NCBI GenBank assembly: GCA_002281555.1
Contig: NCGJ01000010.1
Span: forward strand, 290,419-354,418
DNA: 64,000 nt
Direction of reading: 5' to 3'
DNA from: Hydrogenophilales bacterium 28-61-23
GTDB taxonomy: Bacteria; Pseudomonadota; Gammaproteobacteria; Burkholderiales; Thiobacillaceae
The translations under genes and the position numbers were made by a program. The notes under the pieces are model-generated. The model worked only from the letters and a program-made list of their open reading frames with translations. It searched no databases and was not told the DNA's origin. Positions 1 through 64,000 of this stretch are shown in pieces (position 1 is the first letter of the stretch; each line of letters opens with the position of its first letter).

Positions 1-186
1 TAGATGTGCAAGTCTCGATATCTAGTGTTAACCCTTAAGCAATATTCATTCCTTATGCCACGCAAAACCCTAGCTTGTTGTTTTCATTAATTTCTTGATG
101 GGCGAAAAACCAAGTGGATTTGTCGGGATGTCAATTTCCTCGACAAGCCGATTTATGGCGGCCTGGCCATGATGGCTATGGGGCGC

Positions 187-217
187 AGGACATCGGGCGG
201 ATGTCGACAGCTATAAT
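187..217 (+). promoter_or_regulatory. Candidate sigma-70 promoter of the leu operon
   Basis: A perfect TATAAT is seen at 212-217. The best upstream partner is AGGACA at 187-192, which matches only the GACA part of the -35 consensus at a long 19-bp spacing. Transcription would begin near 224, leaving a leader of about 25 nt before leuC. An AAAGAAG run at 230-236 could act as ribosome binding site, though 13 nt from the ATG is long. Bases 1-186 are comparatively AT-rich at the left edge and show no convincing gene. Confidence 0.4.
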
Positions 218-249
218 CCATCCCCTTTCAAAGAAGATATTGCGCACCT

Positions 250-1665
250 ATGCAGCCTCGCAGTCTTTACGACAAACTTTGGGATGCCCATGTGGTTCAA
301 GAGGAATCCGATGGCACGGCCCTTCTTTATATCGATCGCCAGTTGGTGCACGAAGTCACCAGCCCGCAGGCGTTCGAGGGTTTGAAACTGGCCGATCGTA
401 AGCCGTGGCGCCTGGATACCCTGCTGGCGACGCCGGATCACAACGTGCCGACTACGGCGCGGACGGCGGGTAACGCCGGCATCGTCGATCCGATCTCGCG
501 CACGCAAGTCGAAACGCTGGACGCCAATTGCGCCGATTTCGGCATCACCGAGTTCAAGATCGACGATCTGCGCCAGGGTATCGTGCATGTCATCGGTCCG
601 GAGCAGGGGTTTACCCAGCCTGGCATGACGCTGGTGTGCGGCGATTCCCATACCAGCACCCATGGCGCTTTCGGGGCGCTGGCCTTTGGTATCGGCACTT
701 CGGAAGTCGAGCACGTACTGGCAACCCAGTGTTTGTGGATGAAAAAAGCCAGGGCCATGCAGGTTCTCGTCGATGGCGCGCTCAGCCCGGGCATTACGGC
801 CAAGGACATCGCGTTGGCGGTGATCGGCCAGATCGGCACCGCCGGCGGCACCGGCTATGCCATCGAGTTTGCCGGCTCAGCCATCCGCGCCCTGTCGATG
901 GAAGGGCGCATGACGCTATGCAATATGGCAATCGAGGCCGGCGCGCGCGCCGGCATGGTGGCGGTTGACGACAAGACCGTGGCGTACATGCGCGGTAGAC
1001 CTTATTCGCCCGCTGGTGCGTTGTGGGATCAGGCCGTTGCCTATTGGCGCACGCTGGTAAGCGATGCCGATGCGCGCTTCGATTCCGTCGTGCGGCTCGA
1101 TGCTGCCGCGATCAAACCGCAAGTCACCTGGGGCACCTCGCCGGAAATGGTGTTGCCAGTGGATGGTTGCGTGCCTGACCCGAAAGATGCGCCCAACCCT
1201 GTAAAGAAATCCGACTGGGAACGTGCGCTGCTTTATATGGGCTTGTCCGCCAATATGCCTATATCGGAAATTGACGTCGACAAGGTGTTCATCGGCTCCT
1301 GCACCAATTCCCGTATCGAAGACTTGCGCGAGGCCGCGGCTGTGGTCAAGGGCCGTAGCGTGGCGAGCAATATCCGTCTGGCGCTGGTGGTGCCGGGTTC
1401 CGGCCTGGTCAAGCAACAAGCCGAGGCGGAAGGTCTGGACAAGATTTTCCGAGCCGCCGGTTTTGAATGGCGCGAGCCGGGCTGCTCCATGTGTCTGGCC
1501 ATGAACGCCGACCGGCTGGAGCCGGGCGAACGTTGCGCCTCGACTTCCAACCGCAATTTCGAGGGCAGGCAAGGGCAGGGCGGCCGCACGCATCTGGTCA
1601 GCCCGGCGATGGCGGCGGCGGCGGCGGTATTTGGGCATTTTGTCGATATACGTGAGGTGATGTGA
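250..1665 (+). CDS. leuC: 3-isopropylmalate dehydratase large subunit
   Basis: LeuC and LeuD together isomerise 2-isopropylmalate to 3-isopropylmalate in leucine synthesis in the cytosol. The 471-residue protein has normal family length and starts with the typical [12 protein letters not shown]. The aconitase-type [4Fe-4S] ligands are visible: C351 in GSCTNSR, and C412 and C415 in the PGCSMC motif. [19 protein letters not shown] is the conserved family signature. It heads the cluster leuC, small lipoprotein, leuD, leuB. Its stop codon shares one base with the start of the small downstream gene, so the two are probably translationally coupled. Identification is firm. Confidence 0.98.
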
Positions 1666-1829
1666 TGACGACTCCGCAAAAATGGATTCTGTTCGGCGTG
1701 GTGAAATTGGGGTTGCTGGCGCTGGCGGTGGGCGTGGTGTTCAGCATGTATGGCTGCAATACCGTGCGCGGCGTCGGCCAGGATCTCGAACAAGCCGGCG
1801 ATGCCATCAAGAAAGCGGCTGACAAATGA
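1665..1829 (+). CDS. Entericidin-like small lipoprotein between leuC and leuD
   Basis: This 54-codon gene begins [13 protein letters not shown]. It has a basic N-terminus, a hydrophobic stretch at residues 8-27 and a cysteine at C31 in the sequence MYGCNT, the hallmark of a lipoprotein signal. The tail [19 protein letters not shown], with paired charges and GxD/KKA features, is that of the entericidin EcnA/EcnB family of tiny membrane lipoproteins. Its ATG overlaps the leuC stop by one base (TGATG). Its own TGA overlaps the leuD start (ATGA at 1826), so it sits in a fully coupled reading chain. The lipobox is imperfect (residues -3 to -1 are MYG), so lipidation is an inference. The gene is short and easily missed. 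Confidence 0.85.
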
Positions 1830-2464
1830 GGCCATTCACCCGCGTTGAAGGTTTGGTCGCGCCCTTGGATCGCGCCAACGTCGATACCGATGCCATCATT
1901 CCCAAACAGTTTTTGAAGTCGATCAAGCGCACCGGATTCGGCCCGAATGCGTTCGATGAGTGGCGTTATCTGGATCGGGGCGAGCCGGGCATGGACAACG
2001 GCGCGCGGCCGCTGAACCCGGATTTCGTGCTCAATCAGGCCCGTTATCAGGGCGCGTCCGTGCTGTTGGCGCGGGAAAATTTCGGTTGCGGATCTTCGCG
2101 TGAACACGCGCCATGGGCGCTGGAAGACTATGGCTTTCGCGCCTTGATCGCGCCCAGCTATGCCGATATTTTCTACAACAACTGCTTTAAGAACGGTTTG
2201 CTGCCGATCATGTTGCCGGCTGAGATCGTTGACCGCCTGTTCCAGGAAACGCTGGCTGCTCCGGGTTACAAACTGGTTGTCGATCTGGCCGCGCAGACGG
2301 TCACCACGCCGAACGGTGCGGTATTCGTTTTTGATGTCGACGCGGAACGCAAAAATCGTCTGTTGAACGGTCTGGACGATATCAGCCTGACGCTGCAACA
2401 CACCGGCAAAATCCAGGCTTATGAAGCGCGACGCAAACTCGAAGCGCCCTGGCTTTTTGTCTGA
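1826..2464 (+). CDS. leuD: 3-isopropylmalate dehydratase small subunit
   Basis: LeuD forms the swivel-domain partner of LeuC in isopropylmalate isomerase. The 212-residue protein begins [22 protein letters not shown] and carries [15 protein letters not shown] at about residues 88-102, the conserved substrate-binding block of the family. Length is normal. The start ATG overlaps the stop of the upstream small lipoprotein by four bases (ATGA), which supports this start. leuB follows after 23 bp. Confidence 0.98.
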
Positions 2465-2487
2465 CACACTCGCCTGAAAGGAAACTC

Positions 2488-3550
<1,063 letters not shown>

Positions 3551-3552
<2 letters not shown>

Positions 3553-3646
3553 AGCTAGTGAAACGTGAAATGTGAAATGTGAAACGTGGAGGGTAGTCAA
3601 GTGAGGGTTCGCCCTTTCACTTTTCACCCGCCACGTTTCACGCTTT
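3551..3646. repeat. Nested inverted repeat built from GTGAAACGTG units, leuB-asd spacer
   Basis: The spacer contains three to four direct GTGAAA(C/T)GT units at 3559-3589 and their reverse complement downstream. GTGAAACGTGG at 3579-3589 pairs perfectly with CCACGTTTCAC at 3631-3641. The outer arm AAAGC-TA-GTGAAACGTG (3551-3567) also pairs with CACGTTTCACGCTTT (3632-3646) apart from two extra bases. A small inner hairpin, GTGAGGG-TTCG-CCCTTTCAC, lies at 3601-3620. No U-tract follows, so it resembles a REP-like extragenic element more than a simple terminator. Confidence 0.7.
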
Positions 3647-3662
3647 AACTGAAGGTATCGAG

Positions 3663-4775
3663 ATGAAAAAAGTAGGTCTGATCGGTTGGCGCGGCATGGT
3701 GGGTTCGGTATTGATGGGGCGCATGAAGGAAGAACGGGATTTCGATGCCATCGAGCCGGTGTTCTTTACCACATCGAATGTCGGCGGCAAGGGGCCGGAC
3801 ATTGGCAAGGATGTGCCGGCTCTGAAAGATGCGATGTCCGTCGACGAACTCAAGGCGATGGATGTGATCATCACCGCGCAGGGTGGCGATTACACCAAAG
3901 AGGTGTATCCGAAGCTGCGCGCGGCCGGCTGGAATGGTTACTGGATCGACGCCGCGTCCACGCTGCGCATGCAGGACGAGGCCATCATCATCCTCGACCC
4001 GGTCAACAAGGACGTGATCAAGAACGGTCTGGCCAACGGCGTGAAAACCTATGTCGGCGGCAACTGCACGGTGTCGCTGATGCTGATGGCGATCGGCGGC
4101 CTGTTCGAGGCCGGTCTGATCGAGTGGATTTCGCCGATGACATATCAGGCCGCATCCGGTGCCGGTGCGCGCAACATGCGCGAGCTGATTCAGCAGATGG
4201 GCGCGGTCAACGCGGAAGTCAAATCATTGTTGGACGACCCGGCTTCCGCCATCCTGGAAATCGACAAGAAAGTGGCCGACTTCATTCGCTCCGACCGCTA
4301 TCCGCTCGACGCCTGGCCGGTACCGCTGGCCGGCAACCTGATTCCGTGGATCGACGTGGCTCTGGCCTCCGGACAATCCAAGGAAGAATGGAAGGCGCAG
4401 GTCGAGGCCAACAAGATACTTGGCCGCAGCAACCGGCAGATCCCGATCGACGGTCTGTGCGTCCGCGTCGGCGCGATGCGCTGCCACTCGCAGGCGCTCA
4501 CCATCAAGATGACCAGAGATGTGCCGATAGAGGACATTCATGGCCTTATCGCCGCCCATAACGACTGGGTGAAAGTCGTCCCCAACGATCGAGAAATCAC
4601 CATGCGTGAACTCACTCCCGCCGCTGTAACCGGCACGCTGACCGTTCCCGTGGGGCGGATGCGGAAGTTGAACATGGGGCCGGAGTATCTGACCGCTTTC
4701 ACGGTGGGCGACCAGCTTCTCTGGGGCGCGGCCGAACCCTTGCGCCGCATGCTGCGCATCATCCTGGAAGGTTGA
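3663..4775 (+). CDS. asd: Aspartate-semialdehyde dehydrogenase
   Basis: Asd reduces aspartyl-4-phosphate to aspartate semialdehyde, the branch point for lysine/diaminopimelate, threonine and methionine. The 370-residue protein begins [18 protein letters not shown], the dinucleotide-binding loop. The catalytic cysteine is C135 in [10 protein letters not shown]. The [12 protein letters not shown] segment and a C-terminal RRMLRII complete the gammaproteobacterial-type family pattern. The downstream usg paralogue overlaps it by four bases. Confidence 0.97.
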
Positions 4776-5740
4776 GCGTCTTGGCTTCTTCGTCGGCAGC
4801 ATCTCATTTCGATCTGGCCGTTCTTGGCGCGGATTCCCCTCTGGCTGAAGCGTTGTTGGCCATCCTCGATGAATGCGAAGTGCCGGTTGGGCGCTTGTTC
4901 GCGCTGACGCTGAGCGATGCCGATGCCAGCGCGACGTTTCAGGGCTCGTCATGGCCGCATCAGTCCGCGGCGGAATTCGACTACAGCCAGGCGCAGGCGT
5001 TGGTCGTGACCGGCCGAGGCGCGGCAATCGCGCGACTGGTCGATCGAGTTCGCGCCGACCGCCCGACGATGCCCATCCTCGACGTGAACGCGGCGGATAC
5101 GGTTGACGCATCGCCCGCCGTGATCGCGGCGCGTGTGATCAAGCCGATTGCCGCGTTGGCCGGTCTGGTTTCTGCCGAGGCGTTTGTGACCTTGCCCGTT
5201 TCGATGGCCGGCAAGGAAGGCGTCGAGGAGCTGGTTGAGCAAACGCGTGGTTTGTTCAACATGGAGAGTCCGGAACCGGAGGTGTTTCCTTTGCAAATCG
5301 CCTTCAACCTGATTCCGAAAATGCGGGAAAAGGGCGCGCCGTCTTATGAAACGCTGTTGGCGCAAACAACAGCCAGATTGGCGAATGGCGCGTCGGTCGG
5401 GTACACGGCGGTAACCGGTCCGTTGTTCTTCGGCGCGGCGATGGCGTTGCATGTGCGTACCGCCCAATCTCTGGATATCGAGTTGCTGCGCAACGCTTTG
5501 CAGCGTCAGGATGGCATTACGTTGATGGAAGTGGCTGAACTTGCCAACACGCCCGCCGCAATGCCAACGCCCGCCACGGATGCACAAGGCAGCCAGGATG
5601 TGTTTGTAGGCAGAATCGAGGTCGATGGAAATACATGCAGGCTCTGGCTGGTATTTGATCCAATTACTTTGGAGGCCGCGCAGATGGCGGCTGGTGTGGA
5701 AAATTGGATTGATAAGCCCGCAACTTCAATGCTAACGTAA
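4772..5740 (+). CDS. usg: USG-1-type, non-catalytic paralogue of aspartate-semialdehyde dehydrogenase
   Basis: The 322-residue protein has the Asd fold pattern: an N-terminal nucleotide-binding segment ([17 protein letters not shown]) and a dimerisation domain with [10 protein letters not shown]. The catalytic GGNC cysteine motif is absent, and the corresponding region reads [19 protein letters not shown]. This matches the usg genes found next to asd in many proteobacteria, whose role is unknown. The start is probably the TTG that overlaps the asd stop (TTGA). No good Shine-Dalgarno is visible, so coupling is likely. A second in-frame TTG lies 9 bases downstream. Confidence 0.85.
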
Positions 5741-5867
5741 GATTTGCTTCAGATAACGCGTCTAACCCCATGAGAAATTTCATAAATTCGGGCTTCAGGG
5801 GGTTAATGAAGGTTTCCAGGATGGCGACTGTCCCAAATGGTCTTTAAGACAGAGGATACAAGGCAAA

Positions 5868-8759
5868 GTGATGAACAAGACTAGAAAAATCAGTGGCTTA
5901 GTGTGGGCGTTGTTGTTGGCTTATGGTTCCGCCGACGCGGCCGGATTGGGCAAGCTTACTGTCCAGTCGACCTTGGGGCAGCCGCTCAGAGCGGAGATCG
6001 AGTTGTTATCGGTCACCAAGGAAGAGCTCGCCGACATTACGGCCCGGATCGCTAGCCCGGAAGCTTTTCGTCAAGCTCGAATCGATCGCCAGTCGGCGTT
6101 GGGCACTCTGCGTTTCAATGTCGATCAGCGCGCCAACGGACAACCGGTCATTCGCATTACCTCAACGGCGTCCATTCCCGACCCTTTCCTGGATATGTTG
6201 ATTGAACTGACCTGGAGTTCGGGGCGACTGGTGCGTGAGTACACGGTTCTGCTTGACCCGCCAGTGTCCGCCAAACCGGTCGAAGTCGTCCGGCCGGCAA
6301 CCACCCCCGAGGTTGCCCGTGATGGCGCGGCCAGATCCTCGGCCCAACCCGCGACGGAGGCCGCCGCCGAAGCGCCGTTGGTGAAACCGGCCGCGCCCGC
6401 GATTGCCGCGCCCACGCCTAAACGCTATGGGCCGATCAAGTCCGGTGAAACATTGCGCGCCATCGCGGGCAAGCTAAAACCGGTCGATGTCAGTCTGGAG
6501 CAGATGATGGTCGGCTTGTATCAGGCCAACCCGGGCGCATTCCAGAACAACAACATGAACCGCCTCAACCGCGGTCGTGTGCTGAATGTGCCGGGCGCGG
6601 AGGCCGTTCGTGCCAATACGAGGACCGAAGCGGCTCGAACCGTGCATGGGCATGCCACGGAGTGGTATGCCTACCGCCGCAAGCTGGCGGAAATGGCCGG
6701 CGAAGCCGCGCCGGCGATCGGTGAAGAGAAAGCCGCCGGCAAGATCGTGGCAAAAGAAGAGGCCAAGCCGGCACCCGCCGCCGCCGCGCCGAAGGACGTG
6801 CTCAAACTCTCCAAGGGCGAACCTGGCACAGGCGGCAAGGCGGATGCCAAGACCCAGGAAAGAATGCATGCGATGGAGGAGGAGCTGGCCGCTAAAGGCC
6901 GCGCGCTCCAGGAAGCACAGGATCGCGTCAGTCAACTCGAGCGTACCGTCCGCGATATGCAGAAGCTGCTCGAGCTGAAACAGCAGGAGGCGCTGAAGCC
7001 GCCGCCGGCGCAGCCCGCACCCAGTCATGCCGCACCGGCAACCCCGGCCGAAGAAAAACCCGCAGCGCCCCCGCCGGCGGAGGCCAATCAGCCCAAACCG
7101 GCTCCGGTTGTCGCCGCGCCCTTGCCCGTGGCTGAACCCAGTTCAAGCTGGATTTCCACGTTCATCAGCAATCCCATTTACATCGGAGGCATTGTTGCCG
7201 CGATTCTGCTCTCGGCGCTGCTCTGGATGATGATGGTAGGCAGCAGGCGTCGTCAGGGTTTGACCAACTTTGAAGACAGCATCATGACCGGCGGCGAATT
7301 CAAGAATAACGCCGTGTTCAATGCGTCCGCGGGCAATGCGGCGGCGGGTACCTCAACTGAAGGCAGCATGTTGCTGACCGACTTCAGCCGGCTGGGCATG
7401 GGGGCTATCGACAGTCATGAGGTCGATCCGATCGCCGAGGCCGAGGTTTACATGGCCTATGGCCGAGATGCGCAAGCCGAGGAAATTCTGCGTGAAGCGC
7501 TGGTCAAGGACCCCAGCAGACATGAGATCGCGCTCAAACTGCTGGAGCTTTATGCCTCGCGCAAGGATACGACCAGCTTTGAAACCACAGCCAGCGAGTT
7601 GTACGCTGGCACGGGCGGTCAGAACACGCCGGTCTGGCAACGTGCGGCTGAAATGGGACGTTCCATCGATCAGCAGAATCCGCTCTATCGCGTGGCGGCG
7701 CCGCAATCCGGATCCTCGCTGACACCACCCGCCACCGTATCGGCCGTATCGGCGCCTGTTGCCGCCGGCTTTGCCGCGACCGCCTCGCCTTCCGAGCTCA
7801 AGCCAGCCCAGCCGCCTGCCGCGCAAGCGCCAGCCGACCTGGGCGACCTGGAGGAATTGGCGGGAATCGGGGATTGGGGCGATTCCAGCAAGACCAGCGG
7901 CAACGATCTCGATTTTTCCTCTACTCCGGCCCCGGATTGGGGCGCACCGACGACGCCGAAAGCCGCGCCCGCGCCCGAACCGCTATCCGCCCCTGTATCG
8001 GAACGGACGTCGCCACAGGCGGACGATCACTCGATGGAGTTCGATAGTGCGCCCGAGTATCAGCAGCCATCAATTCCTGTCGCGGAACCCGCAGCCGAGT
8101 TGATCGCGCCGGAGCCTTCGTTTGGCGCCCCGGAGCTGGTGGGCCAGCCGGAAACCGATGAACTCGACTTGAGTTCTCTCGATAGCTTCGAGTCTGAGCC
8201 AGAACTGCCGGAGATGGCTGTTGGGGCGCATGAAGAGTTCGACGAACTGGCTTTGCCACCGGAATCCGATGCCGCTCTGCCTGAAACGATGCCCGTCCTC
8301 GATCTCACCGGCATTGACCTGGAGTTGGCTTCCGAAGAGCTGCCCGCCGCCGACGAACTCAGCGCGCCGGTTGCCGATCTGATTGAGGAGTTCGTGGCAG
8401 AACCTGTCGCGGAACCTGAATCTGAACAAGAAGTCGCGCCTGACTTCGATCAGTTCGCCGAGTTGGCCGCCGCTGATTTTGAGCCCGCGGCGGAGTCGCT
8501 GCCTGAACCCGCGTTTGAAGCCCCAAGCGAAGCTTCGCTGGCGGAAGCACCGTCGGTCGAATCTGAGCTGATCGAGGCGGCGCCAGCAGGTATCGATGCG
8601 GAGTTGTTCGAAGAGGTCAATACCAAACTCGATCTGGCGCGGGCTTATCTGGAAATGGGCGATCGTGAGGGTGCCCACGAAATTCTTCAGGAAGTCATCG
8701 GCGAAGGCGATGCACAGCAAAAAGCCGAAGCTGAAAAACTGCTCGCCGAGTCAGCCTGA
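5868..8759 (+). CDS. fimV: FimV family pilus/polarity hub protein
   Basis: FimV is an inner-membrane LysM protein that organises type IV pili, type II secretion and cell-pole proteins. The 963-residue protein begins with a signal peptide (cleavage near GSADA-AGLG, residue 25). The conserved periplasmic domain follows (LGKLTVQSTLGQPLRAEIEL). A LysM-like segment lies at about residues 186-240, a coiled coil at about 320-370, one transmembrane helix at about 436-458, a long acidic low-complexity cytoplasmic part and the FimV C-terminal TPR motif (DLARAYLEMGDREGAHEILQ). GTG 5868 or ATG 5871 could be the start. The gene position next to truA is typical of betaproteobacteria. Confidence 0.95.
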   Translation: MMNKTRKISGLVWALLLAYGSADAAGLGKLTVQSTLGQPLRAEIELLSVTKEELADITARIASPEAFRQARIDRQSALGTLRFNVDQRANGQPVIRITSTASIPDPFLDMLIELTWSSGRLVREYTVLLDPPVSAKPVEVVRPATTPEVARDGAARSSAQPATEAAAEAPLVKPAAPAIAAPTPKRYGPIKSGETLRAIAGKLKPVDVSLEQMMVGLYQANPGAFQNNNMNRLNRGRVLNVPGAEAVRANTRTEAARTVHGHATEWYAYRRKLAEMAGEAAPAIGEEKAAGKIVAKEEAKPAPAAAAPKDVLKLSKGEPGTGGKADAKTQERMHAMEEELAAKGRALQEAQDRVSQLERTVRDMQKLLELKQQEALKPPPAQPAPSHAAPATPAEEKPAAPPPAEANQPKPAPVVAAPLPVAEPSSSWISTFISNPIYIGGIVAAILLSALLWMMMVGSRRRQGLTNFEDSIMTGGEFKNNAVFNASAGNAAAGTSTEGSMLLTDFSRLGMGAIDSHEVDPIAEAEVYMAYGRDAQAEEILREALVKDPSRHEIALKLLELYASRKDTTSFETTASELYAGTGGQNTPVWQRAAEMGRSIDQQNPLYRVAAPQSGSSLTPPATVSAVSAPVAAGFAATASPSELKPAQPPAAQAPADLGDLEELAGIGDWGDSSKTSGNDLDFSSTPAPDWGAPTTPKAAPAPEPLSAPVSERTSPQADDHSMEFDSAPEYQQPSIPVAEPAAELIAPEPSFGAPELVGQPETDELDLSSLDSFESEPELPEMAVGAHEEFDELALPPESDAALPETMPVLDLTGIDLELASEELPAADELSAPVADLIEEFVAEPVAEPESEQEVAPDFDQFAELAAADFEPAAESLPEPAFEAPSEASLAEAPSVESELIEAAPAGIDAELFEEVNTKLDLARAYLEMGDREGAHEILQEVIGEGDAQQKAEAEKLLAESA

Positions 8760-8793
8760 TTTAGCCTGTTCGGTCCGATTTTCCGGTGAGCCA

Positions 8794-9411
8794 GTGTCCC
8801 TAGTGCCGCATCCGGCAAGTCGTATCCTGATCTATCTGTTGGCGGCCCTGGCATTCCCGGGGCTGCCTTTTTTTATGGTGTTGCCTGTGTTGCTGCTGGC
8901 GCTGCTGATTTTGCGCGTGCAGCGGCGTTCACCGCTGAATTTGCTTTTTCGCACGCGATGGCTGCTTCTGGTATTGCTTTTTGGCTACGCATACAGTCTG
9001 CCCGGGGAGCCGCTCTGGCAAGCTTTTGGGAGCCTGTCGCCCAGCCGGGAGGGGATTTTGCGCGGGGCGGCGTCTTCCATCCATTTGATTGTTTTGCTGC
9101 TTTGGCTGGATGTGTTGGTATTGAGCATGCCGGTCAATGATTTACTGGCGGGATTGTTTCAATTGATGCGGCCGATTGCGAAGATGGGTCTTGCCCCCCA
9201 TACCGCCGCCCTGCGTTTGGGGCTCACATTGCGCGCGATCGAAGACCTCGAGCGCGGCAGCGGCAATCTGCGCGGTTTGCTCAATCTGGGCCATTCCGTC
9301 CCCATTCCGCAACAATTCTCCATCCAGTTGCTTCCATTGCGCGTTTTCGATGTGGTCACGCCCGGACTCTTGTTTGCGCTATTCATCTGCGACTGGGCAA
9401 TCTTCAAGTGA
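8794..9411 (+). CDS. Polytopic membrane protein, CbiQ/EcfT-like
   Basis: A protein of about 205 residues with roughly five hydrophobic segments. The C-terminal half has MPVNDLLAGL, LMRPIAKMG and ALRLGLTLRAIEDLE, which resemble the coupling region of CbiQ/EcfT transmembrane components of energy-coupling-factor transporters. No ECF ATPase or substrate-binding subunit is nearby, so a transport role is not established. GTG 8794 is the first plausible start after the fimV stop and GTG 8803 is an alternative; the GGTGAG at 8785-8790 fits the latter better. The stop overlaps the truA start (GTGA). Confidence 0.6.
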   Translation: MSLVPHPASRILIYLLAALAFPGLPFFMVLPVLLLALLILRVQRRSPLNLLFRTRWLLLVLLFGYAYSLPGEPLWQAFGSLSPSREGILRGAASSIHLIVLLLWLDVLVLSMPVNDLLAGLFQLMRPIAKMGLAPHTAALRLGLTLRAIEDLERGSGNLRGLLNLGHSVPIPQQFSIQLLPLRVFDVVTPGLLFALFICDWAIFK

Positions 9412-10277
9412 GCGTGATAAGCGCCGCCGCGGGCCGCGATATGGAGCCCGCTCTTCCTGAACTCGCGCGGATTGCGCTCGGTGTCGAATACGACGGGCGT
9501 AATTTTTGCGGTTGGCAGACCCAGCCAAATGGTTGTTCCCTGCAAAACCATCTCGAGCGCGCCCTGGCCGAAGTCCACACCGCGCCGGTACAGACCGTGA
9601 CCGCCGGGCGAACCGATGCCGGCGTGCATGCGGTGGCTCAGGTCGTGCATTTCGATATGCGCAATTTCCGGCCGGAACATGCCTGGGTATTCGGTACCAA
9701 TTCGCGTTTGCCAGCGGGCATGTCCGTGCTCTGGGCGAAAGCCATGCCACCTGATTTTCACGCCCGCTTTGGCGCCATCGAACGCACCTACCGTTACGTC
9801 CTGCTGAATCAGCCTGTGCGTCCCGCCTTGCTGGCCGGCCGGGTTGGCTGGATACACGGCGATCTGGATGTGGCGTTGATGAACGAGGCCGCGCGCTGGT
9901 TCATCGGCGAGCAGGATTTCTCCGCATTCCGCGCCGCCGAATGCCAAGCCAGGACGCCGGTGCGCGATTTGCGCGCCGCGCGGGTCTGGCGCCAGGGCGA
10001 GTGCGTGCAGTTCGAGTTTCGCGCCAATGCGTTTTTGCACCATCAGGTGCGCAACATGGTCGGCGCCCTGGTCTGGGTCGGCTTGCGCCGGCGTCCGCCG
10101 GATTGGATCGGGGAGGTCTTGCAGACACGGGATCGGACCCGCGCCGCCGCCACCTTCGCGGCGGATGGCCTCTATCTGGCCGATGTTCGTTACGATGCGC
10201 GCTTCGCTGTGCCGACGCGGCCTGATATCGGTCCGCTCGGCTTCTTTCCACCGCCTCCCCCCATTTCACAGCCATGA
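9408..10277 (+). CDS. truA: tRNA pseudouridine(38-40) synthase
   Basis: TruA isomerises uridines 38-40 in the anticodon stem-loop of tRNAs. The catalytic aspartate is in AGRTDAGVHA (D70 from this GTG start). GVEYDGRNFCGWQ, FHARFGAIERTYRYVL and HHQVRNMVGALVWVG are family blocks. The GTG start overlaps the upstream stop by four bases. ATG 9441 is an alternative that removes 11 residues and would also leave a normal protein. The stop lies in the first copy of a 15-bp tandem repeat that also supplies the trpF start. Confidence 0.96.
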   Translation: MSVISAAAGRDMEPALPELARIALGVEYDGRNFCGWQTQPNGCSLQNHLERALAEVHTAPVQTVTAGRTDAGVHAVAQVVHFDMRNFRPEHAWVFGTNSRLPAGMSVLWAKAMPPDFHARFGAIERTYRYVLLNQPVRPALLAGRVGWIHGDLDVALMNEAARWFIGEQDFSAFRAAECQARTPVRDLRAARVWRQGECVQFEFRANAFLHHQVRNMVGALVWVGLRRRPPDWIGEVLQTRDRTRAAATFAADGLYLADVRYDARFAVPTRPDIGPLGFFPPPPPISQP

Positions 10278-10310
10278 CGCTCACAGCCATGACGCTCACA
10301 GCCATGACGC
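10266..10310 (+). repeat. Three perfect 15-bp tandem copies spanning the truA stop and trpF start
   Basis: The unit TCACAGCCATGACGC occurs at 10266-10280, 10281-10295 and 10296-10310 without a mismatch. Each copy contains ATGAC, so each offers an in-frame trpF start, and the first also contains the truA TGA. Because the unit is 15 bp, copy-number change would not alter either frame; it would only add or remove MTLTA repeats at the TrpF N-terminus. Confidence 0.95.
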
Positions 10311-10924
10311 GCGTAAAAATCTGCGGAATCACCCGCCCGGAAGATGGCCTGGCCGCCGCCTATGCCGGCGCGGATGCCATCGGCCTGGTGTTCTATGCCA
10401 AGAGTCCGCGCAACGTCGCGCTGGATCGGGCCGCAAGCATCGTGCGCGCGCTGCCGCCATTCGTGACCAGCGTTGCACTGTTCGTCAATCCACAACCCGA
10501 GGCGGTCGTCGCGGTTTTGCGGTGCGTTCGGCCCGATTTGCTGCAATTTCACGGCGAGGAATCGCCCGAGTTCTGCCGCAGTTTCGGCGTGCCCTATCTG
10601 AAAGCGGTGCGAGTCCGGCCGGAAACCGATTTGTTACAATCCGCCGCCTTATATGCGGATGCCCAAGGGTTGTTGCTGGATGCCTGGAGCGATGCGGCGC
10701 ATGGCGGTACCGGCGAACGTTTCGACTGGAACCTGATTCCCGCCGATTTGCCCAAACCGCCTATCCTTGCCGGGGGTTTGAGTCCCGCCAATGTCCGCCG
10801 CGCCATTGAAACGGTGCAGCCGTGGGCGGTGGATGTTTCCAGCGGCGTCGAGGTCTCGAAGGGCATCAAGGATGCGGCGCTGATCGCCGCTTTCATGAAG
10901 GAAGTAAGAAATGCAAATGTCTGA
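10304..10924 (+). CDS. trpF: Phosphoribosylanthranilate isomerase
   Basis: TrpF catalyses the Amadori rearrangement of phosphoribosyl anthranilate in tryptophan synthesis. From ATG 10304 the protein is [15 protein letters not shown], with the catalytic cysteine C7 and the later LLLDAWSD carrying the catalytic aspartate, and ends after 206 residues. ATGs at 10274 and 10289 are in frame and add MTLTA pentapeptides. The innermost is preferred because family members begin directly at the first beta strand. The 3' end overlaps trpB. Confidence 0.95.
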
Positions 10925-12110
10925 TTTACCCGATGCGAAAGGCCATTTCGGCCCCTATGGCGGTGTCTTCGTCGCCGAAACCCTGATGGCCGCGCTCGAC
11001 GAACTCAAACAAGAATACGAAGCCGCGCGCCACGATCCAGACTTTCTGGCTGAGTTTCATCACGAACTGCGCCATTACGTCGGCCGTCCCAGCCCGATCT
11101 ATCACGCCAAACGCTGGTCGGAAATTCTCGGTGGCGCGCAGATATATCTGAAGCGCGAAGACCTCAACCACACCGGCGCGCACAAGATCAACAACACCAT
11201 CGGCCAGGCTTTGTTGGCCCGGCGCATGGGCAAGAAACGGGTGATCGCCGAGACCGGCGCCGGCCAGCACGGCGTCGCCTCAGCCACCGTCGCCGCCCGC
11301 TACGGCATGGAATGCGTGGTCTATATGGGCGCCGAGGACATCAAACGGCAGTCGCCCAATGTGTTTCGCATGAAACTGCTCGGCGCCACCGTGGTCGGCG
11401 TCGAATCCGGCTCGAAGACCCTGAAGGACGCGCTCAACGAAGCCATGCGTGACTGGGTCACCAACGTCGAATCCACCTTCTACATCCTCGGCACCGCCGC
11501 CGGCCCGCATCCTTACCCGATGCTGGTGCGCGATTTCCAGTGCGTGATCGGCGACGAATGCAAAGTGCAGATGGCCGAAATGCTCGGCCGCCAGCCGGAT
11601 GCGGTGATCGCCTGCGTCGGCGGCGGTTCCAACGCCATCGGCATCTTCCACCCCTATATCCCGGTCGAGGGTGTGCGCCTGATCGGCGTCGAAGCCGGCG
11701 GCCACGGCATCGCCAGCGGCCAGCATGCCGCGCCGCTGTCGGCTGGAACGCCTGGCGTGCTGCACGGTTTCCGCAGTTATCTGATGCAGGACGCCAACGG
11801 CCAGATCATCGAAACGCACTCGGTTTCCGCCGGCCTCGATTACCCCGGCGTCGGCCCGGAACATAGTTGGCTGAAGGACATCGGCCGCGCCGAATACGTC
11901 GCCATCAACGACGACGAAGCGCTGGCCGCTTTCCATAATCTGTGCCGCTTCGAGGGCATCATCCCCGCGCTGGAGTCCAGCCATGCCCTGGCCCACGCCG
12001 CCAAGATCGCGCCGACGATGGACAAGGACCAGATCCTGTTGGTGAATCTGTCCGGTCGGGGCGACAAGGACATCAATACTGTCGCCCGCCTGTCGGGTAT
12101 CGAGCTCTGA
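10911..12110 (+). CDS. trpB: Tryptophan synthase beta chain
   Basis: TrpB condenses indole with serine in a PLP-dependent reaction, receiving indole through a tunnel from TrpA. The 399-residue protein has the PLP lysine K92 in [10 protein letters not shown], the glutamate region [11 protein letters not shown], and the phosphate-binding loop [17 protein letters not shown] precedes the overlapping start; ATG 10917 is an alternative two codons in. trpA follows after 2 bp. Confidence 0.98.
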
Positions 12111-12112
12111 CC

Positions 12113-12910
12113 ATGTCGCGTATCGCCGCAACTTTTTCCGCCTTGAAGGCAGATCAGCGCAAGGCGCTGATTCCTTTCATTACCGCGGGCGATCCCGCCC
12201 CGGCCAACACGGTTCCGCTGATGCATGCGCTGGTCGAAGGCGGCGCCGACATCCTGGAACTGGGTGTGCCGTTTTCCGACCCGATGGCGGATGGGCCGAC
12301 CATACAGCGCGCATCCGAGCGGGCGTTGAAACATGGCGTCGGCCTGCGCGATGTGCTCGGCATGGTGGCCGAGTTCCGCAAAACCAATACGCAAACACCG
12401 GTGGTGTTGATGGGCTATGCCAATCCGATCGAGGCGATGGGCTGGGATGCGTTTTGCGGCGCCGCCGCAGCGGCCGGGGTGGATGGCGTGTTGACGGTGG
12501 ATTATCCGCCGGAGGAATCCGGCGAGTTCGCCGCCAAGTGCGCCGCCGCCGGGTTGGACAATATCTACCTGCTGGCGCCAACCACGCCGGCGGCGCGCGT
12601 CGATGCCGTGGCCAGGCACGCGCGCGGTTTCATCTATTACGTTTCGCTGAAAGGCGTGACCGGCGCGGCGACCATCGACATGAGCGAGGTCGCCGCGCGC
12701 CTGCCGGCGATTCATGCCGCGACCGGTCTGCCGGTCGGCGTCGGCTTCGGCATCCGCGATGCGGAAACGGCGCGGCAGGTGGCGGAAGTCGCCGATGCCG
12801 TCGTGATCGGCTCGCGCATCGTGCAGGAAATCGAGCAGTCCACGCCTGAAACGATGCTGGCTAACGTGAAGACTTTTGTGGCTGGCGTGCGCGCCGCCCT
12901 GGATAAATGA
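12113..12910 (+). CDS. trpA: Tryptophan synthase alpha chain
   Basis: TrpA cleaves indole-3-glycerol phosphate to indole for TrpB. The 265-residue protein begins [22 protein letters not shown] and has the catalytic residues E49 ([11 protein letters not shown]) and D60 (MADGP) at the canonical spacing. The phosphate-binding GVGFGIRD and GSRIV segments follow. The reading frame is open further upstream inside trpB, but the ATG two bases after the trpB stop matches the family start. accD follows after 10 bp. Confidence 0.98.
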
Positions 12911-12920
12911 GGACACAACC

Positions 12921-13784
<864 letters not shown>

Positions 13785-13819
13785 GCCTGGAACGTCGAGA
13801 TTGCTCGGCGCCATCGTTT

Positions 13820-15130
13820 TTGAACCGCCCCGCCACGCTTGAATCCTGGCTGCGGCGCCTGGAGTCCCGTAACCGGGAGACCATCGTGCTGGGCCTCGAC
13901 CGCGTCGCCCTGGTGCGCGACCGGCTCGGTCTGCGGCCGATGTTTCCAATCATCTCGGTCGGCGGCACCAACGGAAAAGGCTCGGTCTGCGCCTATCTGG
14001 AAGCGGTGCTGACGGCGGCGAACTATCGCGTCGGTTGTTACTCATCGCCCCACCTGCTGCGTTACAACGAGCGCGTTCATCTGGCTGGCCGCGAGGCGAC
14101 CGATGCCGAGTTATGCGAAGCGCTGGATGCGGTGGAGAACGCGCGCTGCGAGGCTGCGCGAGAGCCTGTGCCGTTGACCTACTTCGAACAGGGCACGCTG
14201 GCGGCGATGTGGCTTTTCCAGCGCGCCGGCCTGGATGCGGTGGTGCTGGAAATCGGCCTGGGCGGACGCCTGGATGCGGTCAATGCCTGGGATGCCGATT
14301 GCGCGGTGGTGACCAGTGTCGATCTCGATCACCAGCAATTTCTCGGCGAGACGCGAGAGGCAATCGGTTTCGAGAAAGCCGGCATCTTTCGCGCTGGCCG
14401 CCCGGCGATATGTGGCGATGCCGATCCGCCGGCCAGTTTGCTGGCACATGTCGGCGCGATTGGCGCACAACTGTTGCGCGTTGGCGAGGACATCCGCGTT
14501 GAGTTCGGCGATGTCGGCTGGACCTGCCGGCTAGGGGAAAACGTCTTTCCCGCTTCTCCCCCCCGGGACTTTCCCGCCTTGCCCAGCCTGGCCATGCCCG
14601 GTCGCCATCAATACACCAATGCCGCCTGCGCGGTGGCGGCGCTTTGGTCGCTACGCGCGCGTTTGCCGGTGAGCATGAACGCATTGCGCGCGGGTTTGGC
14701 TGCGGCGCGACAGCCCGGCCGTTTTCAGGTCGTCGGGCAACAACCGCTCAAAATTCTCGATGTCGCCCATAACCCGCATGCGGCGCGCGCGCTGGCGGCG
14801 AATCTTGCCGAGCTGCCGTCTGGCGGCCGAATCATCGCGGTCTGCGCGATGTTGGCGGACAAGGATGTCGCCAGTGTCCTGCAGGTTCTGCAATCGCATA
14901 TTCATTACTGGCATGGCGCTGGTCTGGCTGTGCCGCGCGGTCTCGATTTGGCTGGACTGGCTCGCTTCCTGCAAGCCGCCGGTTGCGCTTTTTCCAGTCA
15001 CGACAGTGTGCGGGAAGCTTGGCGTGGAGCGTGCTTACAGGCGGGGCCGGCTGATACAATCGTGGTCTTTGGCTCGTTCCATACCGTGGCCGAGGTAATG
15101 ACCGAAATGCATGGCGGAAATGAACTGTAA
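13820..15130 (+). CDS. folC: Bifunctional folylpolyglutamate synthase / dihydrofolate synthase
   Basis: FolC adds glutamate to dihydropteroate and to folates. The Mur-ligase P-loop is GGTNGKGS, followed by SSPHLLRYNERV, a metal-binding EIGLGGRLDAVN and the C-terminal DVAHNPHAA. From the TTG at 13820 the protein is 436 residues and begins with the family-typical NRPATLESWLRRLE. An alternative GTG at 13748 would overlap accD. An unusual insertion reading FPASPPRDFPA (DNA 14546-14575) is nearly identical to the repeat in ubiT. The stop overlaps the next ATG by one base. Confidence 0.95.
   Translation: MNRPATLESWLRRLESRNRETIVLGLDRVALVRDRLGLRPMFPIISVGGTNGKGSVCAYLEAVLTAANYRVGCYSSPHLLRYNERVHLAGREATDAELCEALDAVENARCEAAREPVPLTYFEQGTLAAMWLFQRAGLDAVVLEIGLGGRLDAVNAWDADCAVVTSVDLDHQQFLGETREAIGFEKAGIFRAGRPAICGDADPPASLLAHVGAIGAQLLRVGEDIRVEFGDVGWTCRLGENVFPASPPRDFPALPSLAMPGRHQYTNAACAVAALWSLRARLPVSMNALRAGLAAARQPGRFQVVGQQPLKILDVAHNPHAARALAANLAELPSGGRIIAVCAMLADKDVASVLQVLQSHIHYWHGAGLAVPRGLDLAGLARFLQAAGCAFSSHDSVREAWRGACLQAGPADTIVVFGSFHTVAEVMTEMHGGNEL
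14546..14575 (+). repeat. Copy of the ubiT coding repeat inside folC
   Basis: These 30 bases match the reverse complement of 49655-49684 (the N-terminal repeat of ubiT) with only two differences, at 14556 and 14558. Both loci read the sequence in the same frame, here as FPASPPRDFP and there as FPAFTPRDFP. Confidence 0.85.
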
Positions 15131-15882
15131 TGGCTGAACATGTCGTGACCCAGGATGAACTTGCGTTACGCCGCCGCGCGCGTCGCCGTCTGGTCGGCGC
15201 GGTCGCCATCGCATTGACCACGATAGTGGTCTTGCCGATGTTGTTCGATAGCGAACCGAAGCCCTTGGGTCCGGAAGTCGATATCAATATTCCAGCAAAA
15301 GACGCGCCGTTTGAGGCCGCCCCCGCGCCGATGCAGCCGGAGCATGACCTGCCAGTCGAAGCCAAGCCGGCCGAACCGACTCAGCCACCTGCGCCGGTCA
15401 GCGATGAAGCGAAGTTCGAGCTGGATAAAGCCAAAACCGTGGCGGGCAAAGCCGAAGCTGGCAAGGTCGCGGCTAGCAAGACAGCGACAGCCGCGCCTGC
15501 GCTGAACGATGGCAAAGCCAAACTCGACAAGCAGGCCCAGCCCGTTGCGGCCGCAGCGGCCGAGAAACCCAAACTGAAGACGGAGCCTAAATCCGAGGCG
15601 AAGTCAGAGGCCAAACCGACGCCAGAGGCCAAACCGACGCTCAAGCCGGATTCGCCCTTCGCGGCGCAAGGCTATTTTCTTCAACTCGGCGCGTTTGGCA
15701 GCGAGTCGAATGCCAGTCAATTGAAAGCAAAAGCCTCCGCCGCGGGTTTCAAGGCCGTCATGACCAGTACGAATGGCCAGTTCCGGGTTCGGGTCGGGCC
15801 GATCCGGGGCCATGAGTCGGCCTTGGAATTGCAAGCCAAACTCAAGGCAAAGGGCTTCAGCCCGGTTCTGCTCGGCCCATGA
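15130..15882 (+). CDS. SPOR-domain (DedD-like) cell division protein
   Basis: A 250-residue bitopic protein. Residues about 19-36 form a transmembrane helix (VGAVAIALTTIVVLPMLF) after a basic cytoplasmic head. A long Lys/Ala/Pro/Glu-rich linker follows, and residues about 176-250 are a SPOR domain (AQGYFLQLGAFGSESNASQLKAK ... VRVGPIRG), which binds denuded peptidoglycan at the septum. The linker holds KSEAKSEAKPTPEAKPT repeats. The position between folC and cvpA is that of dedD in proteobacteria. Confidence 0.88.
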   Translation: MAEHVVTQDELALRRRARRRLVGAVAIALTTIVVLPMLFDSEPKPLGPEVDINIPAKDAPFEAAPAPMQPEHDLPVEAKPAEPTQPPAPVSDEAKFELDKAKTVAGKAEAGKVAASKTATAAPALNDGKAKLDKQAQPVAAAAAEKPKLKTEPKSEAKSEAKPTPEAKPTLKPDSPFAAQGYFLQLGAFGSESNASQLKAKASAAGFKAVMTSTNGQFRVRVGPIRGHESALELQAKLKAKGFSPVLLGP

Positions 15883-15889
15883 TTTTTCT

Positions 15890-16375
15890 ATGACCTCGCT
15901 GGACTGGATCGTGCTCGGCATATTCGGACTGTCGACTTTTCTCGGCGTAATGCGCGGCCTGACGCGTGAAGCCCTGTCCTTGTCCGCGTGGCTGCTGGCA
16001 CTTGTCGGCGCAAAGCTGTTCGCTCCCTTACTTGCGCCTTTGCTGCCTGGTCTCGATAGCCCGTCATTGCGTTATGCGGCAGCGCTGGTGCTGGTGTTCG
16101 TGATCATTCTGATTTTGACCAGCCTGCTCGCGGCGCTGATCGGCAAGTTGGTCACGTTGGCCGGATTGGGGTTTTACGACCGCTTCCTTGGCGCGCTGTT
16201 CGGCGTATTGCGCGCCATGGTTGCGTTGACCGGTTTGACCTTGGTCGCGGGCTTGACCGCCTTGCCGAAGACCCAGGCTTGGCAGCAAGCGGTGAGCCGT
16301 GCGCCGCTCGAGCAGTTGGCGAGCAAGTTGCAGCCCTGGTTGCCGGCTGATCTGGCAACACTGATACGTTTCTGA
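15890..16375 (+). CDS. cvpA: CvpA family membrane protein
   Basis: A 161-residue polytopic protein with about four membrane segments, starting MTSLDWIVLGIFGLSTFLGVMRGLTREA, the CvpA signature. The family is required for colicin V production in E. coli and linked to purine-gene expression and envelope stress; its biochemical role is unclear. It lies immediately before purF, as in E. coli. The ATG 7 bases after the dedD-like stop gives the family-typical start, although the frame is open further upstream. Confidence 0.92.
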   Translation: MTSLDWIVLGIFGLSTFLGVMRGLTREALSLSAWLLALVGAKLFAPLLAPLLPGLDSPSLRYAAALVLVFVIILILTSLLAALIGKLVTLAGLGFYDRFLGALFGVLRAMVALTGLTLVAGLTALPKTQAWQQAVSRAPLEQLASKLQPWLPADLATLIRF

Positions 16376-16387
16376 GGACATAGCGCC

Positions 16388-17908
16388 ATGTGTGGCATCG
16401 TCGGCATCTACTCTTATCAACCCGTCAATCAGATGCTTTATGACGGCTTGCAATTGCTGCAACACCGTGGCCAGGACGCGGCTGGCATCGTCACGATGGA
16501 TGGCAGCATGTTCCACATGCACAAGCAGTTGGGCATGGTGCGCGATGTGTTCCGCACCCGCGACATGCGCAATCTGGTTGGCAACATCGGTATCGCCCAT
16601 GTCCGTTATCCAACTGCCGGCTCCGCCGCCAGCCCGGCGGAAGCGCAGCCTTTCTACGTCAACTCGCCATTCGGCATTGTGCTCAGCCACAACGGCAATT
16701 TGACCAATACCGAGGCGCTGCAGCAGGAATTGTTCATGGACGATCTGCGCCATGTGAATACCGGCTCGGATTCGGAAGTGCTGCTCAACGTGCTGGCGCA
16801 CGAATTGCAGGAGGCGGTGCATGGCCATCGCCTGACTCGGGATGACGTATTCGCCGCTGTCGCCGGCGTGCATCGACGCTGCAAAGGGGCTTATGCCGTT
16901 GTGGCGATGATTGCCGGGTATGGCTTGCTGGCTTTCCGCGACCCGAACGGCATCCGGCCCTTGATCATCGGGCGCATGGAGACGCCGCAGGGGCCGGAGT
17001 GGATCATCGCTTCCGAAAGTGTTGCCATCGAAGCGACCGGGTTCCAGGTCGTGCGCGATGTTGCCCCGGGCGAGGCCATCCTGATCGATGCCAACGGTGA
17101 ACTCAGCAGCCGCGTATGCGCGGCGGAAGCGCGTTTTACGCCTTGCATTTTCGAGTACGTCTATTTCGCCCGGCCGGATTCGGTCATGGACGGCGCTTCG
17201 GTTTACGAAAGCCGGCTGCGCATGGGCGAATTCCTGGCGGAAAAGATCAAGCGCGATTTCAGCCATCTGAAGATCGATGTCGTCGTGCCGATCCCGGATA
17301 CCAGCCGCCCATCGGCGCTGCAACTCGCTTTCAAGCTGGGCTTGTCGTATCGGGAAGGCTTCATCAAGAACCGCTATATCGGCCGGACATTCATCATGCC
17401 CGGTCAGGCCACGCGCAAGAAATCGGTGCGCCAGAAACTCAACGCCATGCCACTGGAGTTCAAGGGCATGAGTGTGTTGCTGGTCGATGACTCCATCGTG
17501 CGCGGCACGACCAGCCGGGAAATCATCCAGATGGCGCGTGAAGCCGGAGCGACGGAGGTGTATTTCGCCTCGGCCAGCCCGCCGGTGCGTTTTCCCAATG
17601 TTTACGGTATCGACATGCCGACCCGCGACGAACTTCTGGCGAACGGCCGCAGCGATGAAGAAATTGCCCGGGAAATCGGCGCTGATGCGGTGATCTACCA
17701 GGACTTGCCCGATCTCATAGCGGCGGTCAGGTCGGTCAACCCGGCGCTCGAGGCGTTTGACTCGTCGTGTTTCGACGGCTGTTACATCACCGGCGATGTC
17801 ACCGAAGCCTATCTGGCGCGTCTGGAAGGCCAGCGCAATGGTGCAATTCCGATGACCCCCGCGCCGGCGACGCGGCAAATGGATCTGAATCTGGCGACGA
17901 AATCATGA
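16388..17908 (+). CDS. purF: Amidophosphoribosyltransferase
   Basis: PurF makes 5-phosphoribosylamine from PRPP and glutamine, the first committed purine step. After Met removal the N-terminal nucleophile is Cys2 (MCGIVGIYSY). The glutamine-amidotransferase domain includes VRYPTAGSAA and SHNGNLTN. The PRTase domain holds the PRPP loop VLLVDDSIVRGTTSREI. The 506-residue length is normal for the family. GAGGA precedes the ATG. The stop overlaps the metZ start by four bases. Confidence 0.98.
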   Translation: MCGIVGIYSYQPVNQMLYDGLQLLQHRGQDAAGIVTMDGSMFHMHKQLGMVRDVFRTRDMRNLVGNIGIAHVRYPTAGSAASPAEAQPFYVNSPFGIVLSHNGNLTNTEALQQELFMDDLRHVNTGSDSEVLLNVLAHELQEAVHGHRLTRDDVFAAVAGVHRRCKGAYAVVAMIAGYGLLAFRDPNGIRPLIIGRMETPQGPEWIIASESVAIEATGFQVVRDVAPGEAILIDANGELSSRVCAAEARFTPCIFEYVYFARPDSVMDGASVYESRLRMGEFLAEKIKRDFSHLKIDVVVPIPDTSRPSALQLAFKLGLSYREGFIKNRYIGRTFIMPGQATRKKSVRQKLNAMPLEFKGMSVLLVDDSIVRGTTSREIIQMAREAGATEVYFASASPPVRFPNVYGIDMPTRDELLANGRSDEEIAREIGADAVIYQDLPDLIAAVRSVNPALEAFDSSCFDGCYITGDVTEAYLARLEGQRNGAIPMTPAPATRQMDLNLATKS

Positions 17909-19083
17909 ATCTTGCAGGCTTGCATCCCGACACATTGGCGGTTCGCGCCGGCACCCAGCGCAGCCAGTTCAACGAACATTCCGAGGCGATGTATCTGACC
18001 TCCAGTTTTGTGTTCGGCAGCGCCGCCGAGGCCGCCGCGCGCTTTTCCGGCGCCGAGGCCGGGCCGATCTACGCCCGCTTCACCAATCCCAGCGTCAGTA
18101 TGTTCGAGGAGCGTCTGGCGGCGCTGGAAGGTGCCGAACGTTGCGTCGCCTTTGCTTCCGGCATGGCGGCGATCCTGGCCACCGTGATGGGCTTGATGCG
18201 AGCCGGAGAGCATGTCGTCGCCTCGCGTTCCATCTTCGGTTCGACCGTCCAGTTGTTCCAGAACATCCTGGGCCGTTTCGGCGTCGAAACCACCTTCGTT
18301 TCGCCGACCGATCCCGATGAATGGCGCGCGGCGGTAAAGCCCAATACGCGGCTGTTCTTCGTCGAATCGCCATCGAATCCGCTCACCGAAGTCAGCGACA
18401 TCCGCGCGCTGGCCGACATCGCGCATGAGGTTGGCGCCTGGCTGGCGGTCGATAACTGCTTCTGCACACCAGTACTGCAACGCCCGCTGCAACTGGGCGC
18501 CGACATCGTCATCCATTCCGCCACCAAGTATCTGGACGGGCAGGGCAGGGTGCTCGGCGGCGCGGTGCTGGGTAGCAAGGCGTTGATGGACGGTGTGTAT
18601 ACCTTCCTGCGCACCGCCGGGCCGACGCTTTCAGCCTTCAATGCCTGGGTGCTGATGAAGGGATTGGAGACGTTGAGTCTGCGCATGCAGGCGCATTCCG
18701 CGCATGCACTGGAACTGGCGACCTGGCTGGAAGCGCATCCGAAAGTCGCGCGTGTGCTCTATCCCGGTTTGCCTTCGCATCCGCAACACGAACTGGCGAT
18801 GCGGCAACAAACCACGGGTGGCGGCATCGTCGCGTTTGAATTGGCCGGCGGCAAGGAGGCGGCCTGGAAAGTGATCGATTCGACGCAGATCATGTCGATT
18901 ACCGCCAACCTGGGCGATACCCGCACCACCATCACGCATCCGGCCAGCACCACGCACAGCCGGATGACGCCGGAACAGCGCCTGGCAGCGGGAATCGGCG
19001 ATGGTTTGATCCGCATCGCGGTCGGGCTGGAACATCTGGACGATCTGAAGGCCGACCTGGAACGCGGCCTGGCGTTGATCTAG
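17905..19083 (+). CDS. metZ: O-succinylhomoserine sulfhydrylase
   Basis: MetZ converts O-succinylhomoserine plus sulfide directly to homocysteine, bypassing cystathionine. The 392-residue PLP enzyme begins MNLAGLHPDTLAVRAGTQRSQFNEHSEAMYLTSSFVFGSA. The PLP lysine lies in HSATKYLDGQGR and the phosphate site in FASGMAA. Location directly behind purF with an ATGA overlap is the usual betaproteobacterial and pseudomonad arrangement, which favours MetZ over MetB or MetY. The open frame extends upstream into purF but the ATG at 17905 fits the family. Confidence 0.93.
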   Translation: MNLAGLHPDTLAVRAGTQRSQFNEHSEAMYLTSSFVFGSAAEAAARFSGAEAGPIYARFTNPSVSMFEERLAALEGAERCVAFASGMAAILATVMGLMRAGEHVVASRSIFGSTVQLFQNILGRFGVETTFVSPTDPDEWRAAVKPNTRLFFVESPSNPLTEVSDIRALADIAHEVGAWLAVDNCFCTPVLQRPLQLGADIVIHSATKYLDGQGRVLGGAVLGSKALMDGVYTFLRTAGPTLSAFNAWVLMKGLETLSLRMQAHSAHALELATWLEAHPKVARVLYPGLPSHPQHELAMRQQTTGGGIVAFELAGGKEAAWKVIDSTQIMSITANLGDTRTTITHPASTTHSRMTPEQRLAAGIGDGLIRIAVGLEHLDDLKADLERGLALI

Positions 19084-19135
19084 TCGACAGGATGAATCGA
19101 GCGAAAGCGACCCATCGCCGCCGACGGCGTTGAAT

Positions 19136-19162
19136 GATGGGTTGCGCTGCGCTCAACCCATC
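19136..19162. repeat. Hairpin GATGGGTTG/CAACCCATC in the convergent metZ-rluC gap
   Basis: GATGGGTTG at 19136-19144 and CAACCCATC at 19154-19162 form a perfect 9-bp stem with a GC-rich 9-nt loop (CGCTGCGCT) between two convergent genes. It may terminate both transcripts, but there is no U-tract. The same type of sequence is a common short extragenic repeat in proteobacterial genomes, so a repeat origin is equally likely. Confidence 0.6.
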
Positions 19163-20119
19163 CTACGCAGTCAACGTATCAAGGAATCCCTGCAAGTCGG
19201 CCGGTAGCGGCGCTTCAATTTTCAGTTTCACACCGGTCAGCGGATGGCGGATTTCCAGGCGGGCCGAATGCAGGAACATGCGTTTCAGGCCTTGATATTT
19301 CAACTGACGGTTGAGTTCGGTATCGCCGTATTTGGTGTCGCCGGCTATCGGGTGATGCACCGCCGCCAGATGCACCCGAATCTGGTGCGTGCGGCCGGTC
19401 TTGAGTTCCGCTTCCAATAAGCTGTACCCGCCGGCTACCTTGATGCGCCGGAAAATCGTGTGGGCGCGCTGGCCTTCATCGTTCACCTCGACGCGGCGTT
19501 CGCCGTCTTCAGTCAGGAATTTGTGCAGCGAGAGCTTGATGTGACGCACCGGATCGCGCCATTCGCCGACCGCCAGCGCAAGGTAGGTCTTTTTCGGCTC
19601 CCCCTCGCGCAGCATCCGGTGCAACTCCACCAGCGCGGAACGCTTCAGCGCCAGGACCAGAATGCCGGAGGTTTCCTTGTCGAGCCGGTGCGCCAGTTCG
19701 AGAAAACGAGCATCCGGCAACTCCATGCGCAATTGCTCGATGATGCCCAGACTGACGCCGCTGCCACCATGCACGGCCTGTCCGGCAGGCTTGTCGATGA
19801 CCAGCAAAGCGTCGTCACGATAGATCACCCGATCCAGCAGCGGGTGCGTTATGGGCGTCCTCGGCGGCGTTTCCGCCGGCTCTGCGACACGCACCGGTGG
19901 AATGCGGATTTCGTCGCCCTCGACCAACTTGTATTCGGGCTTGGAACGGCGTCCGCTGACGCGCAACTCGCCTTCGCGCAACATGCGATAGATCCGGCTT
20001 TTGGGGACGCCCTTCAGCGTGCGGAACAGGAAATTGTCCAGACGTTGACCGGCCTGCTCCGATCCGATGCTGATTTTGCTGACTGATCTGCTGACTGCTG
20101 CTTTGCCCACTGATTGCAT
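19163..20119 (-). CDS. rluC: 23S rRNA pseudouridine synthase RluC
   Basis: RluC modifies uridines 955, 2504 and 2580 of 23S rRNA. The protein has an N-terminal S4-like domain (RLDNFLFRTLKGVPKSRIYRMLREGELRVSGRR) and the catalytic motif AHRLDKETSGIL with the aspartate. Homology is to the RluC/RluD class. The convergent neighbour is metZ. ATG 20119 gives 318 residues; ATG 20182 would add 21 residues with no family support. Divergence from rne is the standard arrangement in gamma- and betaproteobacteria. Confidence 0.95.
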   Translation of the reverse strand: MQSVGKAAVSRSVSKISIGSEQAGQRLDNFLFRTLKGVPKSRIYRMLREGELRVSGRRSKPEYKLVEGDEIRIPPVRVAEPAETPPRTPITHPLLDRVIYRDDALLVIDKPAGQAVHGGSGVSLGIIEQLRMELPDARFLELAHRLDKETSGILVLALKRSALVELHRMLREGEPKKTYLALAVGEWRDPVRHIKLSLHKFLTEDGERRVEVNDEGQRAHTIFRRIKVAGGYSLLEAELKTGRTHQIRVHLAAVHHPIAGDTKYGDTELNRQLKYQGLKRMFLHSARLEIRHPLTGVKLKIEAPLPADLQGFLDTLTA

Positions 20120-20600
20120 TACTGTATATTCGCCTTGCTCAAAAAGCATGCACACCGGGCGTTGAAGATCTTGCCCACGCACAGACTTTGGGTGCCGGTT
20201 ATCTCGCTCACCGGCTAAGGTCGCCAGCCCTTTGTTCCACTATGTTTGCGGTGTTCTTTTACGCGCTTGAGCGCGGAATGAAGGAACGCCAGTGACGTTA
20301 GTGAGCTCGAAAGGCGGCGTCCGAAAAAAGCAGCGATGGTAACGCAATTAATATGCGCGACCCGCACCCGGATAATTCCCCGCGCGGTTCAGTGCCCAGT
20401 TTGGTACTTTGTATTGGTAACCAACAGCTTGAATCGACGGGAAAAAACGATGAACTTAAACCATGCGCCAGCCGCTCAGCGACACAAATAACCACGCCGC
20501 CTGATCCCCTGCATTGCATCGCCGCCGCACCCGGTTCCTGAATATCGGGACTGTGCGGCGGGGTTTATCGCCCCGGGGCGCGAGAGCGCTGGGGTAAAAC
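20120..20600 (+). promoter_or_regulatory. rluC-rne divergent spacer with likely long structured rne leader
   Basis: No gene is supported in these 481 bp. The 3' part holds a stable hairpin: CCGCCGCAC at 20522-20530 pairs with GTGCGGCGG at 20553-20561, with an additional CCCG/CGGG pairing inside the loop. A GCCCCGGGGC palindrome follows at about 20570. GGGGTAAAAC precedes the rne ATG. In E. coli the long rne 5' UTR hairpins mediate feedback cleavage by RNase E. A similar role here is inferred from position and structure only. Confidence 0.5.
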
Positions 20601-23450
20601 ATGAAACGTATGTTGTTTAACGCGACGCAAGCGGAGGAGCTCCGCGTCGCCATTGTCGAAGGCCAGAAACTGGTCGATCTCGACATTGAGTCCGCTAACA
20701 AGGAACAGCGCAAAGGCAATATTTACAAAGCCATTGTGACGCGCGTCGAACCTTCTCTTGAAGCCTGTTTCGTCAATTACGGCACCGAGCGGCATGGTTT
20801 TCTGCCGTTCAAGGAAATTGCCCGCTCTTCCATTCCGGGCGCCGAGAAAGGCGATTTCAGCCGCGGCCGCATGCAGGATCTGCTCAAGGAAGGTCTTGAG
20901 CTGGTGGTTCAAGTGGAAAAAGACGAACGTGGCAACAAGGGCGCCGCGCTGACCAACCAGGTCAGTCTGGCCGGCCGCTATCTGGTGCTGATGCCGAACA
21001 ATCCTCGCGGTGGCGGCGTTTCTCGCCGGATCGAAGGCGAAGAGCGCAACGAATTACGCGATGCGCTGGCGCAACTGGAAGTCCCTGCCGGCATGAGCCT
21101 GATCGGTCGTACCGCTGGCATCGGCCGCAATGTCGAAGAACTGCAGTGGGACTTGAACTATCTGCTGCAGTTGTGGACCGCCATCGATGGCGCCGCGAAA
21201 GGCCAGACCGGCGCTTTCTTGATCTATCAGGAATCCAGCCTGGTGATCCGCGCCATCCGCGACTACTTCACGCCCGATGTCGGCGAATTGCTGATCGACG
21301 AGCCGGCGATCTACGAGCAGGCCAAGCAGTTCATGGCGCACGTGATGCCGCCCAATGTGCACAAGGTCAAGCTGTACGCCGACCCGGTGCCGCTGTTCTC
21401 GCGTTTCCAGATCGAACATCAGATCGAAAGCGCCTTCTCGCGCCAGGTTTCGTTGCCGTCCGGTGGCGCCATCGTCATCGACCACACCGAAGCCTTGGTC
21501 TCGGTTGACGTCAATTCGGCGCAAGCCACCAAAGGCAGCGATATCGAGCAGACCGCGCTCAATACCAATCTGGAAGCGGCGGAAGAAGTCGCCCGCCAGT
21601 TGCGTCTGCGCGACCTGGGTGGCCTGGTGGTGATCGATTTCATCGACATGGAAAGCCAGAAAAACCAGCGCGAAGTCGAAGATCGTTTGCGCGATTCGCT
21701 GCACTACGACCGCGCTCGCGTGCAGACCGGCAAGATTTCCCGCTTCGGCCTGCTCGAGCTCTCCCGCCAGCGCCTGCAACCCAGCCTGGGCGAAACCAGC
21801 TACATCACCTGTCCGCGTTGCGCCGGTACCGGCCACGTGCGCAGCACCGAATCTTTCGCCCTGCATCTGCTGCGCATGCTTCAGGAAGAAGCCATGAAGG
21901 ACAACACCGGCGCGGTGCATCTGCAGCTTCCGGTCGATGTCGCCACCTTCCTGCTCAACGAAAAACGGCACGACATCCTGTCGATTGAAGCGCGTCACCG
22001 GGTTGAAATCGTGTTGATTCCGAACATGCACTTTGAAGTGCCGCGCTACAACCTGGCGCGTTTCCGGCACGACCAACTCAACCAGACCGAACCGCTGGCG
22101 CCCAGCTACCGCATGGTCGAAAGGCCGGCCGAAGAGGAAATGCAGCCGCGCAATGGCAGCGCCGCCAAACCCGATCGTCAGCAGCCGGTTGTGCAAGGCA
22201 TCACCCCGTCGCAACCCGCGCCCGCGCACGTCGACGCGGTGGTCGCGCCGGTTCCGGTCAGCAGTCCCAAGACTGGTTTGTTTGGCCGCATCTTCAGTTG
22301 GCTGCGTGGTGTCAATGAGCCGGTAGAGGAAGTCAAACCGGTCGAAGTGCAGAAAGCGGAGCCCCGTCGAGATCGGGAACCCCGTCGCGAGCGGGAGCCG
22401 CGTCGCGGCCGTGATGGCCGTGGTGAACGCGAAAACCGCGAGCCGCGCGAAGGCCGCACCGAGCGTCCTCCGCGTGGCGAACGTCCGGAGCGAAGTGAGC
22501 AGGCCGAACGCGCGCCGCTTCCGGAACGGAACGAAGCACGTGAACCTCGAGAGCCGCGTGAACCGCGTGAACCGCGCGAGCAACAACGCGAGCCGCGCGC
22601 GGAACGCCCTGAGCGTCCGCGTCGCGAACGCCCACCGGCGACCGAAGTGGCCCGTGCGGAGGAACTGCCGCTAGAGGTTAACGGTACGCCGCAAAACGGC
22701 CAGATCGAATCCCAAGCGGGCGAAAATAGCAGTGAAGAGCGCGACAACCGCCGGCGCGGTCGTCGCGGTGGTCGTGGTCGTCGCGGCGAAGGTCGTCCCG
22801 ATGCCGCCGGCTCGATTGCCGAACAGACTGTCAGCGACATCATTGCCGAAGCCGGTGCAGAACCAGGCAGCGCGCAAGCAAGCGAACAGCCGGCCCGGAC
22901 TGCCGCATTCGACAGCAACGCGGTGCCTCTGGTCATCCGTCTGGAAAGCGCGCCCGAAACTGCTCCGGTCGAGGTCGCGGTCACCCAGGCCGTGGCAGAG
23001 GCCAAGCCGGTGAGCAAAGCGGCGCCGATGCCTGCCGTCAAGCCCGAGCTGGCCATGATCTCCGGTCAGCAATCGGAGCTGGATTTGGCAAAGGCCGGTT
23101 TGCAGTTGGTGGAAACCGCCGGCTCGGCGGAATCCGCGCCGGACGATGCGACCAACGTCGCGTCTGAAGGGCGGGGATCCGCCCCGCGCCGGCGTCGCAG
23201 CCGCTCCGGCCGCTCCGGCTCGGCCCAATCGGTCGACGAAACCTTGGTCATGGTGGAAACGCACTCGGCCGCCGATGCCGCCGAAACCTTCAACGCGGCC
23301 TCGGCTTCGGTTGAAAAACCGGGCGAATGGGGCCCGCCGTCCAATCCGCGTCGGCGTGCTCGTCCAAAGGCTGAGGAGCAGGCTGCAGCGGAACCCCTGG
23401 TGATGGTGGAAACCAAGTCCGCGGCTTCGGAGCAGAGCAGCGCGGGCTGA
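20601..23450 (+). CDS. rne: Ribonuclease E
   Basis: RNase E is the membrane-associated endoribonuclease that starts mRNA decay and processes rRNA and tRNA. The 949-residue protein has the N-terminal catalytic half with an S1 domain (RKGNIYKAIVTRVEPSLEACFVNYG). Catalytic aspartates D303 (SVDVNSA) and D346 (VIDFIDM) and the Zn-link cysteines C404 and C407 (CPRC) sit at exactly the E. coli positions. The C-terminal half is disordered, with arginine-rich segments such as EPREPREPREP and RRRGRRGGRGRRG that probably bind RNA and degradosome partners. A strong terminator follows. Confidence 0.97.
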   Translation: MKRMLFNATQAEELRVAIVEGQKLVDLDIESANKEQRKGNIYKAIVTRVEPSLEACFVNYGTERHGFLPFKEIARSSIPGAEKGDFSRGRMQDLLKEGLELVVQVEKDERGNKGAALTNQVSLAGRYLVLMPNNPRGGGVSRRIEGEERNELRDALAQLEVPAGMSLIGRTAGIGRNVEELQWDLNYLLQLWTAIDGAAKGQTGAFLIYQESSLVIRAIRDYFTPDVGELLIDEPAIYEQAKQFMAHVMPPNVHKVKLYADPVPLFSRFQIEHQIESAFSRQVSLPSGGAIVIDHTEALVSVDVNSAQATKGSDIEQTALNTNLEAAEEVARQLRLRDLGGLVVIDFIDMESQKNQREVEDRLRDSLHYDRARVQTGKISRFGLLELSRQRLQPSLGETSYITCPRCAGTGHVRSTESFALHLLRMLQEEAMKDNTGAVHLQLPVDVATFLLNEKRHDILSIEARHRVEIVLIPNMHFEVPRYNLARFRHDQLNQTEPLAPSYRMVERPAEEEMQPRNGSAAKPDRQQPVVQGITPSQPAPAHVDAVVAPVPVSSPKTGLFGRIFSWLRGVNEPVEEVKPVEVQKAEPRRDREPRREREPRRGRDGRGERENREPREGRTERPPRGERPERSEQAERAPLPERNEAREPREPREPREPREQQREPRAERPERPRRERPPATEVARAEELPLEVNGTPQNGQIESQAGENSSEERDNRRRGRRGGRGRRGEGRPDAAGSIAEQTVSDIIAEAGAEPGSAQASEQPARTAAFDSNAVPLVIRLESAPETAPVEVAVTQAVAEAKPVSKAAPMPAVKPELAMISGQQSELDLAKAGLQLVETAGSAESAPDDATNVASEGRGSAPRRRRSRSGRSGSAQSVDETLVMVETHSAADAAETFNAASASVEKPGEWGPPSNPRRRARPKAEEQAAAEPLVMVETKSAASEQSSAG

Positions 23451-23466
23451 TCTGTTTCGTGTCCAA

Positions 23467-23498
23467 GAAAAAGCCGGCCTGTTCAGGCCGGCTTTTTT
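23467..23498. terminator. Bidirectional intrinsic terminator between rne and the phosphatase gene
   Basis: AAGCCGGCCT (23471-23480) and AGGCCGGCTT (23485-23494) make a perfect 10-bp stem with a GTTC loop. The flanking A-run before and T-run after extend the stem and provide a U-tract for either direction. It serves rne on the plus strand and the convergent phosphatase gene on the minus strand. Confidence 0.93.
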
Positions 23499-23517
23499 AT
23501 TGAGGTGCTGGTCCAAG

Positions 23518-23991
23518 CTACTCGCGCTTGATCGCCTCGATCAGACCTTCCGAGGCGTCTTCCACCATATCCAGCACCTGTTCGAAACCGGCGCCGCCGC
23601 CGTAGTAAGGGTCGGGTACGTCAAGGTCGCGGTAGCGCCGACTGAAGGAAAGAAAACGACGCACCTTGTGGCGCAGATGATCGGGGCATTCCTGTCGCAG
23701 GATCGCCAGATTGTCCGTGTCCATGGCCAGGACGAAATCGAATTCCTCGAAATCCCGCGCGCTGACCTGGCGTCCGCGCAAACCGGACAGATCGTAACCG
23801 CGTCCCAGCGCGGCTTCCTGGGCGCGGCGATCAGGCGGCTTGCCGATGTGGTAATCGTGCGTGCCGGCGGAATCGATCTGAACATTCGAACTCAAACCCG
23901 CTTCATTGACCTTGTCGCGGAATACGCCTTCCGCTGTCGGCGATCTGCAGATATTGCCCATGCAGACGAAAAGGATTGATGTTTTTTTCAT
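23518..23991 (-). CDS. Low molecular weight protein-tyrosine phosphatase
   Basis: A 157-residue phosphatase starting MKKTSILFVCMGNICRSPTAEGVF. The active-site loop C-X5-R is C10 to R16 (CMGNICRS) and the general-acid aspartate is in DPYYGGGAG. Family members dephosphorylate protein tyrosines, including those of Wzc/BY-kinase polysaccharide systems. An EPS cluster lies 5 kb away, but a functional link is only inference. The gene stands alone, convergent with rne. Confidence 0.93.
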   Translation of the reverse strand: MKKTSILFVCMGNICRSPTAEGVFRDKVNEAGLSSNVQIDSAGTHDYHIGKPPDRRAQEAALGRGYDLSGLRGRQVSARDFEEFDFVLAMDTDNLAILRQECPDHLRHKVRRFLSFSRRYRDLDVPDPYYGGGAGFEQVLDMVEDASEGLIEAIKRE

Positions 23992-24194
23992 TAAATTAAG
24001 GCTCTATTCCCGTTAAGTAGTGACGCCATCATATTAGCCAGCGGCCAATGCCAGCAACGACGCGGGTTCTGGTCGTGAATCGGCTGACCGGTCGAGTGCG
24101 CGGAACCCGCCTAAATAGTTGGATAGAGGTCTTGCCCCTGGCCCGGCTCGAAATTTTACCGTTCGCCCTTGAGCGCCGGCCGAAGCGGGCGGCC

Positions 24195-26570
24195 TTACGG
24201 TCGCCAGCGTTTCAGCAGCAAGGCGTTGCCGACCACCGAAACCGATGACAGCGCCATCGCCGCGCCGGCGATGACCGGGTTGAGCAGGCCGGCCGCGGCC
24301 AGTGGCAGGGCGAGGATGTTGTAGAAAAAGGCGAGGAACAGGTTCTGGCGGATTTTGCGCATGACCGCGCGGGATAGTTCGACGGCATCGGCAATGCCGT
24401 CGAGGTCGGAGCGCATCAGCGTGATGTCGGCCGCTTCCAGCGCGATGTCGGAACCGGACGCCATGCCGAAGCTGACGTCAGCGCTGGCCAGCGCGGGGGC
24501 GTCGTTGATGCCGTCGCCGGCCATGCCGACCACGCGTCCGCCGGTTTTCAACGCGCTGACGGCGGCGGCCTTGTCTTGCGGTTTGATCCGCGCGCGCCAG
24601 TCCTGGATGCCGGCTTGCTCGGCGATGGCCCTGGCCGCGTCGGGATGATCGCCGCTCAGCATGATGCATTCGATGCCCAGCGCTTGCAGGCGCGCGATGG
24701 CTTGTTTCGAGGTGGGGCGCAGGCGGTCGGTGAAGGCGAGACGGCCCAGCGTTGCCACTGCATCGGCCAGCACGACCCAGGTTGCGGCGGTATGCGCGCC
24801 GGATGTCGATGTTGCGTCGCCTTGCAGCCATTCCGGCGTGCCCAGCCGCAGCGCGCGCCCTTCGACCACGCCGGTGACGCCGTGGCCGCCGATGGTTTCG
24901 AAAGCGGTTACGTTCGGCAGCGTGATGTTGCGAGCGTGCGCCGTTTCCAGCATGGCGACGGCGAGCGGATGCGTGCTGCCCTGTTCCAGCGCGGCGCTCA
25001 GGCGCAGCAGTTCGTTTTCGGCGATGCCCGGTGACGGTTCCAGCGCCGCCAGCGTCATGCGGCCTTCGGTCAAGGTGCCGGTTTTGTCCAGTGCCAGCAG
25101 CGAAAGTTTTTCCGCGCGCTCCAGGGCTTCGGCCGAGCGCACCAGGATGCCCAGTTGCGCGCCGCGACCGAGGCCGACCATCACCGCGGCCGGCGTCGCC
25201 AGACCCAGGGCGCACGGGCAGGCGATGACCAGCACGGCGATGGCCGGAATCAGGCTTAGCGTGAAATTGGCTGTGGCCAGCCACCAGCCCAGGAAGGTGA
25301 GTGCGGCTATGCCGATGACGGCGGGGACGAAGATGCCGGAGATACGGTCGGCCAGTTTCTGGATCGGCGCTTTGGAGCCTTGCGCGGCTTCGGTCAGGCG
25401 CACGATTTCCATCAATTGCGTTTGCGCGCCGACGCTGGTCGCGCGAACCCGCAACGTGCCGTCCAGATTCTGGCTGCCGGCATGGACGCGGTCGCCGGTC
25501 TGTTTGCCGACTGGCAGGCTTTCGCCGGTGAGCAGGCTTTCGTCCAGCGTGGATGCGCCGTCGATGACCAGGCCGTCGACCGGGAGCCGCTCGCCGGCGC
25601 GGATGCGCACTATGTCGCCGACGCGCAGTCGTGCGGTTTCGATTTCCACCGCTTCGATCTTGCCGGCCTCGCCGTTACGCTCGATCCAGGCGCTGCGCGG
25701 TTGCAGGCCGATCAATTGTTCGATGGCGGCGGAAGTATGCGATTTGGCCCGGGTTTCCAGCAGTTTGCCAAGCCGAACCAGTGTCACGACTGCGGCGCTG
25801 GCTTCGAAATAAACATGGTTGCCGAGTGCGAACAAGACGACCGCAACGCTGAAGAAATAGGCGGCGCTGGTGCCCAAAACGACCAGTACATCCATATTCG
25901 CGCCGCCACCGCGCAGACTGTTCCAGGCCCCGGTGTAGAAGCGCCGGCCGGCCCAGAACTGCACCGGCGTGGCGAGCAGCCATTGCAGCCAGTTCGGCAT
26001 CCAGACAACTTCATGCGCGCCGGCCAGCATCGGGATCATCTGCGCCAGCAAGGGCAGCGTGAACAGCGCGGAAATCAGGAAGATGCGCAATTCGCTTCGA
26101 TATTCCGCCGCCTTGCGCGCCTTGGTTTCGGCCCGGCTGGCCTCGGTGATGGGCGTGGCGGCAAAGCCGGCTTTCGCGACCGCCGCCAACGCGGCGTCCG
26201 GATTGGCGAGACCGGGCGTGTAGCGCAGTCGCGCCGTTTCCGCGGCCAGGTTGACGCGCGCTTCGACGCCGGGCAAACGATTCAGCACCTGCTCCAGGCG
26301 GGTCGAACAGGCCGCGCAGGTCATGCCGGAAATGGAGAGGTCGAGTGTTTGCTCCGGCACGCTGAAGCCGGTTTTTCTGATTTGTTCGTGGATGGCGGCG
26401 GGTTGGATCAGGCTCGGGTCGAATTCGATATGCGCGGTTTCCGTGGCCAGATTGACCCGCGCGCTGACGCTTTCGAGCCGATTCAAATTCTTTTCGAGCC
26501 GGCTCGAACAGGCCGCGCAGGTCATGCCGGCAATAGGGAGTTCAATGATCTGGGTCGCCGCGGAGCTCAT
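24195..26570 (-). CDS. copA: Copper-exporting P1B-type ATPase
   Basis: CopA pumps Cu(I) out of the cytoplasm. The 791-residue protein has two N-terminal heavy-metal-associated domains, each with a CAACS metal motif (GMTCAACSSRLEK and GMTCAACSTRLEQ). It then has the intramembrane ACPCALGLATP motif, the phosphorylation site DKTGTLTEG, a nucleotide-binding HP motif and GDGINDAPALASADVS. The CPC motif with MetxxSS-like C-terminal membrane helices indicates copper or silver. No CueR-like regulator is adjacent. The 203-bp region beyond its 3' end holds only a loose GCGGGTTC/GAACCCGC inverted repeat (24062-24110). Confidence 0.95.
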   Translation of the reverse strand: MSSAATQIIELPIAGMTCAACSSRLEKNLNRLESVSARVNLATETAHIEFDPSLIQPAAIHEQIRKTGFSVPEQTLDLSISGMTCAACSTRLEQVLNRLPGVEARVNLAAETARLRYTPGLANPDAALAAVAKAGFAATPITEASRAETKARKAAEYRSELRIFLISALFTLPLLAQMIPMLAGAHEVVWMPNWLQWLLATPVQFWAGRRFYTGAWNSLRGGGANMDVLVVLGTSAAYFFSVAVVLFALGNHVYFEASAAVVTLVRLGKLLETRAKSHTSAAIEQLIGLQPRSAWIERNGEAGKIEAVEIETARLRVGDIVRIRAGERLPVDGLVIDGASTLDESLLTGESLPVGKQTGDRVHAGSQNLDGTLRVRATSVGAQTQLMEIVRLTEAAQGSKAPIQKLADRISGIFVPAVIGIAALTFLGWWLATANFTLSLIPAIAVLVIACPCALGLATPAAVMVGLGRGAQLGILVRSAEALERAEKLSLLALDKTGTLTEGRMTLAALEPSPGIAENELLRLSAALEQGSTHPLAVAMLETAHARNITLPNVTAFETIGGHGVTGVVEGRALRLGTPEWLQGDATSTSGAHTAATWVVLADAVATLGRLAFTDRLRPTSKQAIARLQALGIECIMLSGDHPDAARAIAEQAGIQDWRARIKPQDKAAAVSALKTGGRVVGMAGDGINDAPALASADVSFGMASGSDIALEAADITLMRSDLDGIADAVELSRAVMRKIRQNLFLAFFYNILALPLAAAGLLNPVIAGAAMALSSVSVVGNALLLKRWRP

Positions 26571-26674
26571 GGTGGGTCAAGGTACTCGTATCGAAGCGCG
26601 GGGCCAAGCAGCGCGTGTTTCTTGCCCACGCCGACAGCCCTCCCGGATAATGGCCGCGTCCAATTACTCTTGAG

Positions 26675-27136
26675 ATGTCGATGGAACAGCAAACCGCGCC
26701 GGATTTCGAACTACCCGCCACCGGCGGGATAACTTTCAAACTGAGCGATTTCAAAGGGCGTGGTGTCGTTCTCTACTTTTATCCCAAGGACGACACGTCC
26801 GGTTGCACCACCGAAGGCCAGGATTTCAGCGCGCGGCACGCGGAGTTTCAGTCGCTCGGTTGGGAAGTGTTCGGGATTTCACGCGATAGCTTGAAGGCGC
26901 ACGAGAACTTCAAGGCCAAGTTTGCTTTCCCGTTTCAGTTGCTGGCCGATGTCGACGAAAAAGCGTGTGAGTTGTACGGCGTCATGAAACTGAAAAATAT
27001 GTATGGCAAACAGGTGCGGGGCATAGAGCGCAGCACTTTTGCCATTACGCCCGACGGCCAGATTGCGCGAGTCTGGCGCGGTGTGAAAGTGCCCGAACAT
27101 GCCCAGGAAGTTCTGGCCTTCGTTCGTTCCCTGTAA
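26675..27136 (+). CDS. bcp: Thioredoxin-dependent peroxiredoxin, Bcp/PrxQ type
   Basis: A 153-residue peroxiredoxin that reduces hydroperoxides. The peroxidatic cysteine is C44 in TSGCTTEGQDFS; the usual TPGCT has Pro replaced by Ser. The resolving cysteine five residues on, found in many Bcp proteins, is replaced by Gly, so it is likely a 1-Cys or atypical member that uses C96 or an external thiol. It is divergent from copA across 104 bp and followed after 23 bp by phoH, with GAGAAAT before that start. Confidence 0.92.
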   Translation: MSMEQQTAPDFELPATGGITFKLSDFKGRGVVLYFYPKDDTSGCTTEGQDFSARHAEFQSLGWEVFGISRDSLKAHENFKAKFAFPFQLLADVDEKACELYGVMKLKNMYGKQVRGIERSTFAITPDGQIARVWRGVKVPEHAQEVLAFVRSL

Positions 27137-27159
27137 CTCTTCCTCGGAGAAATTACCCA

Positions 27160-28563
27160 ATGGCGCGCAAATCCAGCAAGAAGCCGACCAAGCTGTTTGT
27201 TCTCGATACCAACGTCATGTTGCACGACCCAACCTGCTTGTACCGCTTCCAGGAACACGACATCTATCTGCCGATGGCGACCCTGGAGGAGCTGGATCAC
27301 AACAAGAAAGGCATGACCGAAGTGGCGCGCAATGCGCGTCAGGTCACTCGTTTCCTGGATGAAATCGTCAGTTCTTCGGAAATGCATATTCAGGATGGCG
27401 CGCCGCTGTCCGAGCACAGCCACAAGGCCGCGACCGGCCGACTGTTTCTGCAGACGCATCCCATCACCAGCGATGTCACTTCGATCCTGCCATTCAGCAA
27501 GGTCGACAATCAGATTCTCGGTGTGGTGGCTTTTCTCAAGCAGCAGCAGCCGGAACGCCAGGTCATTCTGGTCTCCAAAGACATCAACATGCGCATCAAG
27601 GCGCGTGCCCTGGAGATTCCAGCCGAGGATTACTTCAACGACAAGGTGTTGGAAGACACCGATCTGCTCTACTCCGGTGTCATGGAATTGCCGGCCGATT
27701 TCTGGGACAAACACGCTAAGGGCATGGAGTCGTGGCAGCGCGACGGGCGTTCCTACTATCGCGTCACCGGGCCGCTATGCGATTCGCTCCTGGTCAATCA
27801 ATTCGTCTGGCAGGAAGGCCCGAATCCGTTCCAGGCCAAGGTCATCGAGCTTGCCGGCAACACCGCGACACTGGAAACCGTGAAGGATTACAGCCACCAG
27901 AAGAACAATGTCTGGGGCATTACCGCGCGCAACCGGGAACAGAATTTCGCCCTCAATGTGCTGATGGATCCGGAAATCGACTTCGTTTCCCTGCTGGGCC
28001 AGGCCGGTACCGGCAAAACCTTGCTGACTTTGGCCGCCGGCCTGACCCAGATTCTGGAAGCCAAGACCTACAGCGAAATCATCATGACCCGCGTCACCGT
28101 GCCGGTGGGCGAGGATATCGGCTTCCTGCCTGGTACCGAGGAAGAAAAGATGACGCCCTGGATGGGCGCGCTGGAGGACAACCTCGATGTGCTCAACAAG
28201 ACCGACGAGGATGCGGGCGAGTGGGGCAGGGCGGCGACGCAGGATCTGATCCGCTCGCGCATCAAGGTGAAATCGCTCAACTTCATGCGCGGACGCACTT
28301 TCATCAACAAGTTTCTGATCATCGACGAGGCGCAGAACCTGACCTCGAAGCAGATGAAAACCCTGATCACGCGTGCCGGTCCCGGCACCAAGGTGGTTTG
28401 TCTGGGCAATATCGCGCAGATCGATACGCCTTATCTGACCGAGGGCAGTTCCGGTATTACCTATGTCGTCGATCGCTTCAAGGGCTGGGAGCATGGCGGC
28501 CATATCACGCTGGCGCGCGGTGAACGTTCGAGATTGGCGGATTACGCAGCGGGGATTTTGTAG
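27160..28563 (+). CDS. PhoH family ATPase with N-terminal PIN domain
   Basis: The 467-residue protein joins an N-terminal PIN ribonuclease-like domain (LFVLDTNVMLHDP, then ATLEELDHNKKG and a later VSKDINMRIKA) to a PhoH ATPase domain with Walker A GQAGTGKTLL and Walker B FLIIDEAQNLT. PIN-PhoH proteins are thought to act as ATP-dependent RNA-unwinding nucleases. It lies behind bcp, probably in one transcript. Confidence 0.93.
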   Translation: MARKSSKKPTKLFVLDTNVMLHDPTCLYRFQEHDIYLPMATLEELDHNKKGMTEVARNARQVTRFLDEIVSSSEMHIQDGAPLSEHSHKAATGRLFLQTHPITSDVTSILPFSKVDNQILGVVAFLKQQQPERQVILVSKDINMRIKARALEIPAEDYFNDKVLEDTDLLYSGVMELPADFWDKHAKGMESWQRDGRSYYRVTGPLCDSLLVNQFVWQEGPNPFQAKVIELAGNTATLETVKDYSHQKNNVWGITARNREQNFALNVLMDPEIDFVSLLGQAGTGKTLLTLAAGLTQILEAKTYSEIIMTRVTVPVGEDIGFLPGTEEEKMTPWMGALEDNLDVLNKTDEDAGEWGRAATQDLIRSRIKVKSLNFMRGRTFINKFLIIDEAQNLTSKQMKTLITRAGPGTKVVCLGNIAQIDTPYLTEGSSGITYVVDRFKGWEHGGHITLARGERSRLADYAAGIL

Positions 28564-28620
28564 TTATCCGGTTTTTCTCAAGATTCACCCGTTTTTTCCG
28601 TTAAGCAACTAGAAGTTTGC

Positions 28621-28659
28621 TTGAGATAAGTGCCGTATCCCTCGGATAATGCGAGGGAT
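28621..28659 (+). promoter_or_regulatory. Candidate promoter and palindromic operator of the EPS operon
   Basis: TTGAGA (28621-28626) and GATAAT (28645-28650) are spaced by 18 bp and agree well with sigma-70 boxes. ATCCCTCG at 28637-28644 and CGAGGGAT at 28652-28659 form a perfect 8-bp inverted repeat with a 7-nt centre that contains the -10. A protein bound there would block the promoter. No U-tract follows, so it is unlikely to be only the phoH terminator. The epsD gene starts 80 bp downstream. Confidence 0.45.
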
Positions 28660-28738
28660 TCTGGATGAGTGAAACATTCCAGCCATATGGCGCGGGTACT
28701 ATTAATCGTTTTTGAATTCAACACATCGAGGAATTGAA

Positions 28739-29701
28739 ATGCAAAAGATGCACCGAATTGGCCTGAGCGCCTTGACTATGGCGATCGCTCTGACACTGGC
28801 TGGCTGTGGCGACAAGAAGGAAGATAAAGACAAGGCGGCAACCCAGGTGGCGGCCAAGGTGAACGGCGACGAGATCACTGTGCATCAACTTAATTTCGAA
28901 TTGTCCAAAATGGGCAATCTGAGTCCCGAACAGGCCAAGTCAGCTGCCAATCAGGTTTTGAAGTCGATGGTCGATCAGCAACTCATGGTGCAAAAAGCGG
29001 TCGAGGACAAGGTCGATCGCGATCCTCAGGTGGTGCAGACCCTGGAAGCCGCGCGCCGGCAGATTCTGGCCCAGGCGCTTATCCAGAAAGCCACCGCAAA
29101 CCAGGCCAAGCCGAGTGACGCCGAGATTGCGGATTACTATGCCAAGAATCCGGCCTTGTTTGCCGAGCGTCGCATTTATCGTTTGCAGGAAATCAACGTT
29201 CAGGTCACGCCCACCAATGTTGAAGCGGTCAAGGCCCAACTGCAGCAGACCAAGAACCTGAATGACTTTGTCACCTGGCTCAAGACGCAGAATATCCCCG
29301 CCCGCGCCGGTCAATCGACCAAGGCTGCCGAGCAGTTGCCGCTTGAGCTGTTGCCGAAGTTGCATCAACTCAAAGATGGCCAGGCGATGACCTTCTCCGT
29401 TCCCGGCGCGCTGAATATCCTGATTCTTGGCGGTTCCCAGTCGCAGCCGCTGACTCAAGAGAAGGCCAAGCCGATGATCGAACGCTATCTTGAGAATGCG
29501 AAAAAACGCGCCACGGCTGAAGCGGAGTTGAAGAAACTCAAGGAAAAAGCCAAGGTCGAGTATCTCGGTGAATATACCGAAGCCGGCAAGGAAGCGCCCG
29601 CGCCACAAGCCGCTCCTACTCCCGCCGCTCCCGCCGCCGCGCAACCCCCGGCTGGCGTCGACGCCAGCGCGATGGAAAAAGGCGTCAGCGGACTGAAGTA
29701 A
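28739..29701 (+). CDS. epsD: EpsD family peptidyl-prolyl cis-trans isomerase-like lipoprotein
   Basis: The 320-residue protein has a lipoprotein signal ending in LTLAGCGD (lipobox LAGC), a SurA-like N-terminal helical segment (VAAKVNGDEITVHQLN) and a degenerate PpiC-type rotamase region. It also has a Lys-rich coiled coil and an Ala/Pro-rich tail. This matches the EpsD family encoded at the front of exosortase-B EPS clusters such as the Methylobacillus sp. 12S eps locus. It probably helps fold or assemble export components in the periplasm. GAGGAATTGAA precedes the ATG; the frame is open slightly upstream. Confidence 0.85.
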   Translation: MQKMHRIGLSALTMAIALTLAGCGDKKEDKDKAATQVAAKVNGDEITVHQLNFELSKMGNLSPEQAKSAANQVLKSMVDQQLMVQKAVEDKVDRDPQVVQTLEAARRQILAQALIQKATANQAKPSDAEIADYYAKNPALFAERRIYRLQEINVQVTPTNVEAVKAQLQQTKNLNDFVTWLKTQNIPARAGQSTKAAEQLPLELLPKLHQLKDGQAMTFSVPGALNILILGGSQSQPLTQEKAKPMIERYLENAKKRATAEAELKKLKEKAKVEYLGEYTEAGKEAPAPQAAPTPAAPAAAQPPAGVDASAMEKGVSGLK

Positions 29702-29736
29702 TTTCCGTTGATGCGCATAGTCCGCAGAGGCCCCGC

Positions 29737-30417
29737 TTGAATCTTTTAGGTTGGCAAATCAACGAGCAGACGATGGCTCGCATCCTGCCATTCGCCCTGT
29801 ATATGGCCTTTCTGGTAATTGAGGGCGTGGTGGCGGATGCCGTGCCGGGCCTGGATGTGCGCTGGCTTTATCCCGTGAAGATCGCCGTGGTCGTCGCGGC
29901 GCTTTGGTATTACCGAGCTGGCTACATCGAATTGTTTGCGCGCCCGAATTTGTTTTGGGCCGGGCTGATTGCGCCGTTGCTGGGCGTCGTCGTTTTCGTG
30001 TTGTGGATCAACCTGGATTACGGCTGGATGAACCTGGGTGGCGGCGCGGGTTACGATCCACGCAATTCAACAGGGGATTTCGACTGGCCGTTATTAGTGC
30101 TGAGATTGGCGGGCGCGGCGCTGGTTGTGCCGCTGATGGAAGAATTGTTCTGGCGCTCATATTTGATGCGATGGATACAGGAGCCTGGTTTTCTTGATCT
30201 GGCTCCAGTTCAAATCGGTCTGCGAGCGATCCTGATCAGCAGTGTATTGTTTGGCCTTGAACATAGTTTATGGCTGGCGGGCATCGTCGCCGGACTGGCT
30301 TATGCGTGGCTGTATCGCGCTTCGGGTTCGCTTTGGCCACCCATCATTTCCCACGCAACCACGAATCTGGTTCTTGGTCTGTGGGTGTTGAGCACCGGGG
30401 CTTGGCAATTCTGGTGA
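29737..30417 (+). CDS. CPBP/CAAX-type intramembrane protease of the exosortase cluster
   Basis: A 226-residue polytopic protein with the CPBP glutamyl-protease motifs: EELFWR, then FGLEHSLW and a final SHATTN histidine. Such CAAX-protease-related proteins recur in exosortase/EPS loci and may process or regulate export proteins. The start is probably the TTG at 29737, with AGAGG about 8 nt before it; ATG 29773 is an alternative. Its stop shares bases with the next start (TGATG). Confidence 0.85.
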   Translation: MNLLGWQINEQTMARILPFALYMAFLVIEGVVADAVPGLDVRWLYPVKIAVVVAALWYYRAGYIELFARPNLFWAGLIAPLLGVVVFVLWINLDYGWMNLGGGAGYDPRNSTGDFDWPLLVLRLAGAALVVPLMEELFWRSYLMRWIQEPGFLDLAPVQIGLRAILISSVLFGLEHSLWLAGIVAGLAYAWLYRASGSLWPPIISHATTNLVLGLWVLSTGAWQFW

Positions 30418-31616
30418 TGCAAAGACTTTACTATCTTCGTTGTGTAATTCCGCAAGCCAGAAACTGGCTGCTTGTCGCGGGATTAATGTCTGTAGTTACA
30501 AGTGTTTCGGCCACGGAGGGCGACACCGTTCGCCCCTTTGTGACCGCCAATATGGGCTACGACAGCAATCTGTTTCGATTCGCGAGCGATGCTGAAGCCC
30601 AGGCATTCGCCGGGGAAAGCAAGATCCCATCAATTTCCTACCAGAGTTATGGCGCCGGAGTGGATGTCGATTGGAAACAAGGACGCCAGCAGGTTAAAGC
30701 GCGCGTGTCCGGCAACAAAACCTTCTACAGCAAGTATTCCGATTTGCTTGATTACGCCGGTCGTGAAATCAATGGCGATTGGAAATGGCAGTTGGGTAAC
30801 CGTTGGTCTGGCAATCTGTCCGCTTCACAAAACCGCACCCAGTCCGCCTACAACGATACGACGAATGGTGTCATCGCCAGCAATGTGAGAACCGATAATC
30901 GGCGGACTTTTCAGCTCGATTACTGGTTGCACACCGATTGGCGCGCGCGTGCCAAATTGTCGAATTCGATTTCAAATTATTCTGCTATTAGCCAAAAAGT
31001 CCGGGACAACTCGACAACCAATGCCACTGTCGGTTTGTACCGTCTCGGCCAGTCGGTCGAGTCAGTCGGGGTCGAGGTCTCCAAAGCGGAAGGCACTTAT
31101 GACACGCATTCTGTAAGTGACTATAGCGAACAGGGTGTTCGATTAATCGGTACCTGGAATTTCAGTGGAAAAACTGGTTTCTCCGGACATATGGGGTATG
31201 TACAACGGGAGCGCCCTTCCTCGGTAGTCAGGAACTTTTCGGGTCCGGAATGGAATTTGAGGGTAACTTGGACGCCGACCGGAAAGTCCCAAGTAGAGGC
31301 GGCCTTGTTCCGTGACTTACGATCGAATGATGTGGTGGGTTCCGGCCATGAAGTGGCAGATGGGATCAAAGCTACTGTGGCTTTGCTTGTTGCACCAAAA
31401 ACTCGTCTGATCACACAAGCTTCACATGACGACATCGGCTACAAGGGTGATAGCCGAAGTGACAAGCTGACAAATCTGAGCATCTCGGCCAGTTATGAAG
31501 CTTGGCGTGGCGGCGATATTTCCGCAGGCTGGCAGCATTCCAGCCGCTCATCAACTGATACGACCGCGGAGTTCGATTCAAATAGTTTGTTCGTCTCCGC
31601 CAATCTGAGGTTCTAG
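30417..31616 (+). CDS. epsL: EpsL-type outer-membrane beta-barrel protein
   Basis: The 399-residue protein has a signal peptide (cleavage near VSATE, about residue 33). It then has repeated amphipathic beta strands with aromatic girdles, for example VRPFVTANMGYDSNLFRF, and ends with the beta-barrel signal SANLRF. It matches the EpsL family associated with exosortase-B clusters, thought to form the outer-membrane part of EPS export. The ATG overlaps the upstream stop by one base. Lower GC than the flanking genes is evident. Confidence 0.82.
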   Translation: MQRLYYLRCVIPQARNWLLVAGLMSVVTSVSATEGDTVRPFVTANMGYDSNLFRFASDAEAQAFAGESKIPSISYQSYGAGVDVDWKQGRQQVKARVSGNKTFYSKYSDLLDYAGREINGDWKWQLGNRWSGNLSASQNRTQSAYNDTTNGVIASNVRTDNRRTFQLDYWLHTDWRARAKLSNSISNYSAISQKVRDNSTTNATVGLYRLGQSVESVGVEVSKAEGTYDTHSVSDYSEQGVRLIGTWNFSGKTGFSGHMGYVQRERPSSVVRNFSGPEWNLRVTWTPTGKSQVEAALFRDLRSNDVVGSGHEVADGIKATVALLVAPKTRLITQASHDDIGYKGDSRSDKLTNLSISASYEAWRGGDISAGWQHSSRSSTDTTAEFDSNSLFVSANLRF

Positions 31617-31621
31617 CTGAG

Positions 31622-33001
31622 ATGTTCAATGAAAGCACGACCCTGGCGGTACTCAACCGGTTGCTGAATCCGGTTGGTGTCCTGGCTGCTTTGTTGCTCG
31701 CCCTTTACATTCACGATGAGCCGCTCGATGGCTATTACATCGTTCTGGGCATCATTGTCTTTTTTTTGTCGGCTCAATTATTTGAAGACGTCTCCTTGAT
31801 GCAGCCTTGTGGTCGTTTTCGGCCATTGAACGGGTTCGTCAGCATTGTCATCGCCTGGAGCATGACCGTTGCCGCAGTCGTGTTTTTGGGTTACGTCACG
31901 CGCTTGGAAGACCACTTCAACATGGATGTCATGTGGGTTTGGGTTCTGATCGTGCCCTTCCTGCTGTTCATGGCACATGCGCTGACACGAGTCTATGTCC
32001 GCCTGACGTATGAACACGGCCAGACCCGGCGCGGCGTGATCATCGGCGCCAATGAGCTGGGGCTGCGGCTATTTCATCGACTCCAGAATAACGATTGTTT
32101 GATGACCCGCATGCTGGGGTTTTTCGATGACCGCCTGCCCGACCGATTGTCTCCGGATGCACAAGCGCTTTATCTGGGACATCCGCGCGAACTCGATGCT
32201 TATATCAACCAGCATCGTGTCGATGTCATCTACATCGCGCTGCCCATCTCACAGAAAGATCGTATAACCGCTTTGCTCAACCATCTCAAAGACACGACCG
32301 CCTCGGTTTATCTGGTGCCGGACATCTTTACCTACGACCTTATTCAGGCACGTATCGATCAGGTTGGTGGCGTGCCGGTCATCGCGGTATTGGAAACGCC
32401 ATTCATCAGCATCCACGCATTCAACAAACGTGTGACTGATCTGGTGCTTGCCAGCGTGATACTGCTCTTGATCTCCCCCTTGCTGCTCATCATCGCTGTC
32501 GCGGTCAAACTGTCATCGGCAGGCCCTATCATCTTCAAACAGCGACGTTATGGTTTGAACGGCGATGAGATCGTTGTCTACAAGTTCAGGTCCATGCATG
32601 TTTGCGAAGACGGCGGCACGATTGAACAGGCCAAGAAGACCGATCCGCGCGTCACGCCCATAGGCGCTTTTTTGCGGAAAAGTTCACTCGACGAGTTGCC
32701 GCAGTTCGTCAATGTGCTGCAGGGGCGGATGAGTATTGTCGGCCCGCGTCCGCATGCAGTTGCGCATAATGAGATGTACCGAAAATTGATTCCGGGTTAT
32801 ATGTTGCGGCATAAAGTTAAACCCGGGATTACTGGCTGGGCTCAGGTAAATGGGCTGCGTGGGGAGACGGATTCTTTGGAAAAGATGGCGGCGCGTGTGC
32901 AATATGATCTCAACTACATGCGCAAATGGTCTCTTTCCCTGGATCTGATGATTATCGCCAAGACAATTTGGCTGGTTTTCAAGGATGCCAAAGCCTATTG
33001 A
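31622..33001 (+). CDS. epsB: Undecaprenyl-phosphate glucose phosphotransferase (EpsB/WcaJ type)
   Basis: This enzyme transfers a hexose-1-phosphate from a UDP-sugar to undecaprenyl phosphate, starting EPS repeat synthesis. The 459-residue protein has about four N-terminal helices, a CoA-binding-like/Rossmann domain (VIIGANELGLRLFHRL), and a fifth membrane region. The catalytic PGT domain follows, with FKQRRYGLNGDEIVVYKFRSM, RKSSLDELPQFVNVL and VGPRPHAVAHNE. It follows epsL by 5 bp. No other glycosyltransferase is found in the window. Confidence 0.93.
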   Translation: MFNESTTLAVLNRLLNPVGVLAALLLALYIHDEPLDGYYIVLGIIVFFLSAQLFEDVSLMQPCGRFRPLNGFVSIVIAWSMTVAAVVFLGYVTRLEDHFNMDVMWVWVLIVPFLLFMAHALTRVYVRLTYEHGQTRRGVIIGANELGLRLFHRLQNNDCLMTRMLGFFDDRLPDRLSPDAQALYLGHPRELDAYINQHRVDVIYIALPISQKDRITALLNHLKDTTASVYLVPDIFTYDLIQARIDQVGGVPVIAVLETPFISIHAFNKRVTDLVLASVILLLISPLLLIIAVAVKLSSAGPIIFKQRRYGLNGDEIVVYKFRSMHVCEDGGTIEQAKKTDPRVTPIGAFLRKSSLDELPQFVNVLQGRMSIVGPRPHAVAHNEMYRKLIPGYMLRHKVKPGITGWAQVNGLRGETDSLEKMAARVQYDLNYMRKWSLSLDLMIIAKTIWLVFKDAKAY

Positions 33002-33101
33002 GTTTGCTGTATTGCGGTGAGTGCTTGCGCGGGTGAAACGATCAGGGCGCGCGTTGGTTTTAATTGCCCTGGATATTGGTGTTTTGCGAGGATGGAAAGT
33101 G

Positions 33102-33899
33102 ATGCTGAATCGAATGTATCTGATTGTGAGTCTGGCAATTTTTGCCTTGTTGGGGGCTGTCTCCGCCCAAGCCGCGGGCGAGTATGTTCTGGCGACGGGC
33201 GATTTGGTCAGAGTGACGGTATACGACCATGCCGATCTGACTACAGAGACCCGCGTCAACGATCAGGGCAGCGTCCTGTTTCCGCTGGTTGGAGAAGTCC
33301 CCGTGGCGGGAAAAACAGCCAGCGAGGCGTCCAGTCGCATTGCGAAAGCCCTGGAAACGGGCGGCTTCATCCGCGGCCCGCAAGTGAATCTGGTGGTGAT
33401 TGAATTCAAGGGCCAGGAGGTTTCCGTGCTTGGCCAGGTCAACCGACCCGGTAAATTCCCGTTGCAGAAAGCCAGTCGTCTCGCCGAGGTGTTGGCTTTG
33501 GCCGGTGGCGTAACGGTCAATGGCGCCGACAGCCTGATTTTGATTTCGACCAAAGATGGCAAAACCGTCCGCCAGGAAATCGATCTGCTCGCCTTGTTCA
33601 AGGACGGCTCGCAGGAACTGAATGTTGCAATTTCGAACGACGACATTCTTTATGTGCCGCGTGAGCCGCGTTATTACATCTACGGCGAAGTGCAGCGCCC
33701 CGGCTCGTTCCGGCTGGAAAAGAACATGTCTTTGGTTCAAGCCTTGTCGGTTGGCGGCGGCTTGACCGCGCGCGGCACGCAAAAAGGCATCAAGATTCTG
33801 CGTCGCGGCCAGGATGGCGGCATGCGCGAAATCGAAGCCAAGCTGCCCGATCTTCTGCAGACAGACGATGTCATCTTTGTAAAAGAAAGCCTGTTCTAG
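33102..33899 (+). CDS. epsE: Polysaccharide export protein (EpsE, Wza family)
   Basis: EpsE forms the outer-membrane/periplasmic export channel for EPS. The 265-residue protein has a cleavable signal (VSAQA-AGEYV), a poly-export domain (YVLATGDLVRVTVYDHADLTTETRVNDQG) and two SLBB domains (VSVLGQVNRPGKFPL and YYIYGEVQRPGSFRL). No lipobox cysteine is present, unlike canonical Wza. The frame is open from 33021 but GAGGATGGAAAG just before ATG 33102 and the signal peptide decide the start. Confidence 0.92.
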   Translation: MLNRMYLIVSLAIFALLGAVSAQAAGEYVLATGDLVRVTVYDHADLTTETRVNDQGSVLFPLVGEVPVAGKTASEASSRIAKALETGGFIRGPQVNLVVIEFKGQEVSVLGQVNRPGKFPLQKASRLAEVLALAGGVTVNGADSLILISTKDGKTVRQEIDLLALFKDGSQELNVAISNDDILYVPREPRYYIYGEVQRPGSFRLEKNMSLVQALSVGGGLTARGTQKGIKILRRGQDGGMREIEAKLPDLLQTDDVIFVKESLF

Positions 33900-33911
33900 T
33901 CCGGAGCCCAC

Positions 33912-35303
33912 ATGAACTTCACACAATTCCTGCTCATCCTTAAAGCAAGATCCCTGGTCGCGCTGCTGGCCCTGGGCGTCACGGTCGCCACGACTCTGGT
34001 GGTCAGTTTGTTGTTGCCCAAGAGCTATACCGCCACCAATACGCTCATCGTCGATTCGAAGGCCAAGGATCCGGTCACCGGCACTTTGTTGCCGGCGCAA
34101 TTGATGCCTGGCTACATGGCGACTCAGGTCGATATCTTGCAAAGCCAGAATGTGGCGCTGAAGGTGGTTCAGGGCCTGAAGCTGGCCGACAATCCCCAGG
34201 TGCGCGCCGATTTTCAGGCCTCGAATCAGGGCCAGGGCAGTGTTCAACACTGGCTGGCCGATTTGTTGCTCAAGAAACTGGAAGTCACGCCTTCGCGTGA
34301 ATCCGCGGTGATCCAGGTCGCTTTTTCAGGCTCCGATCCACGTTTCGCCGCAGTGGTGGCCAATGCATTCGCTCAGGCTTATATCAACACCAATCTTGAA
34401 TTGAAGGTCGAACCCGCACGTCAGACCAGCGTCTGGTTTGAGTCTCAGGTCAAGGGGCTGCGTGAGAACCTGGAGAAAGCACAAAGCAAGCTATCCACCT
34501 ATCAGCGCGAGAAAGGCTTGATTGCGTCGGATGAACGGATAGACGTGGAAACCGCCCGGCTGGCCGAGCTTTCCAGCCAGTTGGTCGCGGCCCAGTCGCA
34601 AACATTCGACAGCGCATCCCGGCAGAGCCAAAGCGGCAATGCGCTCGCGGAGGTCGAGCAGAACCCACTGATCCAGGGACTCAAACGCGATCTGTCCACG
34701 GGTGAAACCAAGCTGATCGAACTTGGCCAGAAGGTCGGCAAGAACCATCCGCAATATCAGCGCGCTCAGGCCGAGGTCGATTCACTGCGTGCCGAGTTGG
34801 CCGCCGAGATGAAGACAGTGACGCGTAGCATCGGTACCACAACCAAAGTGGCGAAAGGTCGTGAATCCGATATTCGCAACGCGCTCGCGGCGCAGAAATC
34901 ACGCGTGTTGTCGCTTAAGCAGCAGCGCGATCAAGCCTCGGTGTTGATCCGTGAAGTCGAGAATGCCCAACGCGTCTACGACACCGCCTTGCAGCGTTTC
35001 AACCAGTCCGCGCTGGAATCGCAAAACACGCAGACCGATGTGGTGGTGTTGAATCCGGCGGTGCCGCCTGATGAGGCATCCAGCCCCAAGGTGTTACTAA
35101 ACACCATACTGGCGATATTCCTGGGCAGTCTGCTCGGCATTGGATTGGCCTTCCTGATGGAAATGATCGATCGTCGTGTGCGTTCTTCCGATGATCTGGC
35201 GGCCGCGCTGGATATCCCGGTACTCGGCGAAATTGCCAAATTCAAGAAATCGCGCGGTTGGTTGCCATTCGGTCGTCTGTCATTTGGCCGCCCAGCCGTC
35301 TGA
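33912..35303 (+). CDS. epsF: Chain-length determinant protein (EpsF, Wzz family)
   Basis: A 463-residue inner-membrane co-polymerase that sets EPS chain length. Transmembrane helices lie near residues 15-37 and 395-415 and flank a large periplasmic alpha/beta plus coiled-coil part. Conserved blocks include YTATNTLIVDSKAKDPVTG and ATQVDILQS, and the proline-rich VVLNPAVPPDEASSPK before the second helix. The cytoplasmic tail is short and lacks a kinase domain, which is supplied in trans by EpsG. Confidence 0.92.
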   Translation: MNFTQFLLILKARSLVALLALGVTVATTLVVSLLLPKSYTATNTLIVDSKAKDPVTGTLLPAQLMPGYMATQVDILQSQNVALKVVQGLKLADNPQVRADFQASNQGQGSVQHWLADLLLKKLEVTPSRESAVIQVAFSGSDPRFAAVVANAFAQAYINTNLELKVEPARQTSVWFESQVKGLRENLEKAQSKLSTYQREKGLIASDERIDVETARLAELSSQLVAAQSQTFDSASRQSQSGNALAEVEQNPLIQGLKRDLSTGETKLIELGQKVGKNHPQYQRAQAEVDSLRAELAAEMKTVTRSIGTTTKVAKGRESDIRNALAAQKSRVLSLKQQRDQASVLIREVENAQRVYDTALQRFNQSALESQNTQTDVVVLNPAVPPDEASSPKVLLNTILAIFLGSLLGIGLAFLMEMIDRRVRSSDDLAAALDIPVLGEIAKFKKSRGWLPFGRLSFGRPAV

Positions 35304-35322
35304 GTCCTGGAGAATTCGCATA

Positions 35323-36183
35323 ATGAATACACTTAATTCACAAAACACCAGCCGCGCGGAATTCACCATCGGCCGGATCCTGCTCGATCAGGGCAAGCTT
35401 TCCGCGCAGGATGCCGAGCGTGTCATGCGTTTACAGAAAGAGCAGAACCTGCGCTTCGGCGAGGCGGCCATCCAGCTTGGCCTGATCGCTCAAGCCGACA
35501 TGCAGCAGGCATTGGCGCAACAGTTCGATTACCCCTATCTGGCCGCGGGCGAGGGTGGTTATAGCCAGGATCTGGTCGCCGCCTATTCGCCGTTCAGTTC
35601 GCAAGTCGAGAGCCTGCGCGGTCTGCGCAGCCAACTCATGCTGCGCTGGTTTGCGCTGGGCAACAAAGCGCTGGCCATGGCGGCGACGAACGCGGGCGAT
35701 GGCGCCAGCTATCTGGCGGCCAATCTGGCTATCGTGTTTTCGCAGCTTGGCGAACGCACCCTGTTGATCGACGCCAACCTGCGTACGCCCGGGGTCAGCG
35801 GTTTGTTCAATCTGGGCGCGTGCAAAGGTCTGTCCGATGTTCTTGCGGACCGGGCCGATCTTTCCGCCGTCGTGCGCATTCCCGCTTTCGTCGATCTTTC
35901 CGTATTGCCCGCCGGCACCTTGCCGCCCAATCCGGCCGAGCTGCTGTCGCGCGGCAATCTGGGCGATTTGCTCACCACGCTGTCGCGCAGCTATGACGTC
36001 ATTCTGCTGGATACTCCGCCGGCGCAGACCGCGTCCGATTTCCAAGCTGTGGCTGGGCGCGCTGGTGGCGCCATGATCACGGTGCGCAAGAATCACACCC
36101 GCGTAAACGACGTGGCCGGCATCAAGGCGATGCTGGCATCGGCCGGCGTGGAAGTGGTTGGCGCTGTGGTCAACGAACACTGA
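35323..36183 (+). CDS. epsG: EpsG-type BY-kinase-like ATPase with altered Walker A
   Basis: The 286-residue cytoplasmic partner of EpsF. An N-terminal MshEN-like module (IGRILLDQGKLSAQDAERVMRLQ) precedes a ParA/BY-kinase fold. The Walker A position reads NAGDGASY, with A128 where the P-loop lysine should be, and Walker A' reads LLIDANLR with N152 replacing the second aspartate. Walker B LLDTPP is kept. No C-terminal tyrosine cluster is visible. EpsG proteins are known to be atypical, but this one seems unable to bind ATP normally. The start is the ATG 20 bp after epsF. Confidence 0.87.
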   Translation: MNTLNSQNTSRAEFTIGRILLDQGKLSAQDAERVMRLQKEQNLRFGEAAIQLGLIAQADMQQALAQQFDYPYLAAGEGGYSQDLVAAYSPFSSQVESLRGLRSQLMLRWFALGNKALAMAATNAGDGASYLAANLAIVFSQLGERTLLIDANLRTPGVSGLFNLGACKGLSDVLADRADLSAVVRIPAFVDLSVLPAGTLPPNPAELLSRGNLGDLLTTLSRSYDVILLDTPPAQTASDFQAVAGRAGGAMITVRKNHTRVNDVAGIKAMLASAGVEVVGAVVNEH

Positions 36184-36211
36184 AGTTTGGCGCGGATAAC
36201 TTACGATTATC

Positions 36212-37102
36212 ATGACAACCAGCGTATCGATCTCGTCCCCTGAGCAGGACATGCCTGCCCTGCTGCGCACCTGGTGGCCCGTAATCCTTGGTCTGTTGGT
36301 GCTTTATGTGCCGACTTACTGGGATTTGTCCAATGGCATATGGAACAGCGAGGAACAGGCGCATGGCCCCATCGTTCTGATCGTCGCGTTATATCTGTTG
36401 TGGACGCAACGAGGCGTGTTGGCGCCGGATGTGGCCAGTTCTTCCGGCAGTCCCAGTCGGCCCGTGCTCGGTTGGTTCGTGCTGGTTATCGGACTGTTGC
36501 TCTACGCCCTGGGGCGGTCGCAGGAGATTCTGTTGTTCGAGGTCGGATCACAAATCCCCGTGTTGATCGGCGCGATGCTGATCACATTGGGCATGCGCCC
36601 CGTGCGCGCCCTGTGGTTTGCCATGTTCTTCCTGTTGTTCATGGTGCCGCTGCCGGGTTTTGTGGTCGATGCCGCTACCGGTCCGTTGAAACAGTACGTT
36701 TCCGTCATCGCCGAACAAATCCTCTATTTTTTTGGTTACCCGGTCGCGCGCAGCGGCGTCACGCTCACTGTCGGCCCTTATCAGCTACTGGTGGCGGATG
36801 CCTGTTCGGGCTTGCATTCCATGTTCAGTCTGTCCGCCATGGGCTTGTTGTATCTCTATCTGATGCAGCATGGCAGCTGGACGCGCAATGCGCTCTTGAT
36901 CGCCAGCATTCTGCCGATTGCCTTTGTCGCCAACATCCTGCGCGTCATGGTTCTGGTACTGGTCACCTACCATCTGGGCGATGAAGCGGGGCAAGGCTTC
37001 CTGCATGGCTTTGCCGGCATATTGTTGTTCGTCATCGCATTGCTGTTCCTGTTTGCGCTTGACGGAGCGCTCGGATACGTCTTCAAGTCGCACAAGAAAT
37101 AG
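36212..37102 (+). CDS. xrtB: Exosortase B
   Basis: Exosortases are membrane transpeptidases thought to process PEP-CTERM proteins during export. The 296-residue protein has about eight helices, and the catalytic triad is visible: C198 in ADACSGLHSM, R244 in NILRVM and H265 in FLHGFAG. The amino terminus WPVILGLLVLYVPTYWDL and the EPS neighbourhood identify the B type. The exosortase-B-associated epsI gene, which normally follows, is not here, and no PEP-CTERM substrate is seen in the window. Confidence 0.95.
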   Translation: MTTSVSISSPEQDMPALLRTWWPVILGLLVLYVPTYWDLSNGIWNSEEQAHGPIVLIVALYLLWTQRGVLAPDVASSSGSPSRPVLGWFVLVIGLLLYALGRSQEILLFEVGSQIPVLIGAMLITLGMRPVRALWFAMFFLLFMVPLPGFVVDAATGPLKQYVSVIAEQILYFFGYPVARSGVTLTVGPYQLLVADACSGLHSMFSLSAMGLLYLYLMQHGSWTRNALLIASILPIAFVANILRVMVLVLVTYHLGDEAGQGFLHGFAGILLFVIALLFLFALDGALGYVFKSHKK

Positions 37103-37177
37103 CCAGTCAATGGCCGCTGCCGGCAGTGAGCGGTTATTGGTCTGAATCATCAACGACGACAGCATGACATCGGAACC

Positions 37178-38146
37178 ATGATCTACGACGCATTCAACGG
37201 CGATGCCGACGGCATCTGCGCACTGCACCAGCTACGTCTCGCCCAGCCTGTAGAAAGCAGGTTGATCACCGGGGTCAAACGCGATATCGGTTTGCTGAAA
37301 CAGATCGATGCCAGCGCGGGCGATGAAGTCAACGCGCTTGATATCGCGGTCGAAAAGAATGCCGCCGAACTTGCCGCCATGCTGAACAAGGGTGTCAAAG
37401 TTCGCTGGTTCGATCACCACAATCCAGGCGAATTGCCAACGCATCCGAATTTTCAGGCCACCATCGATACCTCGGCGGATGTCTGCACCAGCCTGCTGGT
37501 GGATCGTTATCTTGGCGGCAAACATCGCATCTGGGCGGTTGCCGCCGCCTTTGGCGACAACCTGCATGCCGCCGCGCGTGCCGCCGCCGCCTCATCGGCG
37601 TTGACCTCTGGGTTGACTGAAAGTCAGCTCGATCAGTTGCGCGAACTCGGCGAATGCCTCAACTACAACGGCTATGGCGACAGCCTGGCAGATTTGCATT
37701 TCCACCCCGCCGAGTTGTACCGCTTGCTGCATCCTTACAGCGATCCGTTCGCCTTCATGCATGAATCCCCAGCGTTCAAGACCCTGAGTGCGGGCTATGC
37801 CGCCGATATGGCCAGCGCGCGCGCCTGCCAGCCGCTGGACGCGCGCGTCAGCGGCGCGGTATTCATGTTGCCGGATGCCGCCTGGGCGCGCCGTGTTTCC
37901 GGCGTCTATGCCAACGATCTTGCCACGGAACACCCGCAACGCGCGCACGCCATGTTGACGCGCGCGCCGAAAGGCCATTTCGTGGTCAGCGTGCGTGCGC
38001 CGTTAAGCAATAAAAACGGTGCGGACGAGCTCTGCAAACGTTTTGAAACCGGCGGCGGCCGCAAGGCGGCGGCGGGCATCAATGTCCTGCCGGAACAGCG
38101 TATTCCGGACTTTGTCGCCGCCTTCTTCGACGCCTGGCCGGTCTGA
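37178..38146 (+). CDS. DHH/DHHA1 family phosphoesterase
   Basis: The 322-residue protein has the DHH metal motifs: NGDADG at residues 7-12 (D9, D11), and D79-H80-H81 in RWFDHHNPG. It ends with a DHHA1-like GGGRKAAAGIN substrate-binding loop. DHH-DHHA1 proteins include nanoRNase/pAp phosphatase NrnA and cyclic-dinucleotide phosphodiesterases. Because the next gene makes PAPS, a role in hydrolysing the pAp by-product is attractive, but this is inference. It is separated from xrtB by 75 bp and from the sulfurylase-kinase gene by 41 bp. Confidence 0.85.
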   Translation: MIYDAFNGDADGICALHQLRLAQPVESRLITGVKRDIGLLKQIDASAGDEVNALDIAVEKNAAELAAMLNKGVKVRWFDHHNPGELPTHPNFQATIDTSADVCTSLLVDRYLGGKHRIWAVAAAFGDNLHAAARAAAASSALTSGLTESQLDQLRELGECLNYNGYGDSLADLHFHPAELYRLLHPYSDPFAFMHESPAFKTLSAGYAADMASARACQPLDARVSGAVFMLPDAAWARRVSGVYANDLATEHPQRAHAMLTRAPKGHFVVSVRAPLSNKNGADELCKRFETGGGRKAAAGINVLPEQRIPDFVAAFFDAWPV

Positions 38147-38187
38147 TCGATACACAACAATACTCACAACAACTCACGAGGCCAAAA

Positions 38188-39885
38188 ATGGATAGCCTGA
38201 TTACAGCCTATGGCGGCGAACTGAAAAGCCTGATGGCCAGCCCGGAACGTATCGAGGCGATCAAACGGGAAGCGCTGACGCTAGCCTCGCTGGATCTGAG
38301 TTGGAAGCAGATTTGTGAACTGGAATTGTTGCTCAACGGCGCGCTATCGCCGTTGTCGGGCTATATGAACCAGGCCGAAATGCGCGCTGTGCTGGCCGAC
38401 ATGAAATTACCGGACGGATTGTTCTGGCCGCGCCCGGTCATGTTGAGCGTGTCTGAAAAAGCGGCGCAGAAACTGGCCGCCGGGCAAACCGTGGCGTTGC
38501 GCGATAGCGAAGGCGTCATGCCGGCCATATTGCACATCACCGAAGTCTGGCCGGCCGACTCGGCGGCGGAGCTGGCGCTGGCCGAGACTTCCGGCGTGCC
38601 GCTGGCGCGGGCTCAGGCTGAAGCCGGCGAGTATTACGTCGCGGGCCGGCTGGAAGGCGTGACCTTGCCGCCGCGCCACGATTTCCTGAATCTGCGTCTG
38701 ACCCCGGCCGAGATGCGCGAACAGTTCGCCCGCCTGGGCTGGCGTCGGGTCATGGCCTATCAGGCCGGCCAGGCGTTGCATCGGCCGCAATACGAGTTCC
38801 TGCTGCGCACCGCCATACAGATGGAATCGAATCTGTTGATCCATGCCGTAGCCGGTTCCGATCCGGTGCTGGAGTCCGGCCACTTCGCGCTGGTGCGCGC
38901 CTGCCAGGCGTTGATGCCGCGCATGCCGGCTTCCAGCAGCATGCTGGCTTTGAACCCGATGACGCCTTGGGCGGCCGGGCCGCGCAAGACCTTGTTGAAG
39001 GCGATCATGGCGCGCAACTACGGTTGTTCGCAGTTGGTGATCGGCGGCGAAACGCCGTTGGAAGGACGTCAACGGCGTGGGCAGGACACGCCCAATCTCG
39101 CCAAAGACAGCGTCTATGCTCTGGCGCGCGAGAGCATGGGCGTGACGTTATTGCCATTCCCGCGCATGGTCTATGTGGAGGATCGCGACGAGTGGCTGGC
39201 GGAAGCAGAGATACCCGCTGGCGCGCGCGCGGAAAGCATGAGCGGAACCGAGCTGACCCGTCGCCTGATGCAGAACCTCAAGGTGCCGGACTGGTTCAGT
39301 TTTCCGGAAGTGCTCGACGAATTGCGCAAGGCCTATCCGCCGCGCAGCCGGCAAGGTTTTACGGTGTTTTTCACTGGCCTGTCCGGTTCCGGAAAATCCA
39401 CCATCGCGCGCGCGCTCACCGTGCGTCTGATGGAAATGGGCGGGCGTCGCGTTTCTCTGCTCGATGGCGACATCGTGCGCACGCATCTGTCTTCCGAACT
39501 CGGATTTTCCAAGGCGCATCGCGACATCAACATTCGACGTATCGGTTTTGTCGCCAGCGAAATCAGCAAGCATGGCGGCATCGCCATCTGCGCTCCGATC
39601 GCGCCCTATCAAGCGACCCGGCGGGCGGTGCGCGCGATGATCGAGGAATGGGGCGGCTTCATCGAAATCCATGTCTCCACCTCGATTGAAACCTGTGAGC
39701 AACGCGACCGAAAAGGCCTCTACGCCAAGGCGCGGGCCGGCCTGATCCCCGAATTCACCGGCGTTTCGGACCCCTATGAAGTTCCGGAGCAGCCCGAGCT
39801 GGCGATCGATACCGACCGCTACAGCGTCGATGAAGCCGTTCAGATGATCGTGTTGAAGCTCGAGCACGAAGGTTATTTGCGCTGA
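38188..39885 (+). CDS. ATP-sulfurylase-like/APS kinase fusion with degenerate sulfurylase motifs
   Basis: The 565-residue protein joins an ATP-sulfurylase fold (about 1-385) to an APS kinase domain. The kinase is canonical: P-loop GLSGSGKS at 397-404 with K403, then LLDGDIVR, GFSKAHRDINIRRI and KGLYAKARAG. The sulfurylase active site is not. The usual QxRNPxHxxH motif reads QAGQALHRPQ at 192-201, keeping Q192 and H198 but losing Arg, Asn, Pro and the second His. GRDH reads GGET at 286-289. It would be annotated as bifunctional sulfate adenylyltransferase/adenylylsulfate kinase, but sulfate activation by this protein is doubtful. Confidence 0.88.
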   Translation: MDSLITAYGGELKSLMASPERIEAIKREALTLASLDLSWKQICELELLLNGALSPLSGYMNQAEMRAVLADMKLPDGLFWPRPVMLSVSEKAAQKLAAGQTVALRDSEGVMPAILHITEVWPADSAAELALAETSGVPLARAQAEAGEYYVAGRLEGVTLPPRHDFLNLRLTPAEMREQFARLGWRRVMAYQAGQALHRPQYEFLLRTAIQMESNLLIHAVAGSDPVLESGHFALVRACQALMPRMPASSSMLALNPMTPWAAGPRKTLLKAIMARNYGCSQLVIGGETPLEGRQRRGQDTPNLAKDSVYALARESMGVTLLPFPRMVYVEDRDEWLAEAEIPAGARAESMSGTELTRRLMQNLKVPDWFSFPEVLDELRKAYPPRSRQGFTVFFTGLSGSGKSTIARALTVRLMEMGGRRVSLLDGDIVRTHLSSELGFSKAHRDINIRRIGFVASEISKHGGIAICAPIAPYQATRRAVRAMIEEWGGFIEIHVSTSIETCEQRDRKGLYAKARAGLIPEFTGVSDPYEVPEQPELAIDTDRYSVDEAVQMIVLKLEHEGYLR

Positions 39886-39932
39886 GCCTGGCAGGCGGCG
39901 CGCTTTAACGCGCACGGATTCGGCCGGGGTCT

Positions 39933-41906
39933 CTACGGCCGGAACTCGCCGACCAGGCGTTTGAGCCTGGCCAGCGTATCCACTTCGGCGCGATCTTGGC
40001 GCAAACCATAACGCAAAGCCAGATAAAGCCGGGTGATCAGCCAGATGCGCTCGGCCAGAACGGGACGCAGCGCGGCGGCGCGGGCGGCGAAATCGGCCGG
40101 CCCTTCCGCGGCGCCGCGAACGATGCCGCGCTGCCGCAACCGTTTGCAGAAGCGCGCATAGAGACGGCTGGCCGGATCGGTTTTACGCGGCGCCAGGCGC
40201 GGCAGAATCAGAACCGCCATCAACAACAGCAGCCCGCCGCCGGCCGCCGCCAGCCCCCAGGCCATGCCTTGCCAGGTCGCCAGAAACGGGTTGAGGCGGG
40301 CGAGAAACTGGCGTTGGCGCTCCTGGTTGTAACCCAGCACCCACTGGTTCCACTGGTTGTTCAGCAGGTCCCAGGTCAACCGCATCGGCATCAGCCAGTT
40401 GGCCTCCAGCGTCATCAGGCCGGCGCGGCGTTCATTCGCGGGCAGAGCGGCGTTGAGGCCGAGTTCGACCCGATTCGGGGCGACCGCGGCGGTCGGGTCG
40501 ATGCGCGTCCAGCCGGCTCCGGCCAGCCAGACTTCGGCCCAGGCATGGGCATCGCGCTGGCGCACGATCCAGTAGTTGCCGAGCGGGTTCAGTTCGCCAC
40601 CCTGATAGCCGGTGACCACGCGCGCTGGAATGTCGGCGGCGCGCATCAGGAACACGAAGGCGCTGGCATAGTGTTCGCAGAAGCCGCGCCGAGTGCGGAA
40701 CAGGAAGGCGTCGATGCTGTCGCCGCCGAGCGGCGGCGGATTCAGGGTGTAGAAAAACGCTTCGTCGCGGAAGTGCGCCAGCGCCCGGTCGACGATGGCG
40801 CGTGTGTCTTTTGCGGTGGCGCGCCATCGATTCGCCAATTCGCGAGCTTGCGGGTTGCCTTCCGGCAGGGTCAGGCTGCGCGCCCGGCTGGCCGCATCGA
40901 GGCTGTCCGGGTCGAGCCGGTACTCGAGATCGGCGTCGATCACGTAGCGCAAACGCTGGCTGACCGGCGCTTTGGCGAGCCATTGCAGGTCCGGGCTCAG
41001 GCTGGTCTCGAGCCGTTCCAGCCGCGGCGGCAATGGTTTTGGCAGGCCCAGCAGAAACAACCAATGCTGCCGGTGTGCTTCCAGCGTGATGGCGTAACTC
41101 ACTGACTTGCCGCGACCTTCGCCGCGTACCGGGTGGGCTGGCGGCGCCTGGCGGGTTTGCCAGGTGCGGCCATCGAAATCCCACAACACTGGCCCGCGCC
41201 AGTAGAGGGCGCTCGGGTCGGGTGCCTGACTGGCGAAATCGGCCCGGAAGGCGATTTCGTCGGATAGGCTGAGCTGGCTGAAATCGCCCGGGCTCATGCG
41301 GTCGGATAGCCCGGTTTTTGCGGCGGTCTGCTGCGGCAAGCCCCAGAGCGGGCCTTGCAGGCGCGGGAACAGCACGAACAGAAGCAGCGCCAGCGGCAAG
41401 GCCTGCAACAGCAGGCGGATGGCCAGGCCGAGGCTGGCGCGCGGATCGGGCGCGGGCTGCGCGTTGGCGATCATCGCCGCGACCAGCGCGATGGCGGCGA
41501 TGGTCATATAGCCGGCCATTGCCATGCTTTGCGAATTCAGAAAATACGCGACCAGCAGAAAACAGCCCACGAACAGCAAGCCGAGACGGTCGCGCGCGGT
41601 CTGGGTTTCCAGCAGCTTCGCGCCGGACAAAAAGACCAGCAGCGCAACGCCGCCCTGGGAGCCGATCACCGTGCCATATTGCAGCAATACACCCGCCACG
41701 CCAGCCAGGGTCAGCGACAGCTTCAGCCAGCGCGGCCAGGCCTGGCGCCGATTTGCCGAGCGCAAGCCGGCGACGGCGAAACCCATCCAGCTCAGACTGA
41801 TCCAGAGCGGCAACTCGAACGCGTGTGGCGCCAGAACCAGCGCCAGGGGCGCAATCAGCCAGACTAGCGGGGTGTTGAGATCAAGCCTGGCCATTCGCTT
41901 GTCCAT
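39933..41906 (-). CDS. TgpA family transglutaminase-like membrane protein
   Basis: A 657-residue protein with about five N-terminal helices, a DUF3488 periplasmic region, a transglutaminase core and one more helix before a DUF4129-like cytoplasmic tail. The triad is visible: C410 in GFCEHYASAF, His in QRDAHAWAEVW and Asp in RIDPTAAV. TgpA of Pseudomonas aeruginosa has periplasmic transglutaminase activity. ATG 41906 overlaps the DUF58 gene by 26 bp; ATG 41894 is an alternative. It converges with the upstream plus-strand gene over a 47-bp gap. Confidence 0.9.
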   Translation of the reverse strand: MDKRMARLDLNTPLVWLIAPLALVLAPHAFELPLWISLSWMGFAVAGLRSANRRQAWPRWLKLSLTLAGVAGVLLQYGTVIGSQGGVALLVFLSGAKLLETQTARDRLGLLFVGCFLLVAYFLNSQSMAMAGYMTIAAIALVAAMIANAQPAPDPRASLGLAIRLLLQALPLALLLFVLFPRLQGPLWGLPQQTAAKTGLSDRMSPGDFSQLSLSDEIAFRADFASQAPDPSALYWRGPVLWDFDGRTWQTRQAPPAHPVRGEGRGKSVSYAITLEAHRQHWLFLLGLPKPLPPRLERLETSLSPDLQWLAKAPVSQRLRYVIDADLEYRLDPDSLDAASRARSLTLPEGNPQARELANRWRATAKDTRAIVDRALAHFRDEAFFYTLNPPPLGGDSIDAFLFRTRRGFCEHYASAFVFLMRAADIPARVVTGYQGGELNPLGNYWIVRQRDAHAWAEVWLAGAGWTRIDPTAAVAPNRVELGLNAALPANERRAGLMTLEANWLMPMRLTWDLLNNQWNQWVLGYNQERQRQFLARLNPFLATWQGMAWGLAAAGGGLLLLMAVLILPRLAPRKTDPASRLYARFCKRLRQRGIVRGAAEGPADFAARAAALRPVLAERIWLITRLYLALRYGLRQDRAEVDTLARLKRLVGEFRP

Positions 41907-42867
41907 ATAGCGCCAGGGCTTCCAGGCAATGGCGCAGATGGGCCTCGCCGCCGCCCATGTTGACGCTGTGGCTGGGCAAGACCAGCTCGAATGCCAGTCC
42001 GGCGGCATACGCATCCAGCGCCCAGCGGGTCAGGCGGGACAGCCGGGCTTCCGTGTCGTTTTCCGGCGTGCGCGACCAATCCAGCCGCAATCTCGATCCG
42101 CTTGGCGCGACACTGGGCTCGTTGAATTGCTTGGTCAACAGGTGCTGACTGCGCGCGGCGGCTTTCCAGGCGATCCGTCGCGGCGGGTCTCCCGCCTGGT
42201 AGCCGCGCAAGCCGGTGAAGTCGTCGCCGTCGGCCTGGCTGGCTTTTGCCTGCCTGTCCGCGCCATCCGGTGCCGGCAGCGGCAGGCTGTCGCGCGCCGG
42301 CGCCGGGTAGATCAATACGCCGTGCGGCGCGGAGTCGGGGCCGGCCAACTCCAGCACCGTCCAACAGCGGAACAGGCCCAATGGATGGCGGGAATAAAGC
42401 GTGAAGCGGCCGAGCGGCTGCCAACCGCGCTTGCAACCGGTTAGAACCAGTGCCAGCTCGGCTTTGCCGCCGACCGGCACGTCGCACTCCCGGCTGGCGC
42501 CGGACGGATGGGCGAGGCCGATGCGATAGCGCCGCGGGCCAGCGGGATTTTCCGCCTCCAGCAGCAGGCGGGCGTCTTCACCGGCAAACACGGCCGGCGA
42601 TGCCTTGGCCCGAATCGTCAGGCCGGACAGGTTGCGTTGGGTATGCAGCATCCCGATCACGCCCAGGCCGGCAAACCAGAAGGTAAACAGGTAAGCCAGA
42701 CTGAGCCCGTAATTGATGGCGCCTATCAACAGGCCAAGCAGCAACATGGCGAACACCAGTCCGGATCGGGTCGGCAGGATGTAGAGCCGGCGCGCGTTGA
42801 GCCGGATCGGGCCGCGCTCCAGTCGGGGCGGACGCCAGGGCAAGTGAAGCAGGACGGGAAGTTGCAT
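41881..42867 (-). CDS. DUF58 domain protein
   Basis: The 328-residue protein has two N-terminal helices (GLVFAMLLLGLLIGAINYGLS and LAYLFTFWFAGLGVIGML) and the DUF58 signature GYQAGDPPRRIAWKAAAR at about residues 205-222, resembling a VWA-like fold. DUF58 and TgpA genes usually follow a MoxR AAA+ ATPase gene. Here the upstream neighbour is the divergent nnrS promoter, so the ATPase is missing or elsewhere. Confidence 0.9.
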   Translation of the reverse strand: MQLPVLLHLPWRPPRLERGPIRLNARRLYILPTRSGLVFAMLLLGLLIGAINYGLSLAYLFTFWFAGLGVIGMLHTQRNLSGLTIRAKASPAVFAGEDARLLLEAENPAGPRRYRIGLAHPSGASRECDVPVGGKAELALVLTGCKRGWQPLGRFTLYSRHPLGLFRCWTVLELAGPDSAPHGVLIYPAPARDSLPLPAPDGADRQAKASQADGDDFTGLRGYQAGDPPRRIAWKAAARSQHLLTKQFNEPSVAPSGSRLRLDWSRTPENDTEARLSRLTRWALDAYAAGLAFELVLPSHSVNMGGGEAHLRHCLEALALYGQANGQA

Positions 42868-42983
42868 GTCATCGCGGCGGGTTCAAGGCGGGCATTATCA
42901 ACCGAGCCCGGAAAAAATCTGAGCCGCCTGGATGTACGCCGGAGCAGGCCGATATTGTTCGCCGTCGGATGATTCAGGCGCGG

Positions 42984-43024
42984 TTGATGTTCATCAAAGC
43001 CTTTCGGCCGCACTTGCGTAGCAT
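42984..43024 (+). promoter_or_regulatory. FNR-type box and promoter of nnrS
   Basis: TTGATGTTCATCAA at 42984-42997 is a perfect match to the FNR/ANR consensus TTGAT-N4-ATCAA. A TAGCAT at 43019-43024 lies with its centre 31 bp from the box centre, the spacing of class II FNR activation (box at about -41.5). Predicted transcription starts near 43031. This fixes the nnrS start downstream of the box, because the longer open frame (from 42969) would run through the promoter. Confidence 0.85.
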
Positions 43025-43052
43025 CGGTGTTTTAGCCACAGGCCACTTCCCC

Positions 43053-44252
43053 ATGCCCCGATTCTGGTCTGTTTACACCGCCGCGCCGCATCGGGTGCTG
43101 TTTCTGCCCGGCGCCATTCAGGGCGTCATCGCCATGTTGTGGTGGCTGCTCGATCTGGAGAGTCGTCTGGCCGGCGGCGTCGGGCTGGCGGTCGCGGGTT
43201 TGCCGGCGCCACTGTTGCATGGCTGGTTGATGGTCTACGGTTTTTTCCCTTTTTTCATTTTCGGATTTCTGTTTACCGCCGCGCCCAATTGGCTGAGCGG
43301 GCCGGGCGTTTCCCGGACGGCGTATTTGTCGACCGCGCTGGGCTTGAGCACCGGCGCGGCGTTGCTTTATTTCGGCCAGAGCAGTCTCGGGCTGTTGCTG
43401 CATCTGCTCGGTTGGAGCGCGGCATTGCAGGCGTTGTTGGCGACTTTGCGCGCCGGCAAGGACGCCGACAAACGCCATGCCTGGGCGACCTGGGCGGCGT
43501 TGTGCCTGGGTGCGGCGGGCGAGATGCTGATGCTGGCCGGGTTGCTGTTCGAGCGTGGCGAATGGCTGCAACCCGCGCTTGAACTGGGTGTCTGGGGCTG
43601 TCTGGCGCCGCTGTTCCTGACCGTGTGCCATCGCATGATTCCGTTCTTCACCAGCCGCGTGGTCGGCGACTACGTCATGATCCGGCCCTACGCGCCGCTC
43701 TGGGCGATGTGGACGGCTTGCCTGCTGCATGTCGCGTTGACGGCGACGGGACAGGGCGGGCTGACCTGGCTGGTCGATCTGCCGCTGGCGGCGCTTGCGT
43801 TCTGGTTTTCGTCGCGCTGGGGCTTTCTGCGCGGTTTTCAGGTGCGTCTGCTGGCCATGCTGCATGTCGCGTTTTTGTGGGCCGGCGCGGCGTTTGTTTT
43901 GCACGGGCTGGACAGCCTGGCCGGTTTTCTCGGTCTGGCCTGGTCGGCCGGGCAGGCGCCGCTGCATGCCTTGGGCATCGGCTTCTTCGGCGCCATGCTG
44001 ATCGGCATGGCGTCTCGGGTCAGCCTCGGACATTCCGGCCGCGCCTTGCGGGCGGATACGGCGACCTGGTGGCTGTTCTGGCTGCTGCAGGTTGTGGCGA
44101 TGTTGCGCATGCTGCCGGAGATGTCTGCGGGACTCGCGCCGGACAGAATCGTTTCTGTCGCCGGCCTGGCTTGGGTGCTGGTGTTCGGCGCGTGGGCGTG
44201 GAAATACGCGCCAATGGCCTGGCGGCCGCGAGTGGATGGCAAGGCGGGATAG
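43053..44252 (+). CDS. nnrS: NnrS family haem-copper membrane protein
   Basis: NnrS proteins are polytopic membrane proteins that relieve nitrosative stress and are typically regulated by NO or low oxygen. From ATG 43053 the 399-residue protein begins MPRFWSVYTAAPHRVLFLPGA and has about 12 helices. It carries family blocks AAPNWLSGPGVSR, TVCHRMIPFFTSRVV and IGMASRVSLGHSGRAL, with conserved histidines. The start is set by the upstream FNR box and promoter. The gene is monocistronic and converges with the PAS-GGDEF gene. Confidence 0.92.
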   Translation: MPRFWSVYTAAPHRVLFLPGAIQGVIAMLWWLLDLESRLAGGVGLAVAGLPAPLLHGWLMVYGFFPFFIFGFLFTAAPNWLSGPGVSRTAYLSTALGLSTGAALLYFGQSSLGLLLHLLGWSAALQALLATLRAGKDADKRHAWATWAALCLGAAGEMLMLAGLLFERGEWLQPALELGVWGCLAPLFLTVCHRMIPFFTSRVVGDYVMIRPYAPLWAMWTACLLHVALTATGQGGLTWLVDLPLAALAFWFSSRWGFLRGFQVRLLAMLHVAFLWAGAAFVLHGLDSLAGFLGLAWSAGQAPLHALGIGFFGAMLIGMASRVSLGHSGRALRADTATWWLFWLLQVVAMLRMLPEMSAGLAPDRIVSVAGLAWVLVFGAWAWKYAPMAWRPRVDGKAG

Positions 44253-44270
44253 TTGGGCGCGGCCGCGCGC

Positions 44271-46292
44271 TTACAGGCTCTCGACGCGGTTGCGGCCCTC
44301 GCTCTTGGCCACATAGAGCGCCTTGTCCGCGCGCGCCAGGAAGTCTTCGATGCGCTCGTCCGACTGGTAGGTGGCCAGTCCGAGACTGATGGTGAGATGC
44401 CCCACGCTCGGGAACGTATGCTCCGCGACCAGCAAGCGCAGCTTGTCCGCAAAGTGCCGGGTTTCTTCGCCGTCGCTGTGGGTGGCCAGAATGGCGAATT
44501 CCTCGCCGCCCCAGCGGGCGAAGATGTCGTGGGCGCGAATATGGCTGGATACCAGCCGGGCCAGTTCGATAAGCACGGAATCGCCGATCGGGTGGCCGTA
44601 GCTGTCGTTGACCGACTTGAAATGGTCGATGTCCAGCATGACCAGGGTCAGCGGTGTCGCGTGGCGCTGGGCGCGGCTGACTTCAGTCGACAAGACCGCA
44701 TCGAACTTGCGCCGGTTGGGGAGCCGGGTCAGGGTGTCGGTGTCGGCGAGCAGTTGCAGCGCCGCCTCGGCCTGCTTGCGGCTGGTAACGTCGCGGGCGA
44801 TGCCGATGCCGCACCATTTGCCCTTGATCTTGACCGCGGACAGGGACACATCGATCGGGAATTCGCTGCCGTCACGGCGCCGGGCGGACATTTCAGTGGT
44901 CTTGTCGACCAGCTCACCCTTGCCGTCGGCGACGAAATGGCTGAAGGCGGCCTCCTGCCTCGCTTTCATGGCGGCGGGCATCAGCAGGGGGTGCAGCAAC
45001 TGGCCCAGCATCTCCTCCTGGCTGTAGCCGAACAATCTCTCCGCGGCGGCGTTCCAGAAGGTCACTCTATCGTTGTGGTCGATCATGACGATGGCGTCCT
45101 GGGCGGAGCCGGTTATCCGCTGCAGCACGGCCTCGCGTTCCGCCAGTTCGGCGGTGCGCTGGGCGACCATATCTTCCAGTTCTTCATTGCCGAACTTCAG
45201 GAGGGTCTCGGCTTCCTTGACCGTCGTGATGTCGGTACGGATGGAGATATACCGGTCGGGTCGGCCGTCGTCGCCGATGAAAGGCCGAATGGTGGTGTCG
45301 ACCCAGTAGAAACTGCCGTCCTTCCTGCGGTTGCAGACCTGGCCGTGCCAGACCTGCCCGGAGGCGATGGTGCGCCACATGTCCTGGAAAAATTGCTTGG
45401 GATGCTGGCCGGAGTTGACGATGTGGTGGTCGCTGCCGATCAATTCCGGGCGAGAGTACTGGCTGACGGCACAGAAGCGGTCATTGACATAGACGATGTG
45501 GCCCCGGGCATCGGTAATGCTGACGATGGCGTGTTCGTCGAGCGCTTGCTTCTGAAATTCCAGATCGCGCAGGCTGAGGCGCAGCTGTTCGGATTTATCG
45601 GACAACCTGCGCATGAGCCCGGACATGTGCCCCTGCACATAGAAGGCGATCCAGCCGCTGAGCAGCGTCGCCACGGCGGTGCCGATCAGCAGGAAGAGAT
45701 AGGCCTGGTGTTCATGTTCGGACGCCTTCTTGCTGGCCTGCGCCACCTCTTGATGCTGCATGTCGATGATCCGGTCGATGGCGTTCAGGACAACCTCCTG
45801 GGCCGGCATGGCGTCCTTGAGCAGAGCCGCCCCGGCCTGTTCGCGTCTGCCGGCGAATACGTGGTCCAGGACAACTTCCTGATACAGCGCCGTTTTTTCG
45901 CCGGCTTGCCGCTGTAGTTCCAGCAGCGCCAACTCATCGGGCACCAGATGCAGTTTCAGGATGGCTTGACGTGCCTGGTTGAACTCACGCTCGAGTCCTC
46001 GATAACGCATGACAAGCTCATCGGCCAGAAAAAGATCGTCCGTGTTGGCGATCTTGAACAGCAGGTAGGTGCGTTCGCGCGCGACGTCGAACATTCGATG
46101 GGCCATCTGGGCATGGATGGTGTGATCCTCGGCGATCTGCCGGATGTTCTCCTTGATGCGATCCAGGCGCATCAGGGTGGTCGCGGCGAGAGCCAGCATC
46201 AGCGTGATGACCACGCCAAACCCGAGGCCAATGAATCTGGTCACATACCGACGCTCGGTGTTTTCCCCACGGCTGTTTATTATCTTTTCCAT
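44271..46292 (-). CDS. PAS-PAS-GGDEF diguanylate cyclase with periplasmic sensor
   Basis: The 673-residue protein starts with a transmembrane helix at about 20-42, followed by a helical sensor region of about 140 residues and a second helix near 190-215. Two PAS domains follow (about 240-350 and 385-500), the first with a PAC motif KDGSFYWVDTTIRPF. The GGDEF domain has RWGGEEFAIL, a catalytic GGEEF motif, with an RAHD inhibitory I-site five residues before it. It should make cyclic di-GMP and be subject to product inhibition. It ends 19 bp from the convergent nnrS stop. Confidence 0.93.
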   Translation of the reverse strand: MEKIINSRGENTERRYVTRFIGLGFGVVITLMLALAATTLMRLDRIKENIRQIAEDHTIHAQMAHRMFDVARERTYLLFKIANTDDLFLADELVMRYRGLEREFNQARQAILKLHLVPDELALLELQRQAGEKTALYQEVVLDHVFAGRREQAGAALLKDAMPAQEVVLNAIDRIIDMQHQEVAQASKKASEHEHQAYLFLLIGTAVATLLSGWIAFYVQGHMSGLMRRLSDKSEQLRLSLRDLEFQKQALDEHAIVSITDARGHIVYVNDRFCAVSQYSRPELIGSDHHIVNSGQHPKQFFQDMWRTIASGQVWHGQVCNRRKDGSFYWVDTTIRPFIGDDGRPDRYISIRTDITTVKEAETLLKFGNEELEDMVAQRTAELAEREAVLQRITGSAQDAIVMIDHNDRVTFWNAAAERLFGYSQEEMLGQLLHPLLMPAAMKARQEAAFSHFVADGKGELVDKTTEMSARRRDGSEFPIDVSLSAVKIKGKWCGIGIARDVTSRKQAEAALQLLADTDTLTRLPNRRKFDAVLSTEVSRAQRHATPLTLVMLDIDHFKSVNDSYGHPIGDSVLIELARLVSSHIRAHDIFARWGGEEFAILATHSDGEETRHFADKLRLLVAEHTFPSVGHLTISLGLATYQSDERIEDFLARADKALYVAKSEGRNRVESL

Positions 46293-46414
46293 TGTAACGA
46301 TTGCTTCAGTCTGTCTATATCTAAAGACATAGCATAGTACCGCAGCCGAAATCGGCTTGTCCTTGTCGATGCCGCCGCGCGGCGGGTGATCGAGAGGTCG
46401 GCGGACAGCGCCGA

Positions 46415-47026
46415 TTACCTCGCCGCGCGCAGCGTCACCAGGCCCGGATCGGCGGCGTGTTGCAACAGGATGCGCCGTACCCGGTCCTGCCAGAGGTGGG
46501 CGAACCGGGCGCGTTCCTGCTCATCGGCGACGCCGCCGACCACGCGCGCCATCAGCGGCGCCATTTCGGGCGCGGGCGGCACGGCTTCCGGGTGGGCGTC
46601 GAGCAGCACGGCCGCGCCGGTATCGAGCCGGGTAACGCGCGCATCGGCGTCGATGTCGGCAGCGTAGCGGAGCAAGTCGCGGCGCGCATGCCGGCCACCG
46701 AGTCCCTTGAAGCCGCCGTCGCCAGCCGCGCCGGTGATCAGCCCCAACACGGCGCCGACCACGCCGCTCGTGCCGGTATCCAACGGCGCGCGCAGTTCGA
46801 CGCGGATATTGCCGCGCTCCGGCAAACTGTCCGGATACAGTGCCGCCAGCGCATGGCTCGCCATCAACCAGGCGCCCGCCACGGTCGGGCAGGAATGCCC
46901 GGCCAGTTTTACCGCGTCGGTGTAGCGGTATTCGATGACGCCGTCTTCCGCCGCGCCGAGCACGTCCGCCAAGGGGTCGCGCAGCGTCAGGCCGGGAATT
47001 TGTTCGAAGAAGTCGGGAAAGGTCAT
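46415..47026 (-). CDS. FmdE-like domain protein of the NO/low-oxygen cluster
   Basis: A 203-residue soluble protein. DAVKLAGHSCPTVAGAWLMASHAL (residues about 37-60) matches the GHxCP metal-binding signature of the FmdE family, named after the molybdenum formylmethanofuran dehydrogenase operon but widespread outside methanogens. C46 and H44 are likely ligands. GAGGAAT lies before the ATG. It ends the minus-strand series hemerythrin, DUF2249, membrane protein, FmdE, with a 113-bp gap to the membrane-protein gene. The function is unknown. Confidence 0.72.
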   Translation of the reverse strand: MTFPDFFEQIPGLTLRDPLADVLGAAEDGVIEYRYTDAVKLAGHSCPTVAGAWLMASHALAALYPDSLPERGNIRVELRAPLDTGTSGVVGAVLGLITGAAGDGGFKGLGGRHARRDLLRYAADIDADARVTRLDTGAAVLLDAHPEAVPPAPEMAPLMARVVGGVADEQERARFAHLWQDRVRRILLQHAADPGLVTLRAAR

Positions 47027-47139
47027 GTTTATTCCTCAGGAGTTTCAATCGGTCGGGGGGCAATGCGCAGGCAATCTAATTCGCGGCAAAGCCCGGCGCC
47101 TTGACTTCGGGCAGGTGGCGGGCAGGCCGGCCAAGGCGC

Positions 47140-48435
47140 TTAGTCGAGGCGGCCGCCGTGGCGCAGAAACAGGCGTCTGGCGCGCAGCAGGTTCAGCCAT
47201 TGCCGGACGGCGCCAGCGGCCAGCAGCAACAGGCCGGCGCTCGTGGCGAATTCGGACGCCGGCGCGGGCAGGAACGGGGCCGGCAAGAGCAGGATCAGCA
47301 TGGCGAGATGCAACCGGAAGTGCGGCCGCGCCAGTTTGTCCGGGATCATCTCTTTCATGTTCGGGATGGCGCCGACCTTGGCGCCGGTCTGGGTCTTGAG
47401 GTGAAACCAGGCCAGAAAGGGCACGATCTTGTACAGCATGCCGCTGACCACCGAGGCCGCGAAGCCGAGCAGGAAGGCCAGTCCAAGGCTGATCCGGGCG
47501 CGTTCCTGCCAGATATCCGGCAGCCATGCCAGCAGCGGGAAAAGCAGGGCCGACAGGATCAGGCTGGCCATGCCCAGACGCCAGAAATCCAGCGTGACAT
47601 CGGGCACTTTGCGGCGCCTTCGCGCCTGGATGCGCAGCGTCGCCAGAGCGAATCCGATGCTGGCGGCGCAGATCGCCAGTTCGCCGATCAGACTTGCCGC
47701 TTCGCCCCAGCCGGGCTGCGCCAGCCCTGAAAACAGCAGCAGTCCGGCCAGCATGATCCAGGTCAGCCAGCGGCTGAGCCAGGCCGGATAAGGTGGCGTG
47801 ATCTGCAACATGGGCACGACCTGGTAGGCCACGCCGATGACCAGTAGCAAGATCCAGCCGATCAGGCCCCAGGCCGCGTGCAACGGAGTCAAGTCGGCGC
47901 TGGTCGGCAGAGTCCAGAGTCCGGACAGCCCGCCGGCCAGCGCGATGCCCAGCGTCAGCGTGACAACCAGCGCAAACGCCGCCTGGCGGATTGGCCAGGC
48001 GACATGCGGGGCCGCGCTTCGAACCAGACCGAAGGCGATGGAGACGATGACCGGCAGCAAGCCGGCGACGAGGATCGTCATGCCGGCATGCAACCAGTGC
48101 GGTTCGGCGAGCATGAAGCCGAGCGCCAGGCTGGGCGTGCCGATGCTCAGGCCAAGCAGGCCGAACCAAGCGACCCGCCGAACGTCGGGAACCGGCGCGC
48201 CCAGCACGACTGGCAATATCTGCAGCAATGCGCCGAGCATGACCATGGTCAGATATCCGAGAGTGATCAGATGGGTCAGGCCGAGCGCGGCGGGCGACCA
48301 GCGGTTGCTCTGCCAATCGGACAGGAACAGGGCGAGGCCGGCCGCGAGCAGCAGGAACAGCGGTGCGATCAGGAAAAAGCGCAGCGGCGCGGCGAACGGC
48401 GGCGCTTGCTCGTAGGACAAGCCGGCCACTGTCAC
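47140..48435 (-). CDS. Polytopic NnrS/haem-copper-oxidase-like membrane protein
   Basis: A 431-residue protein with about 12 helices. Conserved-looking segments GLTHLITLGYLTMVMLGALLQILP and VAYQVVPMLQITPP carry His/Gln/Pro in membrane helices, as in NnrS and related haem-binding permease-like proteins. It follows a DUF2249 gene with a four-base overlap; the same DUF2249-membrane protein pairing occurs at 52.7-54.1 kb. The linked hemerythrin and the nearby nnrS suggest a role in NO or oxygen handling. The exact family is uncertain. Confidence 0.7.
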   Translation of the reverse strand: MTVAGLSYEQAPPFAAPLRFFLIAPLFLLLAAGLALFLSDWQSNRWSPAALGLTHLITLGYLTMVMLGALLQILPVVLGAPVPDVRRVAWFGLLGLSIGTPSLALGFMLAEPHWLHAGMTILVAGLLPVIVSIAFGLVRSAAPHVAWPIRQAAFALVVTLTLGIALAGGLSGLWTLPTSADLTPLHAAWGLIGWILLLVIGVAYQVVPMLQITPPYPAWLSRWLTWIMLAGLLLFSGLAQPGWGEAASLIGELAICAASIGFALATLRIQARRRRKVPDVTLDFWRLGMASLILSALLFPLLAWLPDIWQERARISLGLAFLLGFAASVVSGMLYKIVPFLAWFHLKTQTGAKVGAIPNMKEMIPDKLARPHFRLHLAMLILLLPAPFLPAPASEFATSAGLLLLAAGAVRQWLNLLRARRLFLRHGGRLD

Positions 48436-48668
48436 GCGCCGGACTCGGTTTGCGCTTCGATGCTTACTTCAAAGCAGCCGTCTTCCAGCCTGTGCGTTGT
48501 GTGGCGATAGCCCATCTGACGGAGTGCGCCATAGAGCGGCAGCGGTTCGCGATGAATCAGGAAGCGGATGGCCTGGCCGGGGCGCAATGCATCGAGCGCG
48601 TTTAAAACCCGCTCCATCGGCTCCGGCGGTTCCAGCCAGCGGGCATCGACCAGCACGTGGTTCTTCAC
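48432..48668 (-). CDS. DUF2249 domain protein
   Basis: A 78-residue protein with the compact TusA-like DUF2249 fold pattern: VLVDARWLEPPEPMERVLNALDALRPGQAIRFLIHREPLPLYGALRQMG. DUF2249 domains recur beside hemerythrins, NnrS and nitrite or NO reductases. It overlaps the hemerythrin gene upstream and the membrane-protein gene downstream by four bases each, which indicates tight co-translation. Confidence 0.88.
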   Translation of the reverse strand: MKNHVLVDARWLEPPEPMERVLNALDALRPGQAIRFLIHREPLPLYGALRQMGYRHTTHRLEDGCFEVSIEAQTESGA

Positions 48669-49105
48669 CCCGCAAGCATCTCCATCTGGCGCACCATTTC
48701 TCCCGCCGTATCGGCCAGGGCCTGGTCGGCCATCGGGTAGAGGATTTGTTCTTCCTTCAGATTGTGCTGGCGCATCAGCATCAGCATGGTTTCTGAAAGG
48801 CCCAGATAGGCATCCGCATCGCGTTTGGCGATGGCCTGGCCCATGGCCTGCAAGGTCTCGCGCATCTCGACATGTTCGCCGCGCATGACGGCGGTGGGGC
48901 CGTGGCTCATGCCGGTACGCGCCTCGAAGGCGGGAAACAGTACCGATTCCTCGCGCGCGAAGTGGTGCAGCGTGGCCGCTTCGTAGGCCTGGAACCGGCT
49001 TTGTCCGTTCAGCCAGTCGGTGCTCGCGACGGCATTTTCCGCCTCGGCGAACAGGTCGTCGCAGTGCGTATGGTCGGCGGCCAGATAGTGGGTGATGTCG
49101 GTCAT
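48665..49105 (-). CDS. Hemerythrin HHE domain protein
   Basis: The 146-residue four-helix protein shows the diiron ligand pattern H-HxxCD (ADHTHCDDLF), HHFAREESVLFP and HNLKEEQILYPM. Such hemerythrin-like proteins bind O2 or NO or repair iron centres. AGGGAAA precedes the ATG. It heads the hemerythrin-DUF2249-membrane protein set and is separated from ubiT by a large inverted repeat. Confidence 0.9.
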   Translation of the reverse strand: MTDITHYLAADHTHCDDLFAEAENAVASTDWLNGQSRFQAYEAATLHHFAREESVLFPAFEARTGMSHGPTAVMRGEHVEMRETLQAMGQAIAKRDADAYLGLSETMLMLMRQHNLKEEQILYPMADQALADTAGEMVRQMEMLAG

Positions 49106-49132
49106 GTTTTCCCTGTGCGATGATTTTTTAGG

Positions 49133-49187
49133 TCGGCAATCCCTTGCCGACGCGGGGGGGGGTGGGATGTCGGCAAGGGATTGCCGA
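49133..49187. repeat. Perfect 19-bp inverted repeat between ubiT and the hemerythrin gene
   Basis: TCGGCAATCCCTTGCCGAC (49133-49151) is exactly inverted at 49169-49187 around a 17-nt loop containing nine consecutive G. The hairpin lies 3' to ubiT and 5' to the hemerythrin gene, both on the minus strand. On the minus strand it is followed by an A-run rather than a U-run, so it is not a classical intrinsic terminator. It may be a REP-like element or a transcript-processing signal. Confidence 0.8.
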
Positions 49188-49207
49188 ACTACTCCGCATG
49201 TTTGCTC

Positions 49208-49771
49208 TCAGCCCTCGGCCGACAGCCGGCGCAGGTGCAGCACCACACGGCCGAAACCGGCCGGCATGCTGGCGGCGGCGGTTTCCAGTTCCAGCGCGTC
49301 GAGCATGTTCTTCACGGTCAGGCCGAGATCGGTATCGCCTTCGATCAACAGACGGCGGTTGAAGAACAGCGTATCCGGGTCTTCCAGGCGCAAGGACAGA
49401 CGCGCGAAATCGGCCGCCGTCGCGGTGAAGGTGACATCTACGACTCCGCTGCCTTCGGCGCGGAAGCCGTCGGCATGCAGCGAGAAATACAGTTTCAGGC
49501 CGGCATCGCGGACATGGACGCAGAAATGGCGGCCATGCACATGCGACCAGTCCAGTTCGCGCAGAGCGGGCCAGGCGGCCAGATTGGCGGCGAGGGCGAA
49601 GGCGCGCGAGGCGGGCCAAGTCGGCAAGGCGGCGATCACGCGGGCGACGGGTTTGGGAAAGTCCCGGGGGGTAAAAGCGGGAAAGCCCCGAGGGGTAAAA
49701 GCGGGGAAGCCCCGGGGGGTAAAAGCGGGGAAGTCCCGGGGGGTAAAAGCGGGAAATGCGGGGAATTTCAT
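49208..49771 (-). CDS. ubiT: UbiT, SCP2-domain accessory factor of anaerobic ubiquinone synthesis
   Basis: UbiT binds ubiquinone intermediates and supports O2-independent ubiquinone synthesis with UbiU and UbiV. The SCP2 lipid-binding domain occupies about residues 60-170 (LKLYFSLHADGFRAEG ... LIEGDTDLGLTVKNML). The N-terminus is unusual: four 8-residue repeats of the type FPAFTPR(D/G) encoded by 24-bp tandem repeats. Total length is 187 residues. The ATG overlaps the ubiV stop (ATGA). Confidence 0.9.
   Translation of the reverse strand: MKFPAFPAFTPRDFPAFTPRGFPAFTPRGFPAFTPRDFPKPVARVIAALPTWPASRAFALAANLAAWPALRELDWSHVHGRHFCVHVRDAGLKLYFSLHADGFRAEGSGVVDVTFTATAADFARLSLRLEDPDTLFFNRRLLIEGDTDLGLTVKNMLDALELETAAASMPAGFGRVVLHLRRLSAEG
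49655..49750. repeat. Four 24-bp tandem repeats encoding FPAFTPR(D/G) in ubiT
   Basis: Units at 49655-49678, 49679-49702, 49703-49726 and 49727-49750 differ by only a few bases; each is GGG(A/G)AAG(T/C)CCCG(G/A)GGGGTAAAAGC on the plus strand. A partial fifth unit follows. The 30 bases at 49655-49684 match folC 14546-14575 in reverse complement with two mismatches. Confidence 0.95.
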
Positions 49772-50694
49772 GCGGGTGCTCCTACGGGGTGATAGTCCAT
49801 GCCGGCTTCGCCCAGCCAGTAGCCGTCACATGGCGCGGCGGGCATGAAACGGTCGAGTCGGGCGGGGGCTTCTTTCGGTGCGATGTCGCCATCGGCGAGG
49901 GCGCGAAAGATGGCAACGACGCGATCCATCTGCCGCCACTGCGGCGACAGACGCAGCACATCGATGCCGGCGGCAGGCAGTTCGTCGAAACGGTGCGCCA
50001 GGCTCATGACCTTGGCCGACTGGGTCTGGATGCCGTTGATGGCGAGGAAATCCTCGCCTTCGCGCGAGGCAAGAACGAGCCCGTCCGGATGATCCAGACA
50101 GCGGAACTGGCAATCGTCCTTCTGCAGGTTGTAGTGGCGGGCGGTGAAACAGCGCGCCGAAAACGCCAGCGGCAGGCGGCCGTAGCCGAACAGTTCGGTT
50201 TCTATATGGGTTGATTCAGGCAGGGCCGCCAGCATGTCCCGGATCGTCTCGCGCGGCATTTCCACCGGCGGCACCCAACGGGTTGCACCCATTTCCGCCA
50301 GCATTGCCAGCGTGTCCGGGTTGTAGGCATTCAAGGTCGGCCCGGCGACGAATTCGCATCCCGCCTCGGCCAGCAGGCGCACCGCGCCCCACTCGTTGGC
50401 TTCCACCTTGGGGTGGTTTCCACCCTCACGCCCGTCGGCGATCAGTTTGCGCAGCGCCTTCAGGTCGGATTCCGATTCGATCAGGGTCTGGCTGGACAGC
50501 ACGACTTCCTTGCCGGCGGCGCCGAGTTTTTCGGCCAGTTCCAGCCAGTCCGGCAGGCGCAGCAAATGACGCCGCGAGCACACGGTCTCGCCCAGATAAA
50601 CGATGTCCAGCGGCCAGCCGGCGGCTTGCTGGTAGAACGCGAGCGTGTCCTCGCGCGACCAGTAGTAGAGGAGGGGGCCGAGGGCGAGTTTCAT
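49768..50694 (-). CDS. ubiV: UbiV, O2-independent ubiquinone hydroxylation protein
   Basis: UbiV is a U32-peptidase-family [4Fe-4S] protein that, with UbiU, hydroxylates ubiquinone precursors without oxygen using prephenate. From MKLALGPLLYYW the cluster ligands are C39 (GETVC) and three more in ARCFTARHYNLQKDDCQFRC with the 13- and 4-residue spacing known for E. coli UbiV. This agreement supports ATG 50694. ATG 50715 overlaps the ubiU stop (ATGA) and would add seven residues. Confidence 0.95.
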   Translation of the reverse strand: MKLALGPLLYYWSREDTLAFYQQAAGWPLDIVYLGETVCSRRHLLRLPDWLELAEKLGAAGKEVVLSSQTLIESESDLKALRKLIADGREGGNHPKVEANEWGAVRLLAEAGCEFVAGPTLNAYNPDTLAMLAEMGATRWVPPVEMPRETIRDMLAALPESTHIETELFGYGRLPLAFSARCFTARHYNLQKDDCQFRCLDHPDGLVLASREGEDFLAINGIQTQSAKVMSLAHRFDELPAAGIDVLRLSPQWRQMDRVVAIFRALADGDIAPKEAPARLDRFMPAAPCDGYWLGEAGMDYHPVGAPA

Positions 50695-50711
50695 GCGTTT
50701 CACGGGTTTAA

Positions 50712-51722
50712 TCATTTCCATGGCCGGTAATACGCGCCCAGCGTGTTCATGCTGCCTTCGGACACCTTGGCCAGTGCCGCCGTCCAGGCCGGCGTCGGTT
50801 TGAAACTCTCCGGCGCGCGTTTCACCGCGTCGATGGCGGCGCGCCAGACCTGGGTGACTTGCGCGACATAGGCCGGGCTGCGCTGGCGGCCTTCGATCTT
50901 GATCGCGGCGATGCCGAGCCGGGCCATTTCCGGCAGCATTTCCATGCTGTTCAGGCTGGTCGGTTCTTCCAGCGCGTAATAGGTCTCGCCTTGCACCTCG
51001 AAGCGGCCTTTGCATAGCGTCGGATAGCCGGCTTTTTCGTTGTCGGCGTAACGGTCGATCAGTACGCCGTTGAGCCGGGTTTCCATGCCTTTCGGGGTCT
51101 GCTCCCAGCGCACCGCATGGCCGGGCGAGCAGGCGCCGAAGGTGTTGGGCGAATCGCCGCAGGCGTAGGACGACAGCAGGCAGCGGCCCTCGACCATGAC
51201 GCAGAGGCCGCCGAAGCCGAACAGCTCGATTTCCGCATCGGTGTGGTCGATGACGTTTTCCACCTGCGCCAGCGACAGCACGCGCGGCAACACGGCGCGC
51301 TGGATGCCGAAACGCTCGCGGTAGAAGTTGACCGCTTCGTAACTGGTCGCGGAGCCCTGTACGGACAGATGCAGACGCAGTTGCGGGTGGGTTTTGCGCG
51401 CATAGGCCATCAGGCCGGGATCGGCCAGGATGATCGCGTCGACGCCGAGGCTGGCGGCGGTATCCACCGCCTTGTGCCAGCGCGGCAAGGTGGCCGGTTG
51501 CGGGTAGGTGTTCAGCGCCATCAACACCTTGCGGCCGCGGGCCTGGGCGTAGCGGATGCCGTCCGCGAGCGATTTTTCGTCGAAGTTCAGGCCGGCGAAG
51601 TTGCGCGCGTTGGTGTTGTCCTTCAGGCCCAGATAGACGCCGTCGGCGCCATGGTCGACGGCGGCTTTCAGCGCGGGCAGGCTGCCGGCGGGGCAAATCA
51701 GTTCAAGCAGGGCGGCGGTCAT
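50712..51722 (-). CDS. ubiU: UbiU, O2-independent ubiquinone hydroxylation protein
   Basis: The 336-residue U32-family protein begins MTAALLELICPAGSLPALKAAVDHGADGVYLG. The four cluster cysteines are C174, C181, C198 and C237, each exactly five positions later than the known E. coli UbiU ligands C169, C176, C193 and C232. The substrate-binding EGRCLLSSY and LEEPTSLN segments are conserved. The frame is open upstream over the radical SAM gene, but the ATG overlapping that stop codon (ATGA) is the real start. Confidence 0.96.
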   Translation of the reverse strand: MTAALLELICPAGSLPALKAAVDHGADGVYLGLKDNTNARNFAGLNFDEKSLADGIRYAQARGRKVLMALNTYPQPATLPRWHKAVDTAASLGVDAIILADPGLMAYARKTHPQLRLHLSVQGSATSYEAVNFYRERFGIQRAVLPRVLSLAQVENVIDHTDAEIELFGFGGLCVMVEGRCLLSSYACGDSPNTFGACSPGHAVRWEQTPKGMETRLNGVLIDRYADNEKAGYPTLCKGRFEVQGETYYALEEPTSLNSMEMLPEMARLGIAAIKIEGRQRSPAYVAQVTQVWRAAIDAVKRAPESFKPTPAWTAALAKVSEGSMNTLGAYYRPWK

Positions 51723-52657
51723 TGCGGCTTTCCGTCGGTGTGCGAGTCGCCTTGCCTGCTGTTGCGTCGGCGTAGTTCCGTGTCTAGCGCGTTGATTACC
51801 GGCCATTTCTGGCTGCACCAAGCCGGCGCCAGCAACAAGTCGGCCGGCGCGGTGCCGGTAATGCGGTGATAAACGATGTCCCAGGGCGTGCGCTCGATCA
51901 GATCGGCGGCGATGCCGATGTAATCCTCGCGCGTCAGCGGCGCGTATTCGCCTTGCCGCCATTGTTTGGCGAGCAGGGTGTGTTTCACCACGTGGAGCGG
52001 GTGCAGTTTCAGTCCGTCGGTGCCAATGTCCAACACGATGTTCAGGCTCTCCATGCAATGCCGGGCGTCCTCGCCCGGCAGGCCGACGATCAGATGGGTG
52101 CAAACCGGAATACCTCGCTTGCGCGCGGCCTGGCAGGAATGGATGTATTCCTTGATGCCGTGGCCGCGATTGACCCGATCCAGGGTTGCGTCGAAGGCGG
52201 ACTGTAGTCCCAGTTCAAGGATGATCTCAAGACCTCGTTGTCTGTAATCGGAGAGCAAATCCAGTACCGCGTCGGGCACGCAGTCGGGCCGCGTGCCTAT
52301 TGACAGGCCGATCACGCCGTCCATGGCCAGGGCCTGGTCATACTGGCGTTTCAGTTCGGCGACCGCGCCGTAGGTGTTGGTATAGGCCTGGAAATAGGCC
52401 AGGTATTTCTTGGCGCGGGTGCAGCGGTCAATGCCGCGGCGGCCAGATTCGAACTGTTCGGCCAGCGGGGCGGCGGTCTGGCGATCACGTCCATTCGGGC
52501 TGAACGAGGCGTTATTGCAGAAGGTACAGCCGCCCATGCCTTTGCTGCCATCGCGGTTCGGACAGGTGAAGCCGACATCCAGCGCGATCTTGTGCACGCG
52601 CTCGCCGTGCTTGCTCTTCAGCCATTGGCCGTAGGTGTGGACACGCTCGCTAAGCAT
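51719..52657 (-). CDS. Radical SAM protein, YhcC/TIGR01212 type
   Basis: A 312-residue radical SAM enzyme. The 4Fe-4S loop is CPNRDGSKGMGGCTFC, a long spacing typical of the YhcC family, preceded by KIALDVGFT. SIGTRPDCVPD, LELGLQS and HLIVGLPGED are the other core motifs. The substrate is unknown. It sits between a DUF2249-linked membrane-protein gene and ubiU, overlapping ubiU by four bases, so it is probably part of the anaerobic operon. ATG 52657 is preferred; ATG 52702 would overlap the upstream gene. Confidence 0.9.
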   Translation of the reverse strand: MLSERVHTYGQWLKSKHGERVHKIALDVGFTCPNRDGSKGMGGCTFCNNASFSPNGRDRQTAAPLAEQFESGRRGIDRCTRAKKYLAYFQAYTNTYGAVAELKRQYDQALAMDGVIGLSIGTRPDCVPDAVLDLLSDYRQRGLEIILELGLQSAFDATLDRVNRGHGIKEYIHSCQAARKRGIPVCTHLIVGLPGEDARHCMESLNIVLDIGTDGLKLHPLHVVKHTLLAKQWRQGEYAPLTREDYIGIAADLIERTPWDIVYHRITGTAPADLLLAPAWCSQKWPVINALDTELRRRNSRQGDSHTDGKPQ

Positions 52658-52670
52658 GATCGGGCATCGA

Positions 52671-53813
52671 TCAATCGTCGTTGCGATACAGCCAGACGGC
52701 AAACACGGCGCCGAACCAGAACAGCGCGATCAACGCCGGCATGCCGGAACAGCGATAGCCGAACAGCGGCAACAGCGCGGCGGACAGGAACATCAGGGCG
52801 CGCGCGCCACCCCAGCGGCCCAGCCTGGCCTGGCCGGCGCGATGATGCGCGACGGGGCGTGTCGGCGCGAGCCAGACCGGGGCAAGCTGGCCGGCCGCGC
52901 CGGTCACCAGCGGCATCAGGAATCCAGGCAGGAACAGGGTCAACACGCCGATGCCGTCCAGGCCACTATTGGGGTCGACATTCCGCGCCAGCGCCGGCTC
53001 GATCAGCAGGCCGGCCAGCGTGGCGGCGAAGCCCAGCGTGGCCGCCAGCAGCACCGGCACACTGCCGTGTACAGCGAACAAGCGCGACCTGAGCAACCGC
53101 CACCAGGACAGCAGCATGCGGCCCAGCACCCAGACCCAGAATCCCGCGCCGAGCCAGGTCAGGGCGGGCAGAAACGTCTGTCCGAGGGCAATCAGCAGAG
53201 CGCCGATCAACGCCCATTTCAGGTCGGTGCGCAGGCGTGGCGCCGCGCTCGGATCTTGCAGGCCGGCGGCGGTGGGCATCAGCACTTGCAGCGTGCCGAT
53301 CGCGGTAATCGCGACGAAGCCGTACAGGTTGATGTGCAGATGGAAGGCGCGCAATTCGTTGTGCCATTGCGGTAGCAACGGTATCGCCACGGCGGCCAGC
53401 AAGCCCGCCGCCAGGCAGGCCATGGCGGCGACGTACCAGTACAGGCCGGGATGCGGCCGGCCCAGCGCGCCGCGAGCGCGCCCCAGCATCCACGCAATCA
53501 TCAGCGTGACGGCGAGCAAGCCCAGCAGCGCCGCGCCGGATATCCAGCCGTAGTCCAGCGCGCCGGAGAAAGTCGCCACCGCCAGTCCGCCCGCCACCAG
53601 CATCAGCATCGGCAGGCGTCCCATCCAGCGGCCGGCGCCGCGCGTGCGCGCCAGCACCGGCACAAAGTGCTGCATGGCGGCGGTGATCAGCGTCATCACG
53701 CCGACCGCCAGGGCGATGTGCGCCCACATTGCCGGCGCCGCCGTCACCGCCCTGGGCAAGGCCTGGCCGACCAGCAGGGCGACGAGTGTGGCGGCGACGA
53801 GGGCGATAAGCAT
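52671..53813 (-). CDS. Second NnrS/haem-copper-like polytopic membrane protein
   Basis: A 380-residue protein with about 12 helices, starting MLIALVAATLVALLVGQALPRA. Segments WAHIALAVGVMTLITAAMQHFVPVL and FHLHINLYGFVAITAIGTLQVLMP repeat the His/Gln/Pro-in-helix pattern of the membrane protein at 47.1-48.4 kb. Like that one it follows a DUF2249 gene, here after 39 bp. Function is unknown; NO or oxygen handling is inferred from context. Confidence 0.7.
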   Translation of the reverse strand: MLIALVAATLVALLVGQALPRAVTAAPAMWAHIALAVGVMTLITAAMQHFVPVLARTRGAGRWMGRLPMLMLVAGGLAVATFSGALDYGWISGAALLGLLAVTLMIAWMLGRARGALGRPHPGLYWYVAAMACLAAGLLAAVAIPLLPQWHNELRAFHLHINLYGFVAITAIGTLQVLMPTAAGLQDPSAAPRLRTDLKWALIGALLIALGQTFLPALTWLGAGFWVWVLGRMLLSWWRLLRSRLFAVHGSVPVLLAATLGFAATLAGLLIEPALARNVDPNSGLDGIGVLTLFLPGFLMPLVTGAAGQLAPVWLAPTRPVAHHRAGQARLGRWGGARALMFLSAALLPLFGYRCSGMPALIALFWFGAVFAVWLYRNDD

Positions 53814-53852
53814 GGAATCGAGTGGCGCGGGGCGGATGTTTAAGCCAGCACC

Positions 53853-54131
53853 TTATGCCACCACGAAGTCGATCACGGTCTGCGCTTCGTTCTGTTCCAG
53901 ATAATTGATCGATACGCGCTCGCCGTAACGCGCCTGCAGTTGCTGCAGGAGCGGGAGCGGGTTGTGATCGTTGACGAAGCGCATGCGTTCGCCCGGCAAC
54001 AACGCATCGAGCGCCCCGAAAATGGCGGCATGGCGAAAACGTTTGGCGATGCCGCGCGCATCGAAGTCATAGATGCCATCGGTGCGGTTGTGGTTGTGGC
54101 CGGGATTGTGAATAGGGATCTGGATTTCCAT
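53853..54131 (-). CDS. DUF2249 domain protein, first gene of the ubiUVT operon
   Basis: A 92-residue protein with an N-terminal His/Asn-rich stretch (IHNPGHNHNR) and the DUF2249 core YDFDARGIAKRFRHAAIFGALDALLPGERMRFVNDHNPLPLLQQL. It is the promoter-proximal gene of the minus-strand series DUF2249, membrane protein, radical SAM, ubiU, ubiV, ubiT. GAAAGAA lies just before the ATG. Confidence 0.88.
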   Translation of the reverse strand: MEIQIPIHNPGHNHNRTDGIYDFDARGIAKRFRHAAIFGALDALLPGERMRFVNDHNPLPLLQQLQARYGERVSINYLEQNEAQTVIDFVVA

Positions 54132-54163
54132 GTCGTTCTTTCTTCAGGGGGTGGGTGAATTCC

Positions 54164-54206
54164 AATGATCGGCGCATTTGGCCCGGATGGACTTGACCAA
54201 TGTCAG
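54164..54206 (-). promoter_or_regulatory. FNR-like site and promoter of the DUF2249-ubiUVT operon
   Basis: TTGACCAATGTCAG at 54193-54206 is a near-palindrome that differs from TTGAC-N4-GTCAA at one base and resembles the FNR/DNR half-site pair TTGAT/ATCAA. On the minus strand a GATCAT (54164-54169) lies with its centre 33 bp from the box centre, the class II spacing. Transcription would start near 54158, about 27 nt before the DUF2249 ATG. The match is weaker than that at nnrS. Confidence 0.5.
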
Positions 54207-54226
54207 TACGTGTTTTGGACGACGCT

Positions 54227-55111
54227 TCAGAGGCTGACTTTTACCGGCCAGCCCAACGCGCGCACCCGTTGCGCCAGCGTTTGCATCCACGCTTCCGGCA
54301 GGCGACCCAGACGTGGCGCTTCGGCTTGCAGGGAAGGGCGGGCCAGGCCATAGAGCAGGACGCCGCCCAGAGGCACACCTTCCACTTTGGCGCGCGCCAG
54401 CATCGCCAGCCAGGCCTCGATTTCCGCCGCTTCCGGAGCCGCGCCATCGAGCGCGAACATGCAGGTCTGCACCCAGCATGGACACAAATCGGCGACGCTT
54501 TTCAGACGTTGGTAGTGGCGTTCCGGGTCGGTTTCGGTGTCATTGACCCGATTCAGGCCGGCGCGGCTGGCGCGGTCGAACTTGAACCAGACTTCGCCAT
54601 TCAGCGCCGCCATGGCGCGCAAGCCCGCTTGAACATAGGCCTTGTGCGACAGGCTGCCGTTGCTGATCAGCACCAGTTTGATCTGGCCGATCAGGTTGAA
54701 GTCGGCCAACACGCGGCCGATCAGCTCGACCACGGCGGGAAACTCCGCCGCGCTGGTCGGTTCGCCATTGCCGGACAGGGCAATGTCGTTGAGTCGGCGC
54801 ATGTCTTCCGGCACTGAGCGCGCCATGAAATCGCCATGCACGATGTCCGCCAGCATGCGGCGCAATTCGTCCTCGAGCAGGGCCAGGTCGATGGCCGGCG
54901 CTCCGCCCCGGCTCAGATTCGGCACCTGGCAATAAATGCAGCGCCAGTTGCAGGCGTTGTTGGGGTTGAGGTTGACGCCGACCGAGACGCCGCCCGCGCG
55001 CCGCGAAACGACCGGATATACGTAGGTCATGCCGGCGCTGGCGCGGTCGTGGTCGGCGCTGCTGAGCGTGCGCGTTGGCATGTGCGTTGGCGTGCGGGTG
55101 GGCGAACTCAT
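54227..55111 (-). CDS. Radical SAM protein of unknown substrate
   Basis: The protein has a radical SAM core with the cluster motif NNACNWRCIYCQ (CxxxCxxC), then ALSGNGEPTSAAEFP, KLVLISNGS and an SDS-type FKFDRAS. The pattern resembles tRNA-wybutosine-like/DUF-type radical SAM proteins that share an LNPNNACNWRCIYCQ segment. ATG 55111 gives 294 residues; ATG 55138 adds nine residues and would overlap the mutY start on the other strand. No dedicated partner gene is adjacent. Confidence 0.87.
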   Translation of the reverse strand: MSSPTRTPTHMPTRTLSSADHDRASAGMTYVYPVVSRRAGGVSVGVNLNPNNACNWRCIYCQVPNLSRGGAPAIDLALLEDELRRMLADIVHGDFMARSVPEDMRRLNDIALSGNGEPTSAAEFPAVVELIGRVLADFNLIGQIKLVLISNGSLSHKAYVQAGLRAMAALNGEVWFKFDRASRAGLNRVNDTETDPERHYQRLKSVADLCPCWVQTCMFALDGAAPEAAEIEAWLAMLARAKVEGVPLGGVLLYGLARPSLQAEAPRLGRLPEAWMQTLAQRVRALGWPVKVSL

Positions 55112-55136
55112 GCGCGGATTCTGGCACACTCGATTC

Positions 55137-56198
55137 ATGCAATCCGACCTCTTACACCGCGCCTTCGCCCCGCGTCTGATCGCCTGGCAAAAGCAACATG
55201 GCCGTCATTGCCTGCCCTGGCAGCATGCCTCGCCCGCCGAGCCCGATCCCTACCCGGTCTGGCTGTCGGAAATCATGTTGCAGCAGACCCAGGTGGACAC
55301 CGTCATTCCGTATTACCGGCGATTTCTGGCGCGCTTTCCCGACCTGGCGACCTTGGCCGGGGCCGAACAGGACGATGTGCTGGCGCACTGGTCCGGCCTC
55401 GGCTACTACAGCCGGGCGCGTAACCTGCACGCGGCGGCGCGGCGCATCGTGGCCGAACACGCGGCTCGGTTTCCGCGCGACCGCGAGGCGATGCTGGCGT
55501 TACCGGGCATCGGCCGCTCAACCGCCGCCGCCATCGCCGCTTTCGCTTTCGGCGAACGCCGCGCGATTCTCGACGGCAATGTCAAACGGGTGCTGGCGCG
55601 GGTGTTCGGCATCGATGGCTGGCCGGGCGAAAAAGCCGTTGAAAACCGGCTCTGGGCGCTGGCGGAAGGCTTGCTGCCAGACGCCGATATCCGCGCCTAT
55701 ACGCAAGGTTTGATGGACCTGGGCGCCACCGTCTGCACGCGCGGCAAGCCGCGTTGCGATAACTGTCCATACGCCGACGACTGCATTGCAAATATCCAGG
55801 CACGCCAGCGCGAATTACCCGCCGCGCGCCCGAAAAAAGTCATGCCGGAGAAAAGCACGGCCATGCTGGTTTTGCTCAATGCCGACGAGGTGTTGCTGGA
55901 AAAGCGGCCTAACAGTGGCATCTGGGGCGGTTTGTGGAGCCTGCCGGAGATTCCCGAGCAGGCTGACCCGTGCGTGGCGGCCAGTCGCCTCGGCTATCCG
56001 GCCACGTTGTCGGCCGAGTTGCCCAGGTTCAGCCATACATTCACCCACTTCCGCCTGTTCATTCAACCCTGGCGTTTGCAGGTAAATCGCTCTCATACCG
56101 CGGCTGAACCGGGCCGAATCTGGTTGTCGCTCGACGATCTCGACGGCGCGGCGCTGCCGACGCCGGTGCGCCGGATCTTGGCGGCGCTCAGGCGCTAG
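55137..56198 (+). CDS. mutY: A/G-specific adenine DNA glycosylase
   Basis: MutY removes adenine mispaired with 8-oxoguanine. The 353-residue protein begins MQSDLLHRAFAPRLIAWQKQHGRHCLPWQ. It has the helix-hairpin-helix LPGIGRSTAAAIAAFAFG, the catalytic aspartate in ILDGNVKRVLAR and the iron-sulfur loop CTRGKPRCDNCPYADDC. The C-terminal NUDIX-like domain recognises 8-oxoG (KKVMPEKSTAMLVLL). The frame is open upstream, but ATG 55137 matches the family. A fitting partner gene mutM is not in the window. Confidence 0.97.
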   Translation: MQSDLLHRAFAPRLIAWQKQHGRHCLPWQHASPAEPDPYPVWLSEIMLQQTQVDTVIPYYRRFLARFPDLATLAGAEQDDVLAHWSGLGYYSRARNLHAAARRIVAEHAARFPRDREAMLALPGIGRSTAAAIAAFAFGERRAILDGNVKRVLARVFGIDGWPGEKAVENRLWALAEGLLPDADIRAYTQGLMDLGATVCTRGKPRCDNCPYADDCIANIQARQRELPAARPKKVMPEKSTAMLVLLNADEVLLEKRPNSGIWGGLWSLPEIPEQADPCVAASRLGYPATLSAELPRFSHTFTHFRLFIQPWRLQVNRSHTAAEPGRIWLSLDDLDGAALPTPVRRILAALRR

Positions 56199-56203
56199 CC
56201 TGG

Positions 56204-56524
56204 TTACAGCATGTGCTCATGCATGGTCCAACTGTCGCGCGGTTTTTGCGGGATGTAGTTCGTTTCGTATATCTCGTTGATATTGGAAATTTCCATGATC
56301 GTCGCCAGAGGAAAGCCCTGTCTGCCGCCGCGACGATCGGTGAGCAGATTTTCGAAACACTTTCTGCACTGGCTTGGTTTGGCCCAGTGCGCCTTGATGT
56401 TTTCAATGACGTGAGGAAAATTCGCCGCCGTCTTGGGCATTTCCCGTTGCAGTATGTGCAACAGGTTGTCGCACATACCTGTTTCGACTTCTTCGCCTAT
56501 GGCAGTCCAGTCATCCTTGCCCAT
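56204..56524 (-). CDS. Conserved-looking hypothetical protein with a CxxC pair
   Basis: A 106-residue protein starting MGKDDWTAIGEEVETGMCDNLLHILQREM and holding CRKC near residue 54. GAGGGG lies 6-7 nt before ATG 56524, a good Shine-Dalgarno. No family was recognised. The opposite strand also has a long open frame (56213-56545), but it lacks a ribosome binding site. The CxxC plus a further Cys hint at metal or redox chemistry; this is inference. Confidence 0.6.
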   Translation of the reverse strand: MGKDDWTAIGEEVETGMCDNLLHILQREMPKTAANFPHVIENIKAHWAKPSQCRKCFENLLTDRRGGRQGFPLATIMEISNINEIYETNYIPQKPRDSWTMHEHML

Positions 56525-56679
56525 AAACAACCCCTCATTAAATAGTCTTTTAATTCAACCGACTGCGACAGTTTAAACCGTTATTCGACGCGACATTGTT
56601 ACAACATCAATCGAGTCGGGCTTGCATCCGCCGCGTCGAATCCGAGCGCGCGAAGCGCGGTCAAATTCAGTGTCCCGAT

Positions 56680-57585
56680 TTATAGATCCCAAGCCGGTTT
56701 GCCGGCAAACCGCAAGGCCAGAAAATCCACCAACGCGCGTACCCGGCTGGATAAATGCCGGGTCGGCGGATACACCGCGTAGGCATTGAGTTCCGGCCAG
56801 GCGATGTCGGTCAGCACGGCGACCAGCGCGCCGCTTTGCAGGGCGTCGCGCAGATAAAAGCTTGGATGCAGGATCAGTCCGTGTCCGGCCAAGGCGGCCC
56901 GGCACAGGAAGTCGCCATTGTTGGCTTTCAGTTTTACCGGCACTTGCACACTGCCGGCGACGCCGTCCGGCGCGCGGTAGTGCCATAGGCCCGGGTTCGC
57001 CAGATTGCTGTAAGCCAGGCAGACATGATTTTTCAGATCTTCCGGCCGAATCGGCGTGCCGTGTTTTGCCAGATACGCGGGGCTGGCGCTGAGCGTGTGC
57101 CGGATCGGCGCCAGCCGGTGCGCGATCAGGCTGGAATCGGGCAGGTTGGCGATGCGGATGGCGAGGTCGAAGCCTTCCTGCATCAGGTCGATCTGGCGGT
57201 CGTTGAAGTCCAGGTCGAACTCGACATCCGGGTGCAGCAGCATGAATTCCTCGATCAACGGGGCCAGATGCAGCAGGCCGAACGACAAGGGCAGGGCGAC
57301 GCGCAAGCGCCCTTTGAGCGCGGTGTGGGCCTGCGACACGGCGGCTTCCGCTTCGGCCAGATCGGCCAGGATGCGTTGCGCCTGATCGAAGAAAGCGCGG
57401 CCGCTGTCGGTCAGGTTGAGGCGTCGGGTGGTGCGGTGCAGAAGCTGCGCGCCCAGGCGGCTTTCCAGTTCCGCCAGACGCCGGCTGACGGCGGATTTGG
57501 CCACGTCCAGACGCTCGGCGGCGCCGCTGATGCTGCCCGCTTCCACGATGCGCACAAACATTTGCATATCGGCGAATCGATCCAT
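56680..57585 (-). CDS. LysR family transcriptional regulator
   Basis: The 301-residue protein has an N-terminal winged helix (MDRFADMQMFVRIVEAGSISGAAERLDVAKSAVSRRLAELESRLGAQLLHRTTRRLNLT) and a periplasmic-binding-like effector domain. It is divergent from the azoreductase gene across 121 bp, the usual position of a LysR regulator of its neighbour. It probably controls azoR and pirin and its own gene through the palindrome at 57614-57639. Confidence 0.93.
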   Translation of the reverse strand: MDRFADMQMFVRIVEAGSISGAAERLDVAKSAVSRRLAELESRLGAQLLHRTTRRLNLTDSGRAFFDQAQRILADLAEAEAAVSQAHTALKGRLRVALPLSFGLLHLAPLIEEFMLLHPDVEFDLDFNDRQIDLMQEGFDLAIRIANLPDSSLIAHRLAPIRHTLSASPAYLAKHGTPIRPEDLKNHVCLAYSNLANPGLWHYRAPDGVAGSVQVPVKLKANNGDFLCRAALAGHGLILHPSFYLRDALQSGALVAVLTDIAWPELNAYAVYPPTRHLSSRVRALVDFLALRFAGKPAWDL

Positions 57586-57613
57586 GGCGACTCCTTTTGT
57601 TCTTCATTTATGA

Positions 57614-57639
57614 ACAATCAATTGCAGATTCGATTGTTT
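57614..57639. promoter_or_regulatory. Candidate LysR operator in the regulator-azoreductase divergent region
   Basis: AACAATC (57614-57620) and GATTGTT (57633-57639) are perfect inverted arms with a 12-bp spacer, and TATGAACAA occurs directly repeated at 57610-57618 and 57649-57657. The element lies between the start of the LysR gene and azoR in an AT-rich stretch, the normal place for a LysR binding site. Confidence 0.5.
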
Positions 57640-57706
57640 ATCTAAATATGAACAACAACAAGAATGAAATCAGCCATCCCGGCCACACATTTCAGGAGAA
57701 CGCATC

Positions 57707-58342
57707 ATGCAAACCCCCATACAAAACACCCGCGTCCTGCGCATCGATTCCAGCGCGCAAAACGAAGCTTCCGTCACCCGCCAGCTTGCCGACCTGTTCA
57801 TCCAGCGTCTGGGCGAGCGCCAGGCCATCGAGGTCGTCAGGCGCGATGTCGCGCAAGGGCTGCCGTTCGTCGATGGCAGCTGGATTGCCGCCAACTTTAC
57901 CGATCCGGTCGCGCGCGATGCCGACAAACTGGCCGCGCTGGCGCTGTCCGACACGTTGGTACGGGAACTGCAAGCGGCCGACGTGCTGGTCATCGGTGTG
58001 CCGATCTACAACTTCGGCGTGCCGGCGACGCTGAAGGCGTGGATCGACCTGATCGCCCGCGCCCGCCTGACTTTCCGCTATACCGAACATGGCCCGGAAG
58101 GCCTGCTCTCAGGCAAGAAGGCCTATCTTCTGGTTGCTTCGGGCGGCACTCCGGTCGGTGGCGCGATTGATTTCGCTACGCCCTGGCTCAAGCATGTTCT
58201 GGCCTTCGTCGGCATTACCGAGGTCGAAGTCATCGCCGCCGAGCGCTTGATGATCCAGGCCGAAGCCGGCCGCCAGCAGGCAGTCGAACGGATTGCCAGC
58301 GTGCTGGAACCCGCGTCGCCGGTATTGGCCGAAGCGGCATGA
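57707..58342 (+). CDS. azoR: FMN-dependent NADH-azoreductase / NAD(P)H dehydrogenase (quinone)
   Basis: A 211-residue flavodoxin-fold enzyme of the AzoR/KefF class, with RIDSSAQNEASVTRQL (flavin-phosphate loop), IGVPIYNFGVPATLKAWIDLIARA and SGGTPVGGAIDFATPWL. Such enzymes reduce azo dyes and quinones using NADH and FMN. CAGGAGAACG precedes the ATG. It is followed after 22 bp by the pirin gene, and the pair is probably a LysR-regulated electrophile or quinone response. Confidence 0.92.
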   Translation: MQTPIQNTRVLRIDSSAQNEASVTRQLADLFIQRLGERQAIEVVRRDVAQGLPFVDGSWIAANFTDPVARDADKLAALALSDTLVRELQAADVLVIGVPIYNFGVPATLKAWIDLIARARLTFRYTEHGPEGLLSGKKAYLLVASGGTPVGGAIDFATPWLKHVLAFVGITEVEVIAAERLMIQAEAGRQQAVERIASVLEPASPVLAEAA

Positions 58343-58364
58343 GCAACCCACCAAGGAGAAAGAG

Positions 58365-59219
58365 ATGAACATCCGTCCCATCCAACAACAGATCAGGGCC
58401 ATCGCGGTTTCCGAGGGCGCCGGCGTCAGCGTGCATCGCAGCATCGGCACGCCCGCGCTGAAGCATCTCGATCCGTTCCTGATGCTCGACCATTTCGGCA
58501 GCGACGATCCGGATGAGTACATCGCCGGCTTTCCCGAGCATCCGCATCGCGGTTTCGTCACGCTGACTTACATGCTCGACGGCCACATGGAACACCGCGA
58601 CAGCATGGGCAATCGCGGCGACCTGCGCGCGGGCGGAGCGCAATGGATGAAGGCGGCCAGCGGCGTCATCCACTCGGAAATGCCCAAGCAGACGAACGGC
58701 CTGATGCGCGGCTTCCAGCTCTGGATCAACCTGCCGGCGGCGGAAAAGATGAGCGATCCGGCCTACCAGGAATTCGCGCCGGAGGCGATTCCGGAGGTGG
58801 CGGGCGAGGCCGTCCGGGTGCGCGTGCTGGCCGGGGAATACGCGGGCCAGCGCGGCGTCATCGACGATCCGCATAGCGACCTGCTGTACCTGGATGTCAC
58901 CTTGCAACCGGATCGGGTCTTCGATGCGCCGTTGGCGAGTGCGCGGCGCGCCTTTGTCTATGTGTACGAAGGTGGCGCGCTGATCGAGGCTGCCCATTTG
59001 CCGCAACACAGCCTGAGCGTGCTGGGCCAGGGCGACAGCGTACGGATGACCGCCGGCCCGGAAGGCGCTCGCTTCATCCTGGTCGCCGGCCGGCCCATCG
59101 GCGAAGCGGTGGTGCAATACGGCCCCTTCGTGATGAATACCCGCGCAGAGATCGAACAGGCGATGCGTGACTACCGTGACGGCAGGCTGGTGCGGGTAAA
59201 AGCGGCGTTCGGCCAGTGA
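58365..59219 (+). CDS. Pirin family protein
   Basis: The 284-residue bicupin begins MNIRPIQQQIRAIAVSEGAGVSVHRSIG. The iron ligands H59, H61 (FPEHPHRGF), H103 and E105 (GVIHSEM) are all present. Bacterial pirins can act as quercetin dioxygenases or redox-sensing cofactors. GGAGAAAGAG precedes the ATG. It forms a unit with azoR and converges with the receiver-PP2C gene 3 bp after its stop. Confidence 0.92.
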   Translation: MNIRPIQQQIRAIAVSEGAGVSVHRSIGTPALKHLDPFLMLDHFGSDDPDEYIAGFPEHPHRGFVTLTYMLDGHMEHRDSMGNRGDLRAGGAQWMKAASGVIHSEMPKQTNGLMRGFQLWINLPAAEKMSDPAYQEFAPEAIPEVAGEAVRVRVLAGEYAGQRGVIDDPHSDLLYLDVTLQPDRVFDAPLASARRAFVYVYEGGALIEAAHLPQHSLSVLGQGDSVRMTAGPEGARFILVAGRPIGEAVVQYGPFVMNTRAEIEQAMRDYRDGRLVRVKAAFGQ

Positions 59220-59222
59220 CCG

Positions 59223-60776
59223 TCAACAAGTCACGATCAGCAAGGACACGTCATCCTGGGCGGGTTGTTCGCCCAGGTAAGAGGCAACCAGAGTCTGCAC
59301 CGCGCTCAGGCGCTGGCCTGGTTCATGAGCGCTTAGCGTCGCTTCCAGTCGCTCCTGGCCGAGTTGATTGCCGGACGAATCGGTCATCTCGATCACGCCG
59401 TCGGTATACAGCACAAACTGGCTGCCAACAGGCGCGTCCAGCGTGATGGGCTGCAAGTCCGCCGCGCTGAAGTCGATGACGCCAAAAGCGAAGTTCCATG
59501 AGGCGATGCGTTTCAGCGCGCCCGTTTCCGCACTCATGTGCAGCACATCCGGCACGCCGCCGATCCAGATTTGCGCGCTTGCCTTGCGTTTGTCCAGGCA
59601 GACCAGAGCGGCGCCGATGAAGCGGCCGGTGGGCAGGCAGACACGCATTTCATTGTTGATGTCGCGCACGATCTCGGACAGCGGCGCACCCTGACGAGCC
59701 ATACGGTAGAACAGCGTCAGCATCGGCAGCACGGTAACCGCGGCGGCGAGGCCATGGCCGGTGGCGTCACCCAGCAAGGCGTAGATGCGGCCGTCCTCGG
59801 ATTCCTGGCTGGCGATGACATCGCCGCTGAATTCGTTGGCCGGCGCCAGCCAACTCTCCACGTTGGTGCAACGAGTCAGTTTGCGCTTGATCTGACGCAT
59901 CATCAGTTCCGCCGCCAGATATTGCTCGTCCTGCTGTTCTTCGAGCATGTGCTGCAGATCGGTGGACTGCTCAAGAATGACCTGTTCCGCCGCTTTGCGC
60001 TGACTGATGTCGCGCAGGATGCCAAGGAAATTGCGCTGGCCGAGCACTTCGATCTTGGTGATGCCCAGTTCGAGCGGAAAGACTTGGCCGTTCTTGCGCA
60101 GTCCGAGCACTTCGCGCTCAGCGACATCGATGATTTTTGGCGCGCCGCCACTGACGTGGTGATGCAGATAACCATCGTGATGGCTGTGATAAGGCTCAGG
60201 CATCAATATCTTGACGTTATGTCCGACCAGTTCGTCCAGTCCATAGCCGAAGATGTGCAAGGCGCGGGCATTACAGGACTGGATGCGGCCGAGTTCATCG
60301 ATGACGATGACGCCGTCGATAATGTTTCCGGCAATGGCCTCGGCTTTCATGCGTGCTTCCGCCAAGCCGCGTCTGAGCATGAAGGTGCGGCCGAAGGCGG
60401 CAAGTTTGGCCAGAAGAATCTCGGGATTGAGCGGCTTGAACAGGTAGTCGTCGCCGCCGGCTTCGAGACCCTCGACAAGATTGCGTGTTTCTTCCAGAGC
60501 GGAAACGAACAGGATCGGCGTCCAGTTATCGCTAGCCAATGCGCGGATACGACGGGTCGTCTCGTAACCGTCTATGCCGGGCATCATGACATCCATCAGA
60601 ACGAGATCGGGCGCTTCATTCCGGAAGGCGGCAATCGCATCCTCACCGTTGCTCGCTTCGATGATTTCAAAGCCGCGCTTTACCAGCAGGCCCTTGATGA
60701 CGGCGCGGTTAATCTGGGTATCGTCGACGACCAGTATCTTGCGCAGACCGCAATCGTCAGCCCGGAGTGAATTCAT
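59223..60776 (-). CDS. Receiver-PAS-PP2C (SpoIIE-type) phosphatase
   Basis: A 517-residue signalling protein. Residues about 12-130 are a receiver (KILVVDDTQINRAVIKG, phosphoacceptor in LVLMDVMMPG, then KPLNPE). A PAS domain (about 145-260) and a short coiled coil follow. The C-terminus is a SpoIIE/RsbU-type PP2C phosphatase with GDATGHGLAAA and AQDDVSLLIV. Such proteins control anti-anti-sigma partners. No anti-sigma or STAS gene is adjacent. ATG 60776 is chosen; ATG 60842 would add 22 residues. Confidence 0.92.
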   Translation of the reverse strand: MNSLRADDCGLRKILVVDDTQINRAVIKGLLVKRGFEIIEASNGEDAIAAFRNEAPDLVLMDVMMPGIDGYETTRRIRALASDNWTPILFVSALEETRNLVEGLEAGGDDYLFKPLNPEILLAKLAAFGRTFMLRRGLAEARMKAEAIAGNIIDGVIVIDELGRIQSCNARALHIFGYGLDELVGHNVKILMPEPYHSHHDGYLHHHVSGGAPKIIDVAEREVLGLRKNGQVFPLELGITKIEVLGQRNFLGILRDISQRKAAEQVILEQSTDLQHMLEEQQDEQYLAAELMMRQIKRKLTRCTNVESWLAPANEFSGDVIASQESEDGRIYALLGDATGHGLAAAVTVLPMLTLFYRMARQGAPLSEIVRDINNEMRVCLPTGRFIGAALVCLDKRKASAQIWIGGVPDVLHMSAETGALKRIASWNFAFGVIDFSAADLQPITLDAPVGSQFVLYTDGVIEMTDSSGNQLGQERLEATLSAHEPGQRLSAVQTLVASYLGEQPAQDDVSLLIVTC

Positions 60777-61096
60777 GCGCTTGGCACCGTGAGTGTTTGG
60801 GGAAATGGGCGATTGCAACATGTCTGCCGGCGGATTTTGCATGCATTCGTGTCGTCGACCTCATTGCGAAGGTTGAACTATCAAAAAAGAGACGTCTTTC
60901 CGCATGCCGTGGGCGACACGGATTTTTCGTTCTGGCGCAACTTCAAGCCGGCCTCATCGATCTGCCCCGGGCCTTGCTAGACTTCGCCTGTCCGACCGGT
61001 TTGAATCGGATTGCTGGCCAATTTTGAAACACCGGATAGGCCGCTGAATAGGCCAAATTTACCCTTCCGCCAGGAAGCAACGGAGCACGCTAGAAC
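60777..61096. other. 320-bp intergenic region between the receiver-PP2C gene and the DUF1415 gene
   Basis: No coding region is supported. A 12-bp palindrome TTGAACTATCAA is at 60873-60884, with TTGA and TCAA spaced by 4 rather than the 6 of FNR sites. GGAAGCAACGGAG precedes the downstream ATG by about 11 nt. This region probably contains divergent promoters but none is convincing. Confidence 0.4.
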
Positions 61097-61672
61097 ATGC
61101 AAGATGAAGAAGTATTGGCCGCCATGCGGTTATGGATTGAAAACGCCGTCATCGGCCTGAACCTGTGCCCGTTCGCGAAATCGGTCTATGTGAAGAACCA
61201 GGTTCGCTTCGTGGTCAGCCACGCCCGGCATCTGGATGCATTTCTGGAAGAACTCGACGCCGAACTCGACTTCCTCGCCGCGGCCGACCCGGCGCAAGTC
61301 GACACCACCTTATTGATCCACCCGACCTTGCTGCCGGATTTCCTCGATTTCAACGACTTCACCGAACTGGCCGAAGCGGCCGTCGCCGAACACGGCCTGG
61401 ACGGCGTCATCCAGGTGGCCAGCTTCCACCCGCGCTTCCAGTTCGCCGATACCGAGCCGGACGACATCGGCAACTACACCAATCGCGCGCCGTTCCCCAC
61501 CCTGCATCTGATCCGGGAAGAAAGCCTGGCGCGCGCGGTCGAGGCGATACCGAATCCGGAAGAAATATTCGAACGCAATATCGAAACCCTGCAAAAACTC
61601 GGCCTGGCCGGCTGGCGCGCGCTCGGCTTGTCGACGCCGGCGCCCTTGCCGCCGGAACAGGGGGAATCCTGA
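61097..61672 (+). CDS. DUF1415 family protein
   Basis: A 191-residue soluble protein with family-typical AAMRLWIENAVIGLNLCPFAKSV, DTTLLIHPTLLPDFLDFNDF, VASFHPRFQFADTEPDDIGNYTNRAPFPTLHLIRE and a final glycine-leucine end. The function is unknown. It is followed after 1 bp by the methyltransferase gene. Confidence 0.9.
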   Translation: MQDEEVLAAMRLWIENAVIGLNLCPFAKSVYVKNQVRFVVSHARHLDAFLEELDAELDFLAAADPAQVDTTLLIHPTLLPDFLDFNDFTELAEAAVAEHGLDGVIQVASFHPRFQFADTEPDDIGNYTNRAPFPTLHLIREESLARAVEAIPNPEEIFERNIETLQKLGLAGWRALGLSTPAPLPPEQGES

Positions 61673-61673
61673 C

Positions 61674-62567
61674 GTGGCGGGCAAAGGCAAGCGCGTTATC
61701 CCCCGCGTTATCCCCCGCGTTGTCCCCATATCACCGGCGCAATCCGCGCCGCCGCCGGAAGAAATCCGGCCCGGCCAATCCATCGAACTGCTCAAGGAAC
61801 TGCACATCCTGACCCGCGATGGCAAGTTGAATCAGGACAGCCGGCGCAAGCTGAAGCAGGTCTATCACCTGTACCACTTCATCGAACCGCTGCTGGACGA
61901 AGTCATGGCCGCGAACGGCGATCTGACCCTGGCCGATCACGGCGCCGGCAAGTCCTATCTGGGCTTCATCCTGTACGACCTGTTTCTCAAGGACAGGCAG
62001 AGCGGCCATATCTTCGGCATCGAAACTCGCCCGGAACTGGTCGAAAAATCGCAAGAACTGGCTGCGCGCCTGGAATTCCAGCGCATGGCGTTCCTGAATC
62101 TCAGCGTCGAGGAGTCGATCGCATCGAGCGCATTGCCGGAACGGATCGACATCGTCACCGCGCTGCACGCCTGCAATACCGCCACCGACGACGCCATCCG
62201 CTTCGCGCTGCAAAAACAGGCCCAATTCATCGTTCTGGTGCCCTGTTGCCAAGCCGAGGTCGCGGCCGTGCTGCGCAAGAACAAGAACGCCTCGTTCACG
62301 AAAACCCCGCTGTCCGAGTTATGGCGGCATCCCATCCACTCGCGCGAATTCGGCAGCCACCTGACCAACGTACTGCGCTGCCTGCTGCTGGAATCGCACG
62401 GCTATCAAGTCACCGTGACCGAACTGGTCGGCTGGGAACATTCGATGAAAAACGAACTGATCGTCGCCCGCCGCCACGGCGCCGCGCGCGGCAACGCCCG
62501 CGAACGGCTCGAAGCGATCCTGGGCGAATTGAATCTGGCAGAGTTGAAGCCGCGTTTCGCCTATTGA
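61674..62567 (+). CDS. SAM-dependent methyltransferase
   Basis: A 297-residue protein with GTG start one base after the DUF1415 stop. LADHGAGKSYLGFILYDLF is the SAM-binding motif I, ALHACNTATDDAI motif II-like, and VPCCQAEVAAVL matches the Methyltransf_32/tRNA-type class. Its substrate is unknown. The N-terminus contains a 12-bp repeat encoding RVIPRVIPRVVP. The upstream genes and the lack of other partners give no further clue. Confidence 0.85.
   Translation: MAGKGKRVIPRVIPRVVPISPAQSAPPPEEIRPGQSIELLKELHILTRDGKLNQDSRRKLKQVYHLYHFIEPLLDEVMAANGDLTLADHGAGKSYLGFILYDLFLKDRQSGHIFGIETRPELVEKSQELAARLEFQRMAFLNLSVEESIASSALPERIDIVTALHACNTATDDAIRFALQKQAQFIVLVPCCQAEVAAVLRKNKNASFTKTPLSELWRHPIHSREFGSHLTNVLRCLLLESHGYQVTVTELVGWEHSMKNELIVARRHGAARGNARERLEAILGELNLAELKPRFAY
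61693..61728 (+). repeat. Three 12-bp tandem units encoding RVIP in the methyltransferase N-terminus
   Basis: GCGTTATCCCCC occurs twice at 61693-61716 and a third, diverged copy (two changes) ends at 61728. The unit is a multiple of three, so copy-number change stays in frame. Confidence 0.9.
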
Positions 62568-62791
62568 AGCGCCAGCGCGGCAAGCGATCCGATCAGTCAT
62601 CGATTTCGTTAGTCGCGAACTCAACACGCAACCCAGTACAAGCGTCAATTGCCGCGAAGCGATGTCAATCGGCTTGCAAATTTGACCAGACATCAACGCC
62701 TGCTGGCGCGTGCCGACATGCCCCGGGAAAAAAGGGACGGAAAAACCGGTCTGTCTCCTGTTTTTCGAGCATCGTCGACGCCATGACCACC
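62568..62791. other. Gap between the chromosomal methyltransferase gene and the DUF1697 cassette
   Basis: These 224 bp probably contain the left boundary of the horizontally acquired segment. There is a fragment at 62639-62676 with CAAGC/GCTTG ends and a CGCTTCGCGG-like centre resembling the middle of an attC, but no RYYYAAC core on the correct side was found. No gene is supported. Confidence 0.35.
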
Positions 62792-63370
62792 CTACGAAAC
62801 CAACGGTTTTCGGGGTGTTTCTTGAGGGGCGTCGGGTTCACCAACCAACGTCTGCAATTTAAGAATGGTTGCCCAGTTTCTGGTCGTCACTGATCTACCA
62901 GCTTTGCCGAGTAATGCTTTACCGGCTTTGCTTTCCAGGATGCCGGTTGCGCAGTGCAAGTACGCGGCATTCTTGCCAACCAAGAACTGCTCAGGCAACA
63001 CGACCAAAGATTCGACTGCACCAAGCCCAGATAGCGTGGCGCTGTCTTGAGCGAAGACAACCAAGAGATGTGAATGATTGGTTGCCTGATCGGCCAACTG
63101 GTTCTCACCAACGATAGCCGACAACTCTTTCGCCGACTTGACGATGACGGGTACTTCCATCTTCAGTTGTTCCGATATGGCGGCGGCTATGTTCGCTGCA
63201 TGCTCGGTCTGCGTTCCCTTGGTTGCTTGGAATACGGCGTTGCCGCTATTCAGCAGCGTAGCTACGTCTGTGTACCCAAGTTCAGTCAGCAAGGCTCGCA
63301 GATCGGCCATGGGAACCCGCTTGGCCTTGCCAACATTGATGCCACGCAACAGAGCTACGAACTTCGGCAC
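62792..63370 (-). CDS. DUF1697 domain protein on a putative integron cassette
   Basis: A 192-residue protein with the DUF1697 signature FVALLRGINVGKAKRVPMADLRALLTELGYTDVATLLNSGNAVF. The family is a frequent integron-cassette passenger of unknown function. It starts at a GTG only 7 nt after a GTTAGGC core (63378-63384 on the minus strand), a typical cassette leader. Its GC content and codon use are visibly lower than those of the housekeeping genes on the left. Confidence 0.9.
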   Translation of the reverse strand: MPKFVALLRGINVGKAKRVPMADLRALLTELGYTDVATLLNSGNAVFQATKGTQTEHAANIAAAISEQLKMEVPVIVKSAKELSAIVGENQLADQATNHSHLLVVFAQDSATLSGLGAVESLVVLPEQFLVGKNAAYLHCATGILESKAGKALLGKAGRSVTTRNWATILKLQTLVGEPDAPQETPRKPLVS

Positions 63371-63377
63371 TTGCGAC

Positions 63378-63626
63378 GCCTAACTACGCAGTAGAAAAAC
63401 CCACTCAGGGGCCACACCAAACAAATTTACGGAGTGGCTTACCCCTTCCCCAACCCGAGATCGTCGAATACAGGCTATTTTGAACGGTCGATTTTTTGTC
63501 ATTTCAGGTTGTGAATTAGAAAAGTGGGTTTTTCTACAACCTCAACGTAGAGCTAACCGGCGCTGCGCGGCTTTATCGCGCAGCGTCCAGCGACCGAAGG
63601 GAGCGAGGTTGAGCGCCATGTTATGC
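63378..63626 (-). other. attC-like recombination site interrupted by a 147-bp element
   Basis: On the minus strand the R'' core is GCATAAC (63620-63626), containing the TAA of the upstream cassette gene, and an R' core GTTAGGC is at 63378-63384. Between them the arms TAACCGGCGCT (63554-63564) and AGCGCCATGTTA (63612-63623) pair. A perfect 9-bp hairpin, CGCTGCGCG (63561-63569) with CGCGCAGCG (63577-63585), forms the stem. An alternative compact attC uses GTTAGCT (63551-63557, minus strand) as R'. A 147-bp element at 63391-63537 lies between the compact site and GTTAGGC. Confidence 0.6.
63391..63537. mobile_element. MITE-like 147-bp element, copy A, with 15-bp terminal inverted repeats
   Basis: The ends GTAGAAAAACCCACT (63391-63405) and AGTGGGTTTTTCTAC (63523-63537) are perfect inverted repeats. 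The interior encodes nothing and contains 37 bp (63439-63475) repeated exactly in copy B. The left end is 6 bp (TACGCA) from the cassette core GCCTAAC. No target duplication is evident. Confidence 0.7.
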
Positions 63627-63878
63627 ACTTATCTTGGTGCTAGGTTCGTCATCTTCGGTGAAGGCCCATGGAATTTCTCGTTTGAATATAGTGATGGATT
63701 CCTCGACAACGCTTAGCGGCACGTCCTTCTTGTACAGGGAAACCTCTCTCGATTTCTTGGTGTCGTCGCGAAAAATCTCTAGCGTCAATTCATCGTCTAG
63801 ATAGATTTCGACGCCAATACCATCACGGTCGTGTACATCGCTTGCAACAACCACCTTGATTTGTGGATTGCTATCCAT
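63621..63878 (-). CDS. Orphan cassette protein of 85 residues
   Basis: The protein begins MDSNPQIKVVVASDVHDRDG and is acidic, with alternating beta-strand-like pattern (GVEIYLDDELTLEIFRDD). No family was recognised. The ATG lies 24 nt after a GTTATGC core (63903-63909, minus strand), and the TAA stop is embedded in the GCATAAC core of the following attC-like site. Both features are hallmarks of integron gene cassettes. The frame is open further upstream to 63929 but that would run across the core. Confidence 0.65.
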   Translation of the reverse strand: MDSNPQIKVVVASDVHDRDGIGVEIYLDDELTLEIFRDDTKKSREVSLYKKDVPLSVVEESITIFKREIPWAFTEDDEPSTKISA

Positions 63879-63902
63879 TGGTGAGTTCAATTTGGAGGAA
63901 GT

Positions 63903-63909
63903 GCATAAC
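63903..63909 (-). other. Cassette core site GTTATGC
   Basis: On the minus strand this reads GTTATGC, close to the GTTRRRY crossover consensus, and is preceded by AGCGTC then the end of element copy B. It marks the upstream boundary of the 85-residue cassette. Confidence 0.6.
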
Positions 63910-63915
63910 GACGCT

Positions 63916-64000
63916 GTAGAAAAACCCACTGCGGGGCCAAATCTAGCTTATTTCTGGGGTGCCTTACCCCTTCCCCAACCCGAGATCGTCGAATACAGGC
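63916..64000. mobile_element. MITE-like element, copy B, cut by the window edge
   Basis: The end GTAGAAAAACCCACT (63916-63930) is identical to copy A and lies 6 bp from the core GCATAAC (63903-63909), again with a 6-bp spacer (GACGCT). After 33 bp, as in copy A, the 37 bp at 63964-64000 match 63439-63475 exactly. The rest lies outside the window. Confidence 0.75.

Follow-up and report, generated by a model that had tools for sequence, protein, structure and literature searches.

To our knowledge, the only mobile elements that specialise in attC sites are the IS1111-attC elements and group II introns. Group IIC-attC introns are mobile retroelements targeting attC; the elements described here, at 159 bp, are too small for a reverse transcriptase, their long form carries a DDE transposase, and at gathering scores Rfam matched no family except SRP RNA in nine loci of the host genome. 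MITE-like repeats reportedly flank a whole class 1 integron (so the title of Gillings from 2009), and are likewise small, non-autonomous and tied to integrons, whereas the present elements lie inside the array at attC joints.

In the available portions of three reports (PMC11187229, PMC12444791, PMC11089894), the IS1111 group is the only one whose insertion sequences are described as targeting attC. Members of this group (IS110/IS1111; for example ISKpn4 and ISPst6) combine a DEDD transposase, RNA-guided target choice and subterminal repeats, according to the available text of PMC11187229. The elements of this study resemble them in their fixed insertion place in attC and work like an IS1111-attC element, but are not members: their transposase is of DDE and not DEDD type and belongs to the IS1182 family, their repeats are terminal, a GTT borders them at either edge, and there are small non-autonomous elements of the same kind (MITEs). 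Within the IS1182 family, IS1272 and TnSha1 choose their targets as hairpins; IS1272 deletes the hairpin it targets or takes its place, with no primary-sequence consensus and no target duplication (available sections of PMC5678879 and PMC4923244). In the elements considered here the transposase family is the same but the attC is kept up to the GTT, the cassette edge is intact where detected, and the site is a GTT that stands on both sides.

Four named elements (ISPa7, ISPa22, ISPse1 and ISMno38) and two unnamed ones represent other IS1182 insertion sequences with partly similar ends, for example GAGGCTGTGTGGAAAC in ISPse1. Their transposases are 24-32% identical to those of the clade described below, and none of the six, with one copy each, ends at GTT; ISPse1 has a GTT 10 bases off, accepted by the looser of two attC finders, and table columns in the available part of PMC3281130 read as a 4-bp duplication for this element. 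ISPa7, which is only distantly related within IS1182, stands beside intI1 on plasmid pXWY of Pseudomonas (L147:119-2739), with neither end at GTT. Phyllosphere cassette transposases are 49% of IS5 type, their target being unnamed in the available part of PMC11089894, and may include elements of the present kind. No report of IS1182 with attC targeting was found in the literature searched, a scope outside which lay ISfinder and most subscription papers: the available portions of PMC9137128 and PMC9908598 (IS1182 and attC) report no IS1182 targeting of attC, and that of PMC10057117 (IS1182, integron and gene cassette) makes no link of IS1182 to attC targeting.

Two elements at the end of the window

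The window, which is the whole stretch of 64,000 nucleotides analysed, contains two repeats near its end. From sequence comparison we conclude, with a probability of roughly 0.8, that these are one complete and one cut transposase-less element abutting the GTT of a cassette core, likely placed by an IS1182-family transposase whose own insertion sequence has the same ends. An earlier note on this DNA had offered two explanations. Its non-autonomous element with attC-specific insertion is supported by ends common to a transposase-bearing insertion sequence, by scattered copies beside attC sites and by the presence of element-free attC sites; its alternative, a non-coding cassette part copied by recombination, does not fit, since an insertion sequence with a transposase gene has these ends too and element-free attC sites exist.

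Both copies have the terminal repeat that the note had described, GTAGAAAAACCCACT, which in copy A occupies 63391-63405 and recurs exactly inverted at 63523-63537 and in copy B begins at 63916, and the cassette cores GCCTAAC and GCATAAC are present as claimed (Table 1). Comparison with other host-genome copies corrected the boundaries, enlarging the supposed 147-bp unit at 63391-63537 to the 159 bp of Table 1. What had been taken for 6-bp spacers, TACGCA and GACGCT, form the outer margin of the terminal repeat GACGCTGTAGAAAAACCC (worn in copy A), and the distance to the core is 0 and not 6. The far edge of copy A, which the note had left out, also touches an attC core, so that the element sits in a cassette joint at GTT, the strand-exchange point of IntI; only the cassette-side edge of copy B is visible. 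The ends of element A, GAGGTTGTAGAAAAACCC (63543 to 63526) and the inverse of TACGCAGTAGAAAAACCC (63385-63402), match at 14 of 18 positions, and A and B are 85% identical over 98 bases from the core to the window end. Position 64000 is also the end of the contig (G000:C25:354418), and copy B is incomplete in the GCA_002281555.1 assembly.

Table 1 Features at the right-hand end of the window
Feature	Coordinates	Strand	Remarks
ORF, 192 aa, next after element A	62792..63370	-	
GTTAGGC (GCCTAAC on +), cassette-side core by element A	63378..63384	-	5′ edge of following cassette
Element A, complete 159-bp non-autonomous element (MITE)	63385..63543	-	bordered by GTT at either edge (minus strand)
GTT (AAC on +), R′ core of attC adjoining element A	63544..63546	-	stem side
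attC of small cassette	63544..63626	-	R″ GCATAAC (63626 to 63620) to R′ GTT (63546 to 63544); strict attC finder
Small gene cassette, flanked by elements B and A	63544..63909	-	ORF 63621-63929 mostly inside
GTTATGC (GCATAAC on +), cassette-side core by element B	63903..63909	-	5′ edge of small cassette
Element B, 91 bases, cut by contig end	63910..64000	-	intact terminal repeat GACGCTGTAGAAAAACCC; 77/91 bases identical to A

The R″ of the attC between the elements is the exact complement of the small cassette's own 5′ edge. Single-strand folding of this attC is weak (z -1.2), which weighs against our preferred explanation. The 192-aa ORF is putatively DUF1697-like; no attC was seen by eye behind it.

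An IS1182-family partner in the host genome and beyond

Sixteen matches to the element at E<=0.001, too many to be due to chance, occur in the host genome, where copies lie on scattered contigs beside attC sites; five of the matches are complete units, 158-159 bp long and flanked by GTT at either edge. Read on the minus strand, the cassette reading direction, complete copies run GAGGCTGTAGAAAAACCC ... GGGTTTTTCTACAGCGTC with some changes and with GTT at each side. Every one of the 18 exact inner ends in the host genome abuts GTT/AAC. An exact 22-mer search of the genome-contig set gave 0 matches. Nor do the 159 bp form part of every attC, the case in which the note's proposal would have failed: element-free attC sites are present in the same genome. 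The unoccupied sites compared, C27:57345 (3′ arm 93% similar over 44 bases) and C15:67721 (89% over 52), are other loci with a similar 3′ arm and not orthologous sites.

The autonomous partner is present in the host genome as pieces, namely an insertion sequence with the same 18-bp ends, and is an IS1182-family DDE element, not an IS1111-attC element or a group IIC intron. Transposase fragments lie on contigs C23, C19, C7 and C6. On C23 and C19 a MITE-type end is followed by the start of the transposase gene, C7 holds the remainder and the other end, and the contigs stop inside; the ends of the insertion sequence are identical to those of the complete host MITEs. The best family for the C7 transposase was the IS1182 model NF033551 (E 2e-66), its 224.9 bits lying below the curated 270 bits in a frame that has no N-terminus at the contig end and appears by eye to stop early. 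The domains found were DDE_Tnp_1_6, DUF772 and DDE_Tnp_1, and among the covering rows of a 34-row alignment that includes six outgroups the catalytic residues are kept in 33/33 (D), 33/33 (D) and 30/30 (E). Terminal inverted repeats, as found in IS1182 elements, are represented by the 18-bp ends of the element, with similar ones in its relatives and in ISPse1; the 158-159 bp units have the characteristics of MITEs in carrying no transposase, having the ends of a co-resident insertion sequence and being bordered by GTT direct repeats.

Relatives with the same or similar ends were found in Hydrogenophilales, Nitrosomonas, Pseudomonas, Cognatazoarcus, Alteromonadales and a Verrucomicrobia MAG. 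Eleven loci come from named records of a Hydrogenophilales MAG, Nitrosomonas europaea, another Nitrosomonas, Pseudomonas benzenivorans, P. cuatrocienegasensis, Serpens gallinarum, Cognatazoarcus, a Verrucomicrobia MAG and a Pseudomonadota MAG. Targeted search identified such ends in Pseudoalteromonas relatives, both of them in L097 and one in L096. A relative of the transposase was present at E<=1e-30 in 21 of 399 genomes of the order and at E<=1e-40 in 4 of 398 genomes of the phylum (host included in each), while 136 of 72,556 plasmid records matched it, every match at less than 60% identity. A quick tree of 34 transposases, made without bootstrap, splits 28 elements of the GTT-abutting kind from the six other IS1182 elements with an SH-aLRT of 99. 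The 5′ end of the transposase usually faces the attC stem, an orientation reversed in three separate branches (6 rows); L096 and L144, with one end seen each, were assigned no direction.

Transposase-less units of 158-160 bp occur in the genus and the family of the host, and the order sample adds genomes from four further families (G308; G339 and G217; G261; G439). Among 19 MITE units read, 5 from the host and 14 from elsewhere, GTT stands on both sides in 18 and on one side only in L030, and other short units of 99, 113, 134 and 168 bp also have GTT at both sides. The 99-bp element (L137:1498-1596 in G180:C593), which has the same ends, is the smallest seen with two GTTs. In an alignment of 17 of these 19 units the cores correspond, weakly in the case of G308. 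The two G308 MITEs, L123:96-254 (159 bp) and L087:3882-4039 (158 bp), have inner ends AAAAAGTC and AAGAAGTC that resemble those of other clade members more closely than that of the resident insertion sequence, AAAAACCC. An origin of the MITE as a deletion derivative of the insertion sequence was considered and rejected, the core matching no interior among the IS loci compared.

It could be argued that these are dead repeats, old remnants no longer mobile that recombination copies along with the cassettes, as truncated or interrupted host copies (on C4, C23 and C15 and at C11:175207; a further one on C24 is cut by the contig end), the apparent early stop in the C7 transposase frame and the worn ends of copy A would suggest. 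We consider this unlikely, however, given that similar copies occupy different sites with different flanks (97% identity in P. benzenivorans, 96% in G308), that complete MITEs keep to 158-160 bp across several bacterial families and that GTT/AAC is retained at all host sites with an exact inner end.

Several further features of the host genome were observed at or near such elements. At G000:C6:308-346 (L050:308-346) the right end of one insertion sequence, GTT and the left end of another follow each other, the element thus standing beside itself at GTT. A weak integrase match with two stops at G000:C15:65925-66059 (L026), near a half MITE at C15:67037, is perhaps a decayed second integron site. 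Behind a half MITE, a cassette ORF of 287 aa at G000:C23:108862-109725 (L012:8862-9725) has, by eye, a TIR-domain-like stretch beginning HDVFISHASEDKDDF and is possibly a defence gene.

GTT siting, the attC side and the cassette side

Siting was assessed at transposase-bearing loci in 43 copies or fragments, the host pieces on C7, C6, C23 and C19 being counted separately. The inner terminal repeat was sought over a range of up to 620 bases; flanks played no part in the choice of ends, and the motif variants came from earlier inspection. Ends were found in 39 of the 43, and 54 of 59 ends abut GTT/AAC, where chance would give 2 of 64 triplets. Two-ended copies have a GTT direct repeat in 16 of 20 cases, a departing triplet at one end in the other four and a conflicting sense in none. 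The five departing ends (GAC in both G308 copies, whose 3′ end is 3 bases longer, and ATT, ATC and AGA once each) speak against strict GTT siting. Independently of the transposase, the exact 15-mer GCTGTAGAAAAACCC abuts GTT/AAC at 59 of 61 sites read in 399 genomes, so that copies at random positions without a core, which would have contradicted the note, amount to 2 of 61 exact inner ends. Outside the host genome the 15-mer occurs at 44 places in the 399 genomes, with 41 of the 43 read abutting GTT/AAC and the remaining one showing GTT; the reversed pattern gave 2 matches in the same genomes. The host genome contains 70 ACGTTRRRY sites with a G at a fixed distance after, and the core alone therefore does not explain site choice. 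A preference for C before GTT, present at 77 of 78 stem sites, was rejected as an extra choice, for C also precedes GTT at 16 of 18 attC-like GTTRRRY sites, at least one of which is occupied.

On the stem side a strict box-based finder recognised an attC in 47 of 76 cases, compared with 148 of 4216 random GTTs taken from those loci as controls, and a looser finder in 57 of 78 against 375 of 2304. A fold-based test separated sites from controls poorly (37/76 versus 137/1128; 14 versus 62 with stricter pairing), which also counts against our preferred explanation, and gave way to box-based recognition. Among the 21 of 78 stem sites that fail the looser finder, 13 are attC-like by eye and eight are not (L056, L071, L091, L106, L114, L127, L133 and L137, where L091 joins one element to another), so either insertion does not strictly depend on the hairpin or these sites have decayed. 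On the other side, examined in 47 selected loci, the cassette begins directly at the element: its R″ reproduces its first nine bases in 13 of 45 cases versus 20 of 1980 swapped pairs, and its first seven in 26 of 45 versus 313 of 1980.

The main rival to transposition by an IS1182-family enzyme is that the elements are themselves gene cassettes, a unit TTGAGG...GTCG cut and pasted by IntI at G^TT. Both edges do lie at this crossover, a GTT on each side is expected from IntI cassette insertion as well and so counts against our preferred explanation, and an integron integrase gene lies beside one array (C23:107073-108017). A cassette would carry its own attC at the 3′ end, but at that end the strict finder scores an attC in 2 of 64 elements, which is the control rate. 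The looser finder fires in 25 of 64, with the match inside the element, partly because the terminal repeats pair, and is for that reason a weak witness. Matched terminal repeats, a long form with a DDE transposase, the stem sites that are not attC-like and an element reversed in three branches, unexpected under the fixed polarity of IntI, lead us to regard movement as a cassette as quite improbable.

Folding was also considered for the MITE itself. The consensus fold of 17 MITEs comprises the stem made by the terminal repeats, a hairpin of two pairs and a short stem, GGGG/CCCC; for 4 of its 23 pairs some sequence has both partners altered, three of these pairs lying in the terminal repeats, and no RNA structure is claimed. 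That the unit is kept by selection rather than transposition, serving the integron as an RNA, terminator or insulator, would account for the length and core blocks conserved across families but appears very improbable in view of this scant covariation, the Rfam result, the several attC sites without the unit and, for positions 62500-64000 of the window, the absence of any promoter-like site and a number of terminators no greater than in shuffled sequence.

A proposed route of insertion at attC

Insertion by an IS1182-family transposase, which we favour, could proceed as follows. The transposase would bind the terminal repeats GASGCTGTAGAAAAACCC and excise the element, which would be inserted at the 3′ foot of an attC (NCGTT), perhaps with recognition of the attC hairpin fold as by IS1272 of the same family. 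Gap repair would copy the GTT, giving a 3-bp target duplication with no cassette sequence lost, and the MITE would move in trans via the same DDE transposase. Hairpin recognition by a transposase of this clade is plausible by analogy, and the eight stem sites that are not attC-like imply tolerance in any such recognition. The start of the element with its GTT, GTTGAGG or GTTGACG, is near the R′ consensus GTTRRRY, and an occupied attC may therefore still serve IntI; in that case the next cassette might carry the element along as its 5′ leader.

More broadly, and as a tentative suggestion about which we are doubtful, there may be a clade of DDE insertion sequences with their own MITE families specialised on the folded attC, reading the hairpin, inserting at the IntI crossover and rebuilding the R′ core through the GA(G/C)G behind GTT, so that the integron would never be broken and IntI would spread the element as the leader sequence of whichever cassette follows. 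One recombination point would then serve both transposon and integron, and a second, unrelated transposase family at the same point would make the attC hairpin a general landing pad. The known habit of IS1182 elements, hairpin targets, would be linked to a precise and testable site.

Annotation may treat such MITEs as cassette sequence, and the assembly of arrays breaks where repeats form contig ends, as at position 64000. Contigs C25, C24, C23, C19 and C7 of the host genome end inside the repeats or the insertion sequence, and its cassette arrays are thereby fragmented in the assembly.
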